A stretch of DNA of 64,000 nucleotides, from positions 3,967,501 through 4,031,500 of the forward strand of contig PHTZ01000001.1 of NCBI GenBank assembly GCA_002813285.1, in the 5' to 3' direction. Positions 1 through 64,000 of this stretch are shown piece after piece (within the stretch, counting starts at the first letter, position 1; every line of letters starts with the position of its first letter). Origin of the DNA: Flavobacteriaceae bacterium MAR_2009_75 (GTDB lineage Bacteria > Bacteroidota > Bacteroidia > Flavobacteriales > Flavobacteriaceae). The position numbers and the translations under genes were made by a program. The notes beneath the pieces are model-generated. The model did no database searches. It saw only the letters and a list, made by a program, of their open reading frames with translations, and was not told where the DNA came from.

Positions 1-785
1 ACAAGGCCATCGTGGAGAACGCGGTGCGCATTGTCTATACCAGGGTGTTCGCCCCCTTGCGCAACAGCACCTTCCATAGTGTGGGCGAGATCAACTGGGC
101 CATCCTGGAACTGCTAAGGGTTCATAACAACGTTTCCTTCAGGGGAAGGGAATACTCCAGGTGTTCCCTGTTCCGGGAAGTGGAGGTGCCGGAGCTCGGT
201 CCCCTCCCCTTGAAACGGTATGAGATAAGATCTTATGCAGAGGGCACGGTCCACAAGAACAGCCATATCTACCTTGGCAGGGACAAGCACTACTACAGTG
301 TTCCATACAGGCACATCGGCAAGCAGGTGAATATCGTCTACACGGACAGCTTCGTGGAGATATACCACAGGCATGAACGTTTGGCCGTCCATGAAAGGAA
401 GAGGCAACGGTACGGCTACACCACCGCAGCGGAACATATGCCCTCCCACCACAGGTTCGTCAGCGAATGGAGCAGTGAGAAGTTCATCTCCTGGGCCGCC
501 AACATCGGCGAGAACTGCAAGGGGTACATCATCGGGATACTCGACAAGAAACAACATCCGGAACAATCCTACAAGTCCTGCATGGGCATACTGCACCTGG
601 CCAAGAAGGTCGGCAACCAACGGCTGGACAATGCCTGCAGGCGGGCATCGGACTATGGAGCCTATAATTACAGCATGGTGGAGCGGATACTGAAAAAAGG
701 GTGGGATACCCTGGAGGACGACCCGGAGGATACCTCCGAGGTCCCGGACCACGATAACATCAGGGGAGGAAACTATTATAAATGA
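1..785 (+). CDS. istA: IS21 transposase IstA, C-terminal part (5' end outside window)
   Basis: This is the C-terminal ~260 residues of an IS21 transposase. The reading frame is open to base 1 (KAIVENAVR precedes any start), so the gene begins outside the window and the GTG at 12 is not the true start. IstA is the DDE-type integrase that cuts and joins the ends of the element. The visible part carries the end of the integrase domain (VENAVRIVY, then FNELLAR-like INWAILELL) and the basic C-terminal domain (HYYSVPYRHIGKQV, ERLAVHERKRQRYGY) typical of the family. It overlaps istB by four bases (ATGA), the standard coupled arrangement. Confidence 0.93.
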   Translation, partial: KAIVENAVRIVYTRVFAPLRNSTFHSVGEINWAILELLRVHNNVSFRGREYSRCSLFREVEVPELGPLPLKRYEIRSYAEGTVHKNSHIYLGRDKHYYSVPYRHIGKQVNIVYTDSFVEIYHRHERLAVHERKRQRYGYTTAAEHMPSHHRFVSEWSSEKFISWAANIGENCKGYIIGILDKKQHPEQSYKSCMGILHLAKKVGNQRLDNACRRASDYGAYNYSMVERILKKGWDTLEDDPEDTSEVPDHDNIRGGNYYK

Positions 786-1537
786 CAAACATTAAAACAG
801 ACAACATGAACACAAAGACAATGGAACAGATGAAACAGCTCAGGCTCCACGGGATGCTCAGGGCCTTTGACACCAGCCTCTCGCCCGAGAGCATGGACTA
901 TACCAACGATGAACTGGTGGCCTATCTGGTACAGTCCGAATGGGACGATAGGCACAACCGCAAGATCGAGCGCCTGACAAAGGCCGCAAGGTTCAGGTAC
1001 GGTGCCGTTATGGAGGCAATCGATTACGGCCCCGGAAGGAACATAGACAGGAACAGGATACAACGCTACGCCTCCTGCGGATTTATACGCAAGGGTGAAA
1101 ATATGCTTGTCACGGGGAGCACCGGGGTCGGCAAGAGCTATCTGGCCTCCGCCATCGGGCACCAGGCCTGCTCAATGGGGTACAGGACCATGTACTTCAA
1201 CACGGCCAAGCTCTTTACCCTGCTCAAAACGTCAAAGGCGGACGGGTCTTATCTAAAATTCATTGGAAAGCTTGAAAAACAGGACCTGCTCATACTCGAT
1301 GACTTTGGCCTAAAACCGTTGGACAACATCAACAGGCACTCTTTGATGGAGATCATAGAGGACAGGCACGGCAAAAGGTCCACCATCATAGCCTCACAAC
1401 TGCCCGTGGAGGCATGGCACGATGTCATCGGGGAAAAAACAATCGCCGATGCCATCCTTGACCGTTTGGTTCACTCGGCCCATAGGATCGACATAAAAGG
1501 GGAATCAATGAGAAAAAAAATTAAAAATAAACGTTAA
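782..1537 (+). CDS. istB: IS21 transposition helper ATPase IstB
   Basis: IstB is the AAA+ ATPase that assists IstA in target capture and strand transfer. The 251-residue product has the usual full length. Walker A is GSTGVGKS at residues 112-119, Walker B is LLILDDFG around residue 170, and the C-terminal part carries the conserved IADAILDRLVHSAHRI block. The ATG overlaps the istA stop as ATGA, implying translational coupling. The C-terminus is lysine/arginine rich. The gene appears intact, so it could be functional if the left part of the element is also intact. Confidence 0.97.
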   Translation: MTNIKTDNMNTKTMEQMKQLRLHGMLRAFDTSLSPESMDYTNDELVAYLVQSEWDDRHNRKIERLTKAARFRYGAVMEAIDYGPGRNIDRNRIQRYASCGFIRKGENMLVTGSTGVGKSYLASAIGHQACSMGYRTMYFNTAKLFTLLKTSKADGSYLKFIGKLEKQDLLILDDFGLKPLDNINRHSLMEIIEDRHGKRSTIIASQLPVEAWHDVIGEKTIADAILDRLVHSAHRIDIKGESMRKKIKNKR

Positions 1538-1573
1538 CTTCAGCACCAAAATGAGTCGATCTTGTGCACTTGA

Positions 1574-2338
1574 TTTGCACTGCTCACTTTCATCCGCCGA
1601 AGGTGGTATACATTGACCGCCCTATCCACTTTTACCAGAATAATTGCAGATTGGGAAATATCAATTAAGGATAACAGTGTTGTGGGACGAAATAAGTCTA
1701 ACCCTAACAAATTGAATTATTTGAAAGATGATAGAACTTGTAAAATAATCGGATGTGGGAATCAAATTAATGTGAGAAGGACTTCCGGTTTATGTAACAA
1801 TCATCTTAATCATGAACATGATTTGTTATTAGAATTAAAATATAATGGAGTAATTAAAGGAGCTCCTACACACAAAGAAATAATTGATGCACTCGTTAAA
1901 TGGTCAATTACCAGAAACTATAATTTAATACCCCTATTCTCAAGCTTGTCATTTAATGTCTTGGGTAATATCCCTGATGTGACAACATTAGCAGAAAAAG
2001 TGATTCATTTGGGCATACCAGCATTACTTGATTTAGAAGATATTTTTGATAATCTAATAGAAGTCATAGAGAATTTTTTTCCTAAGGAAAATAATTCCTC
2101 TTTTCAACCATTGATAACACCTAAAGGTGATTTTCCAGTAATTGTACTTGCTCATATTTATGTTGGACTATTGTTATGTGAGGAGTCAAACAGAGGCGAT
2201 AGGTGGTTTTGTAGAATGGTTAGAAAAGATGAATCAAGAACTACACAGTCAGGTGCAGGTATGTCCATAGGCTATTTTGCAAAGAAGACTTTCCCATGGG
2301 GCGTTGAAATGAAAGATGAGGTATTGTATCGATTATAA
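1574..2338 (+). pseudogene. 5'-truncated gene with a zinc-binding motif, broken by the IS21 element
   Basis: The frame is open from 1574, inside the presumed IS end, to the stop at 2338. It contains no ATG until far downstream (residue Met near 2260); the only early start is a TTG at 1613. The simplest reading is that the IS21 insertion removed the true 5' end. Visible near the start is a C-x4-C-x12-C-x3-H cluster (CKIIGC ... LCNNH) resembling the small zinc fingers often attached to HNH or phage/defence proteins. The rest is not recognised. Codon use is AT-rich like the following SIR2 and HerA genes, so it may have been part of the same island. A function cannot be named. Confidence 0.6.
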
Positions 2339-2704
2339 AAACTTTTCAGCGCTACAATATGGCATTGAAAATGATGTGATAGGTTTAGTTCCTTCATAAA
2401 AGTTTTTGCTACAAATGTTAATGACCAATAGTATAAGGTATACAAGAGCTCCACTATTGCATTAAATTCCTTAGGAATAAACTCTATTCCTTCGAAAAGA
2501 CATAGACGAATAGGGCGATGTGTGTGAAATGGTATTTTACTACAATTTTATGGTTTCTTGTACCAATACGTAACTTATTACTTGTTAAAATTTGATATAT
2601 TTGGTTGAAACTTCAGTGATTTAAAATCCCCAAATAGGTGAGATATTGATTTGTTAATTAAATGGATACTAGATGTCTATCAAATCTAGTTATACCCCAC
2701 AAAT
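2339..2704. other. AT-rich spacer upstream of the SIR2-HerA operon
   Basis: There is no credible coding sequence here; the short reverse frame at 2272-2454 overlaps the preceding gene and has no recognisable features. The spacer presumably holds the promoter of the SIR2-HerA operon. I could not identify a convincing TAnnTTTG box. Confidence 0.5.
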
Positions 2705-3955
2705 ATGAAATATATATACTTAAACGGTAAAAAATCCGTAGCATTAAGTTTTAAGAATGGGACTGAGGAAGTCGAGAATGTTTTTATTGATGGAAAGATT
2801 CATGATTTTAAGAATGAAGATAATCCAAATAAAATGGCCTATTCATTAGCCGCTAAGCGAAAAATGTATGAGCAATTCTTAAACCATCAATTTGAGAACT
2901 TAAATATTCTTACAGGAGCGGGGTCATCCGTAAATATTGGAAAAGGGAATAAAGGAAGATTGTTATCTCAGTTATGGGATGATGTTTCAGCGTCTCTTAC
3001 AGAACCGATTTTAAACAAATTTTGCGAATTAGTTCATTATACGGATAAAGAGCAAAATGGAGAATACACTAAAAACCTAGAAAAATTACTTTCAATTGCT
3101 AATGTGGCCAAAGATTATGTTGTCGACACACCACCACAAGAGGAAGAGGATGGTTATGAGGTAATAAAAATCCCCGATATCATAACCAAAATTGAAGAGA
3201 TAATTAGGGACAAATGCTCACTAGATTTACCCGAAAATAGTCCCCATAAAGATTTCTTAGAAAAAATTACCAAAAGAAAAGTAACTGCACCCAGAGTGAA
3301 AATATTTACATTGAATTATGATACTTTTTTTGAACAAGCAGGCAGGAGAAGTAATTATACCATTATTGATGGTTTCGCTTTTTCCCTACCTCGGTCATTT
3401 AGTGGTCGAAACTTTGATATCGATATTGTTTCAAGAAATTCTAGTAGGGTAAAAGAGGAAGATAACTTTATTCAAAAGGTTTTTCACTTATATAAACCTC
3501 ATGGTTCAATTGATTGGGAAAGAGATGGTGATAACATCTATCAAAAGGCAGGAGTCAAATTCCCACTAATGATTTTTCCAAAAGATAGTAAGTATGAAAG
3601 TTCATATGACCAACCTTATTTTGAAATGATGTCTCGATTTCAACAATCCCTAAGAGATGAGAATGTACTTTTAATATGCATTGGATTTAGTTTTAGTGAC
3701 AAACACATTGTTACCGCAATAATTGAGGCTCTAGAACAGAATCCAAGTTTTCAGTTATTTGTGGCAAATAAAGGAATTGACGAAACATCGGATAATTTCA
3801 AACCCTTCTTTGAAGCAGCTAAGAAGTATAATAACATTGCGCTAGTAGATGAAGAATTCTTAGAGTTTGCGAAATACTTTCCTGATTTACGATCTTACAA
3901 CCATGAGGATGATAAAAAGATTATAGTAAAAAGTAATTCCGAACCTAATGAATAA
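2705..3955 (+). CDS. SIR2-family NADase effector of a SIR2-HerA defence system
   Basis: The 416-residue product has the SIR2-like fold used by prokaryotic defence NADases. The nucleotide-binding GAGSS motif is at residues 71-75. The LNYDT motif (Asn204, Asp206) and the KPHGS motif with the probable catalytic His266 follow, and GFSFSDKHI is near the C-terminus. These are the conserved elements of the SIR2_2-type domain. Members deplete NAD+ during phage infection. The gene overlaps the downstream HerA gene by 8 bp, so the two are coupled and their products very likely form a complex. A short N-terminal beta-rich extension (residues 1-60) precedes the SIR2 domain. The start is the ATG at 2705; no strong Shine-Dalgarno is seen, as is usual in this phylum. 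A role in protein deacetylation is unlikely because the classical sirtuin zinc module is absent. Confidence 0.88.
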   Translation: MKYIYLNGKKSVALSFKNGTEEVENVFIDGKIHDFKNEDNPNKMAYSLAAKRKMYEQFLNHQFENLNILTGAGSSVNIGKGNKGRLLSQLWDDVSASLTEPILNKFCELVHYTDKEQNGEYTKNLEKLLSIANVAKDYVVDTPPQEEEDGYEVIKIPDIITKIEEIIRDKCSLDLPENSPHKDFLEKITKRKVTAPRVKIFTLNYDTFFEQAGRRSNYTIIDGFAFSLPRSFSGRNFDIDIVSRNSSRVKEEDNFIQKVFHLYKPHGSIDWERDGDNIYQKAGVKFPLMIFPKDSKYESSYDQPYFEMMSRFQQSLRDENVLLICIGFSFSDKHIVTAIIEALEQNPSFQLFVANKGIDETSDNFKPFFEAAKKYNNIALVDEEFLEFAKYFPDLRSYNHEDDKKIIVKSNSEPNE

Positions 3956-5756
3956 TAGCCCTTTTAATCATACACACTTCATTGGTTATATAAATCAAGT
4001 TACACCCCAGTTTGTAAAGGTCCATTTTCCGTCTTCAGTTTTAATGAAGACTTTTTCATTCTATGGGGAACAACTAAAAGGAGGGTTAGTTGGAAATTAT
4101 GTGGTTATCGAAGGTGATCAATTTGGGTTTTTAGGTAAAATATTGGAATTAACTCTTCCGGAGAAAGAGCGTCTCGAACTTAGCGAAAAATCATTTAATA
4201 CTAAAGAGTTTCATCCCACAGGAAAGATTGAAATCTTACTTTCTTTTGAATTGTTCGATCCATCAAAAATTGATAAAGGATTAAATTCCCTACCCGTAAT
4301 TGGAGCCAAAGTCTTTATTTGTTCATCCGAATTTATCAAGGGATATTTTAAAAGATTTGGAGTGAAAAAGGAGCATGAGGATACGGCACCAGTCATTGAA
4401 TTTGGTCATCTGACATACGATAAATCAACTAGTGTCGAACTTTCTCAACAGGCAATTTTCGGAAGACATTGTGCGATAGTTGGAACCACAGGTGGAGGCA
4501 AAAGTTACACACTATCTAAATTAATTGAAGGAGTAGTTTTAAATAATGGAAAAACAATTTTAATTGATGCCACGGGGGAATATAACACTCATGATGATGA
4601 AAAATACTCTTTCGATTCGGCGAAATTGTCTGATAACTCATTCTTTCATTATACAAATTTAACCGTAGGAGATCTATTTGTTCTATTGCGACCATCTGGC
4701 CAAGTTCAAGCACCAAAATTAATGGAGGCTATTAAGTCATTGAAAGTATTGAAAATGCTAGAACAGCATAAAGATGATGACGACAAGATTACGGCAAATG
4801 CAGATGGCACATATTCAATTTTAATAAACCCACAAACAGGTCTTCAGGAAATTATAGTAACGAACGCTAGCACAATTGTTAAACAAGGTAATATCATGAG
4901 GCCGTTTAACAGAATTTATAATAAGTACATTGGGGAGATAGAAAATATAGATTCTGACTTCGATATTAAGGCTCTCTCCAACCAAATTGTTCGTGAATGC
5001 ATTTGGGATGTAGACAGAAATGACTATAAGAAATGGGGCGGTCGCAATGACGCTCATCTCAACAACTGCATTAGTCTTATTTTGAGAGTTAATAATCTTA
5101 TAAATAATCCGTTGTTTGATAATATTTTTGGTTTCAAAAAGTCTAAAAACGCTAACGGGGAACTAACGAAACATATTATCGACTTTCTTTCAAGTGAAAA
5201 GAACCTATTGAGAATAGGCTTCGAAAAAGTTGGCTTCGATTTTCAAGCAAGAGAAATTGTAGCAAACTCAATTGGTAAATTTCTTTTAGAAAAAGCCAGA
5301 AAAGGTGATTTTTTAGATACTCCACTAATTCTTTTTGTTGATGAGGCACATCAATATCTAAATAAAGGTGTCAGGGATGAATATTTCGAATTAACTCAGC
5401 TGAATTCCTTTGATTCTATTGCCAAAGAATGTAGAAAACATGGGTTATTTCTTGGTATTGCTACTCAAATGCCACGGGATATTCCTACAGGAACGTTAAG
5501 CCAAATAGGGACATTTATTGTGCATCGGTTGATTAATCATTTTGACAAAGAATCTATAGCCAATGCTAGTTCCTCTGCTAACAAGAGCACTTTAGATTTT
5601 TTGCCCGTACTTGGGGCTGGAGAGGCTATTTTGATGGGTGTTGATTTTCCCATGCCTGTAATGTTAAAAGTGATTATGCCGAACATAAAACCGGATTCGG
5701 ATACCCCATTATTTAAAAATGTAATTCTCGAACCAACAAGCCAAGAGGAGGAATAG
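3948..5756 (+). CDS. HerA-type hexameric ATPase, partner of SIR2
   Basis: The product is a 602-residue HerA/FtsK-clade ATPase. An N-terminal HAS-barrel-like region (residues 1-150) is followed by Walker A GTTGGGKS at 179-186. Walker B is LILFVDEAH at 460-468 with the catalytic Asp465/Glu466, and the C-terminal part contains a TQMPRD sensor-like segment. In known SIR2-HerA (Nezha-type) systems the HerA hexamer assembles with SIR2 to give a supramolecular NADase/nuclease machine that aborts phage infection. Here no NurA nuclease gene is adjacent, which separates it from the DNA-repair HerA-NurA pair and supports the defence assignment. It starts inside the SIR2 gene (overlap 3948-3955). Confidence 0.88.
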   Translation: MNNSPFNHTHFIGYINQVTPQFVKVHFPSSVLMKTFSFYGEQLKGGLVGNYVVIEGDQFGFLGKILELTLPEKERLELSEKSFNTKEFHPTGKIEILLSFELFDPSKIDKGLNSLPVIGAKVFICSSEFIKGYFKRFGVKKEHEDTAPVIEFGHLTYDKSTSVELSQQAIFGRHCAIVGTTGGGKSYTLSKLIEGVVLNNGKTILIDATGEYNTHDDEKYSFDSAKLSDNSFFHYTNLTVGDLFVLLRPSGQVQAPKLMEAIKSLKVLKMLEQHKDDDDKITANADGTYSILINPQTGLQEIIVTNASTIVKQGNIMRPFNRIYNKYIGEIENIDSDFDIKALSNQIVRECIWDVDRNDYKKWGGRNDAHLNNCISLILRVNNLINNPLFDNIFGFKKSKNANGELTKHIIDFLSSEKNLLRIGFEKVGFDFQAREIVANSIGKFLLEKARKGDFLDTPLILFVDEAHQYLNKGVRDEYFELTQLNSFDSIAKECRKHGLFLGIATQMPRDIPTGTLSQIGTFIVHRLINHFDKESIANASSSANKSTLDFLPVLGAGEAILMGVDFPMPVMLKVIMPNIKPDSDTPLFKNVILEPTSQEEE

Positions 5757-6241
5757 ACGTTGCCAATAAACGAATGCAGTTAACATCTTAGACGCTGAGT
5801 TTTCAGAATCAGCCGATGCTCCAATACAATTTAAATTACTTGACATTATAGTCAAAAAGCTTTGATAGTAAAAAATTTGCCAAATTACCCGTGATTCATT
5901 TTATCTCTCAAGATGAACAAGGATTTAGAATGAAATAAAATTTTAATAGTCATCCAAACCCCTGCGGAAGTCGCACAAACCTTCCACTTCAATCCTCCAC
6001 GAGCGGACACGCTCCGCTGGTCCGCACGGGAAGTCTTTCCGTTCCGGCCTACCTGCCTGTGGCAGGTTTTCACGACATCCTCGGAGCCGCGCGAAAGAAC
6101 AAGCGGCGAAAAGCCGCTTGACCTTTCTTCTCCCTGCCCACAACGATTTGGGACACTTCTGTCCAATTTATGACCCCTGACATCGAAAATGAAAAGCAGT
6201 ATAGTTTCTTTTAACTATCTTGAAATCAAGAGCTAGGAGCA
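5757..6241. other. Intergenic region between the defence operon and the mobilization module
   Basis: The first ~180 bp are AT-rich with no recognisable gene. The central part (about 5955-6165) is an abrupt GC-rich island with several hairpins, described separately. Reverse-strand frames across the island (5885-6166, 5943-6143) look like by-products of its composition and are not called. Confidence 0.6.
5955..6165. repeat. GC-rich island with four consecutive hairpins
   Basis: Four inverted repeats follow each other within ~165 bp. GCGGAC 6003-6008 pairs with GTCCGC 6020-6025. ACCTGCC 6051-6057 pairs with GGCAGGT 6061-6067 (3-base loop). CAAGCGGC 6100-6107 pairs with GCCGCTTG 6113-6120 (8-bp stem, 5-base loop). 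GGACA 6151-6155 pairs with TGTCC 6160-6164. The island is far richer in G+C than its flanks. It could be a structured RNA, a miniature repeat element or the relic of another mobile element. No poly-T tract follows the stems, so simple termination is unlikely. Confidence 0.55.
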
Positions 6242-6913
6242 TTGAAAAAGCTAATTGATAATATCGCCAATTGGTTGGTTGGCCTTAAAGAAAGGAAAGA
6301 CACGATCGACCAAGACACTACCACTTTTCTAAAAAGAGGCAATAATTTCTTGCTCGTTTGGAGCCTGTTTTTTGGAAGTATATTCATTTATTTTTCAGTC
6401 GACCTATATCTTAAGGACGGAAAGTTGTTGTCTTCCTTAATCCCATTATTGCTGTTTGTTCTAATATTATTTGTAGGCGTGATATCCGACGCTTATAGGA
6501 AAAAACTAAAGCAGCGGAACCGAAACACTAGAATGAAATTGGTCGGGTTCAATATGGATTTCAACGAACGCATTCTTGAAAGGATTTTTAACCCTTTGAT
6601 ACGGTATGAATATTTGGACGAGAACCTGACCACTTTCGGGCATTTTCATGATGTCATGGTCCTTGATTTCGACGAGCACGTATCGGTTTTACATTTTAGC
6701 TGTACACAGGCTGAGTTGAAATATATACTGGAAAAGTTCAAACCGTTCAAAAAAGGGTTGGGTCTGGCTGCATTCGAACGCTCCGGGAAAATCTACAACA
6801 AGGGTAAATTGATTTCCGCAGAAAGCCTATCAAAGAGTTACAACAAAAACCCTCCGACAAAGGAATTCGAAAACCTTATCGATTCTTTCTTTGACTTTTT
6901 GGGGGATATTTAA
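6242..6913 (+). CDS. Two-TM hypothetical protein at the head of the mobilization module
   Basis: The family is not recognised. The product (223 residues) has a cytoplasmic N-terminal segment, two hydrophobic helices (about residues 37-55 and 64-82) and a soluble C-terminal domain of ~130 residues. The frame has no early ATG; the only reasonable start is the TTG at 6242, with AGGAG at 6235-6239 very close upstream. An in-frame stop at 6221 limits extension. Its position before the HTH and mobilization genes suggests membership of the mobile module, perhaps in entry exclusion or membrane attachment, but this is inference from position only. Confidence 0.6.
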   Translation: MKKLIDNIANWLVGLKERKDTIDQDTTTFLKRGNNFLLVWSLFFGSIFIYFSVDLYLKDGKLLSSLIPLLLFVLILFVGVISDAYRKKLKQRNRNTRMKLVGFNMDFNERILERIFNPLIRYEYLDENLTTFGHFHDVMVLDFDEHVSVLHFSCTQAELKYILEKFKPFKKGLGLAAFERSGKIYNKGKLISAESLSKSYNKNPPTKEFENLIDSFFDFLGDI

Positions 6914-7032
6914 AAAAACTTAGGGGGAGACTTCCCCTTTTTGCCCTTCCATCTGCTTTCATCCGTTTACATTGCATCGCACATTTGTAACACAAGCTAC
7001 CAACCTTACGGTCGCTATTTAAAGCATGTAAT

Positions 7033-7326
7033 ATGGAAACGGAAAACGATATGGTGGAAATCCTGAAAGAGATCAAGGGGCTTCTTTCCCATCAAAAGAA
7101 AGTGATGAACGTAGATGACCTTGTTGCCTATACAGGACTCTCAAAAAGCAAGATCTACAAGCTGACACAATTGCGCTTGATTCCTATGGGCGGCAACAAA
7201 CACATCCGCCAGAAATTCTTCAATAAGGATATTATCGATGCATGGCTGATGGGAGAACCCAATCTATCCGATGACTATTTGGAAAGGGAATTCGATAAAC
7301 AACTTTCCGATAATAAAGAAGAATAA
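7033..7326 (+). CDS. Excisionase-like helix-turn-helix protein
   Basis: A 97-residue protein with a winged HTH of the MerR/excisionase type in the middle (MNVDDLVAYTGLSKSKIYKLTQLRLIP, about residues 25-51), preceded by a short amphipathic helix and followed by an acidic tail. Small proteins of this kind accompany Bacteroidota mobilizable and conjugative elements and act as excision factors or regulators of mobilization genes. It lies 266 bp before mobC, with the oriT candidate in between. The ATG at 7033 is a clear start. Whether it is a recombination directionality factor or a transcription regulator cannot be decided from sequence. Confidence 0.75.
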   Translation: METENDMVEILKEIKGLLSHQKKVMNVDDLVAYTGLSKSKIYKLTQLRLIPMGGNKHIRQKFFNKDIIDAWLMGEPNLSDDYLEREFDKQLSDNKEE

Positions 7327-7437
7327 TAAAGTGAAATGTACTGAATAATTATAACACTATGAATATAGGATGTATGTGGATAGGGAGAAAAAAGAGAAAC
7401 GAGGACATTTCTCCTTAAATCCGTCTGAGTAAGAATT

Positions 7438-7492
7438 CGAGATGTGTCATTGTCATGACAAATCTCGCTTTTGCTCCCGTTGGTCGCAAAAG
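7438..7492 (+). other. Candidate transfer origin (oriT): two adjacent inverted repeats
   Basis: The first repeat has 13-base arms with one internal mismatch: CGAGAT-G-TGTCAT (7438-7450) and ATGACA-A-ATCTCG (7455-7467), with loop TGTC. The second follows directly: CTTTTGC 7468-7474 with GCAAAAG 7486-7492 and an 11-base loop. The pair lies 100-155 bp upstream of mobC and the relaxase gene. Relaxases usually nick next to such repeats immediately upstream of their own operon. The nick position itself cannot be read. Confidence 0.55.
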
Positions 7493-7592
7493 GGTAGGAA
7501 CTGTTAACCGTGTTTTCGATGTGTGATTTAGAAGAAAGTTTATTGATGTGATTATAGTGAAAATTTACTATTCCAATTAAGAAAAATAAAAA

Positions 7593-7889
7593 GTGAAAAG
7601 AGAGTTCGTACAATTTCGATGTTCCATTTATGAAAAAAAACTGCTTAAGGTCAAAGCCGATAAGAGCGGACTTTCCATAAGTGAATATTGTCGTCGTGCA
7701 GCATTCGACGATAGGATTATCGAGCGTTTGACCAAGGAACAGATAGAAATGTACAAGATGCTGAACAAGTATGAACTCAACTTCAAGCGCATCGGTAACA
7801 TGTTCCGAAAGCGCGATCCGAAACTGGCCGATGAAGTGGTTCAGTTGGCCAACGAGATACGCAAACATCTAATGGGTTTCAGAAAATGA
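7593..7889 (+). CDS. mobC: Relaxosome accessory protein MobC
   Basis: This 98-residue basic protein has a ribbon-helix-helix-like N-terminus (FVQFRCSIYEKKLLKVKADKS) followed by SISEYCRRAAF and a helical C-terminus (NELNFKRIGNMF-like, ELNFKRIGNMFRK) characteristic of the Bacteroidota MobC/plasmid mobilization family. MobC binds near the nick site and helps the relaxase melt DNA. The start is a GTG at 7593. The stop overlaps the start of the relaxase gene (ATGA at 7886-7889), so the two proteins are made in a fixed ratio. The neighbouring inverted repeats fit its role. Confidence 0.88.
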   Translation: MKREFVQFRCSIYEKKLLKVKADKSGLSISEYCRRAAFDDRIIERLTKEQIEMYKMLNKYELNFKRIGNMFRKRDPKLADEVVQLANEIRKHLMGFRK

Positions 7890-8755
7890 TAGGCCTCGGA
7901 AAATCCATATCACACACAGGAGCATCCATGGGCTACGGATGGGACCAAGAAAAGGATGCCGAAGTAGTGTATCGCCAGCATCTGTCGGGTGATAACCCTA
8001 AGGAAATTACACAGGAATTCAAGGTCATACAATCGCAAAACCACAAGTGCAAAAAGAACACCTTGAGTTTTGTACTGAGTCCCACCATAGAAGATGGCCG
8101 GGAATTGAAGGAAAAGGAACTAAGGGAAATCACGGAACGATTCGTCAAGGAAATGAGATTACAGGAACGACAGGCCATTGCATTCGTGCATCGGAACATG
8201 AGCCACGTACATATCCACCTATACGTGAACCGGATAAACTTTCAGGGAAAAGCATATAAGGACAACTACATCGGAAAACGGAGCCAACTCGCCGCCGAAA
8301 ATGTGGCGAGGCAAATGGGCATGACAACGGTAAGGGAGGTTCAACAACAAAAACTGGATAGGGTCAAGGATATAAGAGCGGAAGTAAAACAAATCCATGA
8401 AAAAGTCATGACCGAAATGAGGCCAAAGGATTTTAACCAGTATATCAAGTGTATGAAGCAACGGGATGTAGAAGTCGTTCCGAGCATCAACAAACAGAAC
8501 CAACTTCAGGGTTTTCGATTCGCGTATAAGGGAGAAAGCCTAAAAGGAAGCCATGTACACCGCTCCATGTCCATGGGGAGAATAGCCGAGCGGATTGGGA
8601 TGGATAGAACGGTAGCCCAAAAAATAGCTAGGGAAAGCACAATGAACTTGCTTGGAAAGACCGTAGGGGTGTCGCCGAACTTGGCAGCGACCCTAGCAAA
8701 GAAGGCCATCAAAATGGCCGTCAAAAAATCGATTGGATTAGGAATGGAAATGTAA
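7886..8755 (+). CDS. Relaxase/mobilization nuclease (MobA/VirD2 type)
   Basis: The 289-residue protein carries the relaxase histidine motif HRNMSHVHIHLYVNR at residues 102-116, with His107, His109 and His111 as the likely metal ligands, and an N-terminal KSISHTGASMGY segment that could contain motif I. Relaxases nick the transferred strand at oriT and stay covalently bound through a tyrosine. The domain matches the short relaxases of Bacteroidota mobilizable elements; there is no helicase domain, as expected for elements that use a host or helper plasmid machinery. It is coupled to mobC by a 4-base overlap and precedes the next gene by 4 bp. Confidence 0.9.
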   Translation: MIGLGKSISHTGASMGYGWDQEKDAEVVYRQHLSGDNPKEITQEFKVIQSQNHKCKKNTLSFVLSPTIEDGRELKEKELREITERFVKEMRLQERQAIAFVHRNMSHVHIHLYVNRINFQGKAYKDNYIGKRSQLAAENVARQMGMTTVREVQQQKLDRVKDIRAEVKQIHEKVMTEMRPKDFNQYIKCMKQRDVEVVPSINKQNQLQGFRFAYKGESLKGSHVHRSMSMGRIAERIGMDRTVAQKIARESTMNLLGKTVGVSPNLAATLAKKAIKMAVKKSIGLGMEM

Positions 8756-8759
8756 TACT

Positions 8760-9227
8760 ATGGCAAAGCTGGATGAAATTATGGAAGTGCTTACCCAGGA
8801 AATATCGGGGTTCAACAATTCCATTGGAAAACTGGAAGAACTTTCTAAAAAGTATGATGACACAGAAATTAAAATAGATACCTCTCATCTAGAGTTCCAG
8901 ATCAAGGAATTCTTAAGGCTTCAGAACCGCACAAAGGATTCCTACGAAGAACGGATAGAGGAAGTCCTTGAAAAAATTGAGAAGTCCAGATGGACGCCAA
9001 AATGGGAGCTTGCGTTGTTCTATATCTATGTAATTATCAATACCATTGCGTTCAGTTATTTCGGCTACTATTATATCAACTATGAACTTAAAATGCAGGA
9101 TGCTGTTAGTACAGCTAGACAGGAAGGTCTTGGCAGGGCAAGGGGCTATTTTGAAGATCACGAAGTCATCTACCGGGATTTTCAAAGGTGGGCCAAAAAG
9201 CAGGATAGCGTTCCAAATCGAGAGTAG
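8760..9227 (+). CDS. Coiled-coil, single-TM protein of the mobilization operon
   Basis: A 155-residue protein that starts 4 bp after the relaxase stop. The N-terminal ~75 residues are predicted helical coiled coil (many heptad Leu/Ile with Glu/Lys). A hydrophobic helix (about residues 84-104, LALFYIYVIINTIAFSYFGYYY) and a short charged C-terminal tail follow. Comparable small membrane proteins sit after the relaxase in several Bacteroidota mobilizable elements, possibly connecting the relaxosome to the membrane. I do not recognise a named family. Confidence 0.65.
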   Translation: MAKLDEIMEVLTQEISGFNNSIGKLEELSKKYDDTEIKIDTSHLEFQIKEFLRLQNRTKDSYEERIEEVLEKIEKSRWTPKWELALFYIYVIINTIAFSYFGYYYINYELKMQDAVSTARQEGLGRARGYFEDHEVIYRDFQRWAKKQDSVPNRE

Positions 9228-9719
9228 GGGTGCGCCCTATCCGGTTTTTGCTTAACGCTAATCTGCCGGAATCGCTACAAAAACCGGACAGGATCCACGC
9301 GCAAAGTTTTGAGGTAAGATCTGGGACGGACTTACCCCAAACAGAAATTACCATCGAATTGTGAATAAATCAATGTATTTGGTCAATAGGAATTTGTGGC
9401 CTGAAGGGCACTTTTTGTGGATAGGGGGAAGGAAGAAAAAGGTTGTGAATTGTCATGTTCCAATAAAACTTTTTGTGATATTTTGCGTGCAGGGCTAATC
9501 TTGGTATAGCAGGCTAGACTAATTTCAGGACAATATTTACCCTGACTTTGTTACAAAAAAATGAAAAAATTACCCTTACTCTGTTACAAACAATCATAGA
9601 AGTTTATCCTATAAGCTCTTTTTAAAAGATGAGTACTCATTGATTTTCAAATTAATATTTCACTAAAATGAGTATTATTATACCCAAAAATAGTATATTT
9701 GGGATAAATATTACCCAAA
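9228..9719. other. Spacer between mobilization module and HipBA, with a tandem repeat
   Basis: No gene is seen. The spacer contains TGTGGATAGGG (9416-9426) and ATTGTCATG (9449-9457), both also found upstream of mobC (7375-7385, 7449-7457). Two 21-base direct repeats with two mismatches, TTACCCTGACTTTGTTACAAA type at 9537-9557 and 9570-9590, start 33 bp apart, about 130-180 bp before hipB. Confidence 0.6.
9683..9719 (+). promoter_or_regulatory. hipBA promoter and operator
   Basis: Three copies of the same hexamer surround the promoter: CCCAAA at 9683-9688, its complement TTTGGG at 9698-9703 (together a palindrome with a 9-base centre) and CCCAAA again at 9714-9719, touching the hipB start codon. 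A perfect Bacteroidota -7 box, TATATTTG (TAnnTTTG), lies at 9694-9701 inside the palindrome. HipB-type antitoxins repress their own operons, and this arrangement would block the promoter. Confidence 0.7.
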
Positions 9720-10007
9720 ATGAAAAATAAGAAAGCTGTCCTATTCCCAAAATATCAAAAGATAATGGAGCAGGTAGGTGAAAATATCAAGCTTGCCCGT
9801 AAACGGAGAAAGCTTAATACCATTCAGGTATCGGAAAGGGCTGGGATAAATAGACGAACCCTTTACGAAATCGAAAAGGGGAATTCAAAGGTAGCGATTG
9901 GTTCATATTTTAATGTTCTGATCGCACTTGGTTTGCAAGACGATTTCTTAAAGTTGGCAACAGATGACGAATTCGGAAGAAAACTACAAGACTTGGATTT
10001 ATTATAA
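9720..10007 (+). CDS. hipB: HipB-type antitoxin, XRE-family repressor
   Basis: A 95-residue protein with a Cro/C1-type HTH at about residues 18-70 (IKLARKRRKLNTIQVSERAG, then NRRTLYEIEKGNS). HipB binds and inhibits the HipA kinase and represses the operon. The gene starts at the ATG at 9720, directly after a CCCAAA operator half-site, and ends 9 bp before hipA. Order antitoxin-toxin and size are normal for the family. The DNA-binding specificity is presumably for the CCCAAA/TTTGGG palindrome upstream. Confidence 0.9.
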   Translation: MKNKKAVLFPKYQKIMEQVGENIKLARKRRKLNTIQVSERAGINRRTLYEIEKGNSKVAIGSYFNVLIALGLQDDFLKLATDDEFGRKLQDLDLL

Positions 10008-10016
10008 AAGGAAATA

Positions 10017-11270
10017 ATGGCACAAGGTAAATTTGACATATACGTTTATGCACATTGGCAAGGAATGCCGGAAGCTAAGCTAATCGGTGTTCTTGCAGCT
10101 CATTATGCCAAAGGGAAAAAAGCCTTTAGTTTCGAATACGATAAAGATTGGATAAAATCGGAACAACGGCTATTATTAGATCCGGATATTCAATTCTATA
10201 CCGGTCCGCAGTACCCCAATAACAAAGAAAATTTTGGAGTTTTTTTGGATAGTATGCCCGATACGTGGGGGAGAACACTAATGAAAAAACGAGCGGCCCA
10301 ACTTGCAAAAGAAAAAGATCAAAAGGCCCCGACTTTATATGAGGTCGATTACTTATTAGGAGTTTATGACGAAAGCCGGATGGGGGCTTTACGCTTTAAA
10401 ACGGACCTTAAAGGCCCATTTCTAGATAATAGCGAAAGCAATCCCACCCCACCATGGTCATCGGTTAGAGAGCTTCAAGAAGCAGCCAAGAATTTTGAAA
10501 ACGATGCTGACAATGATGAGGTAAGAAAATGGCTGGCCGTTCTCATGGCTCCTGGATCTTCCTTGGGAGGTGCAAGACCCAAAGCCAATATTTTGGATGA
10601 ACACGGAAACCTTTGGATAGCTAAATTTCCCTCCAAAAATGATACCATAGATAAAGGCGCATGGGAATTTTTGGCATATCGATTGGCAGTTAATTGTGGT
10701 ATCGAAATGGCGACTTCAAGAATCGAAAAGATAGTTGGAAACTATCATACGTTTTTTACGCAACGTTTTGATAGGGCACAAGAAGAACGCATCCATTTCT
10801 CCTCTGCAATGACCATGACCGGCAATAATGAGGATACTATCAGAGATAGTCCGGCAAGTTATCTGGACATTGCCGAATTCATCCAAACCAATGGGGTAAG
10901 CATTGATAAAAACCTACACCAATTATGGCGCAGGATTGTTTTTAATATCACTGTTTCGAATACCGATGACCATTTGCGCAATCATGGTTTTATCCTAAAA
11001 TCCAAAGGTTGGATACTTTCTCCGGCTTATGATATTAACCCATCAATAGACAAAGACGGATTGGCATTGAACATTGACATGGAGAACAATTCTTTGGATT
11101 TGGAATTGGCAAAAAGTGTAGGCGAGTACTTTCGTTTGGACGATAAACAAATGGATACCATTATCGAAGAAGTACTAGAAACGGTGGTGCAATGGAAAAT
11201 GATAGCGAACGAAATCGGAATTCCAAGGGCAGAGCAAGAATTAATGGCAGCGGCATTTATGGATGGCTAG
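10017..11270 (+). CDS. hipA: HipA-type serine/threonine kinase toxin
   Basis: HipA kinases phosphorylate aminoacyl-tRNA synthetases (GltX in Escherichia coli) and slow growth. The 417-residue product has the N-terminal HipA subdomain (GVFLDSMPDTWGR around residues 74-86), the G-loop-like GSSLGGARPKA at about 180-190, the catalytic NTDDHLRNHG segment (Asp317, Asn322) and the metal-binding YDINPS (Asp339). All kinase motifs look intact, so the toxin should be active unless held by HipB. It lies at the edge of the accessory region, probably stabilising it. Confidence 0.92.
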   Translation: MAQGKFDIYVYAHWQGMPEAKLIGVLAAHYAKGKKAFSFEYDKDWIKSEQRLLLDPDIQFYTGPQYPNNKENFGVFLDSMPDTWGRTLMKKRAAQLAKEKDQKAPTLYEVDYLLGVYDESRMGALRFKTDLKGPFLDNSESNPTPPWSSVRELQEAAKNFENDADNDEVRKWLAVLMAPGSSLGGARPKANILDEHGNLWIAKFPSKNDTIDKGAWEFLAYRLAVNCGIEMATSRIEKIVGNYHTFFTQRFDRAQEERIHFSSAMTMTGNNEDTIRDSPASYLDIAEFIQTNGVSIDKNLHQLWRRIVFNITVSNTDDHLRNHGFILKSKGWILSPAYDINPSIDKDGLALNIDMENNSLDLELAKSVGEYFRLDDKQMDTIIEEVLETVVQWKMIANEIGIPRAEQELMAAAFMDG

Positions 11271-11585
11271 TTGTCATATTTGTTAAATATGTCGATAAAA
11301 CTCTAAAATTTCGACATATTCAGCATATCTGTCGATGGTATAGACATCTCGCCCTATTGCATACATAGGGATGTGCCGTAAAAGGTTAATTAAAGAGAAT
11401 ACAAAAAGAGACCTTGAATGAGAATCTGCACCTATAACCCTATTTAAAATTAAACTGTTCCGGAAAACAGCACTATAAGAGGTAATTAAATTATTGGAAT
11501 TGATCTATGTCAATATACTTTAACCTGGCCATTGTGAACTTATCCCAACCATAACCAACTGTAAAATAAAAACGTGGAAAACATT
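11271..11585. other. Spacer after hipA with a perfect inverted repeat
   Basis: No gene is seen. Directly after hipA are AATATGTCGA (11286-11295) and TCGACATATT (11311-11320), a perfect 10-bp inverted repeat with a 15-base centre; a third CTGTCGATGG-like copy follows at about 11329. There is no T-tract, so this is more likely a protein-binding or recombination site than a terminator. The rest is AT-rich and featureless. Confidence 0.55.
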
Positions 11586-12455
11586 TTAATTATACTCCAA
11601 TCGATTTCTGTACTCGGTTGGCGTAGTACCCAAAACCTTTTTCACATATCGAGTGAAAAAGGACCGACTTGAAAACATCATTTTATCCGCGATTTCTGCA
11701 ATATTTAGATTTTTGTTCTGCAAAAAAAGTATGATACGCTCCTTGGTGTATCGTTGGATCCATTCAGACGCCGTGGCACCTGAGTTCTGCTTGCAAACAA
11801 AATTCAAATATTTAGGGGTAACACTAAGTATATTGGCGTAATACCGTACTTCCCTTTCGGCCATACAATGTTCTTGTACCAAATGAACGAATCGTTCGTA
11901 TAACGAACCACTTTGCAAGGTTCGTTTTCTGCGCTCATATTCGTTTGCAAATGTGTGCCACATTTCAAGAATGAACAACCGCATTTGTAGTTTCAATACC
12001 TCTTCATAAAATCGATGTTCCCTATTTTGGAATCTTTCGTGCAACCATTTAAAATTTGATAAGACCCTTTGCCTGTCATTCTTATCGTTCAGCTTTTTGA
12101 TAGGGTATTGACGAGAATGCAGGATGGCATCGATACTCCAACTTTGATCAGGGATATTATTGTATAAAAAATGCTTCTCCACCAGTAAAATGGATGCCTT
12201 AAAAGTCTTGGAAAACACCAAATTTTTCAATTGGCTTTCAGCGAACCAAAACAGAAATTCATTGCCTTTGCATTGCATCTCTACGTTCTTGAACAAAAAA
12301 GAAATACTTCCTTGGTGACAAAACAAATGGGTGTGGTAATAGGCATTGAAATCTATCGGAAACCCTGTTTCCCTAGACAATTCCAGAAGCACAATGCGTG
12401 GCTTATTTTGATCTAACTCATTCAATTTAACTCTTGTTTTAACTAAAATAAGCAA
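11586..12455 (-). CDS. AraC-family transcriptional regulator
   Basis: A 289-residue regulator. An N-terminal cupin-like sensing region (RIVLLELSRETGFPIDFNAYYHTHLFCHQGSISFLF) precedes a C-terminal AraC double HTH (HCMAEREVRYYANILSVTPKYLN, then LNIAEIADKMMFSSRSFFTRYVKKVLGTTPTEYR). It is divergent from the outer-membrane protein gene at 12540, which it probably controls. The frame has no ATG near its beginning; the start is TTG at 12455 or possibly TTG at 12425, so the N-terminus is uncertain. It resembles the AraC regulators that sense small aromatic or sugar ligands, but the ligand is unknown. Confidence 0.85.
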   Translation of the reverse strand: MLILVKTRVKLNELDQNKPRIVLLELSRETGFPIDFNAYYHTHLFCHQGSISFLFKNVEMQCKGNEFLFWFAESQLKNLVFSKTFKASILLVEKHFLYNNIPDQSWSIDAILHSRQYPIKKLNDKNDRQRVLSNFKWLHERFQNREHRFYEEVLKLQMRLFILEMWHTFANEYERRKRTLQSGSLYERFVHLVQEHCMAEREVRYYANILSVTPKYLNFVCKQNSGATASEWIQRYTKERIILFLQNKNLNIAEIADKMMFSSRSFFTRYVKKVLGTTPTEYRNRLEYN

Positions 12456-12506
12456 TATTTGACATTATTGGTGTAATTCGTGTAACAAATGTAACTATCC
12501 GATTTT

Positions 12507-12514
12507 TACTTTTG
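12507..12514 (+). promoter_or_regulatory. TAnnTTTG -7 box before the outer-membrane protein gene
   Basis: TACTTTTG at 12507-12514 matches the Bacteroidota -7 consensus TAnnTTTG exactly and lies 25 bp before the ATG at 12540. No good -33 TTG is visible at the expected distance, which would fit a promoter that needs an activator such as the divergent AraC protein. Confidence 0.45.
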
Positions 12515-12539
12515 TGGTATCAAAACTCAATTAATCAAA

Positions 12540-13325
12540 ATGGATAATCGGACCATAAAAAATCTATTTGTGCTACTGATTGTTTTTCTATGCGGTTTTA
12601 ACACGAGGGCGCAAGAAGAAACAGAACCCTTTCTAGATGATTTCACGGGAACGGCGAGCGTTACCCATAATGGAATTTCGTTGGTACCCTCCTTTTCTTT
12701 GGGAGATCCCGCACTATTATTTGATTTAAAATTTACCAAAGGAAAATTAAGTTTTGAACCCGATATGCGCTTTGCGTTGGAAGGCAAGCCTTGGTCTTTT
12801 ATTTTCTGGTTACGGTATAAGGTGATAGAAAATGAACGATTTTCGTTGCGCCTTGGGGTGCACCCCGCCCTGAACTTTAGAACGGTCAATGTTGTTAGGG
12901 ACGGTCAGCCCGAAGAGCTTTTGGAGTCGCGGCGGTATATTGCCGCCGAGGTGGCACCCACCTATAAGATTTCGGATAAAGTGGGTCTTGGGATTTATTA
13001 TCTTTATGGCAGTGGATTTGATGAAGGGGTAAAAAACACCCACTTTATGGTATTGAATTCATCCTTCAACAACCTGTATATTTCCGAAAAACTGTATTTT
13101 AATGTATCCCCCCAAGCCTATTATTTGCTTACGGACGATTTAAAAGGATTTTACATTGTGGGCTTTGTTTCCTTGATAAAAAAAGATTTCCCCATTTCGG
13201 TTTCGGCCATCCTAAATAAGGCTATCGATACTGAAATAGTGCCAGAAGACGATTTCACATGGAATATTTCCCTAGTGTACAGCTTTGGCGGTCCCAATAG
13301 GCCAATGTCGAAACGAAAAATATGA
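12540..13325 (+). CDS. Outer-membrane beta-barrel protein, unknown function
   Basis: The 261-residue product has a signal peptide (NLFVLLIVFLCGFNTRA, cleavage near residue 24) and a mature part of alternating hydrophobic/polar strands ending in an aromatic beta-signal-like segment (WNISLVYSF). It looks like a small 10-12-strand barrel, similar to uncharacterised flavobacterial proteins found next to AraC regulators. It is followed 24-30 bp later by an acetyltransferase gene and so is likely co-transcribed with it. No enzymatic motif is seen. Confidence 0.65.
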   Translation: MDNRTIKNLFVLLIVFLCGFNTRAQEETEPFLDDFTGTASVTHNGISLVPSFSLGDPALLFDLKFTKGKLSFEPDMRFALEGKPWSFIFWLRYKVIENERFSLRLGVHPALNFRTVNVVRDGQPEELLESRRYIAAEVAPTYKISDKVGLGIYYLYGSGFDEGVKNTHFMVLNSSFNNLYISEKLYFNVSPQAYYLLTDDLKGFYIVGFVSLIKKDFPISVSAILNKAIDTEIVPEDDFTWNISLVYSFGGPNRPMSKRKI

Positions 13326-13355
13326 TGAACATTGAAAAAAATGTAATTTGTGAAA

Positions 13356-13958
13356 ATGGATAAATTAGAAAACCAAAATCAAAATAATAGTTCCCATCCT
13401 CTTGATAGCGACATTTTTGAACGGTTAAAGAAAGGCGAGACCATTCAGCCCAACGACCCTCAAGCCTATAGAATGCGTGAGGCCTCATATACCACGAAAA
13501 AATTGTTGGTGCAGATGAATAACGCCACAGACCCTAAAGAAATCAGGGATTTGCTGGGCCAAATCACAGGTGCAGAAATTGACGAAAGCGTTGCCGTTTT
13601 CACCCCTTTGTATATTAATTATGGTAAGCATACAAAAATTGGTAAAAACGTATTTATCAACTTCGATTGTACTTTCTTGGACCTGGGAGGAATTACTATT
13701 GAAGATGGCGTACTCATTGCACCCAAAGTCAGCTTGCTGTCAGAAGGACACCCTCTTTCGTCTCAAGAAAGACACTCGCTGGTTCCGAGACCCATCCACA
13801 TTAAGAAGAACGCTTGGATCGGTGCGAATGCCACCATTTTGTACGGCGTAACCATTGGCGAAAACTCTGTAGTTGCCGCGGGTTCAGTAGTCTCAAAAGA
13901 TGTTCCAGACAATGTTGTTGTAGGAGGAACTCCTGCAAAAATTATCAAGAAAATTTAA
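13356..13958 (+). CDS. Maltose/galactoside-type sugar O-acetyltransferase
   Basis: A left-handed beta-helix acetyltransferase of the Maa/LacA group, 200 residues from the ATG at 13356 (a GTG at 13350 is also in frame). It has the N-terminal Maa helix region ([18 protein letters not shown]), hexapeptide repeats ([37 protein letters not shown]), the catalytic His in SEGHPL, and the closing [11 protein letters not shown]. It transfers acetyl from acetyl-CoA to a sugar hydroxyl in the cytoplasm. The N-terminal ~30 residues are unusual and acidic. The natural sugar acceptor is not evident. Confidence 0.88.
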
Positions 13959-13968
13959 AACTGATAAA

Positions 13969-14463
13969 ATGAAAACAAAAATCACACTTGCAGTCGCCTT
14001 ACTACTATTCATAGGTCAGGCCTGCAGCACAAAAGTTGAAAAGCAAGAAAACACCGAATCAAATCCTTCTGAACAAGCAATTTTTCCTAGGGGTGAAGCT
14101 GGGAACGCTGATAACTTCACAGGCAACGCTTATAATTATGGTTTAGTTGCAAATGATTCTATCTACAACACCCTCGTGGGGAATGTTTATTTCGAAAAAA
14201 GTGCCAGATCAAATTGGCACTTTCATCCGAGCGGACAAATTCTAATTGTACTCGATGGTGTGGGATATCATCAACTGGAAGGACAGCCGAGGGAAACCAT
14301 GAAAAAGGGTGATGTAATAAAGGTTCCCGCTAATACAAGGCATTGGCATGGCGCTACTGAAAAGAACAGTCTTACCCAGATGTATATTTTGCCAAAAACA
14401 GAAAATGGATTCGTTACCTGGCTTGAGCCTGTGACGGATGAGCAGTATACATCTAAGAATTAA
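13969..14463 (+). CDS. Cupin-domain lipoprotein
   Basis: A 164-residue small-barrel cupin with a lipoprotein signal (lipobox GQAC, Cys19). Metal-ligand positions are visible as His84, His86, Gln90 in the first cupin motif and His125/His127 in the second (NTRHWHGA). Members of this group bind a divalent metal; some act as small dioxygenases or sugar-binding proteins, and quinone or carboxymuconolactone-related enzymes carry similar cupins. The gene begins 10 bp after the acetyltransferase stop, so they probably share an operon. The reaction is unknown. Confidence 0.8.
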   Translation: MKTKITLAVALLLFIGQACSTKVEKQENTESNPSEQAIFPRGEAGNADNFTGNAYNYGLVANDSIYNTLVGNVYFEKSARSNWHFHPSGQILIVLDGVGYHQLEGQPRETMKKGDVIKVPANTRHWHGATEKNSLTQMYILPKTENGFVTWLEPVTDEQYTSKN

Positions 14464-14586
14464 AGCAAATGGAGTTTATCAGATTAGGTGCTCAACCATC
14501 AGTTAAAGGCCCGTAAGACGCAAGATATAATGAGGCTGGTGAAAGCTTGACTGGGTGATAAGGAATTTTAAAGGCAAAATAAATTC

Positions 14587-15051
14587 ATGAAATCTATACT
14601 TTTGATGGTTTTAATATTTACTTCAGCTAAAATTGGCAATCCATCACCTTGCGAAAAAGAAAATGCACCCATCAAAACGGAAAACAATGGCACAATGGCA
14701 AACGAAATAATCAAAATCACGGTAAATTCACAAATTTTTACCGCCACGCTTTTGGATACTGATTCCGCAATAGCATTTAAGGAACTATTGCCTATGACCA
14801 TACACATGACCGAGCTGAACGGCAATGAGAAATATTATGATTTGCCCAAAAGTTTACCAACAAATGCCACCAATCCTGGGTCGATTAAAAATGGAGATTT
14901 AATGTTATATGGCTCAAAAACTTTGGTCCTGTTTTACAAAACCTTTCCAACCTCATACAGCTATACAAAGTTGGGAAGCATCGATGACGCCACCGGACTT
15001 GAAGAAGCCTTGGGCACCGGTAATGTTAGTGTTACTTTAGATAGCAACTAG
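14587..15051 (+). CDS. Cyclophilin-like-fold protein, secreted
   Basis: A 154-residue protein with an N-terminal hydrophobic segment (residues 1-14) and a C-terminal domain of the cyclophilin-like type (PF18050-like). Recognisable pieces are IKITVNSQIFTATLLDTDSAIAFKELLP, a YDLPKSLP segment and GDLMLYGSKTLVLFYKTF. In Bacteroidota these proteins frequently accompany flavodoxins, AraC regulators and alpha/beta hydrolases of stress or small-molecule clusters, but their activity is not known. The fold is not catalytic for proline isomerisation as far as I know. Confidence 0.72.
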   Translation: MKSILLMVLIFTSAKIGNPSPCEKENAPIKTENNGTMANEIIKITVNSQIFTATLLDTDSAIAFKELLPMTIHMTELNGNEKYYDLPKSLPTNATNPGSIKNGDLMLYGSKTLVLFYKTFPTSYSYTKLGSIDDATGLEEALGTGNVSVTLDSN

Positions 15052-15130
15052 CATAATATGTTGAAAATGTCAGGAATAGACCGTAATTTCTTTATTAAAT
15101 TTATTTAATAAACTGAAAACCGACCTAACT

Positions 15131-16030
15131 ATGAAAATAGTTCAACTTTTATTTCTTGTTATGGCGTTACAGGTATCCCCAACGTCTTTGGGTCAAACCT
15201 CCAACCCAGTAATTGACGTATTTCCCAAGGGTACCATTTTACATGGAAATGTCAACTATGCCAACGATACCCTGCAAAAACATTTGTTGGATATTTATTT
15301 ACCTCAAAAAGTATCCGGCAAAATACCCTTGGTGGTTTTTGTTCATGGCGGCGGATGGATAAGTAATGACAAGTACGCCGACATCGGTTATATGAAGAAT
15401 ACGGTAGCGGAAATCATTAACAATGGATATGCTTTAGCTTCCATAGATTACCGATTTGCAACACAGGCCATTTTTCCGGCCCAGATTCAAGATTGTAATA
15501 GCGCGGTTTCTTTTTTATTCGATAACGCTGAAAAGTATGGGTTTGATACAGAACGGTTTGCATTAATGGGATTTTCCGCAGGAGGACATTTGGCTTCGTT
15601 TCAAGGACTATCAAACAATAACCAAATTGATGACTTCTTTATGTCCGACACATCCCGTGATTTTTCGTTTGAGGCCGTTGTGGATTTTTACGGACCTTCG
15701 GAACTAATACTATTTCCCGGTGCCAATGACCCAAAATCACCCGAAGCTTTATTAATAGGCGCAGTGCCCCTTGACCGGCCTGACCTTGCAAAGACCGCTA
15801 GTCCTACCAACTATGTGGATAAGAACGACCCTCCTTTTTTAATTATACATGGTGAAAAGGACGATTTGGTTTCCCCCAGCCACTCTCAATTACTAAGTTC
15901 TTGGTTGACTGTAAAAGGTGTGGAAAACGAATTGATTATGGTAAAGGATGCACCGCATTATGGGGAGATGTTTGATGTGGATGATATTCGAACAAAAGTT
16001 ATCGCTTTTCTGGAAAAAAATTTAAAGTAA
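15131..16030 (+). CDS. Secreted alpha/beta hydrolase (carboxylesterase, BD-FAE-like)
   Basis: The 299-residue hydrolase has a signal peptide (residues 1-21). The oxyanion-hole motif HGGGW is at 72-76, the nucleophile elbow GFSAGG at 147-152 has Ser149, the probable acid is in HGEKDDLV, and the catalytic His is in DAPHYG near residue 276. This is the usual layout of BD-FAE/hormone-sensitive-lipase-type esterases, many of which remove acyl groups from polysaccharide. It lies directly upstream of a GH3 lipoprotein on the same strand, which fits deacylation of a glycan or glycoside, though the substrate cannot be told from sequence. Confidence 0.85.
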   Translation: MKIVQLLFLVMALQVSPTSLGQTSNPVIDVFPKGTILHGNVNYANDTLQKHLLDIYLPQKVSGKIPLVVFVHGGGWISNDKYADIGYMKNTVAEIINNGYALASIDYRFATQAIFPAQIQDCNSAVSFLFDNAEKYGFDTERFALMGFSAGGHLASFQGLSNNNQIDDFFMSDTSRDFSFEAVVDFYGPSELILFPGANDPKSPEALLIGAVPLDRPDLAKTASPTNYVDKNDPPFLIIHGEKDDLVSPSHSQLLSSWLTVKGVENELIMVKDAPHYGEMFDVDDIRTKVIAFLEKNLK

Positions 16031-16094
16031 TATGTTATACCTCCATCGAGTAAGCCATTCTGAATACATTAAGCCAATTGATTTTGAATAGTAT

Positions 16095-18170
16095 ATGAGA
16101 AAAATAAAAATTATTACTATGATGATTTCGGAAAATAGACCCAAATATTTGATTCCATTAAGTTTAATGTTTGGGAGCCTATTGCTATCCTGTGGGGACA
16201 ACAAAGAAAATTCCTTGAAGGCGGGTCAAAGCCAGCAAAAGTTGGAATACCGCACGGTAAAAATACTTGACATAGACGGGCTTAAGTTTAAGGACCTAAA
16301 TAAAAATAATCAACTCGATGTTTACGAAGATTGGCGTTTAAGCGCCGATGAACGAAGTACAGATCTGGTATTAAAGCTTAGTCTTGAACAGAAAGCAGGG
16401 CTCATGTTAATCAGTACAACCCTAATGGAAAACGATGCCGGAAGAGGGCCAAGTGAGAAGCCCATCACCAGTGGTTTTTCTGAATCAGACCGGGTAAGCG
16501 AAACGAACTTTTTTACTAAAAAACCATTGGCTGCTCCGATGATGTCTTCAGCGGGTACTACCAAGGACGTCCAGCAGTTTTATAAAAGGCATTTTATTCT
16601 AAGGGCGAATACTGCGATTGACACCCTGGCGAAATGGGCCAACCGATTACAGGAATTGTGCGAGGAAGGAGACTTCGGTATTCCGGCTACGATTGCCTCA
16701 AATCCAAGAAACCATATTACTACGGATGCCTCTGTCGGTTTAAGCATGGGAAAAACTGCTTTTACCGCCTTTCCCGGGGAACTAGGTCTGGCCGCGATGC
16801 GAGATTTTGATTTAGTGAGGGAATTTGCCGAGATCTCCCGTCAAGAGTGGCGTGCCGTAGGTCTCAACAAAGGCTATATGTATATGGCCGATTTAGCAAC
16901 TGAACCCCGTTGGCAGCGAATAGAGGGAACATTTGGTGAAGATGCCGAACTAGCCGCACGAATGATAAAAGAAATTGTTTTAGGGTTTCAAGGGGATTCG
17001 TTAAATGCGACTTCGGTAGCATTGACCACAAAACACTTTCCCGGAGGTGGGTCGGGAGAAGGTGGCCAAGACCCCCATTTTGATTGGGGAAAAAAGGGTA
17101 TCTACCCTGGGGGCATGTTCGAAAGAAACCTCATCCCATTTAAAGCGGCCATAAATGCCGGAACCTCCGCGATTATGCCGTACTATTCACTTCCGTCGGG
17201 CACCGAATATGAAGAAGTTGGCTTCGCATTCAATAAACGAATTCTACAGGATGTTTTAAGGGATCAGCTCGGATTTGATGGTATCATCAATTCAGATACC
17301 GGCCCTATCGAAATGATGCCCTGGGGCGTGGAAAATTTAACTATTCGAGAACGCTATAAAAAAGCTTTGGAGGCCGGGGTTAATCTCTTTTCTGGCCAGG
17401 CCGACCCTGGATTATTGATAGGTACCCTTAAAAAATACCCAGAATTACTGCCTCTTGTAGATGCTTCGGTACATAAAATATTGATTGAAAAGTTTCAATT
17501 GGGGATTTTTGAAAACCCATATGTAGATGTAGCTGCAGCCAATCAGATTATCGGTAACGATAATTTCAAGAAAAAGGCGGATGAGGCATTACGCAAGTCG
17601 ATTGTAATGTTGCGAAATGAGGAAGGAACCCTGCCTTTAAAGTCAAGCACAAAGGTATATTTCGAGACCTATATGCAAATTAGGGATGGTGCTCCCTCCA
17701 ACATATTCAGTACCGAAGAGAATAACTGGGGCGTGACATTCGTCAACAATCCCCAAGAAGCCGATGTAGTACTTTTATGGTTGATACCAAAGGGGCCGTC
17801 CTTATTTCAATCGAAAGGTGGACCATTACACGTAGATCTATCCAACAACGGCATCGATGTTGACTATGTGAATAAGATTTCGGCCGCAAAGCCGACTATT
17901 TTAGCCATTAACTATACGAATCCTTGGGCCATTGACGAAGTATATCAAGAAGGTTCAAAAAACATAAAAGGGATTTTGGCCACATTTGGTACAACTCCCG
18001 AAGCTGTTTTGGATATTGTGACAGGTATAATTAAGCCTTCGGGAAAAATGCCGTTTACGACTCCCATTAACGATGAAATCGCGCAAAAACAAAAATCAGA
18101 TGTCCCCGGATATATGGAGGGCGCTTCTTATGGCTTGTTTCAATTTGGTGAAGGATCGACTTACAAGTGA
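16095..18170 (+). CDS. GH3-family beta-glycosidase lipoprotein
   Basis: The 691-residue product is a glycoside hydrolase family 3 enzyme with a lipoprotein signal (LLLSC, Cys33; an internal ATG nine or ten codons in gives a more standard signal length). The N-terminal TIM barrel contains the conserved KHFPGGG at about 313-319 and the nucleophile segment FDGIINSDTG with Asp401. The C-terminal sandwich domain starts near residue 490 (RKSIVMLRNEEGTLPL). GH3 enzymes release beta-linked glucose, xylose or related residues. An unusual feature is the SDTG context instead of the commoner SDW. It should act in the periplasm or at the surface. Confidence 0.88.
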   Translation: MRKIKIITMMISENRPKYLIPLSLMFGSLLLSCGDNKENSLKAGQSQQKLEYRTVKILDIDGLKFKDLNKNNQLDVYEDWRLSADERSTDLVLKLSLEQKAGLMLISTTLMENDAGRGPSEKPITSGFSESDRVSETNFFTKKPLAAPMMSSAGTTKDVQQFYKRHFILRANTAIDTLAKWANRLQELCEEGDFGIPATIASNPRNHITTDASVGLSMGKTAFTAFPGELGLAAMRDFDLVREFAEISRQEWRAVGLNKGYMYMADLATEPRWQRIEGTFGEDAELAARMIKEIVLGFQGDSLNATSVALTTKHFPGGGSGEGGQDPHFDWGKKGIYPGGMFERNLIPFKAAINAGTSAIMPYYSLPSGTEYEEVGFAFNKRILQDVLRDQLGFDGIINSDTGPIEMMPWGVENLTIRERYKKALEAGVNLFSGQADPGLLIGTLKKYPELLPLVDASVHKILIEKFQLGIFENPYVDVAAANQIIGNDNFKKKADEALRKSIVMLRNEEGTLPLKSSTKVYFETYMQIRDGAPSNIFSTEENNWGVTFVNNPQEADVVLLWLIPKGPSLFQSKGGPLHVDLSNNGIDVDYVNKISAAKPTILAINYTNPWAIDEVYQEGSKNIKGILATFGTTPEAVLDIVTGIIKPSGKMPFTTPINDEIAQKQKSDVPGYMEGASYGLFQFGEGSTYK

Positions 18171-18364
18171 ATGTTTAATTGAAGATTCTCAATATTTTCA
18201 AGAATATAAAAAATGACAAAATCCACATACTGGCCTCTGCTCTTTAAAAGGGCGAGATATCCTAATCAATAGGTTTGAAATTCGTACGAGTTGTTGGATT
18301 TGAATCTATTTACGTATTCGCAAATTTTGTAAATTAGAAATGTTTATTCATTTATTCTTTAATT

Positions 18365-18829
18365 ATGGCAGCATTCAACTTAAACATAAACGGAGTACAA
18401 CACGAATTAGATGTAGACCCGAACACCCCAATGCTTTGGGTACTGAGAGACCATGTAAAATTGTTAGGCACTAAATACGGTTGCGGTATCGCCCAATGTG
18501 GTGCCTGTACGGTGCATTTAGGCGACAATGCTGTACGTTCTTGTCAGTTGCCCGTTTCCGCGGTAGGTGAGCAAGAGATTACTACTATAGAAGGTTTGAG
18601 CGAGAATGGCGATCATCCAGTTCAAAAAGCTTGGTTGGAAATTGATGTGCCTCAATGTGGCTATTGCCAAGCGGGACAGATAATGTCAGCTTCCGCCTTG
18701 TTAAAAAGAACCCCAAATCCTTCAGATGAAGAAATCGAATCGGCCATGAACGGTAACATCTGTCGCTGCGGAACGTATACCAGAATTAAAAAGTCCATTA
18801 AAACAGCCGCAAATGCCGAAAACGTTTAA
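18365..18829 (+). CDS. [2Fe-2S] subunit of an IorA-type molybdenum hydroxylase
   Basis: A 154-residue xanthine-oxidase-family iron-sulfur subunit. The first plant-type cluster is [13 protein letters not shown] with the later Cys of VRSCQLP. The second, alpha-helical cluster uses CGYCQAGQ and NICRCGTY. It carries electrons from the molybdenum subunit encoded next. The gene ends 17 bp before that subunit. As in isoquinoline 1-oxidoreductase (IorAB), no FAD subunit gene is present, so electrons probably pass to a cytochrome or quinone. Confidence 0.93.
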
Positions 18830-18846
18830 TTAGAAAAAATCAGAAG

Positions 18847-21105
18847 ATGACAAAGATAAACACGCATATTGGACGTAGGGCTTTTATTAGGAATACAAGT
18901 TTGGCAAGTGGGGGATTGGTCCTTGGATTCAGTTTTTTAAATTCCTGTAAGCCTGAACAGGCAAAAGAGATGGCCGGTACAGAAATGCCCAACGAATGGT
19001 TCGAGATGAATTCGTATCTGAAAATTGGGGATAACGGGATGGTGACCGTCATCACACCAAATCCCGAATTCGGTCAGAATATTAGAACATCAATGCCCAT
19101 GTTAGTGGCAGAAGAGTTGGATGTTGACTGGAAAAACGTGGTGGTAGAGCAGGCGCCCTATCATGCAGAAAAATATGGCTTTCAACTCACAGGGGGTAGT
19201 ACGGGAATAAAAGCAAGATGGATACCGCTTCGAATGGCAGGTGCAACAGCAAAACAGATGTTGGTGGCCGCGGCTGCACAAACATGGCAGGTTCCCGTAG
19301 AAGAAATCACTACTGAAGGAGGAATTTTGAAACACGCAGCTACGGAAAAATCGGCCGGCTATGGCGAAATGGCTTCGGTTGCGGCAACACTTGACGTCCC
19401 TGTAGAAGTGCAATTGAAAGAAGTTAAAGACTTTAAGCTCATCAGCCGCTCCCATAAAAATGTTGATGCGAAAAACATTGTAACCGGGGTACCCATGTTT
19501 GGTATGGATTATCAAAAGGATGGCATGTTGATCGCTATGATCGTGCATCCGCCGGCCTTTGGAATGACTTTAGAATCCGTTGATTTTGAATCCGCTAAAG
19601 CCATGCCCGGCATTAAGGATGTAATAACCATCCAAAGTTTTAAGGAGGGATTTCAAAAACACGGGTTTGACACCAACGCTTTTCCTGAATTGGTGGCGAT
19701 AGTAGGTAACTCTACTTGGGAAGTGATGCAGGCCAAAAAGAAATTAAATGTTGAATGGAAGCCTATTACTCCAAATACTGAAATTGTAAACGGTTTTTTT
19801 GGACAGGAAACAAGAAATACCCCTGCGGGACTGGAATCCACACAGGGCCACAAAGCACAGATGGAGGCACTTTCAGCGATACCGGGAAATATCGTCCGAA
19901 AGGATGGAAATCCGGAGGCTGCCTTCAAAAAAGCGACAAAAATTTTAGAGAGAAGCTATTCGGCCCCTTTTCTTGCCCACAATAGCATGGAGCCTATAAA
20001 TGCTTTTGCGCATGTGGAAGGTAATAAAGTAAAAATTGCGGCACCCATCCAGATTCCATCCTTTATCATTCCTACGCTAGAAAGCAGTTTGGGAATACCG
20101 AAGGAAAATATTGAAATGGAAATGCCAAGAATGGGAGGTGGTTTTGGAAGAAAGGGCTATGCCCACTTTGTGGTGGAAGCGGCCTTAATTTCGCAAAAAG
20201 TAAATGCTCCCGTAAAGTTAATTTATAGCCGTGAAGATGACATGACGACCGGCATTTATCGTCCTGCTTACCACGCAACCTATCGCGCGGCTTTTGACGA
20301 AAATAATAATTTAACGGCGTTACATATAAAGGCGGGCGGTATACCAGAAAGCCCATTGTTCGCCAATCGTTTTCCGGCAGGGGCGATCGATAATTATTTG
20401 GCGGAAGAATGGTCCATTGATTCCAATATTACGGTTGGTGCTTTCCGCGCTCCCCGTTCCAATTTTATGGCCGGTGCCGAACAGGCATTTTTGGACGAAG
20501 TGGCAGAATTCATGGGCAAAGACGCTATTCAATTTCGATTGGACCTGCTAAAACGTGCCAGGGAGCATCCTGTTGGAGAAGAGAACGACTATGATGCCGA
20601 GCGGTACGCCGGTGTTTTGGAACTGGTGCGTGAAAAATCGGCCTGGAACCAAAATGATGAATCGAAACATCGTGGGTTTGCCGCCTATTTTTGTCATAAC
20701 TCCTATGCAGCGCATGTGCTGGATCTAAAGATGGAGAATGACAAACCTGTGGTGGAAAAAGTAGTTTGTGCAATTGATTGTGGAATAGTGGTAAATCCCG
20801 ATGCGGCCACAAACATGGCAGAAGGGGCGATAACCGATGGTGTCGGTAACGCTTTTTTTGGGGAATTGACGTTTAAAGATGGAGTTCCTCAGAAAAACAA
20901 TTTCCACCAATATCAAATGATCCGGATGAAAGAAGCGCCAAAAGAAATCGACGTGCATTTTGTACAAAATGAAATCGACCCAACGGGTATGGGAGAACCT
21001 CCGTTTCCTCCTGTTTTCGGGGCGGTGGCCAATGCCCTATATAAAGCCACGGGGCAACGGCATTATAGTCAGCCATTTATAACGAAAAAGGAAGTAGTAG
21101 GATAA
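18847..21105 (+). CDS. Molybdopterin-binding subunit of an IorB-type dehydrogenase, Tat-exported
   Basis: The 752-residue large subunit has a Tat-type signal (RRAFIRNTSLASGG, Arg10-Arg11), so the holoenzyme is folded before export to the periplasm. Typical family features are the cofactor loop GGGFGRKGYAHF, the APRSNFMAGAEQAF segment and GMGEPPFPPV with the presumed catalytic glutamate. This group (isoquinoline/aldehyde oxidoreductases) hydroxylates N-heterocycles or oxidises aldehydes; an aldehyde substrate is possible, but there is no direct proof. It forms a two-gene operon with the [2Fe-2S] subunit. Confidence 0.92.
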   Translation: MTKINTHIGRRAFIRNTSLASGGLVLGFSFLNSCKPEQAKEMAGTEMPNEWFEMNSYLKIGDNGMVTVITPNPEFGQNIRTSMPMLVAEELDVDWKNVVVEQAPYHAEKYGFQLTGGSTGIKARWIPLRMAGATAKQMLVAAAAQTWQVPVEEITTEGGILKHAATEKSAGYGEMASVAATLDVPVEVQLKEVKDFKLISRSHKNVDAKNIVTGVPMFGMDYQKDGMLIAMIVHPPAFGMTLESVDFESAKAMPGIKDVITIQSFKEGFQKHGFDTNAFPELVAIVGNSTWEVMQAKKKLNVEWKPITPNTEIVNGFFGQETRNTPAGLESTQGHKAQMEALSAIPGNIVRKDGNPEAAFKKATKILERSYSAPFLAHNSMEPINAFAHVEGNKVKIAAPIQIPSFIIPTLESSLGIPKENIEMEMPRMGGGFGRKGYAHFVVEAALISQKVNAPVKLIYSREDDMTTGIYRPAYHATYRAAFDENNNLTALHIKAGGIPESPLFANRFPAGAIDNYLAEEWSIDSNITVGAFRAPRSNFMAGAEQAFLDEVAEFMGKDAIQFRLDLLKRAREHPVGEENDYDAERYAGVLELVREKSAWNQNDESKHRGFAAYFCHNSYAAHVLDLKMENDKPVVEKVVCAIDCGIVVNPDAATNMAEGAITDGVGNAFFGELTFKDGVPQKNNFHQYQMIRMKEAPKEIDVHFVQNEIDPTGMGEPPFPPVFGAVANALYKATGQRHYSQPFITKKEVVG

Positions 21106-22230
21106 TGGGGTTATATCACAATTAGAGGGTGACCTTTTAAAAACAGCGATTGTAAGGCGTTCATTTATTTGCGGATTCATTTTTCAAAAAATGGTCTTAA
21201 GAATCGAACTTTTTATGAGACAATTTTTTAAATTGAGCAGAACTCTTGGGAGGTATGTTTGCTAAATATGGATTCACCTTGTTGTGTTAGACATTTATAA
21301 CATTTGATGATATCGATTTTCTTCGTAATTTTATCTTATAAATAACACATAATCAATATGTTCTGAAGTTACTTATTAATCGAGTGTCCATAAAGGGATT
21401 AGATTTAGATAAGTGCAATCAAAATACTGAAAATCAATTATTTGCAATGATAAGTGGCATGCTGCCACCCCGACTTTAGTATTCGAACCCTGATAATCTT
21501 TTTGATTGTCAGGGTTTAATTTTTTTGTCCCTTCTCCAAATACTACTTTCTAGCCATGTTGACCTATTAAAAAGTTAACAAATTGGTTGCCAAATCTTGT
21601 AATGTTCTCAAATCAACTAAAATACGGATATTCCTAAAATAGTTCATCGGAAAACGAACAAGGATCTTATCCCATACATTTTGGCCTTAACTGCTGGACT
21701 ATTTGCTCTTTCATATTCATAATAAGAACCGAAAATATCTTTAAGTTTGGAGCACTGACCCAAATATAATTCCAGAATCTGCGATAGGCTCAATCCTTAT
21801 TTCCTCCCGAAAAACAATAAAGGCTCCATCCGTTATAAACCCCTTAAAATGTGTAAGTCAGCAGTTCGATTTTTATGGTCTTTCAAGTTGAGTCTCAAGA
21901 ATACTTCACCGCAAACACTGTAAAGGAAAATGGTGCGATGATCTTCCAACTATGCAGCGGACTCGGTCCACGATTTTGGCTCGGGAACGCAGCGTTCCTT
22001 GTATCGGTTCTTCCTGTAGAATACGATTTGTTTCCTGAATCGGTCATAATTGTTTGTCATGGTTATTGGTTCAAACGAAAATAATTCCAACTCTTTCACA
22101 TTGATTTATTACCATGAGCCGAAATTTTTCAATCTTGACGGTAAGTGTTTGAATTACTAATAGAATTTTTAGGAGTAAAACCTGATTTCCAAGTAGCCTA
22201 CCTTTCATTTAAATTGTAAACTAAGTAAAG
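21106..22230. other. 1.1-kb spacer without a convincing gene
   Basis: No reading frame with family features or expected codon use was found; the 69-codon frame at 21875-22084 looks spurious. The region carries one strong intrinsic terminator at 21486-21526 and a short perfect inverted repeat (GGAACGC-A-GCGTTCC, near 21980). It may be a decayed gene region. Confidence 0.55.
21486..21526 (+). terminator. Intrinsic terminator
   Basis: A 13-bp stem (21486-21498 with 21504-21516, one T-G wobble), a TTTTT loop and a following T-rich tail (TTTAATTTTTTT) form a textbook Rho-independent terminator. It lies 380 bp after the molybdenum-enzyme operon, which is probably the transcript it ends, unless an unseen small RNA lies between. 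Confidence 0.8.
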
Positions 22231-22680
22231 GTGGAAAACAAGATTGATAATATTTATGATGAAATTAGAGAGATTCTCAAGAAGAACCGAGATGCTCAAG
22301 AAGGGTTTGCCAAGGCTGCAGAAAATGTGCGAAGTCCGGCTCTCAAGAATTATTTTGAAAGGAAATCGAATGATAGAAAGGATTTCAACGAAAAGCTTTT
22401 AGCAGAAATTAGAAATAGTTTTCCAGATAGAGAAATCGAGGGTTCTTTCTCTGGAACCATTCATAGGGCATGGATGGACTTCAAGGCGCTTTTTTCGGCA
22501 GATGATGACAAATCTATGCTAGACGAGGTTATTCGGGGTGATAAAGCTGCAATTGAAGAATATAATGAAGTTTTAGATTACAAACTTCTTCCCATTGGAC
22601 TAAATCATTTACTAAGCGAACAAAGGGAAAGAATTATTACGGATGTACGTAATAATGCGACAGTAGAGGATATAGAGTAA
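22231..22680 (+). CDS. DUF2383 (PA2169-type) four-helix-bundle protein
   Basis: A 149-residue all-helical protein matching the ferritin-like four-helix-bundle DUF2383/PA2169 family: a first helix pair with RDAQEGFAKAAENVRSPALKNYF, a middle GTIHRAWMDFKALFSADD block, and a last helix with IEEYNEVLDYKLLP. Members are common in Bacteroidota and Pseudomonas, often induced by envelope or other stress, with unknown function. The start is a GTG at 22231. It stands alone between two large spacers. Confidence 0.88.
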   Translation: MENKIDNIYDEIREILKKNRDAQEGFAKAAENVRSPALKNYFERKSNDRKDFNEKLLAEIRNSFPDREIEGSFSGTIHRAWMDFKALFSADDDKSMLDEVIRGDKAAIEEYNEVLDYKLLPIGLNHLLSEQRERIITDVRNNATVEDIE

Positions 22681-22866
22681 ATTTTTGAATGGAAACGCTT
22701 CTGCAGGCTAAGTTAGATTGTGTAAAATAGACTGTTAACGGTTTATCTTTAAAGTTGCAGATTACATGGCTATAATGAAAGTTTTTGAACGGCTAGTTCT
22801 TATGCTAAACTTCAAACATTTAAAAAATTATGGTAATTAACTATCCACAGTATTTCCGGAGTGAGA

Positions 22867-23110
22867 TTAGTAACTCATATTTAAAATTTTGAAAATATCG
22901 ATTAATTTTTTAAAAATCGCGAATACGCGATTTTCATTTATTTCGATGTACTCGTTGGGGGCATGTACCCTAACAAACTGTGCATTCTAAAGCCGTTATG
23001 ATCTGCCATGTGAGAGAACCAGGAATGCTATTCAGGGTATGAGCACTCCAGGTGCCACGGCATCTAATCTTCCCGGAACGGTGACTGGGGTCTTGGAGAC
23101 CCTAATATTA
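22867..23110 (-). pseudogene. Remnant of an M20-like peptidase C-terminus
   Basis: On the reverse strand, the segment ending with the stop at 22867-22869 reads FVRVHAPNEYIEIN followed by a helical tail. The HAPNE pattern resembles the conserved H-S/A-P-N-E zinc-site region near the end of M20-family peptidases. The preceding bases read PVTVPGRLDAVAPG and MADHNGFRMHS in other frames with stops between, as if a gene had decayed by frameshifts. This is a weak call made by eye. Confidence 0.35.
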
Positions 23111-23226
23111 TTATGAAGCGTTGAACGACAAATGTAGACGGTACTACCCAAAGAAGTACCCCCATCCAAAGAATTTGGCCAAAAATGAAGGTCACCTGTT
23201 TATTCCCTAAAACGCTCTTCTATGGT

Positions 23227-23244
23227 CTATATTTTAAAATATAG
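23227..23244. promoter_or_regulatory. 18-bp perfect palindrome upstream of the hybrid sensor
   Basis: CTATATTTTAAAATATAG reads the same on both strands and lies 92 bp before the ATG at 23336. It could be an operator or simply AT-rich chance; the hybrid sensor promoter must lie in this area. Confidence 0.35.
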
Positions 23245-23335
23245 TCAAAATCGAGCTGGCCTGTAATATAACTAATGGATATAAAACCATATATTATATT
23301 TTAAAAATCATTTATTGTATTGCCCGATTCATAAA

Positions 23336-26300
23336 ATGAGCAACTTTAGTACAATGAATTATATTCAAAAGATAACCTTTAGATTGAAGTCTAATAATCA
23401 CTATTTGAAGAATGCTACCTCCTGTCTTGGAATTGGAATACCCGTTGCTTTTTTAATAGCTTGTCTTGTTTGTCCTCTAATCTTTTATGGACAAAACAAT
23501 TATCATTTTGAACATATTGGTACTAAAGATGGCATGTCTCAAAGTGATGTAAATAGTATTTATCAAGATTCTTATGGCTTTATGTGGTTCGGTACCCATG
23601 ACGGGCTCAATAGGTATGACGGTTACACCTTTACCGAATACAAACCAGACCAAAACAGTACGGGCATAAATAGTAATCTCATTTTTACCATGTCGGGTGA
23701 TCAATTGGGTAATTTATGGATAGGCACTACGGGCGACGGACTTTTTTACTACAATCAAAAAAAGGAAGATTTCACACAATTTCAACATATAAAAGGTAAT
23801 TCCAAAAGTCTATCAAATGACTACATATCACAAGTATACCGTGATAGTAAAAACAGACTTTGGATTGCTACTAAAAATGAAATCAACATGCTGGATCTAA
23901 ACCGGCCCTTAGATTCCGCAGAATTCAAAAAATTTGAATTTGATTATGGTCAATCTACAAGGTCGGAAAATGCCAATGTGATCAACGTCATCTATGAGAA
24001 TCATAAAGGGGAGATACTTTTAGGAGGTCATTTTGACTTATTTCAACTTTCAATTGATGAAGAAGGTAATTCATATTTCAAGTCAATCTATAGGGAAATA
24101 GGATTTCAACAAGCCTCGATTAGAGCTATGGCCGAAGATCGGTTTAATAGACTGTTTATTGGCACGGGAGATGGATTGTATATGAAGCAATCCGAGACAG
24201 ATTCAAGTTTTGTAAAATTAAATGATGGAACTTTCACCACTATTGCCACAGATAACGAAAACCATATTTGGGGAGGTACGGATAACGGACTACAGTACTT
24301 TGATAATTCTTCTGAGTTCAATCCTCCCAAATATTTAGAAACTTTTCGATATAGGCCAGAAGACCTGAATAGTCTAAGTAAAAATGTAGTAACATCGTTA
24401 TACATTGATAAAACTGGTATTATTTGGATTGGAACCAATGGGGGAGGAGTAAATAAGTTTGATCCTAAACGGAAAAAATTCAGACATATTAAAAGAAATC
24501 TACGTGCCAATAGTTTGAGTTATGACAAGATTAGATCGATTTTCGAGGATAGCAACGGAACACTTTGGGTTGGTACGGAAGGGGGCGGTCTCAATCAGGC
24601 GATAACCTCGGAAAATAAATATGAAAGCTTTAAACACTTTAATGAACTTAATAAGGTTTTTGCCATGGAAGAGATTTCCAGAAACGGCAAGAAACTTCTT
24701 CTGCATGGGGGGCAAAACCCACCTTACCTATTTAGAGTAGATATTACAGATCCTAAAAACACGGGCAAGGTTCAAGAGGTTAAAGGGTTGAACCACAGTG
24801 TTTTTAGTATTTTAAATGACTCTCAAGAAAATTTGTGGATTGGTACTTATTCAGGAGGACTTCACAGATGGATTAAGCGAGCGGACGGTAGTTATGAAAG
24901 AACCAATTTTAAAGATAATCCTGATAATCCTCATAGTTTATCCAATAATATAATCAGGAATATATATGAGGATAGTAATGGTCATATATGGGTTGCTACC
25001 GGTGACGGACTTTGCAGATTATCTGTTAGGGAGCGATACAAAGAAAATCCAAAATTTGAGATTTTTAAAAATGATAAAGAGAACCAAGGGACTATAAGCC
25101 ATAATTATATTTTAGCACTTTATGAGAGTAGAAAGGGTGATATATGGGTCGGAACTTTTGGTGGCGGTCTCAATAAATTGAGATATGACAGTGAAAACCA
25201 ACCGCATTTTACCTCGTATACTATTAGTGAAGGCTTGCCTAATAATGTGATAAAAGGAATATTGGAAGATGAACAAGGGCACTTATGGATATCTACGAAC
25301 AAGGGGCTATCAAGATTTGATCCAGAAAAGGAAATTTTTAAAAACTATGATGTTACTGATGGCTTACAGGATAGTGAATTTCAAGAGTTAGCATGTCTAA
25401 AAAGACAGGATGGAGAAATGATTTTTGGAGGAGTAAACGGCTTTAATGCCTTTTACCCTAGGGAAATTGAGGACAATGCTACTCTTCCAGAAACGGTGGT
25501 TACTAAGCTCTCTATTTTTAATGAGAATATTTCGGTAGGTGAAGAAATTAACGGGAGGGTTCTTTTGGATAAGGCTATTTCCGAGGTCGATCAAATTATT
25601 TTAAACTATTCAGAGAATAGCTTTTCGTTTGAATTTGCTTCCTTACACTTTTCCGCACCCAACAAAAATCAATTTGCATATAAGTTAGAGGGTTTTGATC
25701 TAGATTGGGTTTATACCACTTCGGACAAAAGGTTTGCCACCTACACAAATATAGAACCAGGTGAATACACCTTAAAGGTTCGTTCCTCCAATAATGATGG
25801 GGTTTGGGATACAACGCCTTATACATTGCACTTAATGGTAAAACCACCCATTTATAGAACCAGTTTTGCCTACGCCTTTTATGGTCTGTTACTATTGCTT
25901 TTATTCATTGGTCTTTGGCGTTTCACCATTATTAGTTCTTCTAAAAAACATCAGTTAGAATTGGAGCATTTAGAAAAGGAGAAAAATGATGAACTACAAA
26001 CCTTAAAGCTCGATTTTTTTACCAATATCTCCCATGAGTTCAAGACACCTCTTACGTTGATCAAGGCACCGTTGGAATATCTTTTGAAAGAAAATGGAGC
26101 CATTGAAGAAGCCACGGTAAAAGAACAATACCAACTAATGCATAAAAACACCAATTACCTTTTGAAGTTGGTAGATCAACTGCTCGATTTTAGGAAAATA
26201 AACCAAGGAAAAATGTCTTTAGTGGTAAGGAATACCGATATGATTTCTTTCATAAAGGAAGTTGCAGAGCCTTTTCAGTTCCTTGCATTGAAAAAGAACA

Positions 26301-27628
26301 TAAAATTTGAGATAAAATCAGATTCAAAACATTTAAAAACATGGTTTGATCATAGTGCCTTAGAAAAAGTATTGAATAACTTACTTTCCAACGCATTTAA
26401 GTTTACTCCGGAACATGGGAAAATTACAATTGAAGTCGCTGCCGTTGAAGGGGGGAAAGAATTGAAAGTGCCTTTTGACGAAAGATATGTAGAGATTAAA
26501 GTAAAAGATACTGGTGTAGGTATTCCGGAGGATAAAAAATCTATAATTTTTGAAAAATACTATACCGAAAACGAACACGAGAAAGTAAACTCAAAAGGGG
26601 TAGGTATTGGTTTGGCGTTTACCAAAAGTTTGATTGAACTTCATTTAGGCCATATAGAGGTTAAAAATAGAAAAGGAGGAGGAACTTGTTTCAAATTGGC
26701 TTTGCCAATGGATAAAAGTATTTATGAGGCGGCCCCGGATATAAGTTGCAAAGAAATAACGGATAATGACTTCTTAGTTCGTTCTTCGGAATCTGAGTCT
26801 TTAGCAATTGATTTGAATGACGAGTTGGAAGATTATCATTTGGCAAAGATTAGGTCTACATCGCCCATACTCTTGGTTGTAGATGACAACCCAGACATTA
26901 TTCAATTTATAAAGCAAGTCTTAAGTACTACATATACAATTTTTGAGGCCCATAACGGACAAAAAGGCCTTGAGATTGCCAAGAAAGTCTTACCTAATAT
27001 TATCATAACAGACGTGGTTATGCCAGTTATGGGAGGAATTGAATTTTGTCAAACACTTAAAACTACGAATGTCACTAGCCACATTCCGGTAATTATGCTT
27101 ACGGCAAAATCTTCTCAAGAAAGCGAAATAGAGGGGCTTTCCCATGGGGCCGATGCTTATCTGAAAAAGCCTTTTAACGTACAAGTATTGGAGCTTAAAA
27201 TTGCCAATATCCTAAAAAACAGAGATGAACTGAGAAAAAGATTCAAACAAGATTTAACCCTTCAACCCACCGAAGTGGCAGTCACCAGTTTAGATGAACA
27301 ATTCCTTCAGCAAGCTGTAGAAGTAGTAGAAAAACACATGATGAACACCGACTTTAATGTAGAAATGTTGGTAAAGGAAATGGGCCATAGCCGTAGCAAT
27401 CTCTATTTAAAATTTAAAGAGTTAACAGGTCTGTCATCAAGTGAATTCATTAGAAACATTCGTTTAAAACGCGCAATTCAATTGCTTGACAACAGTGATT
27501 ATTCCGTCAAGGAAATAATGTTTAGAACAGGCTTTAATACGGCATCCTATTTTTCTAAATGTTTTAAAAAAGAATTTGGGGTAGTACCGTCTGAATACGT
27601 AAAAAAGAGAAAGATAATACAAGACTAA
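23336..27628 (+). CDS. Hybrid two-component system regulator of the PUL
   Basis: A ~1430-residue one-protein two-component system. After a signal/anchor there are about 12 propeller repeats of the NLWIGTxGGGL type (residues ~45-740). A Y_Y_Y domain (~750-830) and a transmembrane helix (AYAFYGLLLLLLFIGLW, ~845-863) follow. Then come a histidine kinase with His in NISHEFKTPL (~895), an ATPase domain (NNLLSNAFKFTP, ~1010), a receiver with Asp in IIITDVVMPVMGG (~1225) and a C-terminal AraC-type HTH (~1322-1430). Such proteins sense an oligosaccharide in the periplasm and activate PUL genes. A TTG at 23315 is also in frame, but the ATG at 23336 (or 23354) is preferred. It sits 24 bp before the first sulfatase gene. 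Confidence 0.94.
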   Translation: MSNFSTMNYIQKITFRLKSNNHYLKNATSCLGIGIPVAFLIACLVCPLIFYGQNNYHFEHIGTKDGMSQSDVNSIYQDSYGFMWFGTHDGLNRYDGYTFTEYKPDQNSTGINSNLIFTMSGDQLGNLWIGTTGDGLFYYNQKKEDFTQFQHIKGNSKSLSNDYISQVYRDSKNRLWIATKNEINMLDLNRPLDSAEFKKFEFDYGQSTRSENANVINVIYENHKGEILLGGHFDLFQLSIDEEGNSYFKSIYREIGFQQASIRAMAEDRFNRLFIGTGDGLYMKQSETDSSFVKLNDGTFTTIATDNENHIWGGTDNGLQYFDNSSEFNPPKYLETFRYRPEDLNSLSKNVVTSLYIDKTGIIWIGTNGGGVNKFDPKRKKFRHIKRNLRANSLSYDKIRSIFEDSNGTLWVGTEGGGLNQAITSENKYESFKHFNELNKVFAMEEISRNGKKLLLHGGQNPPYLFRVDITDPKNTGKVQEVKGLNHSVFSILNDSQENLWIGTYSGGLHRWIKRADGSYERTNFKDNPDNPHSLSNNIIRNIYEDSNGHIWVATGDGLCRLSVRERYKENPKFEIFKNDKENQGTISHNYILALYESRKGDIWVGTFGGGLNKLRYDSENQPHFTSYTISEGLPNNVIKGILEDEQGHLWISTNKGLSRFDPEKEIFKNYDVTDGLQDSEFQELACLKRQDGEMIFGGVNGFNAFYPREIEDNATLPETVVTKLSIFNENISVGEEINGRVLLDKAISEVDQIILNYSENSFSFEFASLHFSAPNKNQFAYKLEGFDLDWVYTTSDKRFATYTNIEPGEYTLKVRSSNNDGVWDTTPYTLHLMVKPPIYRTSFAYAFYGLLLLLLFIGLWRFTIISSSKKHQLELEHLEKEKNDELQTLKLDFFTNISHEFKTPLTLIKAPLEYLLKENGAIEEATVKEQYQLMHKNTNYLLKLVDQLLDFRKINQGKMSLVVRNTDMISFIKEVAEPFQFLALKKNIKFEIKSDSKHLKTWFDHSALEKVLNNLLSNAFKFTPEHGKITIEVAAVEGGKELKVPFDERYVEIKVKDTGVGIPEDKKSIIFEKYYTENEHEKVNSKGVGIGLAFTKSLIELHLGHIEVKNRKGGGTCFKLALPMDKSIYEAAPDISCKEITDNDFLVRSSESESLAIDLNDELEDYHLAKIRSTSPILLVVDDNPDIIQFIKQVLSTTYTIFEAHNGQKGLEIAKKVLPNIIITDVVMPVMGGIEFCQTLKTTNVTSHIPVIMLTAKSSQESEIEGLSHGADAYLKKPFNVQVLELKIANILKNRDELRKRFKQDLTLQPTEVAVTSLDEQFLQQAVEVVEKHMMNTDFNVEMLVKEMGHSRSNLYLKFKELTGLSSSEFIRNIRLKRAIQLLDNSDYSVKEIMFRTGFNTASYFSKCFKKEFGVVPSEYVKKRKIIQD

Positions 27629-27652
27629 ACCAAATACACCAACTGCAAAACA

Positions 27653-29458
27653 ATGACCAGACCTAAGTTCGCCCTTAGTTTACTATTAGCGGTGTTTTCA
27701 ATGGCTTGTAAAGAGTCGAAAACAACACCGGAAATAACTGAAAAACAACCAAACGTTATTTTAATCGTTACAGATGACCAAGGCTATGGCGATGTCGGTT
27801 TTCATGGTAATTCCATTATAAAGACGCCCAATTTAGATGCTTTGGCAGCCGAGGCTACAGAGCTAACGAATTTCCATGTGGGTACAACCTGTGCACCCAG
27901 TAGGGCAGGGTTGTTAACGGGTAGAAATAGCAATAGAAACAATGCATGGCATACTATTGGCGGTTGTTCCATTTTAAATTCCGAAGAAGAAACCTTAGCC
28001 GATGTATTTAGTCAGAATGGTTATCGAACATCTATGATCGGCAAATGGCATTTGGGAGACAATTACCCTTATAGACCACAAGATAGAGGGTTTAAAGAGT
28101 CGCTTTACCATGGTGGTGGCGGTGTTGGTCAAACCCCCGATTTTTGGAACAACAATTACTACAATGATACGTACTTCAGAAACGGCAAACCTGAAAAATT
28201 TGAAGGCTATTGCACCGATGTTTGGTTTTCAGAAGCGATGTCTTATGTCGATAAGCAAAAGGAGCAACCTTTCTTTGCTTATTTGGCTTTGAACGCCCCT
28301 CACGGACCTTTTAACGTGCCCCAAGAATATTTAGATTTATATAGCGATGCTGAATTGACCGATAGACAGAAACGTTTTTATGGGATGATTACCAATTTAG
28401 ATGAAAATTTGGGAAGACTCGTTAAACAATTGAAGTCAAACGGAGAATGGAATAACACCATTTTTATCTTCACTACGGATAATGGTACCGCTGCAGGAAT
28501 TACAGGTAAGAAAGGAAGGCAAACTGGCCACAATGCTGGTTTAAGAGGAACGAAAGGCAGCCAGTATGATGGTGGTCACCGTGTTCCCTTCTTAATCTCT
28601 TGGCCCACGAAAGGTATTACGAGCTCCAATATTAAATCGACAAATGAATTGGTAGCCCATGTAGATTTATTGGCGACTTTGGCCAATTTATGTGGTTTCA
28701 ACTATACGGCTAAGAATCCTTTGGATGGTAAAGATGTGTCTTCTGTATTATTGGGTGAAAATGATACCGATGACCGTATGTTAGTGGTGGACACTCAACG
28801 AATTCAATGGCCCGAAAAAAACCGTAACAGTTGTGTAATGCAAGGCGAATGGCGCTTGGTCAATGGCCGCGAACTGTATAATTTGGCTGATGACTTTGGG
28901 CAAGAAAAAGATATTGCCACTGACTATCCTGAGAAGGTGAAAGCAATGCAAGATTTTTATAACGTTTGGTGGGCAAGTACTGAAGGTGATATGCACTATG
29001 CGAAGATTCCTCTAACGGCGCCTAATGAAGATGCTGTGTTATTGACGATACACGATATACATTCTGAACAGTCCATTCCATGGAATCAAAATTTGATTCG
29101 TGAGGGAAAACAAAGTCCAGATGAAGGTTATTATTCGGTAGTGGTCACCGAAGCTGGTAAGTATCAATTCGATTTATATCGATACCCGCCAGAATCTGGT
29201 CATGCCATGAACGCCACAGTAGAAGAAATCGAGTCTAAGCCCAATTGGAGCGGCCTATCGGAAGGCATAGGAATTCATGCAGTAGAAGGGCAAGTGAAAT
29301 TAGATAATGCAAGTTTTAAACAAGAGGGTACTGCGTCTGACACCCATATTTCGGTGACCGGAGAATTGGAAAAAGGCACCTACAAACTATCGGCTTATTA
29401 CACCACAATAGAAAAGAACATAATTCCAGCTAATTATATAAACATAACCAAAAAATGA
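27653..29458 (+). CDS. S1-family sulfatase lipoprotein with extra C-terminal domain
   Basis: The 601-residue formylglycine sulfatase has a lipoprotein signal (SMAC, Cys19). The modification motif is CAPSR at 80-84 (Cys80 becomes formylglycine). Metal ligands are in VTDDQGYGD and later FTTDNG; GKWHLG provides the conserved Lys-His. The catalytic domain ends near residue 450. The remaining ~150 residues form a beta-rich extension (YYSVVVTEAGKYQFDLYRYP) seen in several marine S1 enzymes. It desulfates algal galactan oligosaccharides by inference from the PUL context. Its stop overlaps the next sulfatase start (ATGA), and it follows the hybrid regulator closely. Confidence 0.9.
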   Translation: MTRPKFALSLLLAVFSMACKESKTTPEITEKQPNVILIVTDDQGYGDVGFHGNSIIKTPNLDALAAEATELTNFHVGTTCAPSRAGLLTGRNSNRNNAWHTIGGCSILNSEEETLADVFSQNGYRTSMIGKWHLGDNYPYRPQDRGFKESLYHGGGGVGQTPDFWNNNYYNDTYFRNGKPEKFEGYCTDVWFSEAMSYVDKQKEQPFFAYLALNAPHGPFNVPQEYLDLYSDAELTDRQKRFYGMITNLDENLGRLVKQLKSNGEWNNTIFIFTTDNGTAAGITGKKGRQTGHNAGLRGTKGSQYDGGHRVPFLISWPTKGITSSNIKSTNELVAHVDLLATLANLCGFNYTAKNPLDGKDVSSVLLGENDTDDRMLVVDTQRIQWPEKNRNSCVMQGEWRLVNGRELYNLADDFGQEKDIATDYPEKVKAMQDFYNVWWASTEGDMHYAKIPLTAPNEDAVLLTIHDIHSEQSIPWNQNLIREGKQSPDEGYYSVVVTEAGKYQFDLYRYPPESGHAMNATVEEIESKPNWSGLSEGIGIHAVEGQVKLDNASFKQEGTASDTHISVTGELEKGTYKLSAYYTTIEKNIIPANYINITKK

Positions 29459-31134
29459 AACTAAAATTTGCAACATTCGTTTTTGTTGTTTTTCTGTTGA
29501 ATGCATGTAATTCAGAAAAGAAAGCAGAAAATCAATCTACCGATCAGCCGCCTAATATCATCTTTATAATGTCTGATGACCATACTACACAAGGTTTGGG
29601 TATTTATGGCAGTAGACTGGCGAGTTTAAATCCCACGCCCAATCTAGATATGATAGCGAATGAAGGAATGATTTTCGAAAATTGCTTTGTAAGTAATTCT
29701 ATATGTACGCCAAGTAGGGCGGCCGTCATAACAGGACAAAATTCACAATTAAATGGTGTGCTCGACCTAGATGGCAAAATTGAAGCGGCAAGGCAGTATT
29801 TGCCGATAGAGATGAAAAAAATGGGTTACCAAACCGCTATTGTTGGTAAGTGGCATTTGAAAGAAGAGCCGGCTGCCTTCGATTATTATAAAGTGTTGCC
29901 CGGGCAAGGCAGTTATTTTGACCCAGAATTTCGTGAGCGGGGCGAAAAGCCTTGGCCAGATAATGTGGTGAAGACCAAAGGTCATTCTTCAGACAAGATT
30001 ACCGATATCACCTTAGAATGGCTCAAGAAAGAAAGAGACCCCAACAAGCCTTTCTTTTTAATGCATCATTACAAAGCCCCGCATGACGATTTTGAAAATG
30101 CACCTAGGTACGAAGATTACTTGGCCGATACCTTTATTCCCGAGCCGGAAAGTTTATATGAAAAAGGCAACAATGGCTCTGTGGCCACTAGGGGCAAAAA
30201 TGATAGCTTGACGAGAATAATAGGTTCTTCCGTTTCCCATAGGAACCTAATTAGAAACCAAGCCATGAATATTTATGTCGATAGCAGCATATATAAGAAA
30301 TATAGAGATGCAGATGGTATAAGACCGGAGGAATACGTAAAATGGACGATGGATGAAGATGAAAAAAAACACACGAGCCAAGTATACCAAGATTACCTAA
30401 AAAAATACCTGCGATGTGTAAAAGGAGTCGATGATAACATAAAAAGACTAGTTGATTATCTTAAGAAAGAAGACCTTTTAGATAATACTATCATCGTTTA
30501 TACAGGTGACCAAGGCTTTATGCTAGGGGAACATGATTTTATTGATAAAAGATGGATGTATGATGAAAGTATGCGTATGCCTTTCTTTGTCAGATATCCT
30601 AAGAAAATTAAGGCGGGTAGCCGTACGGACGCTATTATCAACAACACTGATTTTGCCCCGACCTTAATTGAAATGGCCGGAGGAAGTGCGCCCGACTACA
30701 TGCAGGGGCATAGCTTCAAAACTATTTTAGAGACTGGTCAGGAGCCTGAAGACTGGCAAAAATCGACCTATTATCGCTATTGGATGCATTTGGCACACCG
30801 ACATCAAAATCCGGCACATTTTGGTGTGCGAACCAAAGACTACAAACTCATCTTTTTTTACGGTAAGTATTATGTGGATACAACGGACCCTGACGCAGAA
30901 TGGGATAGGAATAATTGGGGTAATGATTTTACCAATAGTACACCTGTAGCCTGGGAATTTTATGATCTTAAAGAAGATCCTAAAGAAATGAACAATGCTT
31001 ACGACGACCCCGAGTATGCGGATGTAATTGCAGACCTTAAGGAAGAGCTGATTCGATTAAGGAAAGATTTAAATGAGACGGATAAAAACTATCCTCACAT
31101 TCAGAAAGTAATTGATGGACATTGGGATGATTAG
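29455..31134 (+). CDS. S1-family sulfatase lipoprotein (GlcNAc-6-sulfatase-like)
   Basis: The 559-residue product has a lipobox LNAC (Cys18), the formylglycine motif CTPSR at 84-88 and metal-binding SDDHTT. The C-terminal YYRYWMHLAHRHQNPAHFGVR block resembles the S1_11-type enzymes (human GNS/MdsA-like) that act on 6-O-sulfate. An S1_11 enzyme is reported for L-galactose-6-sulfate in a Bacteroides porphyran locus, which fits here, but the subfamily is my reading and not proven. It is translationally coupled to the preceding sulfatase. Confidence 0.88.
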   Translation: MKLKFATFVFVVFLLNACNSEKKAENQSTDQPPNIIFIMSDDHTTQGLGIYGSRLASLNPTPNLDMIANEGMIFENCFVSNSICTPSRAAVITGQNSQLNGVLDLDGKIEAARQYLPIEMKKMGYQTAIVGKWHLKEEPAAFDYYKVLPGQGSYFDPEFRERGEKPWPDNVVKTKGHSSDKITDITLEWLKKERDPNKPFFLMHHYKAPHDDFENAPRYEDYLADTFIPEPESLYEKGNNGSVATRGKNDSLTRIIGSSVSHRNLIRNQAMNIYVDSSIYKKYRDADGIRPEEYVKWTMDEDEKKHTSQVYQDYLKKYLRCVKGVDDNIKRLVDYLKKEDLLDNTIIVYTGDQGFMLGEHDFIDKRWMYDESMRMPFFVRYPKKIKAGSRTDAIINNTDFAPTLIEMAGGSAPDYMQGHSFKTILETGQEPEDWQKSTYYRYWMHLAHRHQNPAHFGVRTKDYKLIFFYGKYYVDTTDPDAEWDRNNWGNDFTNSTPVAWEFYDLKEDPKEMNNAYDDPEYADVIADLKEELIRLRKDLNETDKNYPHIQKVIDGHWDD

Positions 31135-31196
31135 TTAATAATAAACACCAAAATAAGCATTGGCTACATGGAAACCACTTATTGGTAGCAGGTTCC

Positions 31197-31568
31197 ATGA
31201 GCTTTGAGTTCAACGAAGTGGTTAGCTATCAAGTAACTCCTGAAATTGAAAGGGAAGGCAAACAATTACCCCATATCGTCAATCTAAAATATAAAGTAGA
31301 GGCTACCCCGGAATAGGTGGAAAGTGCTATGTAGACTTTTTTGGATTTAGAGAAAATCATCCCAGAAATTGTTTCGATAGAATGGGGAGAGAATGACAGT
31401 ACAGAAGGGCATAGTGAAGGATTTACCCATACCTTCATCTTAACTTTTAAGGACGAAAATGGTTGGGAGAAATACCTGTTTCATAAGTCGCATCTAGATT
31501 TGGTAAAGAAAGTGGGCCCCATTTTAGGTGGCGTTTTGGTATTGGACATTTGGACGGATTTAAACTAG
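31197..31568 (+). pseudogene. Dabb (stress-responsive A/B barrel) domain gene with two in-frame TAG codons
   Basis: Downstream of the second sulfatase the frame from the ATG at 31197 encodes a recognisable Dabb domain: HIVNLKYKVEATPE, then VESAM, then TFLDLEKIIPEIVSIEWGEN, and the closing GGVLVLDIWTDLN. It is interrupted by TAG at 31314-31316 and 31332-31334. At both places the family usually has residues such as Gln, so two CAG-to-TAG changes would explain them. The second half is intact from 31341. The likely state is a fresh pseudogene; sequencing error at two sites is less likely. Confidence 0.7.
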
Positions 31569-31603
31569 GTAAAGATCAAACTATACCCCAAACACTAAAT
31601 CAT

Positions 31604-31635
31604 AAAAAAACGCACCCAAAAAAATGAGTGCGTTT
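31604..31635. terminator. Bidirectional terminator between the Dabb remnant and the minus-strand GH29
   Basis: AAACGCAC (31608-31615) pairs with GTGCGTTT (31628-31635), flanked by A-rich and T-rich runs on the two sides. It sits between convergent transcripts and is placed well to stop both. Confidence 0.65.
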
Positions 31636-31657
31636 AAAACTAACTCTAAACTAACTA

Positions 31658-33235
31658 CTACAAATTTGTAATAATCTCATTGGCCATTGTAATTTCTAAA
31701 CAATGGGCATGCTCACCTTCTTTTTGTCCAAAATCATTTATAAATAGGCCGTTTTCATCTTGAGAAAACTGTAATTCGTTCCCACTTTCAAGTAATCTTA
31801 TTTTTTCAATATTTAAATCTTGGGTCAATTCTGTTTTGGCCGCCAAGGATTTAATGAGTGCCGAATTGTTTTCAGGCCATTCCAAGAATATGGCGTAAAG
31901 CTTGTTGCCCTTTTTGGTAAACCTAATATCCTCAGAGGTAAATCCTTTGTTTCCTCCTTCTGAGTGATGTCCTTTTTTTACTTCGGTAGGTCCTTCTCCA
32001 AATACACTCCAGTATTCGGTACCGTAGATGGCATCCCCATTTACCTTTAGCCAATCACCTATTTCCAAAAGTATTTTTTGTTGGTCCTCAGGAATAATCC
32101 CGTCCGGTCTAGGCCCTATGTTCAAAAGAAGGTTTCCATTTTTAGAAACGATATCAACCAAATCATCAATGAGCTCATTGGTGTTTTTAGATTTCCAATT
32201 GGTTACATAACCCCAAGAGTTCTTTCCAATAGAGGTATCGGTCTGCCACGGCAATTTTCTGATTCCGGGAAGTTTTCCTCTCTCAAGATCATAAATAACG
32301 GTTCCCTCTGGAAAGGCTTCATGGTCAAAATTCTTGTCGTTGATCACCACCTCTTTTCCCCATTCAATTCCTTTATTGTAAAAGTAGGCCGCCAATTTGG
32401 GGCGATATTCTTTGTAATCGGGTATGTCTAAATAAAAATCGAACCAAAGAATATCAGGTTGGTAGTTGTCTATAAGATCAATCGTGCGGTCCCACCATTT
32501 TTTCTTGAACTCTTCAGAAACGGGTTCGGTTACATCTTTCCCTTTGGGTGAATAGAGGTCTGCAAACTCTGGATTCATGGTATCAAAATGCTCTTTTTTA
32601 TTATAGAAAGACCAGTTAAAGGCATAATGGGAAGAGGCGCCCATAATTAGACCTTGGTTTCGACCTTCTTTAAACAATTCTCCCAGAATATCTTTCTTTG
32701 GTCCCATCTCCGCAGCATTCCAACGGGTGGTGTTACTCTCGTACATAGCAAAGCCGTCATGGTGGTCCGCTACTGGAATTACATATTTGGCACCGGATTT
32801 TTTAAAAAGGTCGATCCACTCCTTGGCGTTAAAGTTTTCACCTTTAAATAATGGAATAAAATCTTTGTAGCCAAAATCTTTCTGGTCTCCCCATTTTTCC
32901 TTGTGATAGGTATAAATTTCATTCGGACCCTCTTTTTGCAATTTTAATTGTGCCGTGAAGGTAGCCGTGTCCATATACATTTGTCTTGGATACCATTCAG
33001 AACCATAAGAAGGTACGGAGTAGGCTCCCCAATGAATAAAAATGCCAAATTTTTGGTCATTGAACCACTCAGGGTCTTTATAGTTAGCTTTAATAGATTC
33101 CCAATTGGGCTCATATACAGGAGTGTCTTTTGCTGTATTCCCCGCTATTTGTTTTTTGTCCGCTTTGGTTTGGCATGATGTGACCCCAAGTACTGACAGA
33201 ACTAGGGCTAGCCTTGAAATTTTTCTTAAAATCAT
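31658..33235 (-). CDS. GH29 alpha-L-fucosidase-family lipoprotein
   Basis: The 525-residue product has lipobox VTSC (Cys21) and a GH29 TIM barrel. FGIFIHWGAYSVP is near residue 63, DHHDGFAMY near 157, and the nucleophile is in DILWFDF (Asp266). The C-terminal beta-sandwich starts near residue 420. GH29 retaining enzymes remove alpha-L-fucose and, in at least one reported porphyran enzyme, alpha-L-galactose. In an agar/porphyran PUL the latter is attractive. It is divergent from the GH16 operon at 33679 and shares its control region. Confidence 0.92.
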   Translation of the reverse strand: MILRKISRLALVLSVLGVTSCQTKADKKQIAGNTAKDTPVYEPNWESIKANYKDPEWFNDQKFGIFIHWGAYSVPSYGSEWYPRQMYMDTATFTAQLKLQKEGPNEIYTYHKEKWGDQKDFGYKDFIPLFKGENFNAKEWIDLFKKSGAKYVIPVADHHDGFAMYESNTTRWNAAEMGPKKDILGELFKEGRNQGLIMGASSHYAFNWSFYNKKEHFDTMNPEFADLYSPKGKDVTEPVSEEFKKKWWDRTIDLIDNYQPDILWFDFYLDIPDYKEYRPKLAAYFYNKGIEWGKEVVINDKNFDHEAFPEGTVIYDLERGKLPGIRKLPWQTDTSIGKNSWGYVTNWKSKNTNELIDDLVDIVSKNGNLLLNIGPRPDGIIPEDQQKILLEIGDWLKVNGDAIYGTEYWSVFGEGPTEVKKGHHSEGGNKGFTSEDIRFTKKGNKLYAIFLEWPENNSALIKSLAAKTELTQDLNIEKIRLLESGNELQFSQDENGLFINDFGQKEGEHAHCLEITMANEIITNL

Positions 33236-33308
33236 TCTATTGGTTGTATTTTATTAGGTGCATTTCTCGATACAGCTAAATTCAACCATTTGATTTTATG
33301 ACGTCATA

Positions 33309-33337
33309 ACAGATGTTTTAATGACTGCCACAAATGG
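33309..33337 (-). promoter_or_regulatory. Tandem half-site pair for the minus-strand GH29 gene
   Basis: Read toward the gene: CCATTTGT (33337-33330) followed exactly 21 bp later by ACATCTGT (33316-33309). The inner site ends 74 bp before the start codon. It matches the other PUL promoters in spacing and sequence. Confidence 0.6.
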
Positions 33338-33594
33338 GTATGTGATTTGTAATAATCTGTTTTGAAATGTGTACAAATACACGCAGTCAAAGGGTAAAGA
33401 GGTAAGTAAGACAAGGAATGTTGTTTGGAATTTGCTATACCAGGGTCATAAAAATCCATAGACAAAAGATTATCTCGGGCGTGCATACCTAAAGTAGACC
33501 TTTTCCAAAGCCCAAAACAAATAGATTCAAAATCAAAGGAGAAACACGGAGACAATAAAGACTTTACATTTATTGCATTATTCATTTAGATAAG

Positions 33595-33623
33595 CCATAT
33601 GTTTCCTTAACTAACCTATTTGT
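33595..33623 (+). promoter_or_regulatory. Tandem half-site pair for the GH16-sulfatase-GH29 operon
   Basis: CCATATGT (33595-33602) and CTATTTGT (33616-33623) are 21 bp apart and end 56 bp before the ATG at 33679. Same arrangement as at both SusC promoters. Confidence 0.65.
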
Positions 33624-33678
33624 GATAGGCTCTTGGCGGTTTATTGGATAGTTTTAAATCCTAATTTAAATACAGGAT

Positions 33679-34551
33679 ATGAAACCATACCAAAACAGAT
33701 TTTTCCTATGCGCATTAATGCTTTCTGCTTTAGGTTACGCGCAAAAAGGACCTTATTTTGAAGAAGGAGAAGACCCCAAACCATCCAACACAAATTGGCA
33801 ATTGGTAAAAGGAATGTCAGACGAATTTAATGGTAAAAAAGTTAACCAAAAGAAATGGCAGATTTCAGGTCAGGGCTGGATTGGTAGGTCCCCTGGGTTA
33901 TTTATGGCCAACAATGTTTCGGTTAATGATGGCTCATTACAAATTACAGCTACAAAACTGGATACGACCGTTGAAAAACAAGGAAAAGCGTTTACCCACG
34001 GAGGCGGATATGTAGGCTCATATCAAGACAATACCTACGGCTACTACGAATGCAGAATGAAGGCAAATAAAACATTCATGTCTTCTACGTTTTGGCTGAT
34101 TAATGATAAAAGGGACGCTCAAGGATGCGATAAGCGAACCACCGAGTTGGATATTCAGGAATGTGTAGGCGAGGTGACCACTGACCAAGAATGGGCTCAA
34201 AAAATGCTGAACCACATGAACTCCAATACCCATAGTAGAGACATTCCAAAAGACTGTTCTATTTCTTCCGGCACTTTAGGTACTAAAGAGCCATTGAACG
34301 AGATGGCATCCGATAATTTCCACGTATACGGAGTTTGGTGGAAAAGTAAAGACGAGGTCCTATATTTTTTAGACGGAAAATTTCATGCCAAGGTGAAACC
34401 GGCGGCCGACTTCAATATTCCTATGCATTTACGAATGGTAGTTGAAACTTATGACTGGAATCCGGTTCCAGAAGATGGTGGTATGACCGCAAATAAGGAA
34501 GACCGGACTACCTATTACGATTGGGTACGGGTTTGGAAACTAAAGGATTGA
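33679..34551 (+). CDS. GH16 endo-galactanase, porphyranase-like
   Basis: The 290-residue enzyme has a signal peptide (residues 1-21) and a GH16 jelly roll. The catalytic ELDIQE is at 156-161 (Glu156 nucleophile, Asp158, Glu161 acid/base). The segments GQGWIGRSPGLFMANNVSV and the closing YYDWVRVWK resemble agarase/porphyranase-type GH16, not laminarinases. It differs clearly from the AgaB-like enzyme at 48528, so the two probably cut different linkages, for example porphyran versus agarose. It heads an operon with a sulfatase 17 bp downstream. Confidence 0.85.
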   Translation: MKPYQNRFFLCALMLSALGYAQKGPYFEEGEDPKPSNTNWQLVKGMSDEFNGKKVNQKKWQISGQGWIGRSPGLFMANNVSVNDGSLQITATKLDTTVEKQGKAFTHGGGYVGSYQDNTYGYYECRMKANKTFMSSTFWLINDKRDAQGCDKRTTELDIQECVGEVTTDQEWAQKMLNHMNSNTHSRDIPKDCSISSGTLGTKEPLNEMASDNFHVYGVWWKSKDEVLYFLDGKFHAKVKPAADFNIPMHLRMVVETYDWNPVPEDGGMTANKEDRTTYYDWVRVWKLKD

Positions 34552-34568
34552 TAGATATTTAGTCGATT

Positions 34569-36251
34569 ATGAAAAGATTTAAATGTAAAATATTTAATCT
34601 AAGCTGCATTCTTTTTTTTGGTTGGTTTTCCCAGGTTACACAGTCCCAAGACCGACCCAATTTCATTTTTATATTAACTGATGACCAATCTTACGGGATG
34701 ATGGGCTGTACTGGAAATGACATGGTACAAACTCCTAATTTAGACCAATTGGCAAAAGATGGGGTCTTGTTTACCAATGCTCATATTACCAGTGCCATTT
34801 GCACACCTAGTAGGGCAAGTATATTGACGAGTCAGTTTGAGCGTAAACACGGAATCAATTTTAATTCGGGAACAAGTATGTCCGCTGAAGGCTGGTCCAA
34901 TACCTATCCGGTAGTAATGCGTAACAATGGTTATTACACTGGCTGGGTGGGCAAAAACCACGTTCCTGTAGGGGAAGGGGGCTATACCTCCGGACTCATG
35001 GAAAATAGCTTTGATTATTGGTATGCAGGTCATGGGCATTTGAGTTTTTATCCTAAGGACCGACACAAAATTTTTGAAGATGCCCAATCGGACACCCAAG
35101 TAGAGGTGATAGGAGAGGGCATTACCGATTTTCTATCGAACGAGCAAAAGTTGAAAGGAGCCATAACTTTTTTGGACAAACGGCCGGAGGACAAGCCTTT
35201 TATGTTATCGGTCTGTTTTAACCTGCCTCATGGTAACGGTACCTCTTCTATGCAGCAACGGGAAACCGATGACGAAATCTACAAATCGCTCTACCGCGAT
35301 AAAGATTTGCCATTGCCAGAACATTACGTGGCTAAAGCGGATATAAAAAATCTGAAACTACCGGAAAGTATTCACCGAGCTTACGATAGGCAAACGGGCT
35401 ACGCTTATGTAGACCGACCAGAAACACTTAAAGAAAGGTATATCAGACAACTACAGGCCATGACCGGGATAGACCGTTTGGTAGGGCAATTACGTGCAAC
35501 ACTTAAGAAACAAGGGCTAGACAAGAATACGGTACTTATTTTTACATCGGACCACGGATTGTTCATGGGACAATTTGGTCTTGGAGGTAAGGCATTTTGC
35601 TACGAGCAAACCACCCATGTGCCAATGATAGTGTACAATCCAGCTGAGAAAAAGAAAAACAGAGGTATAACTTCAGATGCTTTGGTGCAAAGTATAGATG
35701 TAGCACCTACCATGTTGGCTATGGCAGGTATAACCCCTCCCACTACCTACCAAGGGAAAGACCTATCTAAGTTGCTTGCTGGGGAATCCTCCGAAGTTAG
35801 AGATTATCTGTATACAGAGAACTTATGGTCTACCCAGTTTGGTAATCCCCGTTGTGAGGCTGTTCAAGATAAAGAGTGGAAGTACATTCGCTATTACAAG
35901 AACGAAACATTTTCCGCGAAGAAAAAAATTGAAGCGGCACAAGCCCTTGGTGTGAATATCAATAAGATGCTGTATAAGGTTAACGATATAGATTTGGCCC
36001 AGTACCGTGCTTTCGTAGAAGACCCTTTACAAGGGGAAAAACCTGTTTACGAGGAGCTGTATCATTTAACAGAAGACCCCAAAGAAACTACCAATTTGGC
36101 TTTAGAAAAAGCATATAAAGATAAGTTAGAATACATGCGTAACGTTTGGACAAAGGAAATAAAAAACGCCAGAGGAACAGAACCTCCCATGGTTTTACGG
36201 TATACAGCGGACAGCGAAGCAGAAAGAGGAAAAATAATACAGCCAAAATAA
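34569..36251 (+). CDS. S1-family sulfatase, secreted
   Basis: The 560-residue sulfatase has a signal peptide (residues 1-26), formylglycine motif CTPSR with Cys78, metal-binding LTDDQSYG and TSDHG, and an unusual insertion around residues 215-270 (MQQRETDDEIYKSLYRDKD). The catalytic Lys-His is replaced by a GKNHVPVG sequence. The gene is between the GH16 and GH29 genes, so the enzyme may remove sulfate from oligosaccharides before the GH29 acts. Subfamily and position of the sulfate are unknown. Confidence 0.88.
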   Translation: MKRFKCKIFNLSCILFFGWFSQVTQSQDRPNFIFILTDDQSYGMMGCTGNDMVQTPNLDQLAKDGVLFTNAHITSAICTPSRASILTSQFERKHGINFNSGTSMSAEGWSNTYPVVMRNNGYYTGWVGKNHVPVGEGGYTSGLMENSFDYWYAGHGHLSFYPKDRHKIFEDAQSDTQVEVIGEGITDFLSNEQKLKGAITFLDKRPEDKPFMLSVCFNLPHGNGTSSMQQRETDDEIYKSLYRDKDLPLPEHYVAKADIKNLKLPESIHRAYDRQTGYAYVDRPETLKERYIRQLQAMTGIDRLVGQLRATLKKQGLDKNTVLIFTSDHGLFMGQFGLGGKAFCYEQTTHVPMIVYNPAEKKKNRGITSDALVQSIDVAPTMLAMAGITPPTTYQGKDLSKLLAGESSEVRDYLYTENLWSTQFGNPRCEAVQDKEWKYIRYYKNETFSAKKKIEAAQALGVNINKMLYKVNDIDLAQYRAFVEDPLQGEKPVYEELYHLTEDPKETTNLALEKAYKDKLEYMRNVWTKEIKNARGTEPPMVLRYTADSEAERGKIIQPK

Positions 36252-37814
36252 ATGAAGATGAGCCATCGAACCAAAAAACATGCGAGGAACAAATATTTAA
36301 TTCTGCTTTTGGTATGTTTTGGCCTACCACTAATGTTGAAGGCGCAAAAGTATAAAGCCGAATGGAAATCTCTGAAACAGCACCAAACTCCGGATTGGTT
36401 TTTAGATGCCAAGTTCGGTATTTACTGTCATTGGGGGCCATATTCCGTTCCAGAGTTCAAGAATGAATGGTATTCGCATTGGATGTATGTGAACAAGGAT
36501 AATCCAGAAGCCAGCAACGGCAAGGCTAGTGAATTTTATGATCATCATGTGGAAACCTATGGTAAGTTGAACGAGTTCGGTTACAAAGATTTTATACCCA
36601 TGTTCAAAGCGGAGAAGTTCGATGCTTCCGAGTGGGCCGAGCTGTTTCAAAATGCGGGTGCTAAATTTGTGGGCCCAGTTTCGGAGCACGCGGATGGTTT
36701 TGCAATGTGGGATAGTGACCTCACGCGTTGGAACGCGAAGAATATGGGGCCACGACGTGACATTATGGGGGAACTTTCCAAGGAAATAAGGAAACGTGAT
36801 ATGAAATTTATCGCCACTTACCACAGACATTGGTTATTAGGATGGTTCCCAACATGGGATGAAACCACGGACGCCAGTAACCCGGAATTTGCGGATTTGT
36901 ACGGTCCTAAAATGAAAAAAGGCGATTTCCAATACCCGCCCTCCACGCATGATTTGGATGCTGGAATAGAAAAGTATTATCCCATGGCGGGAGAAGACTT
37001 TAATAAAGAGTGGTTGGCCCGTTTAAAGGAAATTGTGGATAAGTACAATCCAGATTTGGTATGGTTCGATAATAAGATGGATGTAATTGATGAATCTTAC
37101 CGCAAAGAGTTTTTGCAGTATTATTATAACCAAGCTGCAAAAAAAGACCAAGAAGTTGCCGTTACATATAAGTTTTATGATTTAGCCAAGGGTACTGCAG
37201 TATTGGATTTGGAACGTTCTAGAATGAAGGAAAAAAAAGATTTTCCCTGGTTAACGGACGATTCTATTGACTGGAACTCATGGAGCCATATAAAAAATCC
37301 AAACTATAAATCCGTAAATAGATTGGTAGATTTCCTTGTGGATGTTGTAAGTAAAAATGGGGCCGTTTTACTAAATGTAACCCCTAAAGCTAATGGTGAA
37401 ATTCCTCAACCCGTAAAGGAACGCTTGCTTAAGATGGGGCAGTGGTTAAACGTAAACGGAGAGGCCATTTACGGTACTAGACCTTTCAAAATATACGGAG
37501 AAGGAGAAACCAAAGTGGTTGAAGGGCATTTAAGTGAGGAAAAAAATCCTGATAATAGTGCAAAAGATATAAGGTTCACCACCAAAGGCCATCAGTTGTA
37601 TGCCATTGCATTGGATTGGCCCAAAGACAACGTCTTAAAAATCAAGACACTTAAAAAGGATAATCCCTACCTACGTAAAACTATAAAAAAGATTACCCTT
37701 TTAGGGTATGATACTGCCTTAGAATTTAAGGAATCCTCCAGTGAATTATCTATAGTATTACCGAAGAAAAAGATGGGGGATTACGCCTTCGTATTTAAGA
37801 TTTTTACCGATTAA
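36252..37814 (+). CDS. GH29-family exo-alpha-L-glycosidase
   Basis: The 520-residue GH29 enzyme starts on the base after the sulfatase stop. A signal peptide (residues 13-31, LILLLVCFGLPLMLKA) precedes FGIYCHWGPYSVP, SEHADGFAMW and the nucleophile in DLVWFDN (Asp273). The C-terminal sandwich begins near 400. It is about as divergent from the other two GH29 proteins of the locus as they are from each other, suggesting different leaving groups. Possible substrates are alpha-L-fucosides or alpha-L-galactosides. Confidence 0.92.
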   Translation: MKMSHRTKKHARNKYLILLLVCFGLPLMLKAQKYKAEWKSLKQHQTPDWFLDAKFGIYCHWGPYSVPEFKNEWYSHWMYVNKDNPEASNGKASEFYDHHVETYGKLNEFGYKDFIPMFKAEKFDASEWAELFQNAGAKFVGPVSEHADGFAMWDSDLTRWNAKNMGPRRDIMGELSKEIRKRDMKFIATYHRHWLLGWFPTWDETTDASNPEFADLYGPKMKKGDFQYPPSTHDLDAGIEKYYPMAGEDFNKEWLARLKEIVDKYNPDLVWFDNKMDVIDESYRKEFLQYYYNQAAKKDQEVAVTYKFYDLAKGTAVLDLERSRMKEKKDFPWLTDDSIDWNSWSHIKNPNYKSVNRLVDFLVDVVSKNGAVLLNVTPKANGEIPQPVKERLLKMGQWLNVNGEAIYGTRPFKIYGEGETKVVEGHLSEEKNPDNSAKDIRFTTKGHQLYAIALDWPKDNVLKIKTLKKDNPYLRKTIKKITLLGYDTALEFKESSSELSIVLPKKKMGDYAFVFKIFTD

Positions 37815-38250
37815 TCTTTATCATAAATAGATTATCAGCTTACTTTTTTATAAAACGAATTATGCATGTATTGATATTGGTGTTTTTTAACCTAATAGTT
37901 AGCCACAAATTTTTTGGGACCATTGCGAATAAAAAGTAGAACAAATATATAAATGCACACAAATGAACCAAACTAAACAGCAAGGCATTTCTAAATCAAA
38001 AACAAACTAGAAAGGAGAAGAAAACTATAGAATTACAGCCATGTTAAAATCCCTCTCTTCTAATGACACAAAAGTTTTAGATTACAATATTCTCATCTTA
38101 AAATTATAGTAGAATAGATGGCAAGCAGCGGTTGTTCTGATCATTTATCCCTTTAAATAGATCATTTGTACTAAATAATCTGCACGAACAAGGCTATCCT
38201 TGTACTGTACATATTGTACACCTTACAACACATACCATACGACAACATAT
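37815..38250. other. Spacer before the third GH29 gene
   Basis: AT-rich, no gene. It holds the control site at 38141-38169. The frame of the next gene can be extended to 38200, but the extension (MYCTYCTPYNTYHTTTY) looks non-coding. Confidence 0.6.
38141..38169 (+). promoter_or_regulatory. Tandem half-site pair for the third GH29 gene
   Basis: TCATTTAT (38141-38148) and TCATTTGT (38162-38169) are 21 bp apart and end 82 bp before the ATG at 38251. Confidence 0.55.
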
Positions 38251-39813
38251 ATGAATAACATTACAAGATTAATTGGCCTTGGAGGTTTAGGGGTTAGCCT
38301 AGCCACAAATTTTACGCTCTACGCACAGGACAAATCTTATGAGCCTACTTGGGAGTCCGTAGCGGAAGTAAACCCCATACCAGAATGGTTTTTAGATGCT
38401 AAACTTGGCATCTATGCACACTGGGGACCAGTATCAGGCGCTTTTGAAGGTGCAGACCCCAATAAACATTATGGGGGTTGGCATGGAAAATTGATGTATG
38501 AAGATGGCAAAGTGGTGAAAACGAAAAGCGGAAAATCGAGTAACAACTACGTGCACCATAAAAAGAAATATGGTAAACCCCATAAAAAAGGATACATAGA
38601 AATCATAGAAGACTTTTCCCCTACTGCTTTTAATGCTGAAGAGTGGGCGCAATTGTTTGAAGATTCCGGTGCTAAATTTGCCGGCCCAGTTGCTATGCAC
38701 CATGATAATTTTGCCATGTGGGACAGTAAAGCTACCCGTTGGAATTCAATGAACTACGGCGGCATAGACCCTTCTGCTGAACTAAAAAAAGCAATATCAG
38801 GTAAGGGAATGCGCTTTATAGGTTCTTTTCATCATGCGTTTACATGGAAGTATTTTGCACCGGCACATGCTCATGGTAACATCAATCCAAAAGATTACGA
38901 TTTGTATACCAACCCTCATAGTATAGACTCGGAAACAGTAGATGCCGATTTCTTAAAACAATGGTGGGCGGTATTAGAAGAGTATATAGATGTATACCAA
39001 CCAGATATTATTTGGTTTGACTGGTGGTTAGAAAATTTACCAGAAGAAGACCGCCTTAAATTTTTGGCGTACTACTACAACAAAGGATTGGAGTGGGGCA
39101 AAGATGTAGCGGTTTGTTATAAAGAAGCTACATTTAATGAAGATGTGGCTATTAAAGATTATGAGCGTGGTAGACCCAACCAACCTAAAGCCAATGCTTG
39201 GTTAACGGACACTTCTCCAGGTGCATGGTTTTACAGACCTGATGCTCAGTTTAAAACTCCTAATGAATTGATAGATATTCTAGTGGATATTGTGGCTAAA
39301 AATGGACTTATGTTACTTAATGTACCACCAAATCCGGATGGTAGCATACCGCAAGAAATGAAAGACTTACTTAAAAATATGGGCAGCTGGTTAAAAGTTA
39401 ATGGCGATGCTATTTATGGCACAAGACCATGGACGGTTTTTGGTGAGGGCCCTACGCGTTTGCCGGAAGGTGGGCACAAAGTAGAAGAGAAACTAACCAT
39501 TGTCTATAAACAGGACGATATCCGTTACACCAAGAAAAGCGATAAAGAGTTTTATGCCATTGTCTTGGATACACCTACGCAAAATATTGTTATGAAAACC
39601 CTATCTACGGATATTGGAGCTTTAAATTCAGCTATTTTAAAAGTAGAATTATTGGGGAGTAACGAAGAAATGCGATGGGAACGGAATGCCAAAGGCTTGG
39701 TCATTAAAAAACCAAAAAAACTGCCAACAGAATATGCGCATGCGTTTAAAATTACCTTAGAAGGGTACACAGAGAATGATATAGGGGGCAATGAAGATGC
39801 CCATAAAGATTAG
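38251..39813 (+). CDS. GH29-family exo-alpha-L-glycosidase
   Basis: The 520-residue enzyme starts at the ATG at 38251, which gives a normal signal peptide (MNNITRLIGLGGLGVSLATN, cleavage after TLYA). GH29 motifs are LGIYAHWGPVSG, MHHDNFAMW and the nucleophile in DIIWFDWW (Asp257). There is an inserted lysine-rich loop around residues 75-115 that the other two GH29 copies lack. Having three GH29 genes in one locus argues for a branched or variably sulfated substrate. Confidence 0.92.
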   Translation: MNNITRLIGLGGLGVSLATNFTLYAQDKSYEPTWESVAEVNPIPEWFLDAKLGIYAHWGPVSGAFEGADPNKHYGGWHGKLMYEDGKVVKTKSGKSSNNYVHHKKKYGKPHKKGYIEIIEDFSPTAFNAEEWAQLFEDSGAKFAGPVAMHHDNFAMWDSKATRWNSMNYGGIDPSAELKKAISGKGMRFIGSFHHAFTWKYFAPAHAHGNINPKDYDLYTNPHSIDSETVDADFLKQWWAVLEEYIDVYQPDIIWFDWWLENLPEEDRLKFLAYYYNKGLEWGKDVAVCYKEATFNEDVAIKDYERGRPNQPKANAWLTDTSPGAWFYRPDAQFKTPNELIDILVDIVAKNGLMLLNVPPNPDGSIPQEMKDLLKNMGSWLKVNGDAIYGTRPWTVFGEGPTRLPEGGHKVEEKLTIVYKQDDIRYTKKSDKEFYAIVLDTPTQNIVMKTLSTDIGALNSAILKVELLGSNEEMRWERNAKGLVIKKPKKLPTEYAHAFKITLEGYTENDIGGNEDAHKD

Positions 39814-39988
39814 AAGTAGTTTAGTTTTAGTTGGGCAGTGGAACTTCTTTTTAGGAGCGCTACTGCTATTTTTTGTTTTAGGTCCGGAGTGGTAAGTAAT
39901 TCTAAGGTTAATAGATAAGCTAAATACTAAGTTTTTGGTACTAGGTGTTTCACTTAACTACTTAAAAACATGTATAAATAGAACTTGA

Positions 39989-40017
39989 CCATATGTTCTA
40001 TCCATCTAACCATTTGT
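39989..40017 (+). promoter_or_regulatory. Tandem half-site pair for the first susC gene
   Basis: CCATATGT (39989-39996) and CCATTTGT (40010-40017) are 21 bp apart and end 79 bp before the ATG at 40096. Identical half-sites in the same order precede the second susC gene. Confidence 0.7.
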
Positions 40018-40095
40018 AGCATGATATTGAGGGAATAAAAATCAATTTTGGAAGACTCTAACCAAGTTATTCAACTCAATTAAACTTTAACACTT

Positions 40096-43000
40096 ATGAA
40101 TGGAAACAAAACTAATGCTAGCAAATGGCGACCCCATTGCTATAAGTTCCTAGTTCTTTGGTTTATAGGCCTTTCCTTTGGCTTTTCCCAAGAATTGACC
40201 ATTAACGGAACGGTATCTGATGAGCAGGGAATGCCTTTGGCCGGCGCCAATGTGCTGATCAAAGGAACAACATCAGGTACACAAACCGACTTTGATGGTA
40301 ATTATACGATTAATGCTGAAAGCGATGCTGTTCTGGTATTTAGTTATATCGGTTTTACGAAACAAGAAATGGCTGTGAACGGTCAGTCGACCTTAAATGT
40401 TACACTATCCGAGGATGCAAGTCAATTAGAAGAGGTTGTTGTAATCGGGTATGGCACACAGAAAAAATCCGATTTAACCGGAGCTGTAAGTACTGTTGAT
40501 AGTGAAGAAATCAACAAGTTCACTTATAATGATGCCGCACAGGCCATACAAGGTCGTACTGCCGGTGTACGGGTAGAGGCTAATGGCGGTTCGCCAGGCG
40601 CAAATGCCTTAGTGACCATTCGTGGGTCAAGTACGTTGTCAGATGCAGGGCCTTTGTATGTTATAGATGGAATGCTTACGGGAGATATGACTACCCTAAA
40701 CCCCGGCGACATAGAATCTATTTCGGTGTTGAAAGATGCCTCCGAAAGTGCTATTTATGGTTCTAGGGCGGCCAACGGGGTTATTATCGTTACCACTAAA
40801 AAAGGTACGAGAGGCGGTGATATTAAAATAGATTTGGATTACAGCTATGGCTTGCAATCTACAGTTAAAAATATCGATTGGGCCAATGCTCAAGAGTATG
40901 CCACCATCGTCAATAGAGCTCGTGATAATGATGGTAATCCTAGATTCCCTGCCAATGACGCAGAATTCAACCCGAATATAGATAGCGATATCCAAAGAGA
41001 GTCGTTACGTACAGCAGGTGTTATGAATGCCAATGCCAGAATTTATGGAGGAACCCAAAATAGCACTTACAGTTTATCATTGAACCATTATGACCAAGAA
41101 GGTATTGTAAAACAATCAGGTTATGAACGTACAACTGCCCGAGTGAACGCAACGCTTACTAAGGGTAGGTTTCGTTTAGAAAGTACAATAGGTTTAACAC
41201 GTTCTGTTGACAATCCCAATCCCTATTTCAATAGAGAGCGTGATTTGATTCCTACGATTGCTATCTACGATGACGAAGGCAACTTTAGTGCAACCGACCA
41301 ACCTTTAGATGTGGCTGTTGGTGCCTTTTACGGAGTTGGAAATGTAAGTAACTCTTTAGGTCTGGCCACAGTGGAAGACCGTACTGTAACTAGAAACACT
41401 GTTCTTGGTAATATTGCAGGTTCTTTTGAAATTATTGACGGACTAACATACAAGTTAAATTTAGGACTCGATAATTACGCGGATAATAATTACAGATTTA
41501 CCCCTACCTATGTCTTTAATACGGCAACCTTTGGTAACAATCAATTTGCTGAGTTGGCGGAAACCAATACTAATTTTCTTTCTACCCTTATTGAACATAC
41601 TTTGACATACAGCAAAGAGTTTAACATGCACAACATCAACTTGGTTGCAGGTTACACAGATCAAGTTTCAAATACGCGTTCTTTAGGAGCTTTGGCAAGA
41701 AGGTTTCCTTCCAATGATGTTCGTGTGGCATCAGCGGCTGAAGACAGGGTAAGCTTTCCTTCTCAAGATTTGACCAAAACCATTCAATCGTATTTTGGTA
41801 GACTGAGCTATGGTTTTGATAGTAGGTATCTATTGACCGCTACAATTCGTAGGGATGGATCTTCCTTATTTAAAAATGATTTGCGTTGGGGTACATTTCC
41901 ATCGTTTGCGTTGGGTTGGAACCTAGGAAACGAAAGTTTTATGGAAGACTTTACCGCACTGACAGATATAAAAATTAGGGCGAGTTACGGTGAGGTTGGA
42001 TCCGATAACGTTCCAATTTATTCCTTGAGCCCAGAATTAAATCTAAATAGTGAATATCCTATTGGTGATAGCCAAGAGAGAGTCACTGGTTATTCGATTA
42101 CTAAGGGTATTAATGATGAAATTACTTGGGAAACCAGTAAGACCACTGACATAGGTCTTGAGTTTAGAGCTCTAGATCAGAAACTGAGCATCACCATGGA
42201 TTACTTCATCAAAAAATCGGAAGATGTTTTGGTTGAATTGGGTCTGCCGTTATATACGGGCTTTGGAAACAGGGTGCCTTTCAACACTGCAAGTATCGAA
42301 AATAAAGGTTTTGAGTTTTTGGCAAATTACTCAGATAGCTTAAGTGAAGATTTCTCATTTAGTATCAGCGGTAACTTCACTACTTTAAATAATGAGGTAA
42401 CGGCTTTGGGAGATGCAACTCCCATAATCGAAGGGCAATTTACTTCCAACGGGTTAAGAGGAACCAAAACTGATGTTGGTCAGCCTGTATCCGCTTTTTA
42501 TGGATATGTAGTCGATGGAATTTATCAAACCGATGCTGAGGCCGCAGCAGCGAACGATAATAATAATCCGCAAGCGGGAGACTTGAGATTCAAAGATATT
42601 GGTGGACCGGATGGTTCCGGTCCAGATGGGGTAATAGATGAAAATGATGAAACGTTTTTGGGTAACCCAGCGCCCAATTTTGAATACGGCTTCAATATTT
42701 CGGCTAATTACAAAGATTTTGATTTGAGCCTCTTCTTCAATGGGGTATCAGGGAACAAAATTTTGAATGCCAACATTTATCGAGGTTATTTTGATACGGA
42801 AGGCCCTTATTTAACCAATGCATTAAATGCATGGACGCCCTCCAATACCAATACCAACATTCCAAGAAATACACAGACCGACCCTGGATTCAATAGAAGA
42901 CCATCTGATTTTTATCTTGAAAACGGCGCTTACTTCAGATTGAGAAACATGCAGTTGGGCTATACGGTACCATCCAGGATTTCTGAACACATGAAGATGA

Positions 43001-43179
43001 CGAAACTTAGAATTTATGGATCTGCAACCAATCTGTTTACGATTACGGACTACACAGGTTATTATCCTGAAGTCGGTAGAAATACAAGATCATCTAGAAG
43101 AATCTTCAGTTCAGGTGTAGACGAAAGCGCTTACCCAACAGCAAGAACAATTCAATTAGGGGTACAGGTTTCATTTTAA
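40096..43179 (+). CDS. SusC-like TonB-dependent transporter 1
   Basis: The 1027-residue protein has a signal peptide (residues 1-32), a carboxypeptidase-like regulatory domain (ELTINGTVSDEQGMPLAGAN), the TonB box-like LEEVVVIGYGTQ, a plug with SASEIYGSRAANGVIIVTTKKG-like sequence (SESAIYGSRAANGVII) and a C-terminal barrel ending in IQLGVQVSF. With SusD it forms the outer-membrane pair that imports oligosaccharides cut at the surface. The susD gene follows after 18 bp. Confidence 0.95.
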   Translation: MNGNKTNASKWRPHCYKFLVLWFIGLSFGFSQELTINGTVSDEQGMPLAGANVLIKGTTSGTQTDFDGNYTINAESDAVLVFSYIGFTKQEMAVNGQSTLNVTLSEDASQLEEVVVIGYGTQKKSDLTGAVSTVDSEEINKFTYNDAAQAIQGRTAGVRVEANGGSPGANALVTIRGSSTLSDAGPLYVIDGMLTGDMTTLNPGDIESISVLKDASESAIYGSRAANGVIIVTTKKGTRGGDIKIDLDYSYGLQSTVKNIDWANAQEYATIVNRARDNDGNPRFPANDAEFNPNIDSDIQRESLRTAGVMNANARIYGGTQNSTYSLSLNHYDQEGIVKQSGYERTTARVNATLTKGRFRLESTIGLTRSVDNPNPYFNRERDLIPTIAIYDDEGNFSATDQPLDVAVGAFYGVGNVSNSLGLATVEDRTVTRNTVLGNIAGSFEIIDGLTYKLNLGLDNYADNNYRFTPTYVFNTATFGNNQFAELAETNTNFLSTLIEHTLTYSKEFNMHNINLVAGYTDQVSNTRSLGALARRFPSNDVRVASAAEDRVSFPSQDLTKTIQSYFGRLSYGFDSRYLLTATIRRDGSSLFKNDLRWGTFPSFALGWNLGNESFMEDFTALTDIKIRASYGEVGSDNVPIYSLSPELNLNSEYPIGDSQERVTGYSITKGINDEITWETSKTTDIGLEFRALDQKLSITMDYFIKKSEDVLVELGLPLYTGFGNRVPFNTASIENKGFEFLANYSDSLSEDFSFSISGNFTTLNNEVTALGDATPIIEGQFTSNGLRGTKTDVGQPVSAFYGYVVDGIYQTDAEAAAANDNNNPQAGDLRFKDIGGPDGSGPDGVIDENDETFLGNPAPNFEYGFNISANYKDFDLSLFFNGVSGNKILNANIYRGYFDTEGPYLTNALNAWTPSNTNTNIPRNTQTDPGFNRRPSDFYLENGAYFRLRNMQLGYTVPSRISEHMKMTKLRIYGSATNLFTITDYTGYYPEVGRNTRSSRRIFSSGVDESAYPTARTIQLGVQVSF

Positions 43180-43197
43180 TGGCAAATACAGAAAGAA

Positions 43198-44754
43198 ATG
43201 AGAAAAATTAAAATATCAAAAAGTTTATTGGTAACACTGGTTGTTTTGCTAGTGGTTACTTACAGCTGTCGAAAAGACATCTTGGAACAAGAAAACCCGA
43301 ATGCCGTTACACCACAATCATTTTGGAAGACTGAGGATGATGCGGAAAAAGGCATAATAGGTGCCTATAGTCCGTTTACCCATATCTGGTACTATACACG
43401 ATTCGAGATTTTCTTATCGGATTATAGAGACGATGTTGTAAATGCCTTTGCAACTTCTGAAAGAACGGCAGCGGGATCGTTTAATGGAATTCCACAGAGT
43501 AACGGAGCATTTTGGGTATGGAGTGCCATGTTTCAAGGGGTAACACGTGCAAATGAAGTATTGGCCAACGTTCCCGATATTGAAATGGATGAAACCAAAA
43601 AGCAAAATATTTTAGGTGAAGCCTATTTCATTAGGGCTTACAACTATTTTAATTTGGTAAACGGTTGGTTGAACGTACCGTTGATTACAAAACCCATTAC
43701 CGATATTGAGAATCCTAAGGAAGTACCTCAAGCAGATCCTGCCGATGTATGGACGCAGATTGAAAGCGACCTAAAAGAGGCCCAAAATTTGGCTCCGGAT
43801 GCTTGGCCATCTGCGATGACCGGACGAATTACTTCCGGGGCGGCGACAGGTTTTTTAGGAAAAGTATACCTTTATCAAAAGAAATATGCCGAGGCAAAAG
43901 CAGAATTTGCCAAGATTATGGATGGTAGCTACGAGTTGATGGAAAACTATGCCGACAATTTTACGGAAGCGGCAGAGAATAACAAGGAATCCTTGTTTGA
44001 AGTTCAATTGGTCAACGACGGAAACACAGGTTGGGGAGGTGACGCTCCCGGTGCAGGAAAAGGTGCGGCCTTTCATCCAGATATTGCTCCTCGAGGGTTT
44101 ACCGGTCAAGATGGTATGAGAATCAATGATTGGGTGCTGGACCTTTTCTTGGACGAGCGTACCGTAAATGGAGAAATTGACCCAAGGGCCTATACTACCT
44201 TATTCTTTAATACAGATGAAACCACCATTTATCAAGGAGATACCTTGGTTTCTCAAACATACGGCAACAAATCTTATGAAGAAGTTTATGGGGATTTAGA
44301 TTTGGTTTGGGGCAATAAATGGCTCGATATAAAATTTGATGATAAAACAGGTTCTCAGGACAACGGCTGGTACCAATCGGGCAATAACTTAAGACTCTTG
44401 CGGTATGCAGATATATTACTAATGTATGCCGAGGCTGAATTTATGCTCAATGGTTCTACGGCCGATGCCCTAGGTGCCATTAATCAGGTAAGGGCAAGGG
44501 CAGATATGCCTGCATTGACAAGTATTACCATGCAAGACATCGAAGATGAAAGGGTGAAAGAATTGTCTTTGGAAAGAACTAGGTATTTCGATATTCTACG
44601 ATGGGGTAAAGTGGAAGAGTACATCGTTAATAAACCCGAGCTGAAATCGGAAAGTGCAGGTACTAGTTCATACAAACCCGGTAGGGAGTATATTGCAATA
44701 CCCCAGAATGAAATTGATGCCAACCCGGTATTTAAACAAAACCCCGGTTACTAA
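43198..44754 (+). CDS. SusD-like substrate-binding lipoprotein 1
   Basis: The 518-residue protein has a lipoprotein signal (TYSC, Cys24), the N-terminal TPR helices with FIRAYNYFNLVNGWLNVPL, and the C-terminal RRYFDILRWGK-type element (ERTRYFDILRWGKVEEYI), followed by IPQNEIDANPVFKQNPGY, a classic SusD ending. It caps the transporter encoded just upstream and binds glycan. A strong terminator follows it. Confidence 0.95.
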   Translation: MRKIKISKSLLVTLVVLLVVTYSCRKDILEQENPNAVTPQSFWKTEDDAEKGIIGAYSPFTHIWYYTRFEIFLSDYRDDVVNAFATSERTAAGSFNGIPQSNGAFWVWSAMFQGVTRANEVLANVPDIEMDETKKQNILGEAYFIRAYNYFNLVNGWLNVPLITKPITDIENPKEVPQADPADVWTQIESDLKEAQNLAPDAWPSAMTGRITSGAATGFLGKVYLYQKKYAEAKAEFAKIMDGSYELMENYADNFTEAAENNKESLFEVQLVNDGNTGWGGDAPGAGKGAAFHPDIAPRGFTGQDGMRINDWVLDLFLDERTVNGEIDPRAYTTLFFNTDETTIYQGDTLVSQTYGNKSYEEVYGDLDLVWGNKWLDIKFDDKTGSQDNGWYQSGNNLRLLRYADILLMYAEAEFMLNGSTADALGAINQVRARADMPALTSITMQDIEDERVKELSLERTRYFDILRWGKVEEYIVNKPELKSESAGTSSYKPGREYIAIPQNEIDANPVFKQNPGY

Positions 44755-44773
44755 TCCAATTAAAAGGATTTTC

Positions 44774-44807
44774 AAAAGGAACCATGTAATGATGGTTCCT
44801 TTTTATT
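44774..44807 (+). terminator. Intrinsic terminator after susCD 1
   Basis: A 12-bp stem, AAAAGGAACCAT (44774-44785) with ATGGTTCCTTTT (44792-44803), a six-base loop and a TATTT tail. It should separate the susCD transcript from the VCBS gene, although partial read-through is possible because only 31 bp lie between stem and the next start. Confidence 0.85.
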
Positions 44808-44834
44808 TAAATTGAATTCTTTAACCCCGTCAAC

Positions 44835-47800
44835 TTGAAAAAAGTAGTAGTTCTTTTAGGCATCCTTATTTTTATTTCCTGTAAAGAAGAAGTGAAAAAA
44901 ATGCAGCTGATTTCCGCTCAGGAATCAGGCATAACGTTTACCAATTCTATTAATGAGACCAAAGAGTTGCATTATTTCAGCTTTCCCTACATTTATATTG
45001 GGGCAGGGGTAGGGGTAGGTGACTTTGATAACGATGGCTTGACGGATATTTTTTTTGCCGGAAATACTGTCGAATCCAAGATTTATAGAAATAAAGGTAA
45101 TTTCAAGTTTGAAGATGTATCGGAAAAGGCGAGTATTGGAGGGGCTTATTGGGCAAACGGAGTATCCGTGGCAGATGTGAATCAAGACGGTCTACTAGAT
45201 ATTTATGTCAGTGTGGGTGGTTTTGCTCAGGCTGAACAACGAAAAAACAAACTTTTCATCAACCAAGGTAATTTTACTTTTCAAGATAAAGCAGAGGATT
45301 ATGGTGTTGCAGATTCAGGTCATTCCACCCAATCCGCTTTTTTTGATTATGATTTGGATGGTGATCTCGATTTGTATGTAATGACCCATGCCAATGAGTC
45401 TCCTAAGGAAATAGAGAAACTTTATACCAAAAGTGATGGCTCCGGACCTAGTACAGATAAGTTATACGAAAATCTAGGAATTGGGTCGAATGGGGATCCT
45501 GTTTTTAAGAACGTCTCCGAAAAGGCCGGAATACTGATTGAAGGCTATGGTTTAGGACTTGCGATTTCCGATATGAATGAAGATGGTTGGCCCGATATTT
45601 ATGTGGCCAATGATTTTGTGGCCAACGATTTTTTGTATATCAACAATCAAGATGGCACCTTTACCAATCGTCTACCCGAATATTTTGAGCAGAGCTCAAG
45701 AAACGGAATGGGGGTAGATGTATCCGATATCAATAACGATGCAATGCTTGATGTGCTGGTGATGGATATGCTTCCTGAAATCAATAAAAGGCAAAAGACA
45801 ATGACCGCCAATATGAACCATGAGCACTTTAAACAGACCTTGCGCGAAGGTTTTTCACCTCAGTTCATTCGAAATACGTTGCAATTAAATAGGGGCAAAG
45901 ACCGTGATGGTAATCCAACTTTTAGTGAAATCGGTAGATATTCCGGTTTGCATCAAACAGATTGGAGTTGGTCGCCCTTGATTGCGGATTTTGATAATGA
46001 TGGTTATAAGGATGTTTATATTACCAACGGATTTAGAAGAGATATAACCAACCACGATTTTACCGAATATTCAAGTCAGGTTGGTATTTTTAAAAGTGGT
46101 GGCCTTTCGGAAGAAAAACTAGTCAACCGCTTAAAAGAACTTGACAGTATTTTTTTGCCGAACTTTATGTTTGCCAATAAGGGCGGCTTACAATTTGATG
46201 ATGCCACAGCTACTTGGGGATTAAAACAACCCTCCTTGTCAAATGGATCAGCCTATGCCGATTTTGATAATGACGGCGATTTAGATTTGGTGGTAAACAA
46301 TATCAATGCCCCCGCCTTTTTATATAAGAATCATGCCGGTTTGGATCAAGAAAAACACTTTGTTACAATACGTCTGAAAGGCCCAAAAGGAAACAGTTAT
46401 GGATTTGGTACCAAACTCACCGCTTATCTACCTTCCAACGAAAAACTGTATCAAGAATACCATCCAGTGAAGGGCTATATGTCTTCCTCTTCCATGGATG
46501 TGCACTTTGGTGTGGGTTCCCACCAAAAAGTGGATTCCTTGAAGATTGTTTGGCCTGATGGAAATTCGGATATATTGAAAAATGTGGCCGTAGATTCTCT
46601 ATATCAAATTGATTATAGAAAATCAACAAGACCAAAAAAAGAACTATTCCCAGATAATATTAAACAACAATTCGACGAAATTACGGATACTGAAGTACTC
46701 GATTTTCTTCATCTTGAAAACGATAATAGCGATTTTAGGGGAGAACCTTTGTTGATGCATCTATACGATTTTAACGGCCCTGGACTGGCGACGGGAGATG
46801 TAAATGGTGATAGAAGAACTGATATATATGTAGGTGGGGCGCGCAATAGTAAGGGTACTATTTTTCTCCAAAATGAAAATGGAACTTTTGATTTTGTAAA
46901 GATTAAAGGCTCTGAGAAATATGAGGATTTGGGAGCTTTGTTTTTTGATGCCGATGGAGATAAAGACCTTGACCTTTACGTAGTTAGTGGCGGTAGTTCC
47001 GTGAAATATTTTGAAAAAGGTCATTACCAAGACCGTTTGTATATCAATAAGGGTGATGGCCAGTTTGAAGAAAAACCCGATGCCCTTCCGGAAATTAGAG
47101 CTAGTGGTTCCTGTGTGGTGGCTGCGGACTATGACGCTGACGGAGATCTAGATCTTTTTGTAGGGGGAATGATGGTTCCGGGTAATTTTCCTAATATGCC
47201 AAATAGCTACCTGCTAGAGAACGACAACGGAAGTTTTACCGATGTAACTGATATGAAGGCCGAAGGATTGAAGAAAGTGGGTATGATAAGTACAGCCTTG
47301 TGGAGCGATTATGACAATGATGGGGATCAAGATTTGATGGTTGCCGGAGAATGGATACCCATTACAATTTATAAGAACGAAAAAGGGCGATTGACAAAAG
47401 ATGAAAAAACTGGATTATCCAGCTTTAAAGGATTTTGGAACAGCATGATTGGGGGCGATTTCGACCAGGATGGCGATATAGACTATATCGCCGGTAACCT
47501 TGGAGAAAACACCGCTTTTAAAGTGAATGAAAATCAGCCCCTGAGGGTGTACGCCAAGGACTTCGATTCAAATTCAAGTATCGACCCCATTATTACCAGA
47601 TATATAGATGATAAAGAAGTTATGCTGGCCCCAAGAGGGGAATTGGCCAAGCAGTTAGTAGCTATTAAAAGAATATTTCCGACCTACGACAAATATGCGG
47701 AAGCTGGTATTGAAAGCCTATTGCAGGCCCTTGATACCACAGATATGAAGGTTCTAGAGGTTAATTACATCAGCTCTAGTTATATTGAAAATTTGGGAGG

Positions 47801-48344
47801 GGGAAAGCTGTCAATTAAACCCTTACCACAAGAGACACAGTTTTCTCCTCTGTTCGGATTGAACAAAGGGGATTTTAATGATGACGGTTTTCTTGATGTT
47901 ATTGGAGTGGGTAATTATTATCCTACTGAGGTTATTTCAGGATGGTATGACGCAGGAAAGGGAGTGGTTTTGGAATCTAATCGGCAAGGTGGTTTTGCCT
48001 CCATTTCCCATAACACTTCTGGATTTAAGGTTGAAAAAGATGCCAAAGCTTTGGTGAACCTAAGAAAAAACGATTCAACGATCTTGTGGGTAGCTTCCGT
48101 TAATTCTGGTAAGCTTAAACGATTCAATCAGCATACCACTTCCTCCATACTTGAATTCATGCCTAGGGAAACGAAGGCGAAAATATTTTATAGAAACGGA
48201 AATGTTTCCGTTGCGGAAAATTACTGGGGCGCCGGTTATCTTTCGCAATCCATTAATGCGATTCCTGTACACAAATCCATACTTAAAGTCGTTTTTTATG
48301 ACCCATTGGGTAACAATCGTGAAGTTGTGCTGGAAACTGAATAA
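44835..48344 (+). CDS. VCBS/FG-GAP repeat lipoprotein with ASPIC/UnbV domain
   Basis: A 1169-residue surface lipoprotein (LIFISC, Cys16). It has at least nine calcium-binding FG-GAP/VCBS-type repeats (for example DFDNDGLTDIFF at 63-74, DVNQDGLLDIYV, DYDLDGDLDLYV, DFDNDGDLDLVV), arranged as two propeller halves around an ASPIC/UnbV domain at about 520-580 (GFGTKLTAYLP ... VWPDGNSDIL). Proteins of this type often follow SusCD in marine Bacteroidota and probably bind glycan or protein at the surface; no catalysis is known. The start is a TTG at 44835, as no ATG is near. Confidence 0.88.
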   Translation: MKKVVVLLGILIFISCKEEVKKMQLISAQESGITFTNSINETKELHYFSFPYIYIGAGVGVGDFDNDGLTDIFFAGNTVESKIYRNKGNFKFEDVSEKASIGGAYWANGVSVADVNQDGLLDIYVSVGGFAQAEQRKNKLFINQGNFTFQDKAEDYGVADSGHSTQSAFFDYDLDGDLDLYVMTHANESPKEIEKLYTKSDGSGPSTDKLYENLGIGSNGDPVFKNVSEKAGILIEGYGLGLAISDMNEDGWPDIYVANDFVANDFLYINNQDGTFTNRLPEYFEQSSRNGMGVDVSDINNDAMLDVLVMDMLPEINKRQKTMTANMNHEHFKQTLREGFSPQFIRNTLQLNRGKDRDGNPTFSEIGRYSGLHQTDWSWSPLIADFDNDGYKDVYITNGFRRDITNHDFTEYSSQVGIFKSGGLSEEKLVNRLKELDSIFLPNFMFANKGGLQFDDATATWGLKQPSLSNGSAYADFDNDGDLDLVVNNINAPAFLYKNHAGLDQEKHFVTIRLKGPKGNSYGFGTKLTAYLPSNEKLYQEYHPVKGYMSSSSMDVHFGVGSHQKVDSLKIVWPDGNSDILKNVAVDSLYQIDYRKSTRPKKELFPDNIKQQFDEITDTEVLDFLHLENDNSDFRGEPLLMHLYDFNGPGLATGDVNGDRRTDIYVGGARNSKGTIFLQNENGTFDFVKIKGSEKYEDLGALFFDADGDKDLDLYVVSGGSSVKYFEKGHYQDRLYINKGDGQFEEKPDALPEIRASGSCVVAADYDADGDLDLFVGGMMVPGNFPNMPNSYLLENDNGSFTDVTDMKAEGLKKVGMISTALWSDYDNDGDQDLMVAGEWIPITIYKNEKGRLTKDEKTGLSSFKGFWNSMIGGDFDQDGDIDYIAGNLGENTAFKVNENQPLRVYAKDFDSNSSIDPIITRYIDDKEVMLAPRGELAKQLVAIKRIFPTYDKYAEAGIESLLQALDTTDMKVLEVNYISSSYIENLGGGKLSIKPLPQETQFSPLFGLNKGDFNDDGFLDVIGVGNYYPTEVISGWYDAGKGVVLESNRQGGFASISHNTSGFKVEKDAKALVNLRKNDSTILWVASVNSGKLKRFNQHTTSSILEFMPRETKAKIFYRNGNVSVAENYWGAGYLSQSINAIPVHKSILKVVFYDPLGNNREVVLETE

Positions 48345-48527
48345 TTAACGAGTCTATTATAACTAAAGAATACAGTTTTAACTAGGAGAAAGATATTTGT
48401 CGAACTAAACGTTACCTTAATTTTGTGTTTTCAATGATAGTCACATCCAACAGCGTCATATTTTCTAAAACTCAATATTTAAAATTAATCTTCATTTTCT
48501 CCGAAATTTTCTCTTCAGGAATAGGTT

Positions 48528-49580
48528 TTATTTCAGTACCGGTTTGTAAATACGGATCCAGTCGACTTTAAAGGTGTGGTCTTCTGCATTTTTCAGCTCA
48601 TTGTCGGTAGGGGTATAAGTATCCGATTGTTGACCTGAAGCAGGGCTCGATCGCCATGTTTGATCTTCGGTATTGATAATTATATCCATTTCTTTGCTAA
48701 GTCCGGTACGCGTATCACTAGAGGTGTCGCCCGGGTTGGTGGCGTTGGTGTAAAATTGGGGGTCGATCATATCTTTGCCTGATACGGTTCTTACCAATTC
48801 ACCGTCAATATAATATTCTAAATGCCAAGGATTTTTCCAATAGATCCCATATTGGTGGTAGGCTTTGTTCCATACGGTACCGTTAGAGTACCAAGATCCG
48901 GCATCTCTTGGTTGGTAATCCTGAAAAGGATCTCTTATAAACACATGGTGGCTGATATGTATTTTCTTTGAAAAGTACGAATGGCCTTTTTGGGCACTTT
49001 CCGAATAGTTGGCACCATAAGCCTCTACAATATCAATTTCTTGGGTGTCATCGGGGCTAAGCAACCAAACGTCCGAAGCCAGTGTGGAATTCATTATTTT
49101 GGCTCTTGCTTCAATATACACAGGGTAAAGAACCCTAGTTTTGGAAGTAATGCAACCCATGTTAATTTTATTGGAACCAGGTTTTCTTTTGGCCCACATT
49201 TGCAATTGACCATCGGCAACCAAGCTATGTCCACGTTTCCATTCAGTAAGGCCGGGACCCGCCCAGTTGTTATGGTAAAAATCATCCCATCTAGATAGGA
49301 ATTTTTCACCCTTATTTTCGGCTACCGCCTTGTATTCAAAATCGTCCGAAATCTCCTGAAATTCCCAGACCATATTCGTTCCGGCTTCGGCCGGAACAGC
49401 AAGGTCTTTCCAAGTAATATTTTGAGATTCGGCTTGCTCTTCTTCTTCAGCAACTTCCTCACTTTCGAAAGATGATGGTTTTTCAATTTCGGTATTGGTG
49501 GCTTCATCAAGCGTTGCACTTGTTCCGCAACCCATTAAACTAAATAAGAAAATGTATAAAAGTTTTGTTTTTATTCTCAT
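48528..49580 (-). CDS. GH16 beta-agarase lipoprotein, AgaB-like
   Basis: The 350-residue enzyme is very close in layout to the Zobellia outer-membrane agarase AgaB. It has a lipoprotein signal (SLMGC, Cys18), an acidic linker (residues 20-55), a GH16_16-type jelly roll with the catalytic EIDIVE at 181-186, the HISHHVFIRDPFQDYQP segment shared by beta-agarases, NAEDQ-like INTEDQTWRS, and the ending FKVDWIRIYKP. It cleaves beta-1,4 bonds of agarose at the cell surface. It is the last gene of the minus-strand SusCD operon, which ties that transporter pair to agar oligosaccharides. Confidence 0.92.
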   Translation of the reverse strand: MRIKTKLLYIFLFSLMGCGTSATLDEATNTEIEKPSSFESEEVAEEEEQAESQNITWKDLAVPAEAGTNMVWEFQEISDDFEYKAVAENKGEKFLSRWDDFYHNNWAGPGLTEWKRGHSLVADGQLQMWAKRKPGSNKINMGCITSKTRVLYPVYIEARAKIMNSTLASDVWLLSPDDTQEIDIVEAYGANYSESAQKGHSYFSKKIHISHHVFIRDPFQDYQPRDAGSWYSNGTVWNKAYHQYGIYWKNPWHLEYYIDGELVRTVSGKDMIDPQFYTNATNPGDTSSDTRTGLSKEMDIIINTEDQTWRSSPASGQQSDTYTPTDNELKNAEDHTFKVDWIRIYKPVLK

Positions 49581-49666
49581 ACCAAAAATTGATTACATGC
49601 TTACTACGATAAAAAAAGGGAGAACTAACTATTCTCCCCCTCTCAACTCAAAAATCCAATGAACTA

Positions 49667-51280
49667 CTATGGTCTTTCTTCTTTTACGATAATGGAGAAA
49701 TTATCATAATAGACGGTCATATCGGTGGTCTTCTCCGCATTCGGAAGTATTCTTAAATAGAATTGGGAAAGTGGAGTGGTACTTTGGTATTCCACCGTAT
49801 GTGTTTTCCATTCGCCTAGCGGATGCGCAAAATTATTCCAGAATTGAAAGCCCCAATTTTGTAGAAGAAAGAGTCCTGTACTGGCAGCTCCGTTAGCTCC
49901 TACGGCACCCGGTGCTATATACATATCGTAGGATACAATATAGGTTTTACCTTCTTCAAAAATGACAGGATTCGCGAACATTGCGGTAGCTTCTGCATTG
50001 TCTTGCCCAGCGGTGATTTGTAATTTTAAACTGTATTCGCCGCTAGCTGCTTGTTCGGTAGAATAGGAAACCGTTCCGGCATTGCTCCAATAAGCACCCC
50101 AACTATCAGCTCCGTTCTCAAGGCCCGCTATATCTGCAGGTATCAAATTCACCGAACTCATAATAACGGGAACATCCGTAAATGGCAGCGCTTCCCTGGT
50201 ATCCGCAGATTCTATACTTCCTCCGGAGTAGGATACGGTAATCATATCCGGTCTGTAAATTGGATCTACCAATTTTATATCTAACTTGGTGCCATCATTG
50301 GAATTTACGGTAACCGATGCAATTTCAAATTCAACGCCGTTCACTATTACGGTAAAAAACTCTTCTTGCCCTCCAAAAGGAGCGAACTCCCCATTGTATG
50401 ATACTTGAATGGTCTCATCTTCCAACTCCATAATTTCACCTGTAAGCTCAAATGGCTGTGATGAAGGAATGACACGTATGGGTGCGTTTACGGTGTAATT
50501 CGCAAAAGCACCCGGAATATTTTGCCCTGATCGTGATATGTTCACACTGGCCCTAAAACTGCCCAAACGATTAAAGGTTAAATTGGCAACGGAGTCTCCA
50601 CTGCTTGCAATCACTGGGTTTTCGGCTATTTCTTCATCTGGTGCAAACGCCCTGATAATGTTCCAAGTACGACCGGTAGGTTCCCCAATGGTGGATAGGT
50701 CGGTAAACTCCAAAGAATTTCCGGCCTCCACATAAATGGTATCATTTGCTTCATGGTTCATCGTTTGCCCTTGCTTACTCACCTTAATTGCGGGAACCAA
50801 TTTTGGATAAACTTTAACCATAAAAGTTGTGTCTATTACGTACACATCCCCTTTTTTTATGGCTGCCATTTCATAGTCTTCATCGTTTTTATTACCCTTA
50901 AAAACTACCATTTCGTTAAAGGTGTTTAGAAGCCTTACCTTTTTCGTGCCCGCAGACTGAAATAGCACATGAACGGTTTTTTCATGGGAGACAGGGGTTC
51001 TTGGTTCGATTATAAACCTTTCCAAAAGGGAGTCGTTACGGTCTATTGGTCCTTCTAAATAAGCGTCAGTCGCTTCAATGGTCCACGAATGTGAAACCGC
51101 CCCTTGTGAGAGATCGCTGAAAGACATATAATCATCAAGGTTGAGTTTTAATTCGTCTAATGTACCTTTACTGGTATAGAAGCCTACATCGGAGAGTTCA
51201 AACGGAGGCTCGTATTCATCGTCGCATGCCATGAACAACACCGAAAAAAGGGCTATTGAGAGTTTAATTATTTTTTTCAT
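49667..51280 (-). CDS. Surface glycan-binding lipoprotein with CBM-like C-terminus
   Basis: The 537-residue lipoprotein (LFMAC, Cys19) follows SusD in the operon, the usual position of SusE/F-like surface glycan-binding proteins. Predicted modules are two PKD/Ig-like domains (residues ~25-270), an Ig/TIG-like domain with VTVSYSGGSIESADTREALPF (~270-370) and a C-terminal beta-sandwich carbohydrate-binding-like module (YVSYDMYIAPGA ... VYYDNFSIIV, ~375-535). It is not catalytic. It should hold agar chains close to the AgaB-like enzyme encoded next. Confidence 0.75.
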   Translation of the reverse strand: MKKIIKLSIALFSVLFMACDDEYEPPFELSDVGFYTSKGTLDELKLNLDDYMSFSDLSQGAVSHSWTIEATDAYLEGPIDRNDSLLERFIIEPRTPVSHEKTVHVLFQSAGTKKVRLLNTFNEMVVFKGNKNDEDYEMAAIKKGDVYVIDTTFMVKVYPKLVPAIKVSKQGQTMNHEANDTIYVEAGNSLEFTDLSTIGEPTGRTWNIIRAFAPDEEIAENPVIASSGDSVANLTFNRLGSFRASVNISRSGQNIPGAFANYTVNAPIRVIPSSQPFELTGEIMELEDETIQVSYNGEFAPFGGQEEFFTVIVNGVEFEIASVTVNSNDGTKLDIKLVDPIYRPDMITVSYSGGSIESADTREALPFTDVPVIMSSVNLIPADIAGLENGADSWGAYWSNAGTVSYSTEQAASGEYSLKLQITAGQDNAEATAMFANPVIFEEGKTYIVSYDMYIAPGAVGANGAASTGLFLLQNWGFQFWNNFAHPLGEWKTHTVEYQSTTPLSQFYLRILPNAEKTTDMTVYYDNFSIIVKEERP

Positions 51281-51328
51281 CTTACAAATATTTTATACAT
51301 TTTTTTGAGGTCTACCATTTCTCTTTGG

Positions 51329-53095
51329 TTACTCGTTCAACTTTGGATTGGAAATTATTTCTGAATTGGGCACCGGCCAATACGCATGTAAGGATTCGTT
51401 GTAATTGGCGGCAGCTTCTTGAAACTCATCCCAGGCTGGGTCAATATCGGGATCTCCATCGGGAAGTTCTTTAAGTATAGAGGCCCATCTGGTTACCTCT
51501 TCTCCGTTTTCGTCTATTAATGTATAATGATCTGCACTATAATTTCTTTGGGCCAATTCCATAAATCTTTCGGCCTTAATGCCCCATCTTCTTAAATCAA
51601 TGTTCCTATTGCCGTCTCCTTCGCCAGAGAGTTCTAGAGGTAGTTCCGTAAACATAAGATGCTCCATGAGCATTTCGGCATTGTACGAAATATTATCATG
51701 GTCGTTGGCAGGGAACTCTCCGGTCCCCGCAAGGCCTAACAATTGTACCCCAGATCGTCTACGGACCCTGTTAATGTAAATCAAGGCTTCGTCAAGGTTG
51801 CCCAATTGTATTTGGCATTCGGCATATTGAAGATAGATCTCGGCAAGTCTTATGAGCCGTTCATTAACCCCGGAGCGCACTTTTCCCGGAGAAAGTTCTT
51901 CTTCAGAACGGGTAATGTCCCAATTGGTATGCTTGCGCCAAAAGGCGGTCATTCTCACATTGAAAATAGATCCTTGACCTGTTTCTTCCCTAAGATAGTA
52001 ACCCATGTCGATATCGTCTACCAAGGCAACGGACCAAGAAGTTCTAAGGCTGAAAGTTCTGAACCTTTCCGTACCATTTTCTTCTACAACTTTGTTTCTG
52101 GGATCTGAAAAATCCAAGGGGTCGTTGCGGTATTTTAGAATAAGCCAATTGGCGGGTATGGCACCGCGCCAGGCACCATCGCCACCGGTAAACTGCCTTA
52201 CGTAAGCAGTATTTGCAACATCTCTGCCATCCCAGGGGCCTAGTTCGTTTTTGTAGTCCAGGGAATAACCTACTTCTAAAATAGATTCCTCATTAAACTC
52301 GTCCATGGTAGTAAAATTGCTGCCTATATTTTCCGTTAGCGCATATCCAAAATCATCGATTACGCTCTTAAAATGGGTGGCCGCAGTTTCGTAATCACCT
52401 TCATAGAGGTAAGATTGCCCCATAACTGCTACCGCCGCACCAGCTGTAAATCGCCCTTTGTCTTGTCCTTCCCAAGAAATGGGCAGGTGTTCTGCGGCAA
52501 ATTTTAGGTCTTCGAGATAAAAGGTATTAACATCTTCTGGTGTGGCCAGAGGTTGGTAGAATTCACTTTCTTCTACGGGAACAAAGTCGTAAATGGGAAC
52601 GGATCCCCCATTAAAGGTATTGTACAGATTAAAATACAGGTACCCGCGCAAGAATCTGGCTTGGGCAAGAATAATGCGCCCCTCTTCCTTTTCTTCGTCA
52701 GTAGTATAGGTGTCCTGTAATTTGGTGGCAGCTTCAATTACCTGGTTGGTCCTGAAAATGGTGGTGTAATTGGCACTCCATTTGTCATTGGGCGCAGAAG
52801 AGGCCTCATTAAAGATCTGTAGGTAATACGGGTTGGTATTGGTTGGGCGCTGATATCCGCTAGACCAGGCTAAATCTGTTCTAGCAAGCTCTTCTACCAA
52901 TTTTATGTTATTTGCACTCGCAAACCCCTTATAAGCCGCGGTAAGGCCTTGATCCAAGTCTTTATTGTCTTCCCAGAACGTTTCGGTTGATATCTGGTTG
53001 GGATTAGTCTGTTCAAGAAAATCATCTTGGCAACCAATAAGGACCAACATGGGCACGACTAATAAAAGCAATCTTTTAAACCTAGTTGTTTCCAT
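51329..53095 (-). CDS. SusD-like substrate-binding lipoprotein 2
   Basis: The product is 588 residues from the ATG at 53095, chosen because it gives a standard lipoprotein signal (METTRFKRLLLLVVPMLVLIGC); the longer frame to 53140 adds a polar, non-signal stretch. SusD features are ARFLRGYLYFNLYNTFNGGSVPIY and the terminal WPVPNSEIISNPKLNE. It pairs with the SusC-like protein 57 bp upstream. Confidence 0.94.
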   Translation of the reverse strand: METTRFKRLLLLVVPMLVLIGCQDDFLEQTNPNQISTETFWEDNKDLDQGLTAAYKGFASANNIKLVEELARTDLAWSSGYQRPTNTNPYYLQIFNEASSAPNDKWSANYTTIFRTNQVIEAATKLQDTYTTDEEKEEGRIILAQARFLRGYLYFNLYNTFNGGSVPIYDFVPVEESEFYQPLATPEDVNTFYLEDLKFAAEHLPISWEGQDKGRFTAGAAVAVMGQSYLYEGDYETAATHFKSVIDDFGYALTENIGSNFTTMDEFNEESILEVGYSLDYKNELGPWDGRDVANTAYVRQFTGGDGAWRGAIPANWLILKYRNDPLDFSDPRNKVVEENGTERFRTFSLRTSWSVALVDDIDMGYYLREETGQGSIFNVRMTAFWRKHTNWDITRSEEELSPGKVRSGVNERLIRLAEIYLQYAECQIQLGNLDEALIYINRVRRRSGVQLLGLAGTGEFPANDHDNISYNAEMLMEHLMFTELPLELSGEGDGNRNIDLRRWGIKAERFMELAQRNYSADHYTLIDENGEEVTRWASILKELPDGDPDIDPAWDEFQEAAANYNESLHAYWPVPNSEIISNPKLNE

Positions 53096-53151
53096 AACTT
53101 TATATTTTATATAATTTTTATCGTAACTATTCATCTTCATTTCAAACGGTA

Positions 53152-56100
53152 TTAAAATTCAATTTGAAGTCCAGTTCGTATCTGGGAGCTTACGGGGTAG
53201 GTTCCTTTATCGATACCTCTTGTACTGAGTCCGTTATTTCCTACCTCCGGGTCATAGCCATCATATTTGGTTATGGTTACCGGGTTTTGTGCGGCTACAT
53301 AAACCCTGAATTTCGTAATTCCTAAAATCTCAGTGTAATCCCTAGGTACTGTATAGCCAAGCGAAATATTTCTTAACCTTACAAATGTTCCGTCTTCCAA
53401 CCAATAATCGGTTTGCCCTCTATAGTTGTTGTGGGTAGCATTTCTATAAACAGGTATATCCGATGTGCTATTTTGGGGCGTCCATTGGTAGACTAAATCT
53501 TGATGTGTACCATCTTTATAGGCCAAAGCTTTGTTACCGTTGATGATTTCTGAATTAAATGAACCATACCATTGCATGGAGAAGTCCAGGTCCTTCCAGT
53601 TGGCTGAAAAATTAAGGCCCATTTCAAAATCCGGTGTACCGCTACCCATGTATTGTCTATCATTAATGTCAATTGTACCATTGTTGTCAAAATCAACGTA
53701 CCTCAGGTCTCCAAGTTTAGCATCTGGAACCAATTGTTGGTATTCTGCCAATTCTTCTTCATTTTTAATGGTTCCGTTGGTTTCGATCAGGAAAAAAGCA
53801 CCGCCCTCATAGCCTTCTGCCAGGGCAGAGACTAAGTCTTGGTCGTTATCATGACCTGAAATGCTACTGTCATCAAAATAGATGATTTTGTTGCTTCCGC
53901 TCATTTTGGTAATCTCATTTCTGTTTCGGGTGTACGTAAAGCCGGTGTTCCAAGAAAATTTCCCGTTATGCTGGTAGTTCAATGCAAACTCTACTCCTTT
54001 GTTGATCATGTCCCCCACATTCAGGGTTACCTCGGCATCCTGTCCGCCACCAGCGGTAGGAGGTAGTAATACTGGAAAGAGCATGTCTTGCTTTTTGGTC
54101 TCGTACATATCACCGGAAAGGGTCAATTTGTTATTGAAAAAACCAAGGTCGAATCCGGCATTTAAGGAGACTGATGTTTCCCATTTTACACGGGGATTGG
54201 CAAAGCCTGTTTGTGTAGCCCCCAATACTAGGTTTTGGTTGCTGCCGGCACCTAAGACATAATCATTATCCAAGGTAATAGTTGGGGTATAGGTATAATC
54301 CGCGATACCTTGGTTGCCTGTGGTACCACGGCTACCTCTAAGTTTAAAGTTTGAAATTGTATTTTTTATCGGATTCCAGAAATTTTCATCGGATACGTTC
54401 CAACCTGCGGTAACAGATGGGAAAACGCCCCATGGTTCTTCTTTAAACCTACTGGAACCATCTCGTCTTACCGCCCCACTCAATAGGTATTTACCTTTAT
54501 AGTTGTATTGCAAGCGTGCAAGCATACCAATAAGCGTACTCTCGCGGTCTTGCGTCCATGGATTGTTTCCTGATCCTACATTGGGATCCGCCGTTGCCCC
54601 GTTCAACACCGTAATGTCATTGGAGGCCAAATCACTTTTCTCGGCGAAAAATTCAGAGTAATTATATCTTTCCGAAGAATAAACTCCAGTGAAATTAAAG
54701 TTATGGTCGCCAAAACTTTTCTGGTAGTTAAGTATGTTTTCCCAGGTGAATTTTTTGGCCAAACTACTTAGGTTTCTAATTCTTGATCTTTGGGAAGTAA
54801 CTTCAGAACCATCGTCCCGGTACGCAATAAATTTTGGGTTAATGGTGATTCTTGTACCGTTATCATAACTAGATGCCACCCTAGAGGTAATCTTTAAATT
54901 ATTGGTGAAGTTATAGGTGACGCTCAGGTTACCATCAAAATAGTTGTTTTCCTGATTGTCTTCCTGTAAAAACTGATATCCCAAAAAGGACAAGTTGTTG
55001 GCTCCCGTCCCATCTCCTGCATTGTCCAATTGTGAAGTATCTGGGTCAAGATAAGGTTGGTACGGGCTATAACCTATGGCGTTACCCAATAACCCCCATG
55101 GTGCGTGTTCCCGATCTTCCACTCTAAATGAGATTCCTGTAGCAATATTCCATTTCCCCTTTACAAATTGTGAATTGGCTCTCACATTGAAGCGGTCGTA
55201 ACCGGACTTTATAATAGCTCCTTCTTGGTTAAAATAGCTTCCTGTAAGGCTGTAGGTAAGTCCATCTCTACCACCGGAAACCGTAAGGCTATGATTTTGA
55301 ATGGGAGCCAGATCATTTTCGATTACTCCCATGAGGTCCGTATTGTTGGTTAAGAAGTGCGGACTTTGTTCAATAACCGTCCATGTATTACCATAACGCG
55401 TATCGCTAAGGGCCGCTCCCTGTATAAATTGCGCGTATAGACGATCCTCTACATTTAATAGGGGAGTACCAGAGGTTATGTGCTGCAGACCATAGTAACT
55501 GTCCACCGCAATTTTCATTTGTCCCTCTTTACCTTTTTTTGTGGTAATCAATATAACCCCTGCGGCACCTCTTGTACCATAAATGGCAGCGGAGGCTCCA
55601 TCCTTAAGAACATCAATGGTCTCAATTTCATTGATACTAAGTTTGGGGTCGCCGTCAAATGGTATACCATCAACAACGTACAAAGGTCTGTTAGCACCAT
55701 TGATGGAAGTAAGACCACGAATCATCACGTTGGCCTCTGCACCTGGTGCACCGGAGCTGGCTACTACGTTTACCCCTGCAATTTGTCCTTGTAAGGCCGT
55801 ACCAATATCGGCGGTGGAGGTTTTTAACAACTCTTCAGATTTAACTTGTGCTACTGCTCCCGTAAGCTCCTTTTTCTTTTGGGCTCCGTAACCTACCACT
55901 ACCACTTCTTCCAAAGCGGATACGTCTTCCTCCAATTTTACATTAATGGTCGTTTTTCCATTAATACTAACATCCTTGTTTTTGTAGCCGATAAAGCTAA
56001 AACTCAAAACCGCATTGGAGGCTGCGGTAATTTCATAATTGCCATCAAAGTCGGTAGCGGTACCGTTATTGGTACCTTTAATAAATACCGAAACTCCGGG

Positions 56101-56229
56101 TAATGGGCCGGCGTCATCACTTACATTACCTGACACCTGCACTTGTTGGCCATAGGTGTAACCAATTCCCAAAAGGAAGAGGCCCATAACCGAAAAAAGT
56201 GTTTTCAGTTTAAATTTTTGTTGTCTCAT
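53152..56229 (-). CDS. SusC-like TonB-dependent transporter 2
   Basis: The 1025-residue transporter has a signal peptide, a carboxypeptidase-like domain (VSGNVSDDAGPLPGVSVFIK), LEEVVVVGYGAQKKKELTG, the plug with AAIYGTRGAAGVILITTKKG, and a barrel ending in IRTGLQIEF. First gene of the minus-strand operon SusC-SusD-binding protein-agarase. Not a recent duplicate of the first SusC: the sequences differ widely, so two different oligosaccharides may be taken up. Confidence 0.95.
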   Translation of the reverse strand: MRQQKFKLKTLFSVMGLFLLGIGYTYGQQVQVSGNVSDDAGPLPGVSVFIKGTNNGTATDFDGNYEITAASNAVLSFSFIGYKNKDVSINGKTTINVKLEEDVSALEEVVVVGYGAQKKKELTGAVAQVKSEELLKTSTADIGTALQGQIAGVNVVASSGAPGAEANVMIRGLTSINGANRPLYVVDGIPFDGDPKLSINEIETIDVLKDGASAAIYGTRGAAGVILITTKKGKEGQMKIAVDSYYGLQHITSGTPLLNVEDRLYAQFIQGAALSDTRYGNTWTVIEQSPHFLTNNTDLMGVIENDLAPIQNHSLTVSGGRDGLTYSLTGSYFNQEGAIIKSGYDRFNVRANSQFVKGKWNIATGISFRVEDREHAPWGLLGNAIGYSPYQPYLDPDTSQLDNAGDGTGANNLSFLGYQFLQEDNQENNYFDGNLSVTYNFTNNLKITSRVASSYDNGTRITINPKFIAYRDDGSEVTSQRSRIRNLSSLAKKFTWENILNYQKSFGDHNFNFTGVYSSERYNYSEFFAEKSDLASNDITVLNGATADPNVGSGNNPWTQDRESTLIGMLARLQYNYKGKYLLSGAVRRDGSSRFKEEPWGVFPSVTAGWNVSDENFWNPIKNTISNFKLRGSRGTTGNQGIADYTYTPTITLDNDYVLGAGSNQNLVLGATQTGFANPRVKWETSVSLNAGFDLGFFNNKLTLSGDMYETKKQDMLFPVLLPPTAGGGQDAEVTLNVGDMINKGVEFALNYQHNGKFSWNTGFTYTRNRNEITKMSGSNKIIYFDDSSISGHDNDQDLVSALAEGYEGGAFFLIETNGTIKNEEELAEYQQLVPDAKLGDLRYVDFDNNGTIDINDRQYMGSGTPDFEMGLNFSANWKDLDFSMQWYGSFNSEIINGNKALAYKDGTHQDLVYQWTPQNSTSDIPVYRNATHNNYRGQTDYWLEDGTFVRLRNISLGYTVPRDYTEILGITKFRVYVAAQNPVTITKYDGYDPEVGNNGLSTRGIDKGTYPVSSQIRTGLQIEF

Positions 56230-56285
56230 ATTTAAATTAGTTATCTATGAGCCTAATTTTTAAAATTTTGTTAAAACACCACGTC

Positions 56286-56314
56286 ACAAATGGTTTTGTG
56301 TTGTATACATATGG
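56286..56314 (-). promoter_or_regulatory. Tandem half-site pair for the second susC operon
   Basis: Read toward the gene: CCATATGT (56314-56307) and, 21 bp later, CCATTTGT (56293-56286), ending 57 bp before the ATG at 56229. The two half-sites are identical in sequence and order to those of the first susC gene. Confidence 0.7.
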
Positions 56315-56600
56315 TTTTGAGGTGGAAATATTTATGATTGTAGAGGGTTAGATTACAGCTCTATCCTTGGATTTAGGGGAGTTTGATACATTTTAATCTA
56401 GTCGTGTACTTCTAGAAATTTAAGTAACCTTAGTTATTACCTAATTTGCAAATAATCATTTGTAGTATGCCAGAATACAATTGTTGCAGAAAAATGAATT
56501 AAAAAATCGCAATTGTTTTTTAAAAGGTGTGTTCTTGTGTCAGTTTGAAAAAAACCATTCAAAATTTGCGAAAACAAAGGTTTGGATAATGGTGTAAACT

Positions 56601-56630
56601 AAAAAAAGACGGTTCTAATCCGTCTTTTTT
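56601..56630. terminator. Bidirectional terminator after the DUF5060 gene
   Basis: An 11-bp stem with core GACGG/CCGTC flanked by A and T runs, loop TTCTAAT. It lies 24 bp beyond the stop of the minus-strand DUF5060 gene and separates it from the susC 2 promoter. Confidence 0.8.
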
Positions 56631-56653
56631 ATATCTAAACTATAGGTTGAAGT

Positions 56654-58540
56654 TTACATTTTGCGTAAGAGCAGCACCCAATCTTCTTGATTTTTTGAAG
56701 GCTTTTTGCCTAGGTCAATGGTTTGTCCACCCTTCACTTCTCTTACTTTACCTTTAATTAGTTTTCCACCTTTTTTAGGGTTGTACCAAGAGACTTTGAA
56801 TTGGTTATTGGTATGTGTTAGGTCTATTTCCGCGTTTTCACCACTATTAATGTAAATTACATAGGTTTCGCCCTTTTTAGCAAGACAATAAATAGTATTT
56901 TCATCTTTAGGATTACCAACAAGTTCATTATAATTGGTCATTTCTTCAAAAGGAATGGAGTGTTCTTCAAAAAATTGTAGCGCAATTCGCGCTTGGTCCC
57001 AAAATAAATCCCTGCTTCTATAATCTTCACAGGTTAGGTCTGAGTGGGCATGGTCATAACCAAAATACCATTCATTGCCCCAACCACCTGCCATTAAGGT
57101 TCCCCAAAGACCATTTCTCCTAGCCAGATCATGATCGGGGTCTTCGGCGTCCGGGAGTAGTGAATGTTGGGCATCTCCTGGTTCGTCTACTGCAACGGCC
57201 CATGGGAAACCTGCATTCCTAGAGCCCTCCAACAAGTGCAACACCTCTTTGTGAATACTTGCGAAATCTTTTCGGTGGGTTTGTACGGAAGGTCCGGTAA
57301 TTCCGGATTCGGGCCCTAAAAGGTCATCATACTTTATTCCGTTATGTATTACCAAGTGATGGTGGTACGGGTCATTTTGTTTAAAATAATGGGCCATGGC
57401 TAAACGTTCCGGTGTACTTTGAGGGGGAGTTCTATGGTTCTTTATCCATTCTCCATTTTCTTCGCATAAATTCCAATTTAAGGCCAAGTGGTGCCCAAAA
57501 CGCGCGATGAGTTCGCGGTAGTATAATTTGCTATTGGCTCCAACTCCACCATTGTCCAAAAGACCTTGGTTCTCTACCTCCAACGTTTTAAAATGAAGAA
57601 ACAAACCTAGTTTTTGCGCGTGTTCAAAAACAATTTCCCATTGGTCCATTTTAGATACATCAATCCGGTCCCATGTATCATAATCAATATACGGAAAGAC
57701 ATTTTGATCATCACCTTCAATATTATTGGTCAAAAAGGAAAAAGCGTTCAGCTCTTTACTGGCCAAGTAATTGAGGGCTCCTATCATGGCTTTTCCTTTT
57801 CCGTTTTTCCACTCAGGGTCACCGGTTTTCCAATCCTTTAAGTGGCTGCTCCATGTTTTGACAAGCTCGTCTTTATGACCGTCGTTATGAAAAGTACCGT
57901 CAAAATCAGCATACGCAAGAAAATTTTCAGGTGCATCTGCTCCTTGTTTTAAAAAATACGCTCCCGTTTCAGCAAATTGTAGATAATGTTCCCCTACATA
58001 TTGAAGTCTACCTTTTCCCCTAAAATCGTCTCCCGTCTTATCGGTGGCCTCTATTTGAAAAGTACCCTTAAAACCATCCATAAACTCTGCACTTTCACCG
58101 GTTTCCTTTTTGGGACTCACGGCACTCCATCGGCCTTTTCTAAAATCTACCTCAAAATCCCAGTTTCCGGTTTCGTCCGGGGCAAAATGTACCCGCCATT
58201 TATTTCCACTTGTTGAAGAAGTCTCCGCGGCATTCCCATCTGCGGCAAAGTAACCGGGAACCAGATATTTTTTTCCGCTGTCCGAGTGCGTAAACAACAC
58301 ATTGAGCCTGTAATTCATAAATGGATTATAGGCATCATTTTCAGATGTTTCAGGTCCGTCAAAAGTGAAGGTTATTTTATGCCATTTCTTCAATTCTCCA
58401 CTAACCATAGGTTGTTGGGCAAAAACCACTGATAAGATTGGTAACAGAAGGCAGGTGAGTACACTTTTTAAATAAGCTCGTTTAAAAGTTGGGACTTTAA
58501 ACCTTTGTATTTCGAGAATCCCAGTAAAAAATAGCTGCAT
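56654..58540 (-). CDS. DUF5060-domain putative glycoside hydrolase
   Basis: The 628-residue product has a signal peptide (about residues 22-42), an N-terminal DUF5060 sandwich (WHKITFTFDGPETSENDAYNP to ~150), a central (beta/alpha)8-like domain (~160-530) with NWNLCEENGEW as a candidate acid/base segment, and a C-terminal putative collagen-binding-like sandwich (YVIYINSGENAEIDL). The same order is seen in DUF4038/apiosidase-type enzymes, but no activity can be assigned. It has its own promoter with one good half-site (58639-58646), so it may belong to the PUL regulon. Confidence 0.75.
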   Translation of the reverse strand: MQLFFTGILEIQRFKVPTFKRAYLKSVLTCLLLPILSVVFAQQPMVSGELKKWHKITFTFDGPETSENDAYNPFMNYRLNVLFTHSDSGKKYLVPGYFAADGNAAETSSTSGNKWRVHFAPDETGNWDFEVDFRKGRWSAVSPKKETGESAEFMDGFKGTFQIEATDKTGDDFRGKGRLQYVGEHYLQFAETGAYFLKQGADAPENFLAYADFDGTFHNDGHKDELVKTWSSHLKDWKTGDPEWKNGKGKAMIGALNYLASKELNAFSFLTNNIEGDDQNVFPYIDYDTWDRIDVSKMDQWEIVFEHAQKLGLFLHFKTLEVENQGLLDNGGVGANSKLYYRELIARFGHHLALNWNLCEENGEWIKNHRTPPQSTPERLAMAHYFKQNDPYHHHLVIHNGIKYDDLLGPESGITGPSVQTHRKDFASIHKEVLHLLEGSRNAGFPWAVAVDEPGDAQHSLLPDAEDPDHDLARRNGLWGTLMAGGWGNEWYFGYDHAHSDLTCEDYRSRDLFWDQARIALQFFEEHSIPFEEMTNYNELVGNPKDENTIYCLAKKGETYVIYINSGENAEIDLTHTNNQFKVSWYNPKKGGKLIKGKVREVKGGQTIDLGKKPSKNQEDWVLLLRKM

Positions 58541-58638
58541 GCATTTGTTTTGTTGGTTGAGCTACTAAGATATTGGTTATAGACTTTAGATTTACTTGTT
58601 TTTCATCGGTGTTGGAAACTGAACACTAAAACACTACC

Positions 58639-58646
58639 ACAAATGA
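58639..58646 (-). promoter_or_regulatory. Single half-site before the DUF5060 gene
   Basis: Toward the gene this reads TCATTTGT, about 99 bp from the start codon; neighbouring bases (CCACAAATGATTTTGAGG on the plus strand) match the susC 2 site beyond the core. A second half-site 21 bp away is poor (CCCTTTTA). Confidence 0.4.
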
Positions 58647-58679
58647 TTTTGAGGTCCAATAAAAGGGTATGCGCAAACT

Positions 58680-59555
58680 TTAAATTGAACTATTCTTCTG
58701 TTTGCGGAAATTACCGGGTGAGGCTCCTGTAATCTTTTTGAACGTTCTTGAGAAATAGGATAAATTGCCCATACCTACTTTTTGTGCAATTTGGGGAATT
58801 GAACTGTCCGTGGTGAGCAATAAGAGTTGGGCCCTCTTTATCCTTTGTTGTTGAATGTATTTATTTGGGCGCATTCCCATTTTCTGCTTGAAACTCCTGG
58901 AAAAATGGTCAACGCTTAAATGACAATAATGCGCCAACTCCTCTACGGTAAGGTTTTCATCAAGATTTTCTGCTATATGAACCAAAACATCGTATAGGTG
59001 GTTTTTGCCCTTGGAGTCTAATTCTACGACGTTTGAATGTTTGATAAATCTCGAAAGCAACACAGCAAGAATGCCCATGGTTTCTAGATAGGACGATGTG
59101 GTCAACTGCTCATTTTTATTTTCAAAAGTGAGGAGGGAGGTTGCTTCTTCAAAATGTCTTTTGGGGTCACTATTTGCTATTGAACGATCAGGATGCATTT
59201 CAATCAACCTTTTAAAAAGCGCTTGGTCTTCAGGAGTTGCTTTAACTGCATAATCAAAATCTTTGAAATCGTAAATGGATAAGCCTGTTTCCACCTCGTC
59301 AAAGAAGCTTACATAGAATTGTTCGTGGTAAACTGGGCAGTGGTAATCGTTAAGGACGTTTTTGGGAATCAAATACATGTTTCCAGCCTCCAGATCGATA
59401 TCTTGACCAACCTGATACAATTTGGCACTACCCTTAGCGATTAGAAATAACCGACTGAAGGGGCTTACCACATCATTAAAACTCCAGTGATGGTCTAGTT
59501 TTGCATATCCCGTATGCAATAGGCTGAGCTTTAAAGAACTTAAAATGTTTTTCAT
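58680..59555 (-). CDS. AraC-family regulator, PUL paralogue 1
   Basis: The product is 291 residues from the ATG at 59555, chosen because it aligns with the start of the neighbouring paralogue (SLKLSLLHTGYAKLDHHW versus SLKLSLQNIGYARLDNGW). An N-terminal cupin-like sensor (SRLFLIAKGSAKLY) precedes the C-terminal AraC HTH pair (LTVEELAHYCHLSVDHFSRSFKQKMGMRP and IPQIAQKVGMGNLSYFSRTFKKITGASPGNFR). It is a candidate for binding the 21-bp-spaced half-sites. Confidence 0.88.
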   Translation of the reverse strand: MKNILSSLKLSLLHTGYAKLDHHWSFNDVVSPFSRLFLIAKGSAKLYQVGQDIDLEAGNMYLIPKNVLNDYHCPVYHEQFYVSFFDEVETGLSIYDFKDFDYAVKATPEDQALFKRLIEMHPDRSIANSDPKRHFEEATSLLTFENKNEQLTTSSYLETMGILAVLLSRFIKHSNVVELDSKGKNHLYDVLVHIAENLDENLTVEELAHYCHLSVDHFSRSFKQKMGMRPNKYIQQQRIKRAQLLLLTTDSSIPQIAQKVGMGNLSYFSRTFKKITGASPGNFRKQKNSSI

Positions 59556-59568
59556 TTGGAACCCACTT

Positions 59569-60423
59569 TTAGACGTTGACCCTCTCGCTTCTAAATACAA
59601 CAGGTGTTTTACCGGTATGCTTTTTAAAGGTTTTTGAGAAATAGGAAAGACTATCGAACCCTACTTTTTCGGAAATCTGTTTGATGCTGTAATTGGTAGT
59701 TAATAACAACATTTGAGATCGCTCAATACGTTTTCCCTGTATGTATCTATTGGGCCTAATTCCATATCTTTTATAAAATAAACGTGAAAGGTAATCTGAG
59801 CTAACATTATAATTTTCGGCAAGTGTTTCTAGACCAATGGGGTTGTGTAGATTTTCTCCTATATATGTTAATATGCCCTTAAGTCGATGGGCATTTTCTC
59901 CGCTGTCCTTTTTATTCCCACTTTCAACCATAAACCTAGAAAGAAGTATGGATAGTATTCCATTAGTTTCCAGTTGTTTAGCGGTTTTGTTTTTTTGTTG
60001 TGCTTGATGTAAAAGCGCTTCAAATCCCGATGGCTTTTCATCTTTAAGGCCCATATTCGGATTGAGGCTTAACAAACGGTCAAAATAATTTCGGTCTACT
60101 TCTCTCGCCTCAATCTCGTAAATGAAGTTTCGCAAATTATAGATGGAAAGTCCTTTTCCTATCTCCTCATAAAAATGAATATAGTACTGCTCATGGTAGA
60201 AATCACATTGGTAACGGCTATAGGTGTAGCTAGGTATCAAATACATGTGATTCGGTCGCAGATAAAATACCTTATTGTTATGGTGCACTTTGGCGCCTCC
60301 GGTTGTGATGTAGTACAATCTTGAAAAGGGACTGTGAATATCGTCATGGTCCCAACCATTATCCAAACGGGCATATCCAATATTCTGGAGACTAAGTTTT
60401 AGTGATTGTAATGATTTCTGCAT
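59569..60423 (-). CDS. AraC-family regulator, PUL paralogue 2
   Basis: The product is 284 residues from the ATG at 60423; a GTG two codons earlier is possible. It has the same architecture as the downstream regulator, with HTH segments GLETLAENYNVSSDYLSRLFYKRYGIRP and IKQISEKVGFDSLSYFSKTFKKHTGKTP. It ends 13 bp before paralogue 1, so the two form one operon after a tandem duplication. The sensor parts have diverged more than the DNA-recognition helices (SYFSRTFKK versus SYFSKTFKK), suggesting two ligands and overlapping operators. Confidence 0.88.
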   Translation of the reverse strand: MQKSLQSLKLSLQNIGYARLDNGWDHDDIHSPFSRLYYITTGGAKVHHNNKVFYLRPNHMYLIPSYTYSRYQCDFYHEQYYIHFYEEIGKGLSIYNLRNFIYEIEAREVDRNYFDRLLSLNPNMGLKDEKPSGFEALLHQAQQKNKTAKQLETNGILSILLSRFMVESGNKKDSGENAHRLKGILTYIGENLHNPIGLETLAENYNVSSDYLSRLFYKRYGIRPNRYIQGKRIERSQMLLLTTNYSIKQISEKVGFDSLSYFSKTFKKHTGKTPVVFRSERVNV

Positions 60424-60833
60424 TGCCACCTAATTTATAATAATCGTTTTTTTTATAATTTACTTTTCTACTTCTCGTGTAATTGGTGAAAGTGTATAGT
60501 GTAAGAATCTGTTGTTTATTGACTTAAGTTGTGTGTTGTGCGGGGTTACGTTTTTCAAAAATACAAAATGACGGATTAGTACATATTTATTCCTGATTTG
60601 GATAACATTGTAAACTCCTGAGCATTTACTTTTGAAAAACGCGTAAATGGTCAGGTAAATGGTTGGCGTTCTTAAACGTTTTACCTTCTAGTTTAGACCT
60701 CATTGGGCGTCTGATTGTCCTTATTTCTATGGTGGTGTAACCATTTTTAAACATCTGTTGCAGTATACAAACGATATGTTAGGTCCTAAAAACCCTGTTT
60801 GAAGTATGTTTAGGGTTACTAAAAGAAAACTAA
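60424..60833. other. Divergent control region between AraC pair and oxidoreductase
   Basis: No gene is present; AT-rich. The half-site pair at 60751-60779 faces the oxidoreductase gene. No comparable site is seen before the AraC operon. Confidence 0.6.
60751..60779 (+). promoter_or_regulatory. Tandem half-site pair for the oxidoreductase gene
   Basis: ACATCTGT (60751-60758) and CGATATGT (60772-60779) are 21 bp apart and end 55 bp before the ATG at 60834. ACATCTGT also occurs as one half of the GH29 minus-strand site. Confidence 0.5.
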
Positions 60834-62171
60834 ATGAAACCGGAACAACAAAGCGATAAAGCCTTAAAAATGTCAAAAACGGACAAATCTCAAAATTACA
60901 ATGCAAGAAGGGCTTTCCTCTTAAAATCAGGTTTGGCCTTAGGGGCCATAAGTATAGTACCTAGGCATGTTCTCGGTAGGGGATTTTTGGCGCCCAGTGA
61001 CAAAATAAATGTGGGCTTTATCGGGCTTGGCAAGCAAAGTCGTGGTTTGGCAAAAAATGTCATTAAAAATGATGCCGAAATCATTGCTTGCGCCGATGTT
61101 TGGACGACCAAAAACGATTGGTTCCAAAACCATGTAGCGAGCGGTTACAAAGAAATAAATAATTTAAGTAGGCAGAATAGTGTGGATAACTATTTGAATT
61201 ATAACGAAATGCTATCCGATAGTTCCATAGATGCGGTGGTTATAGCATCTCCGGACCATTGGCATGCAAAGCATGTTTTGGATTGTATTGAAGCGGGTAA
61301 GGATGTTTATTGTGAAAAGCCCCTTTCACATAACATTGCGGAAGGTAGGGCTATGGTAAAAGCCGTTCAGGGCTCTGGCAAGGTTTTGCAGGTGGGTAGT
61401 ATGCAACGTTCTTGGGAAACCTTTAGAAAGGCCTGTGAATTGGTTCGAAACGGCTACTTGGGTGATATTGAAAGAGTGGAAGTCAATGTCGGTACCCCGG
61501 GCAAAGCATATGATTTAGAGCAAGAAGCGATGCCTGCCGAAGTTAATTGGAATAATTGGTGCGGGCCTGCGCCCTTATTGGTGTACAACCATCGCTTGGC
61601 TCCATCGAATAACGATGTCAAGTTTTGGCCAGATTGGCGCTTGTTTGAAGAAACGGGTGGTGGTATTCTAGCAGATTGGGGCGCGCACATGTTCGATATC
61701 GTTCAGTGGGCCTTGGGAATGGATCATTCAGGTCCGGTAAAACTAGTCCCGCCTAAGGACAAAAATGCAGTGATGGGCCTAAAAATGTATTATGCAAATG
61801 GCGTAGAGGTGGAGCATAAAGATTTTGGCCGTGGCTATGGGGTTCGCTTTTTCGGATCCAAAGGGCAGATGGATATCAGTAGAGATTATTTGGAAACCAC
61901 GCCTGCACACCTATTGGAAACGAATCTAACGGCCAACGATATGCGATTGTACAAGTCTGATAATCATATGGGAGATTGGTTAGGTGCCATCAAACAACGG
62001 AGCCAACCTATTTGTGACGTGGAAACAGGACATCGTTCGGCATCCGTTTGCCACTTGGCCAATATAGCCTATAAACTTGATAGAACATTGGAATGGAATC
62101 CGGAGAAAGAAAAATTCAAAGGTGATTCTGAAGCCAACAAATTACGCTCCAGAAAAGAGCGAAAGTTTTAA
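60834..62171 (+). CDS. Gfo/Idh/MocA-family oxidoreductase, Tat-exported
   Basis: The 445-residue product has a Tat-type signal (RRAFLLKSGLALGAISIVP), a Rossmann NAD(P)-binding domain starting at INVGFIGLGKQSRG, the EKPLSHN catalytic-lysine motif, and a C-terminal alpha/beta domain with GGILADWGAHMFDIVQWALG. Exported members keep their cofactor tightly bound and include sugar-modifying enzymes and GH109-like glycosidases. In this position an action on a sugar released from algal galactan is plausible but unproven. An N-terminal extension of ~22 residues precedes the twin arginines. Confidence 0.88.
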   Translation: MKPEQQSDKALKMSKTDKSQNYNARRAFLLKSGLALGAISIVPRHVLGRGFLAPSDKINVGFIGLGKQSRGLAKNVIKNDAEIIACADVWTTKNDWFQNHVASGYKEINNLSRQNSVDNYLNYNEMLSDSSIDAVVIASPDHWHAKHVLDCIEAGKDVYCEKPLSHNIAEGRAMVKAVQGSGKVLQVGSMQRSWETFRKACELVRNGYLGDIERVEVNVGTPGKAYDLEQEAMPAEVNWNNWCGPAPLLVYNHRLAPSNNDVKFWPDWRLFEETGGGILADWGAHMFDIVQWALGMDHSGPVKLVPPKDKNAVMGLKMYYANGVEVEHKDFGRGYGVRFFGSKGQMDISRDYLETTPAHLLETNLTANDMRLYKSDNHMGDWLGAIKQRSQPICDVETGHRSASVCHLANIAYKLDRTLEWNPEKEKFKGDSEANKLRSRKERKF

Positions 62172-62279
62172 TAAATGAACAAAGAATATAAAAGTGAACT
62201 CTGAGGCCTGTTTTAGGAAATTGCTAAACACCGTTTCATTAGAGAATTCACGAATTAGATTGCAAACACTTAAAATCGA

Positions 62280-64000
62280 ATGATAAAAAGATTTTTCATT
62301 ATTTCAGTTGTATTGGGATTAGCGTCTTGTGGTGGACCCGAATTGCCACAAGAGGTAGCGGCAGAATATGAAGCCCTACCGAAAACACTGGATTTTAATC
62401 AAAATATAAAACCTATTTTATCTGATAAGTGTTATTTATGTCACGGTCCAGATAAGGGTAAAATTGAAGCTGGTTTGCAATTGCATGAAGCTGAATTGGC
62501 ATATTCAGAATTACCGGAATCGCCGGGTAAATATGCTATAGTACCTGGAAAACCGGAAAAAAGTGAACTTTTTCATCGTATTATGAGCGATGACCCAAAT
62601 GTTGTTATGCCATCGCCAAAGTCGCATTTAACCTTAACCGATAGAGAAAAGGCATTACTTACAAAGTGGGTTGCGGATGGTGCCGAATATAAAGATCATT
62701 GGGCATTTTTACCACCTACAAAAGCAAAATTGCCACAGACTAAAAATAGTAATGTGGTAAATGCCATAGATAATTTTGTTTTGGCAAAACTAGAAGCTAA
62801 AGACTTAGAGGCGTCTGAGGAAGCCGATAAGGAGACATTGTTGCGTAGGGTTTCTTTTGATTTAACAGGTTTGCCACCAACCCCGGAAGCAGTACATCGG
62901 TTTGTAAATAACCCTGATGAAAATGCCTACGAACAAGAGGTAGATTCTTTAATGGCATCAAAGCATTACGGCGAACATATGGCTTTGGATTGGATGGATT
63001 TGGCGCGTTATGCAGACACACATGGTTATACCGTTGATCGCTATAGAGATATTTCGATTTGGAGAGATTGGGTCATAAAAGCTTTCAACGAAAACATGCC
63101 GTACGACCAGTTTATAGAATGGCAATTGGCAGGAGATATGCTTGAAAATGCTACCAAAGAGCAAATTTTAGCTACGATCTTCAATAGGCTGCACCCACAA
63201 AATTTAGAGGGTGGTATTGTAGATGAAGAATTTAGGTCAGAGTACGTATCCGATCGCGCAAATGTAACTGGGCAAGGGTTATTGGGGTTAACAGTGGCAT
63301 GTGCTAAATGTCATGATCATAAGTATGATCCCATTTCGCAAAAAAATTACTACGAACTATATAGCTTCTTTAATAATGTGAATGAGACAGGGCAAATTCC
63401 TTGGGATTTTTCAATGCCTGTCCCCACCTTAATGCTTCCTACAGAAGAAGAGGAGCAATTTTTAAGCTATGTCAATAATTTGGTAGAGGATAAGGAAGCG
63501 GTCGTAAAAACAACAGTGGCAAAAGAAAAACCATCCGCTGAAAGATGGATAGCCTCAAAAGGATATAAAAACTTATCTGCCAGCAAGAAGCCAAGTGCGC
63601 TTTTAGTAGATTATGACTTTAATGACGGTCGTTTGTACAACAAAATAAATCCTACGAAAAAAGGGGAAATGCGTACCAATTTTACTAGAAATGAAAAACC
63701 GAACTATGTAGATGGTTTTAAGGGTAAAGGTCTTAAAATGGACGGTGATGTCTGGTTAGATCTAGATGATTTGGGCATCTTTCAGCGCCATGAACCTTTT
63801 AGCATAGGTATTCGAGTGTTTGTTCCGTCCGATTTAGAGGAAGGGGTAATCTTTCATAAAATGCTGGGCACGCGTTTGCATAGTTACCGTGGCTATCATT
63901 TGAATATAAAAGATAATAAGGTTGAAATTTTAATGGCACATGTATGGCCAGATAATGCTATAGTTGAAGAAAGTATAGACGATATTCCTAAAGACAAATG
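62280..64000 (+). CDS. DUF1549-type cytochrome lipoprotein with LamG-like insert (3' end outside window)
   Basis: The frame is open from the ATG at 62280 to the window end (573 complete codons). It starts with a lipoprotein signal (LASC), then a planctomycete-type cytochrome c domain with heme motif CYLCH, then DUF1549 (RRVSFDLTGLPPTPE, DLARYADTHGYTVDRYRDI) with a second motif CAKCH, and a LamG-like beta-sandwich (FNDGRLYNKINP ... GYHLNIKDNKVEILMAHVWPDN). The expected C-terminal DUF1553 lies outside. Such proteins occur with DUF1501 and Gfo/Idh genes in polysaccharide loci of marine bacteria; their redox role is unknown. Confidence 0.92.
   Translation, partial: MIKRFFIISVVLGLASCGGPELPQEVAAEYEALPKTLDFNQNIKPILSDKCYLCHGPDKGKIEAGLQLHEAELAYSELPESPGKYAIVPGKPEKSELFHRIMSDDPNVVMPSPKSHLTLTDREKALLTKWVADGAEYKDHWAFLPPTKAKLPQTKNSNVVNAIDNFVLAKLEAKDLEASEEADKETLLRRVSFDLTGLPPTPEAVHRFVNNPDENAYEQEVDSLMASKHYGEHMALDWMDLARYADTHGYTVDRYRDISIWRDWVIKAFNENMPYDQFIEWQLAGDMLENATKEQILATIFNRLHPQNLEGGIVDEEFRSEYVSDRANVTGQGLLGLTVACAKCHDHKYDPISQKNYYELYSFFNNVNETGQIPWDFSMPVPTLMLPTEEEEQFLSYVNNLVEDKEAVVKTTVAKEKPSAERWIASKGYKNLSASKKPSALLVDYDFNDGRLYNKINPTKKGEMRTNFTRNEKPNYVDGFKGKGLKMDGDVWLDLDDLGIFQRHEPFSIGIRVFVPSDLEEGVIFHKMLGTRLHSYRGYHLNIKDNKVEILMAHVWPDNAIVEESIDDIPKDK

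Follow-up and report, generated by a model that had tools for sequence, protein, structure and literature searches.

Positions 7438-7492 of the window, the 64,000-nucleotide stretch of DNA analyzed here, very probably constitute the oriT of a 26.7-kb integrative mobilizable element whose attachment (att) repeats match the 3´ end of tRNA-Pro. From the sequence, we put the probability of this reading at roughly 0.93. It is built on a double hairpin, the conservation of that hairpin, covariation within its first inverted repeat (IR1), the MbpA-type gene and MOBP relaxase gene downstream, and an integrase gene inside the att repeats. An earlier note had picked out this segment as the candidate oriT of a small mobilizable element. 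This reading is supported by the position and neighbor genes of the segment, by its occurrence in 37 of 38 related modules and the covariation seen in IR1, by the matches on nine plasmids of other Bacteroidota and by the six orphan sites described below; the term "small" does not suit a host island of 26.7 kb. The oriT of a mobilizable element is a known kind of site; the oriT-only relatives are the newer part of this work.

Two abutting hairpins precede the mobilization genes

IR1 (7438-7467, + strand), the oriT hairpin found in the repeat listing, the predicted fold and the alignment of relatives, has 13-nt arms at 7438-7450 and 7455-7467 that are complementary at 12 of 13 positions (92%), with 4 nt between them. 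It comprises an outer stem (CGAGAT/ATCTCG), a conserved GTGT, an inner stem (TGTCAT/ATGACA) and a TGTC loop. The second inverted repeat, IR2 (7468-7492, + strand), abuts IR1 with zero gap, IR1 ending at 7467 and IR2 starting at 7468, and consists of a 7-bp stem formed by CTTTTGC (7468-7474) and GCAAAAG (7486-7492) around an 11-nt loop, TCCCGTTGGTC. Both repeats are held in a 266-bp intergenic gap between the end of the upstream ORF at 7326 and the GTG start codon of mobC at 7593. Folded as single-stranded DNA, 7434-7496 reaches -16.9 kcal/mol (z = -6.84), a stability that none of 200 shuffles attains. The arrangement given in the earlier note, a repeat with 13-base arms and then a directly adjacent 7-bp stem in the gap before mobC and the relaxase gene, proved exact in its coordinates. 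By criteria fixed after the pair had been seen, a 13-nt-arm repeat with at most one mismatch arose in 4 of 3000 dinucleotide shuffles of the gap and a perfect 7-bp stem in 472, and both repeats within 6 nt of each other in 0/3000.

The gene that follows the gap, mobC (7593-7889, + strand), encodes a relaxosome accessory DNA-binding protein that matches NCBIfam MbpA (NF041418) at 130.8 bits (cutoff 90) and is NikA-like in Pfam. It is followed by the relaxase gene (7886-8755, + strand), which matches PF03432, the MobA/VirD2 relaxase domain, at 94.6 bits, and by a gene for a DUF6730 protein (8760-9227, + strand), the third of the mobilization module. As is required of the oriT of an MbpA/MOBP module, a noncoding inverted repeat adjoins the relaxase and accessory genes. 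Relaxase residues Y17, H102, H109, H111, N115 and R116, which we take to be the catalytic residues expected of the family, are invariant in 44 of 44 aligned sequences, a set that takes in the window's own relaxase and seven plasmid sequences. By its sequence, the relaxase is of the MOBP type and is a relative of MbpB, not MbpB itself, scoring 91.3 bits against the NCBIfam MbpB equivalog, which has a cutoff of 400 bits. Given that the score is so far below this cutoff, knowledge of MbpB plasmids transfers to the window by analogy only. A blastn search of plasmids with 7033-8760 gave no match, and MobC and two oriT patterns were not found in viral contigs.

The ORF upstream of the gap (7033-7326, + strand) encodes a helix-turn-helix protein, perhaps excisionase-like (HTH_17 at 25.5 bits, against a curated cutoff of 27). 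Since the hairpins lie 3´ of this gene, either IR1 or IR2 could in principle be its intrinsic terminator. However, a terminator scan of 6900-7900 gives sites only at 6922-6938, no T tract follows IR2, and the site is kept behind other upstream genes, for example one annotated as a toprim-domain protein in plasmid L044. The chance that termination accounts for the hairpins therefore appears negligible.

Conservation and covariation of the hairpins

The set of related modules (n = 38) comprises 35 loci with a relaxase from a scan of species genomes, the window, this genome's second copy and a copy from the same genus. The same-genus copy is probably the same locus as L004, and L040 and L004, both on 674,489-bp contigs, are probably one locus, so that the 38 modules represent at most 37 independent ones; the sets of loci drawn from two genome collections also overlap (e.g. 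L034 and L064), and their counts are not independent. The double hairpin is located 5´ of mobC in 37 of the 38 modules, at a spacing of 10 to 105 bp, and in the 38th, L017, the contig starts inside the double hairpin. Among 11 of the 37 relatives, chosen for an alignable gap, mean identity to the window is 96% for the 55-bp core and 55% for the remaining gap.

The outer stem of IR1 is 100% paired in the 17 distinct cores compared, and one of its pairs alternates between A-T (10 cores) and G-C (7 cores), a double change. Three of five covariation measures on these cores, which are related by descent, lie above all 500 shuffles, and the other two are unremarkable, with double-change pairs reached by 29 of 500 shuffles and further pair types by 497 of 500. 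The IR2 stem is paired in all but one cell of the 17 cores, and, because its sequence hardly varies, it receives little support from covariation. Fourteen distinct short-type IR1 forms were collected as fits to one pattern, which did not require complementarity at three inner positions and which excluded long and irregular forms such as those of L103 and L106. These three inner positions pair in 14/14 forms, and one of the positions shows four pair types; over the whole of IR1 the short forms have 164 of 168 cells paired (shuffle mean 134, maximum 148). A search with the pattern CTTTGCTCCCN{2,8}TCGCAAAG, miswritten in that the window has CTTTTGC, gave 0 matches in 395 genomes and is uninformative.

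Other positions do not vary at all. Eight letters of the left arm, namely C, A, G, A, G, T, G and T at positions 1, 3-5 and 7-10, are identical in all 35 distinct sites and in 7/7 plasmid sites; CTCCCGNNGG or CGCCCGNNGG is found in 31 of the 35 distinct sites, and 6 of the 7 plasmid sites have CTCCC and then GGTC. Fixed letters at positions that a protein would read, together with pairing kept elsewhere, are what a protein-bound hairpin should display. We infer that IR1 is likely the recognition hairpin for MobC (MbpA) and the relaxase, and our best guess for the nick region is the conserved CTCCCG segment of IR2.

Covariation does not tell a DNA hairpin from an RNA hairpin, and the covarying IR1 stem would also suit a structured RNA, either a leader or a small RNA, encoded at the hairpins. 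Yet 6500-9500 has no Rfam match up to E = 1, and a scan of 6900-7900 for sigma-70-type promoters, which does not cover Bacteroidota promoters, found none. G-T pairs, moreover, number 0 in the 14 short IR1 forms, and two long forms have one. Such an RNA is extremely improbable as an explanation.

Occurrence of the site in related genomes and plasmids

The 17 cores served to build a covariance model, which was run on genomes of the same family and order in three overlapping draws and gave matches in 34 of 299 genomes (family), 9 of 395 (order) and 32 of 397 (family, stricter limit). The first draw gave 52 sites and the second 3 new ones, both at E up to 1e-5, and the third a further 13 at E up to 1e-7, for a total of 68 distinct sites, some of which are training loci of the model. 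At 62 of the 68 sites mobC is present in cis on the same strand, and 6 are without it. It follows the site in 61 cases (44 of 50, 4 of 4 and 12 of 13, together with this genome's second copy), and at the 62nd, L112, it comes after an inserted ORF. This ORF (L112 3215-3694), between oriT and mobC, resembles an IS110-type transposase by eye. At another locus, L084, the site at 1501-1552 and a copy 358 bp further on (L118) form a tandem oriT pair before one mobC.

So regular a neighbor raises the alternative that the hairpins serve only as an operator or 5´-leader control of the mobC-relaxase operon, through MobC autoregulation. The site is directly 5´ of mobC in those 61 model matches, often 5-30 bp from the start, and autoregulation by an accessory MobC is reported for plasmid RA3 (PMC4175270). 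On the other hand, the spacing between site and mobC ranges from 5 to 106 bp, and the site is kept away from mobC at L112, where the transposase-like ORF intervenes, and at L084, where it is duplicated. The 6 of 68 copies found without mobC or relaxase nevertheless lie beside an integrase gene, which argues against a mere mobC operator; an oriT explains these copies and a mobC-specific control element does not. We consider operon control alone very unlikely.

The site also extends to plasmids. Of 181 plasmid records with a relaxase match, nine were examined; their relaxases are distant, and their sites have E values between 6e-8 and 1.1e-3, with eight of the nine at or below 7e-4. The hosts are two Bacteroides, two Empedobacter, Myroides, Capnocytophaga, Chryseobacterium, Tenacibaculum and Cardinium. 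In seven of the nine plasmids, the site is 5´ of an annotated gene in the mobC position. On the Cardinium plasmid it stands before a small gene that precedes the mobC-position gene, and on plasmid L050 before an unannotated ORF that is mbpA-like by eye. By eye, the IR2 of plasmids L043 and L045 looks weak. A longer insert between the IR1 arms is seen in plasmids L043, L044, L046, L048 and L049, with the outer arms and the CTCCC segment kept.

Sites without a mobC or relaxase match

The six orphan sites are L107, L108, L109, L110, L111 and L130. No MobC or relaxase profile match was obtained in the ~19.5-kb stretches around them, for L107-L111 even with filters off, and the absence of a relaxase was judged from the module profiles and from Pfam scans of most ORFs. 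All six converge on the 3´ end of a tyrosine-integrase gene, at a distance of 0.5 to 4.2 kb. Four are enclosed by direct repeats, each pair with 1 mismatch: L107 (7066-12137) by 45-base repeats, L110 (5248-19262) by 23-base repeats, and both L109 (3948-10145; 6.2 kb, with a further 23-base repeat just inside) and L111 (6506-12310) by 15-base repeats. Because 15-base repeats are short, the match to the tRNA-Pro 3´ end matters for the latter two; the left repeat copy of L111 is the end of a tRNA-Pro called by ARAGORN, and the other elements are tRNA-like by eye. With an integrase gene and oriT between att repeats and no relaxase found, these four correspond to oriT-only (iOriT) elements. In L108 and L130, integrase and oriT are present, with no MobC or relaxase profile match and no flanking repeat pair found. 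A 29-base repeat in L108 lies entirely on one side of the site, and L130, which spans no more than 2.5 kb, is flanked by a chromosomal gene and a tRNA-Lys.

A full module was also located in five of the six orphan genomes, and in the sixth, G617, none was found. When the L109 element is compared with a 6-kb module stretch from the same genome (L095), a single stretch is shared, 58 of 58 bases that correspond to the oriT site. No other single finding speaks as strongly for the site working as a portable oriT. In three other genomes, orphan and module share the oriT at 86-92% identity, in two of them a second conserved element (E2, see below), and one 19-base match. The gene content of the oriT-only elements suggests that they could be mobilized in trans, probably by borrowing a neighbor's transfer enzyme. 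It is also possible that the orphans are decayed islands that have lost their mobilization genes. The L109 element contains two different oriT subtypes on opposite strands (6200-6251 and 9547-9599) within one oriT-only element, and these possibly serve two relaxase families.

A second conserved element

Directly 3´ of the DUF6730 gene is E2 (9228-9329, + strand), a noncoding sequence of ~100 bp that forms a large imperfect palindrome. It occurs in 30 of 37 modules, with 2 copies in this genome, and in 5 of 6 orphan regions, and is absent from five Sinomicrobium loci, L037, L038, L109 and all nine plasmids. Nine further full modules have long flanks, and E2 is found in five of these and not in L132-L135; in three more full modules the flanks are too short to judge. 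Second copies of E2 are present in L010, L015 and L110. The fold of E2 is mildly unusual (z = -2.27). One guess is that E2 acts in transfer, for example by providing the point where complementary-strand synthesis begins.

Relation to known systems

The Bacteroides mbpABC plasmids are like the window in that an MbpA-family gene comes first and the relaxase gene second. In one of them, L042, a CAAGAAGTGT..TTGTC..GACAATTCTTGC hairpin and then a short T-rich stem lie before mbpA, a site that scores 44.4 bits (E 6e-8) with model R1. There are also differences: the window relaxase is ~28-29% identical to those of the mbpABC plasmids and below the MbpB cutoff, its third gene encodes DUF6730 and not mbpC, the CTCCCGNNGGTC segment is missing in L042, and the window system resides on a chromosomal island and not on a plasmid. 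The mbp genes reportedly take their name from the pLV22a of Thomas and Hecht, whose oriT is said to have been mapped beside mbpA.

Among Bacteroidota, the canonical integrative mobilizable elements NBU1, NBU2, Tn4399 and Tn4555 are, going by their descriptions, similar to the window's island in having their own relaxase and oriT; they lack a conjugation pore, as the island may too, and their relaxases are counted as MobP in one review (PMC5704250). Elements with an integrase and oriT but no relaxase, which are moved by the relaxase of another element, are covered in two sources (PMC5704250, PMC11389934). The iOriT elements, or MGIs, of Vibrio and relatives have this composition, as the six orphans appear to. 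The MGIs that these sources treat are gammaproteobacterial and use the MobH relaxase of an ICE (PMC5704250, PMC11389934), whereas the six orphans would use the MbpA/MOBP module found elsewhere in 5/6 of their genomes. For CTn341, a nick site is mentioned in text that gives no sequence for it (PMC5729914). A literature search, with most subscription journals outside its coverage, yielded no described oriT of this kind in Flavobacteriaceae. A short, searchable oriT signature allows mobilizable islands to be recognized across this family, even those without any transfer gene, and the site makes hitch-hiking on a hitch-hiker directly testable.

The host island and its possible transfer

The island is delimited by the repeat CTGCCACCCCGACTT, which occurs exactly twice in the whole genome: a left copy at G000:C1:3962225, outside the window and 5276 bp ahead of its first position, and a right copy at 21462-21476 (+ strand), which marks the island end 26.7 kb away. 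A tyrosine integrase ORF (G000:3962422-3963717) is located inside the repeats, so that an integrase and att repeats bound the module, as in an integrative mobilizable element (iMOB). The same bases end a tRNA-Pro beside a related integrase in L005. Until tRNA ends were used, direct-repeat searches beside integrases gave nothing or repeats at chance level. ARAGORN detects no intact tRNA at either att copy, nor any tRNA within 27 kb to the left of the left att; that the islands form a tandem array is accordingly just a guess.

The cargo of the island includes a SIR2-HerA pair, type II genes for a methyltransferase and a restriction enzyme, and HipBA genes, with a helix-turn-helix gene preceding HipA. 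The second copy in this genome is on a 21.6-kb island at a tRNA-Leu, with an AbiEi/AbiEii pair. As both islands carry genes of restriction or anti-phage type, the site helps to explain how such genes may spread. The SIR2-HerA defense pair is at window 2705-5756 (PADLOC: SIR2 264 bits, HerA 606 bits), and an IS21-family insertion inside the island occupies window 1-1537 (the istA end and a complete istB).

Based on the order of transfer steps in MOBP systems in general, we propose that the island would excise, after which MobC would bind IR1 and assemble there with the relaxase. The relaxase would nick the + strand on the 3´ side of IR1, with the conserved CTTTTGCTCCC segment as the most likely place, and would stay attached to the 5´ end and lead the strand out through a type IV system that a co-resident conjugative element would provide. 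Elements that have this site but no relaxase would be open to mobilization in trans.

A broader model, to which we give an even chance, is that Flavobacteriaceae have a three-tier system in which the 55-bp site is a shared ticket. Conjugative elements would provide the pore, and islands like that of the window would provide MbpA and the relaxase. Stripped islands, ~2.5 to 14 kb in size and equipped with an integrase, oriT and often E2, would ride both. In this model transfer would also require E2, for instance as the point from which the incoming single strand is copied. Candidate helpers in this genome are two TraM matches, in two places, and two TraG-type coupling-protein matches. A scan for those families that took in part of the island ORFs placed all of these matches outside the island, and the presence of TraM-type pore genes elsewhere in the genome makes helpers plausible. 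A TraG-type coupling protein gene lies ~17-21 kb left of the window (L056 11600-14800), and two genes beside it may, judged by eye, code for a further relaxase and its accessory protein.
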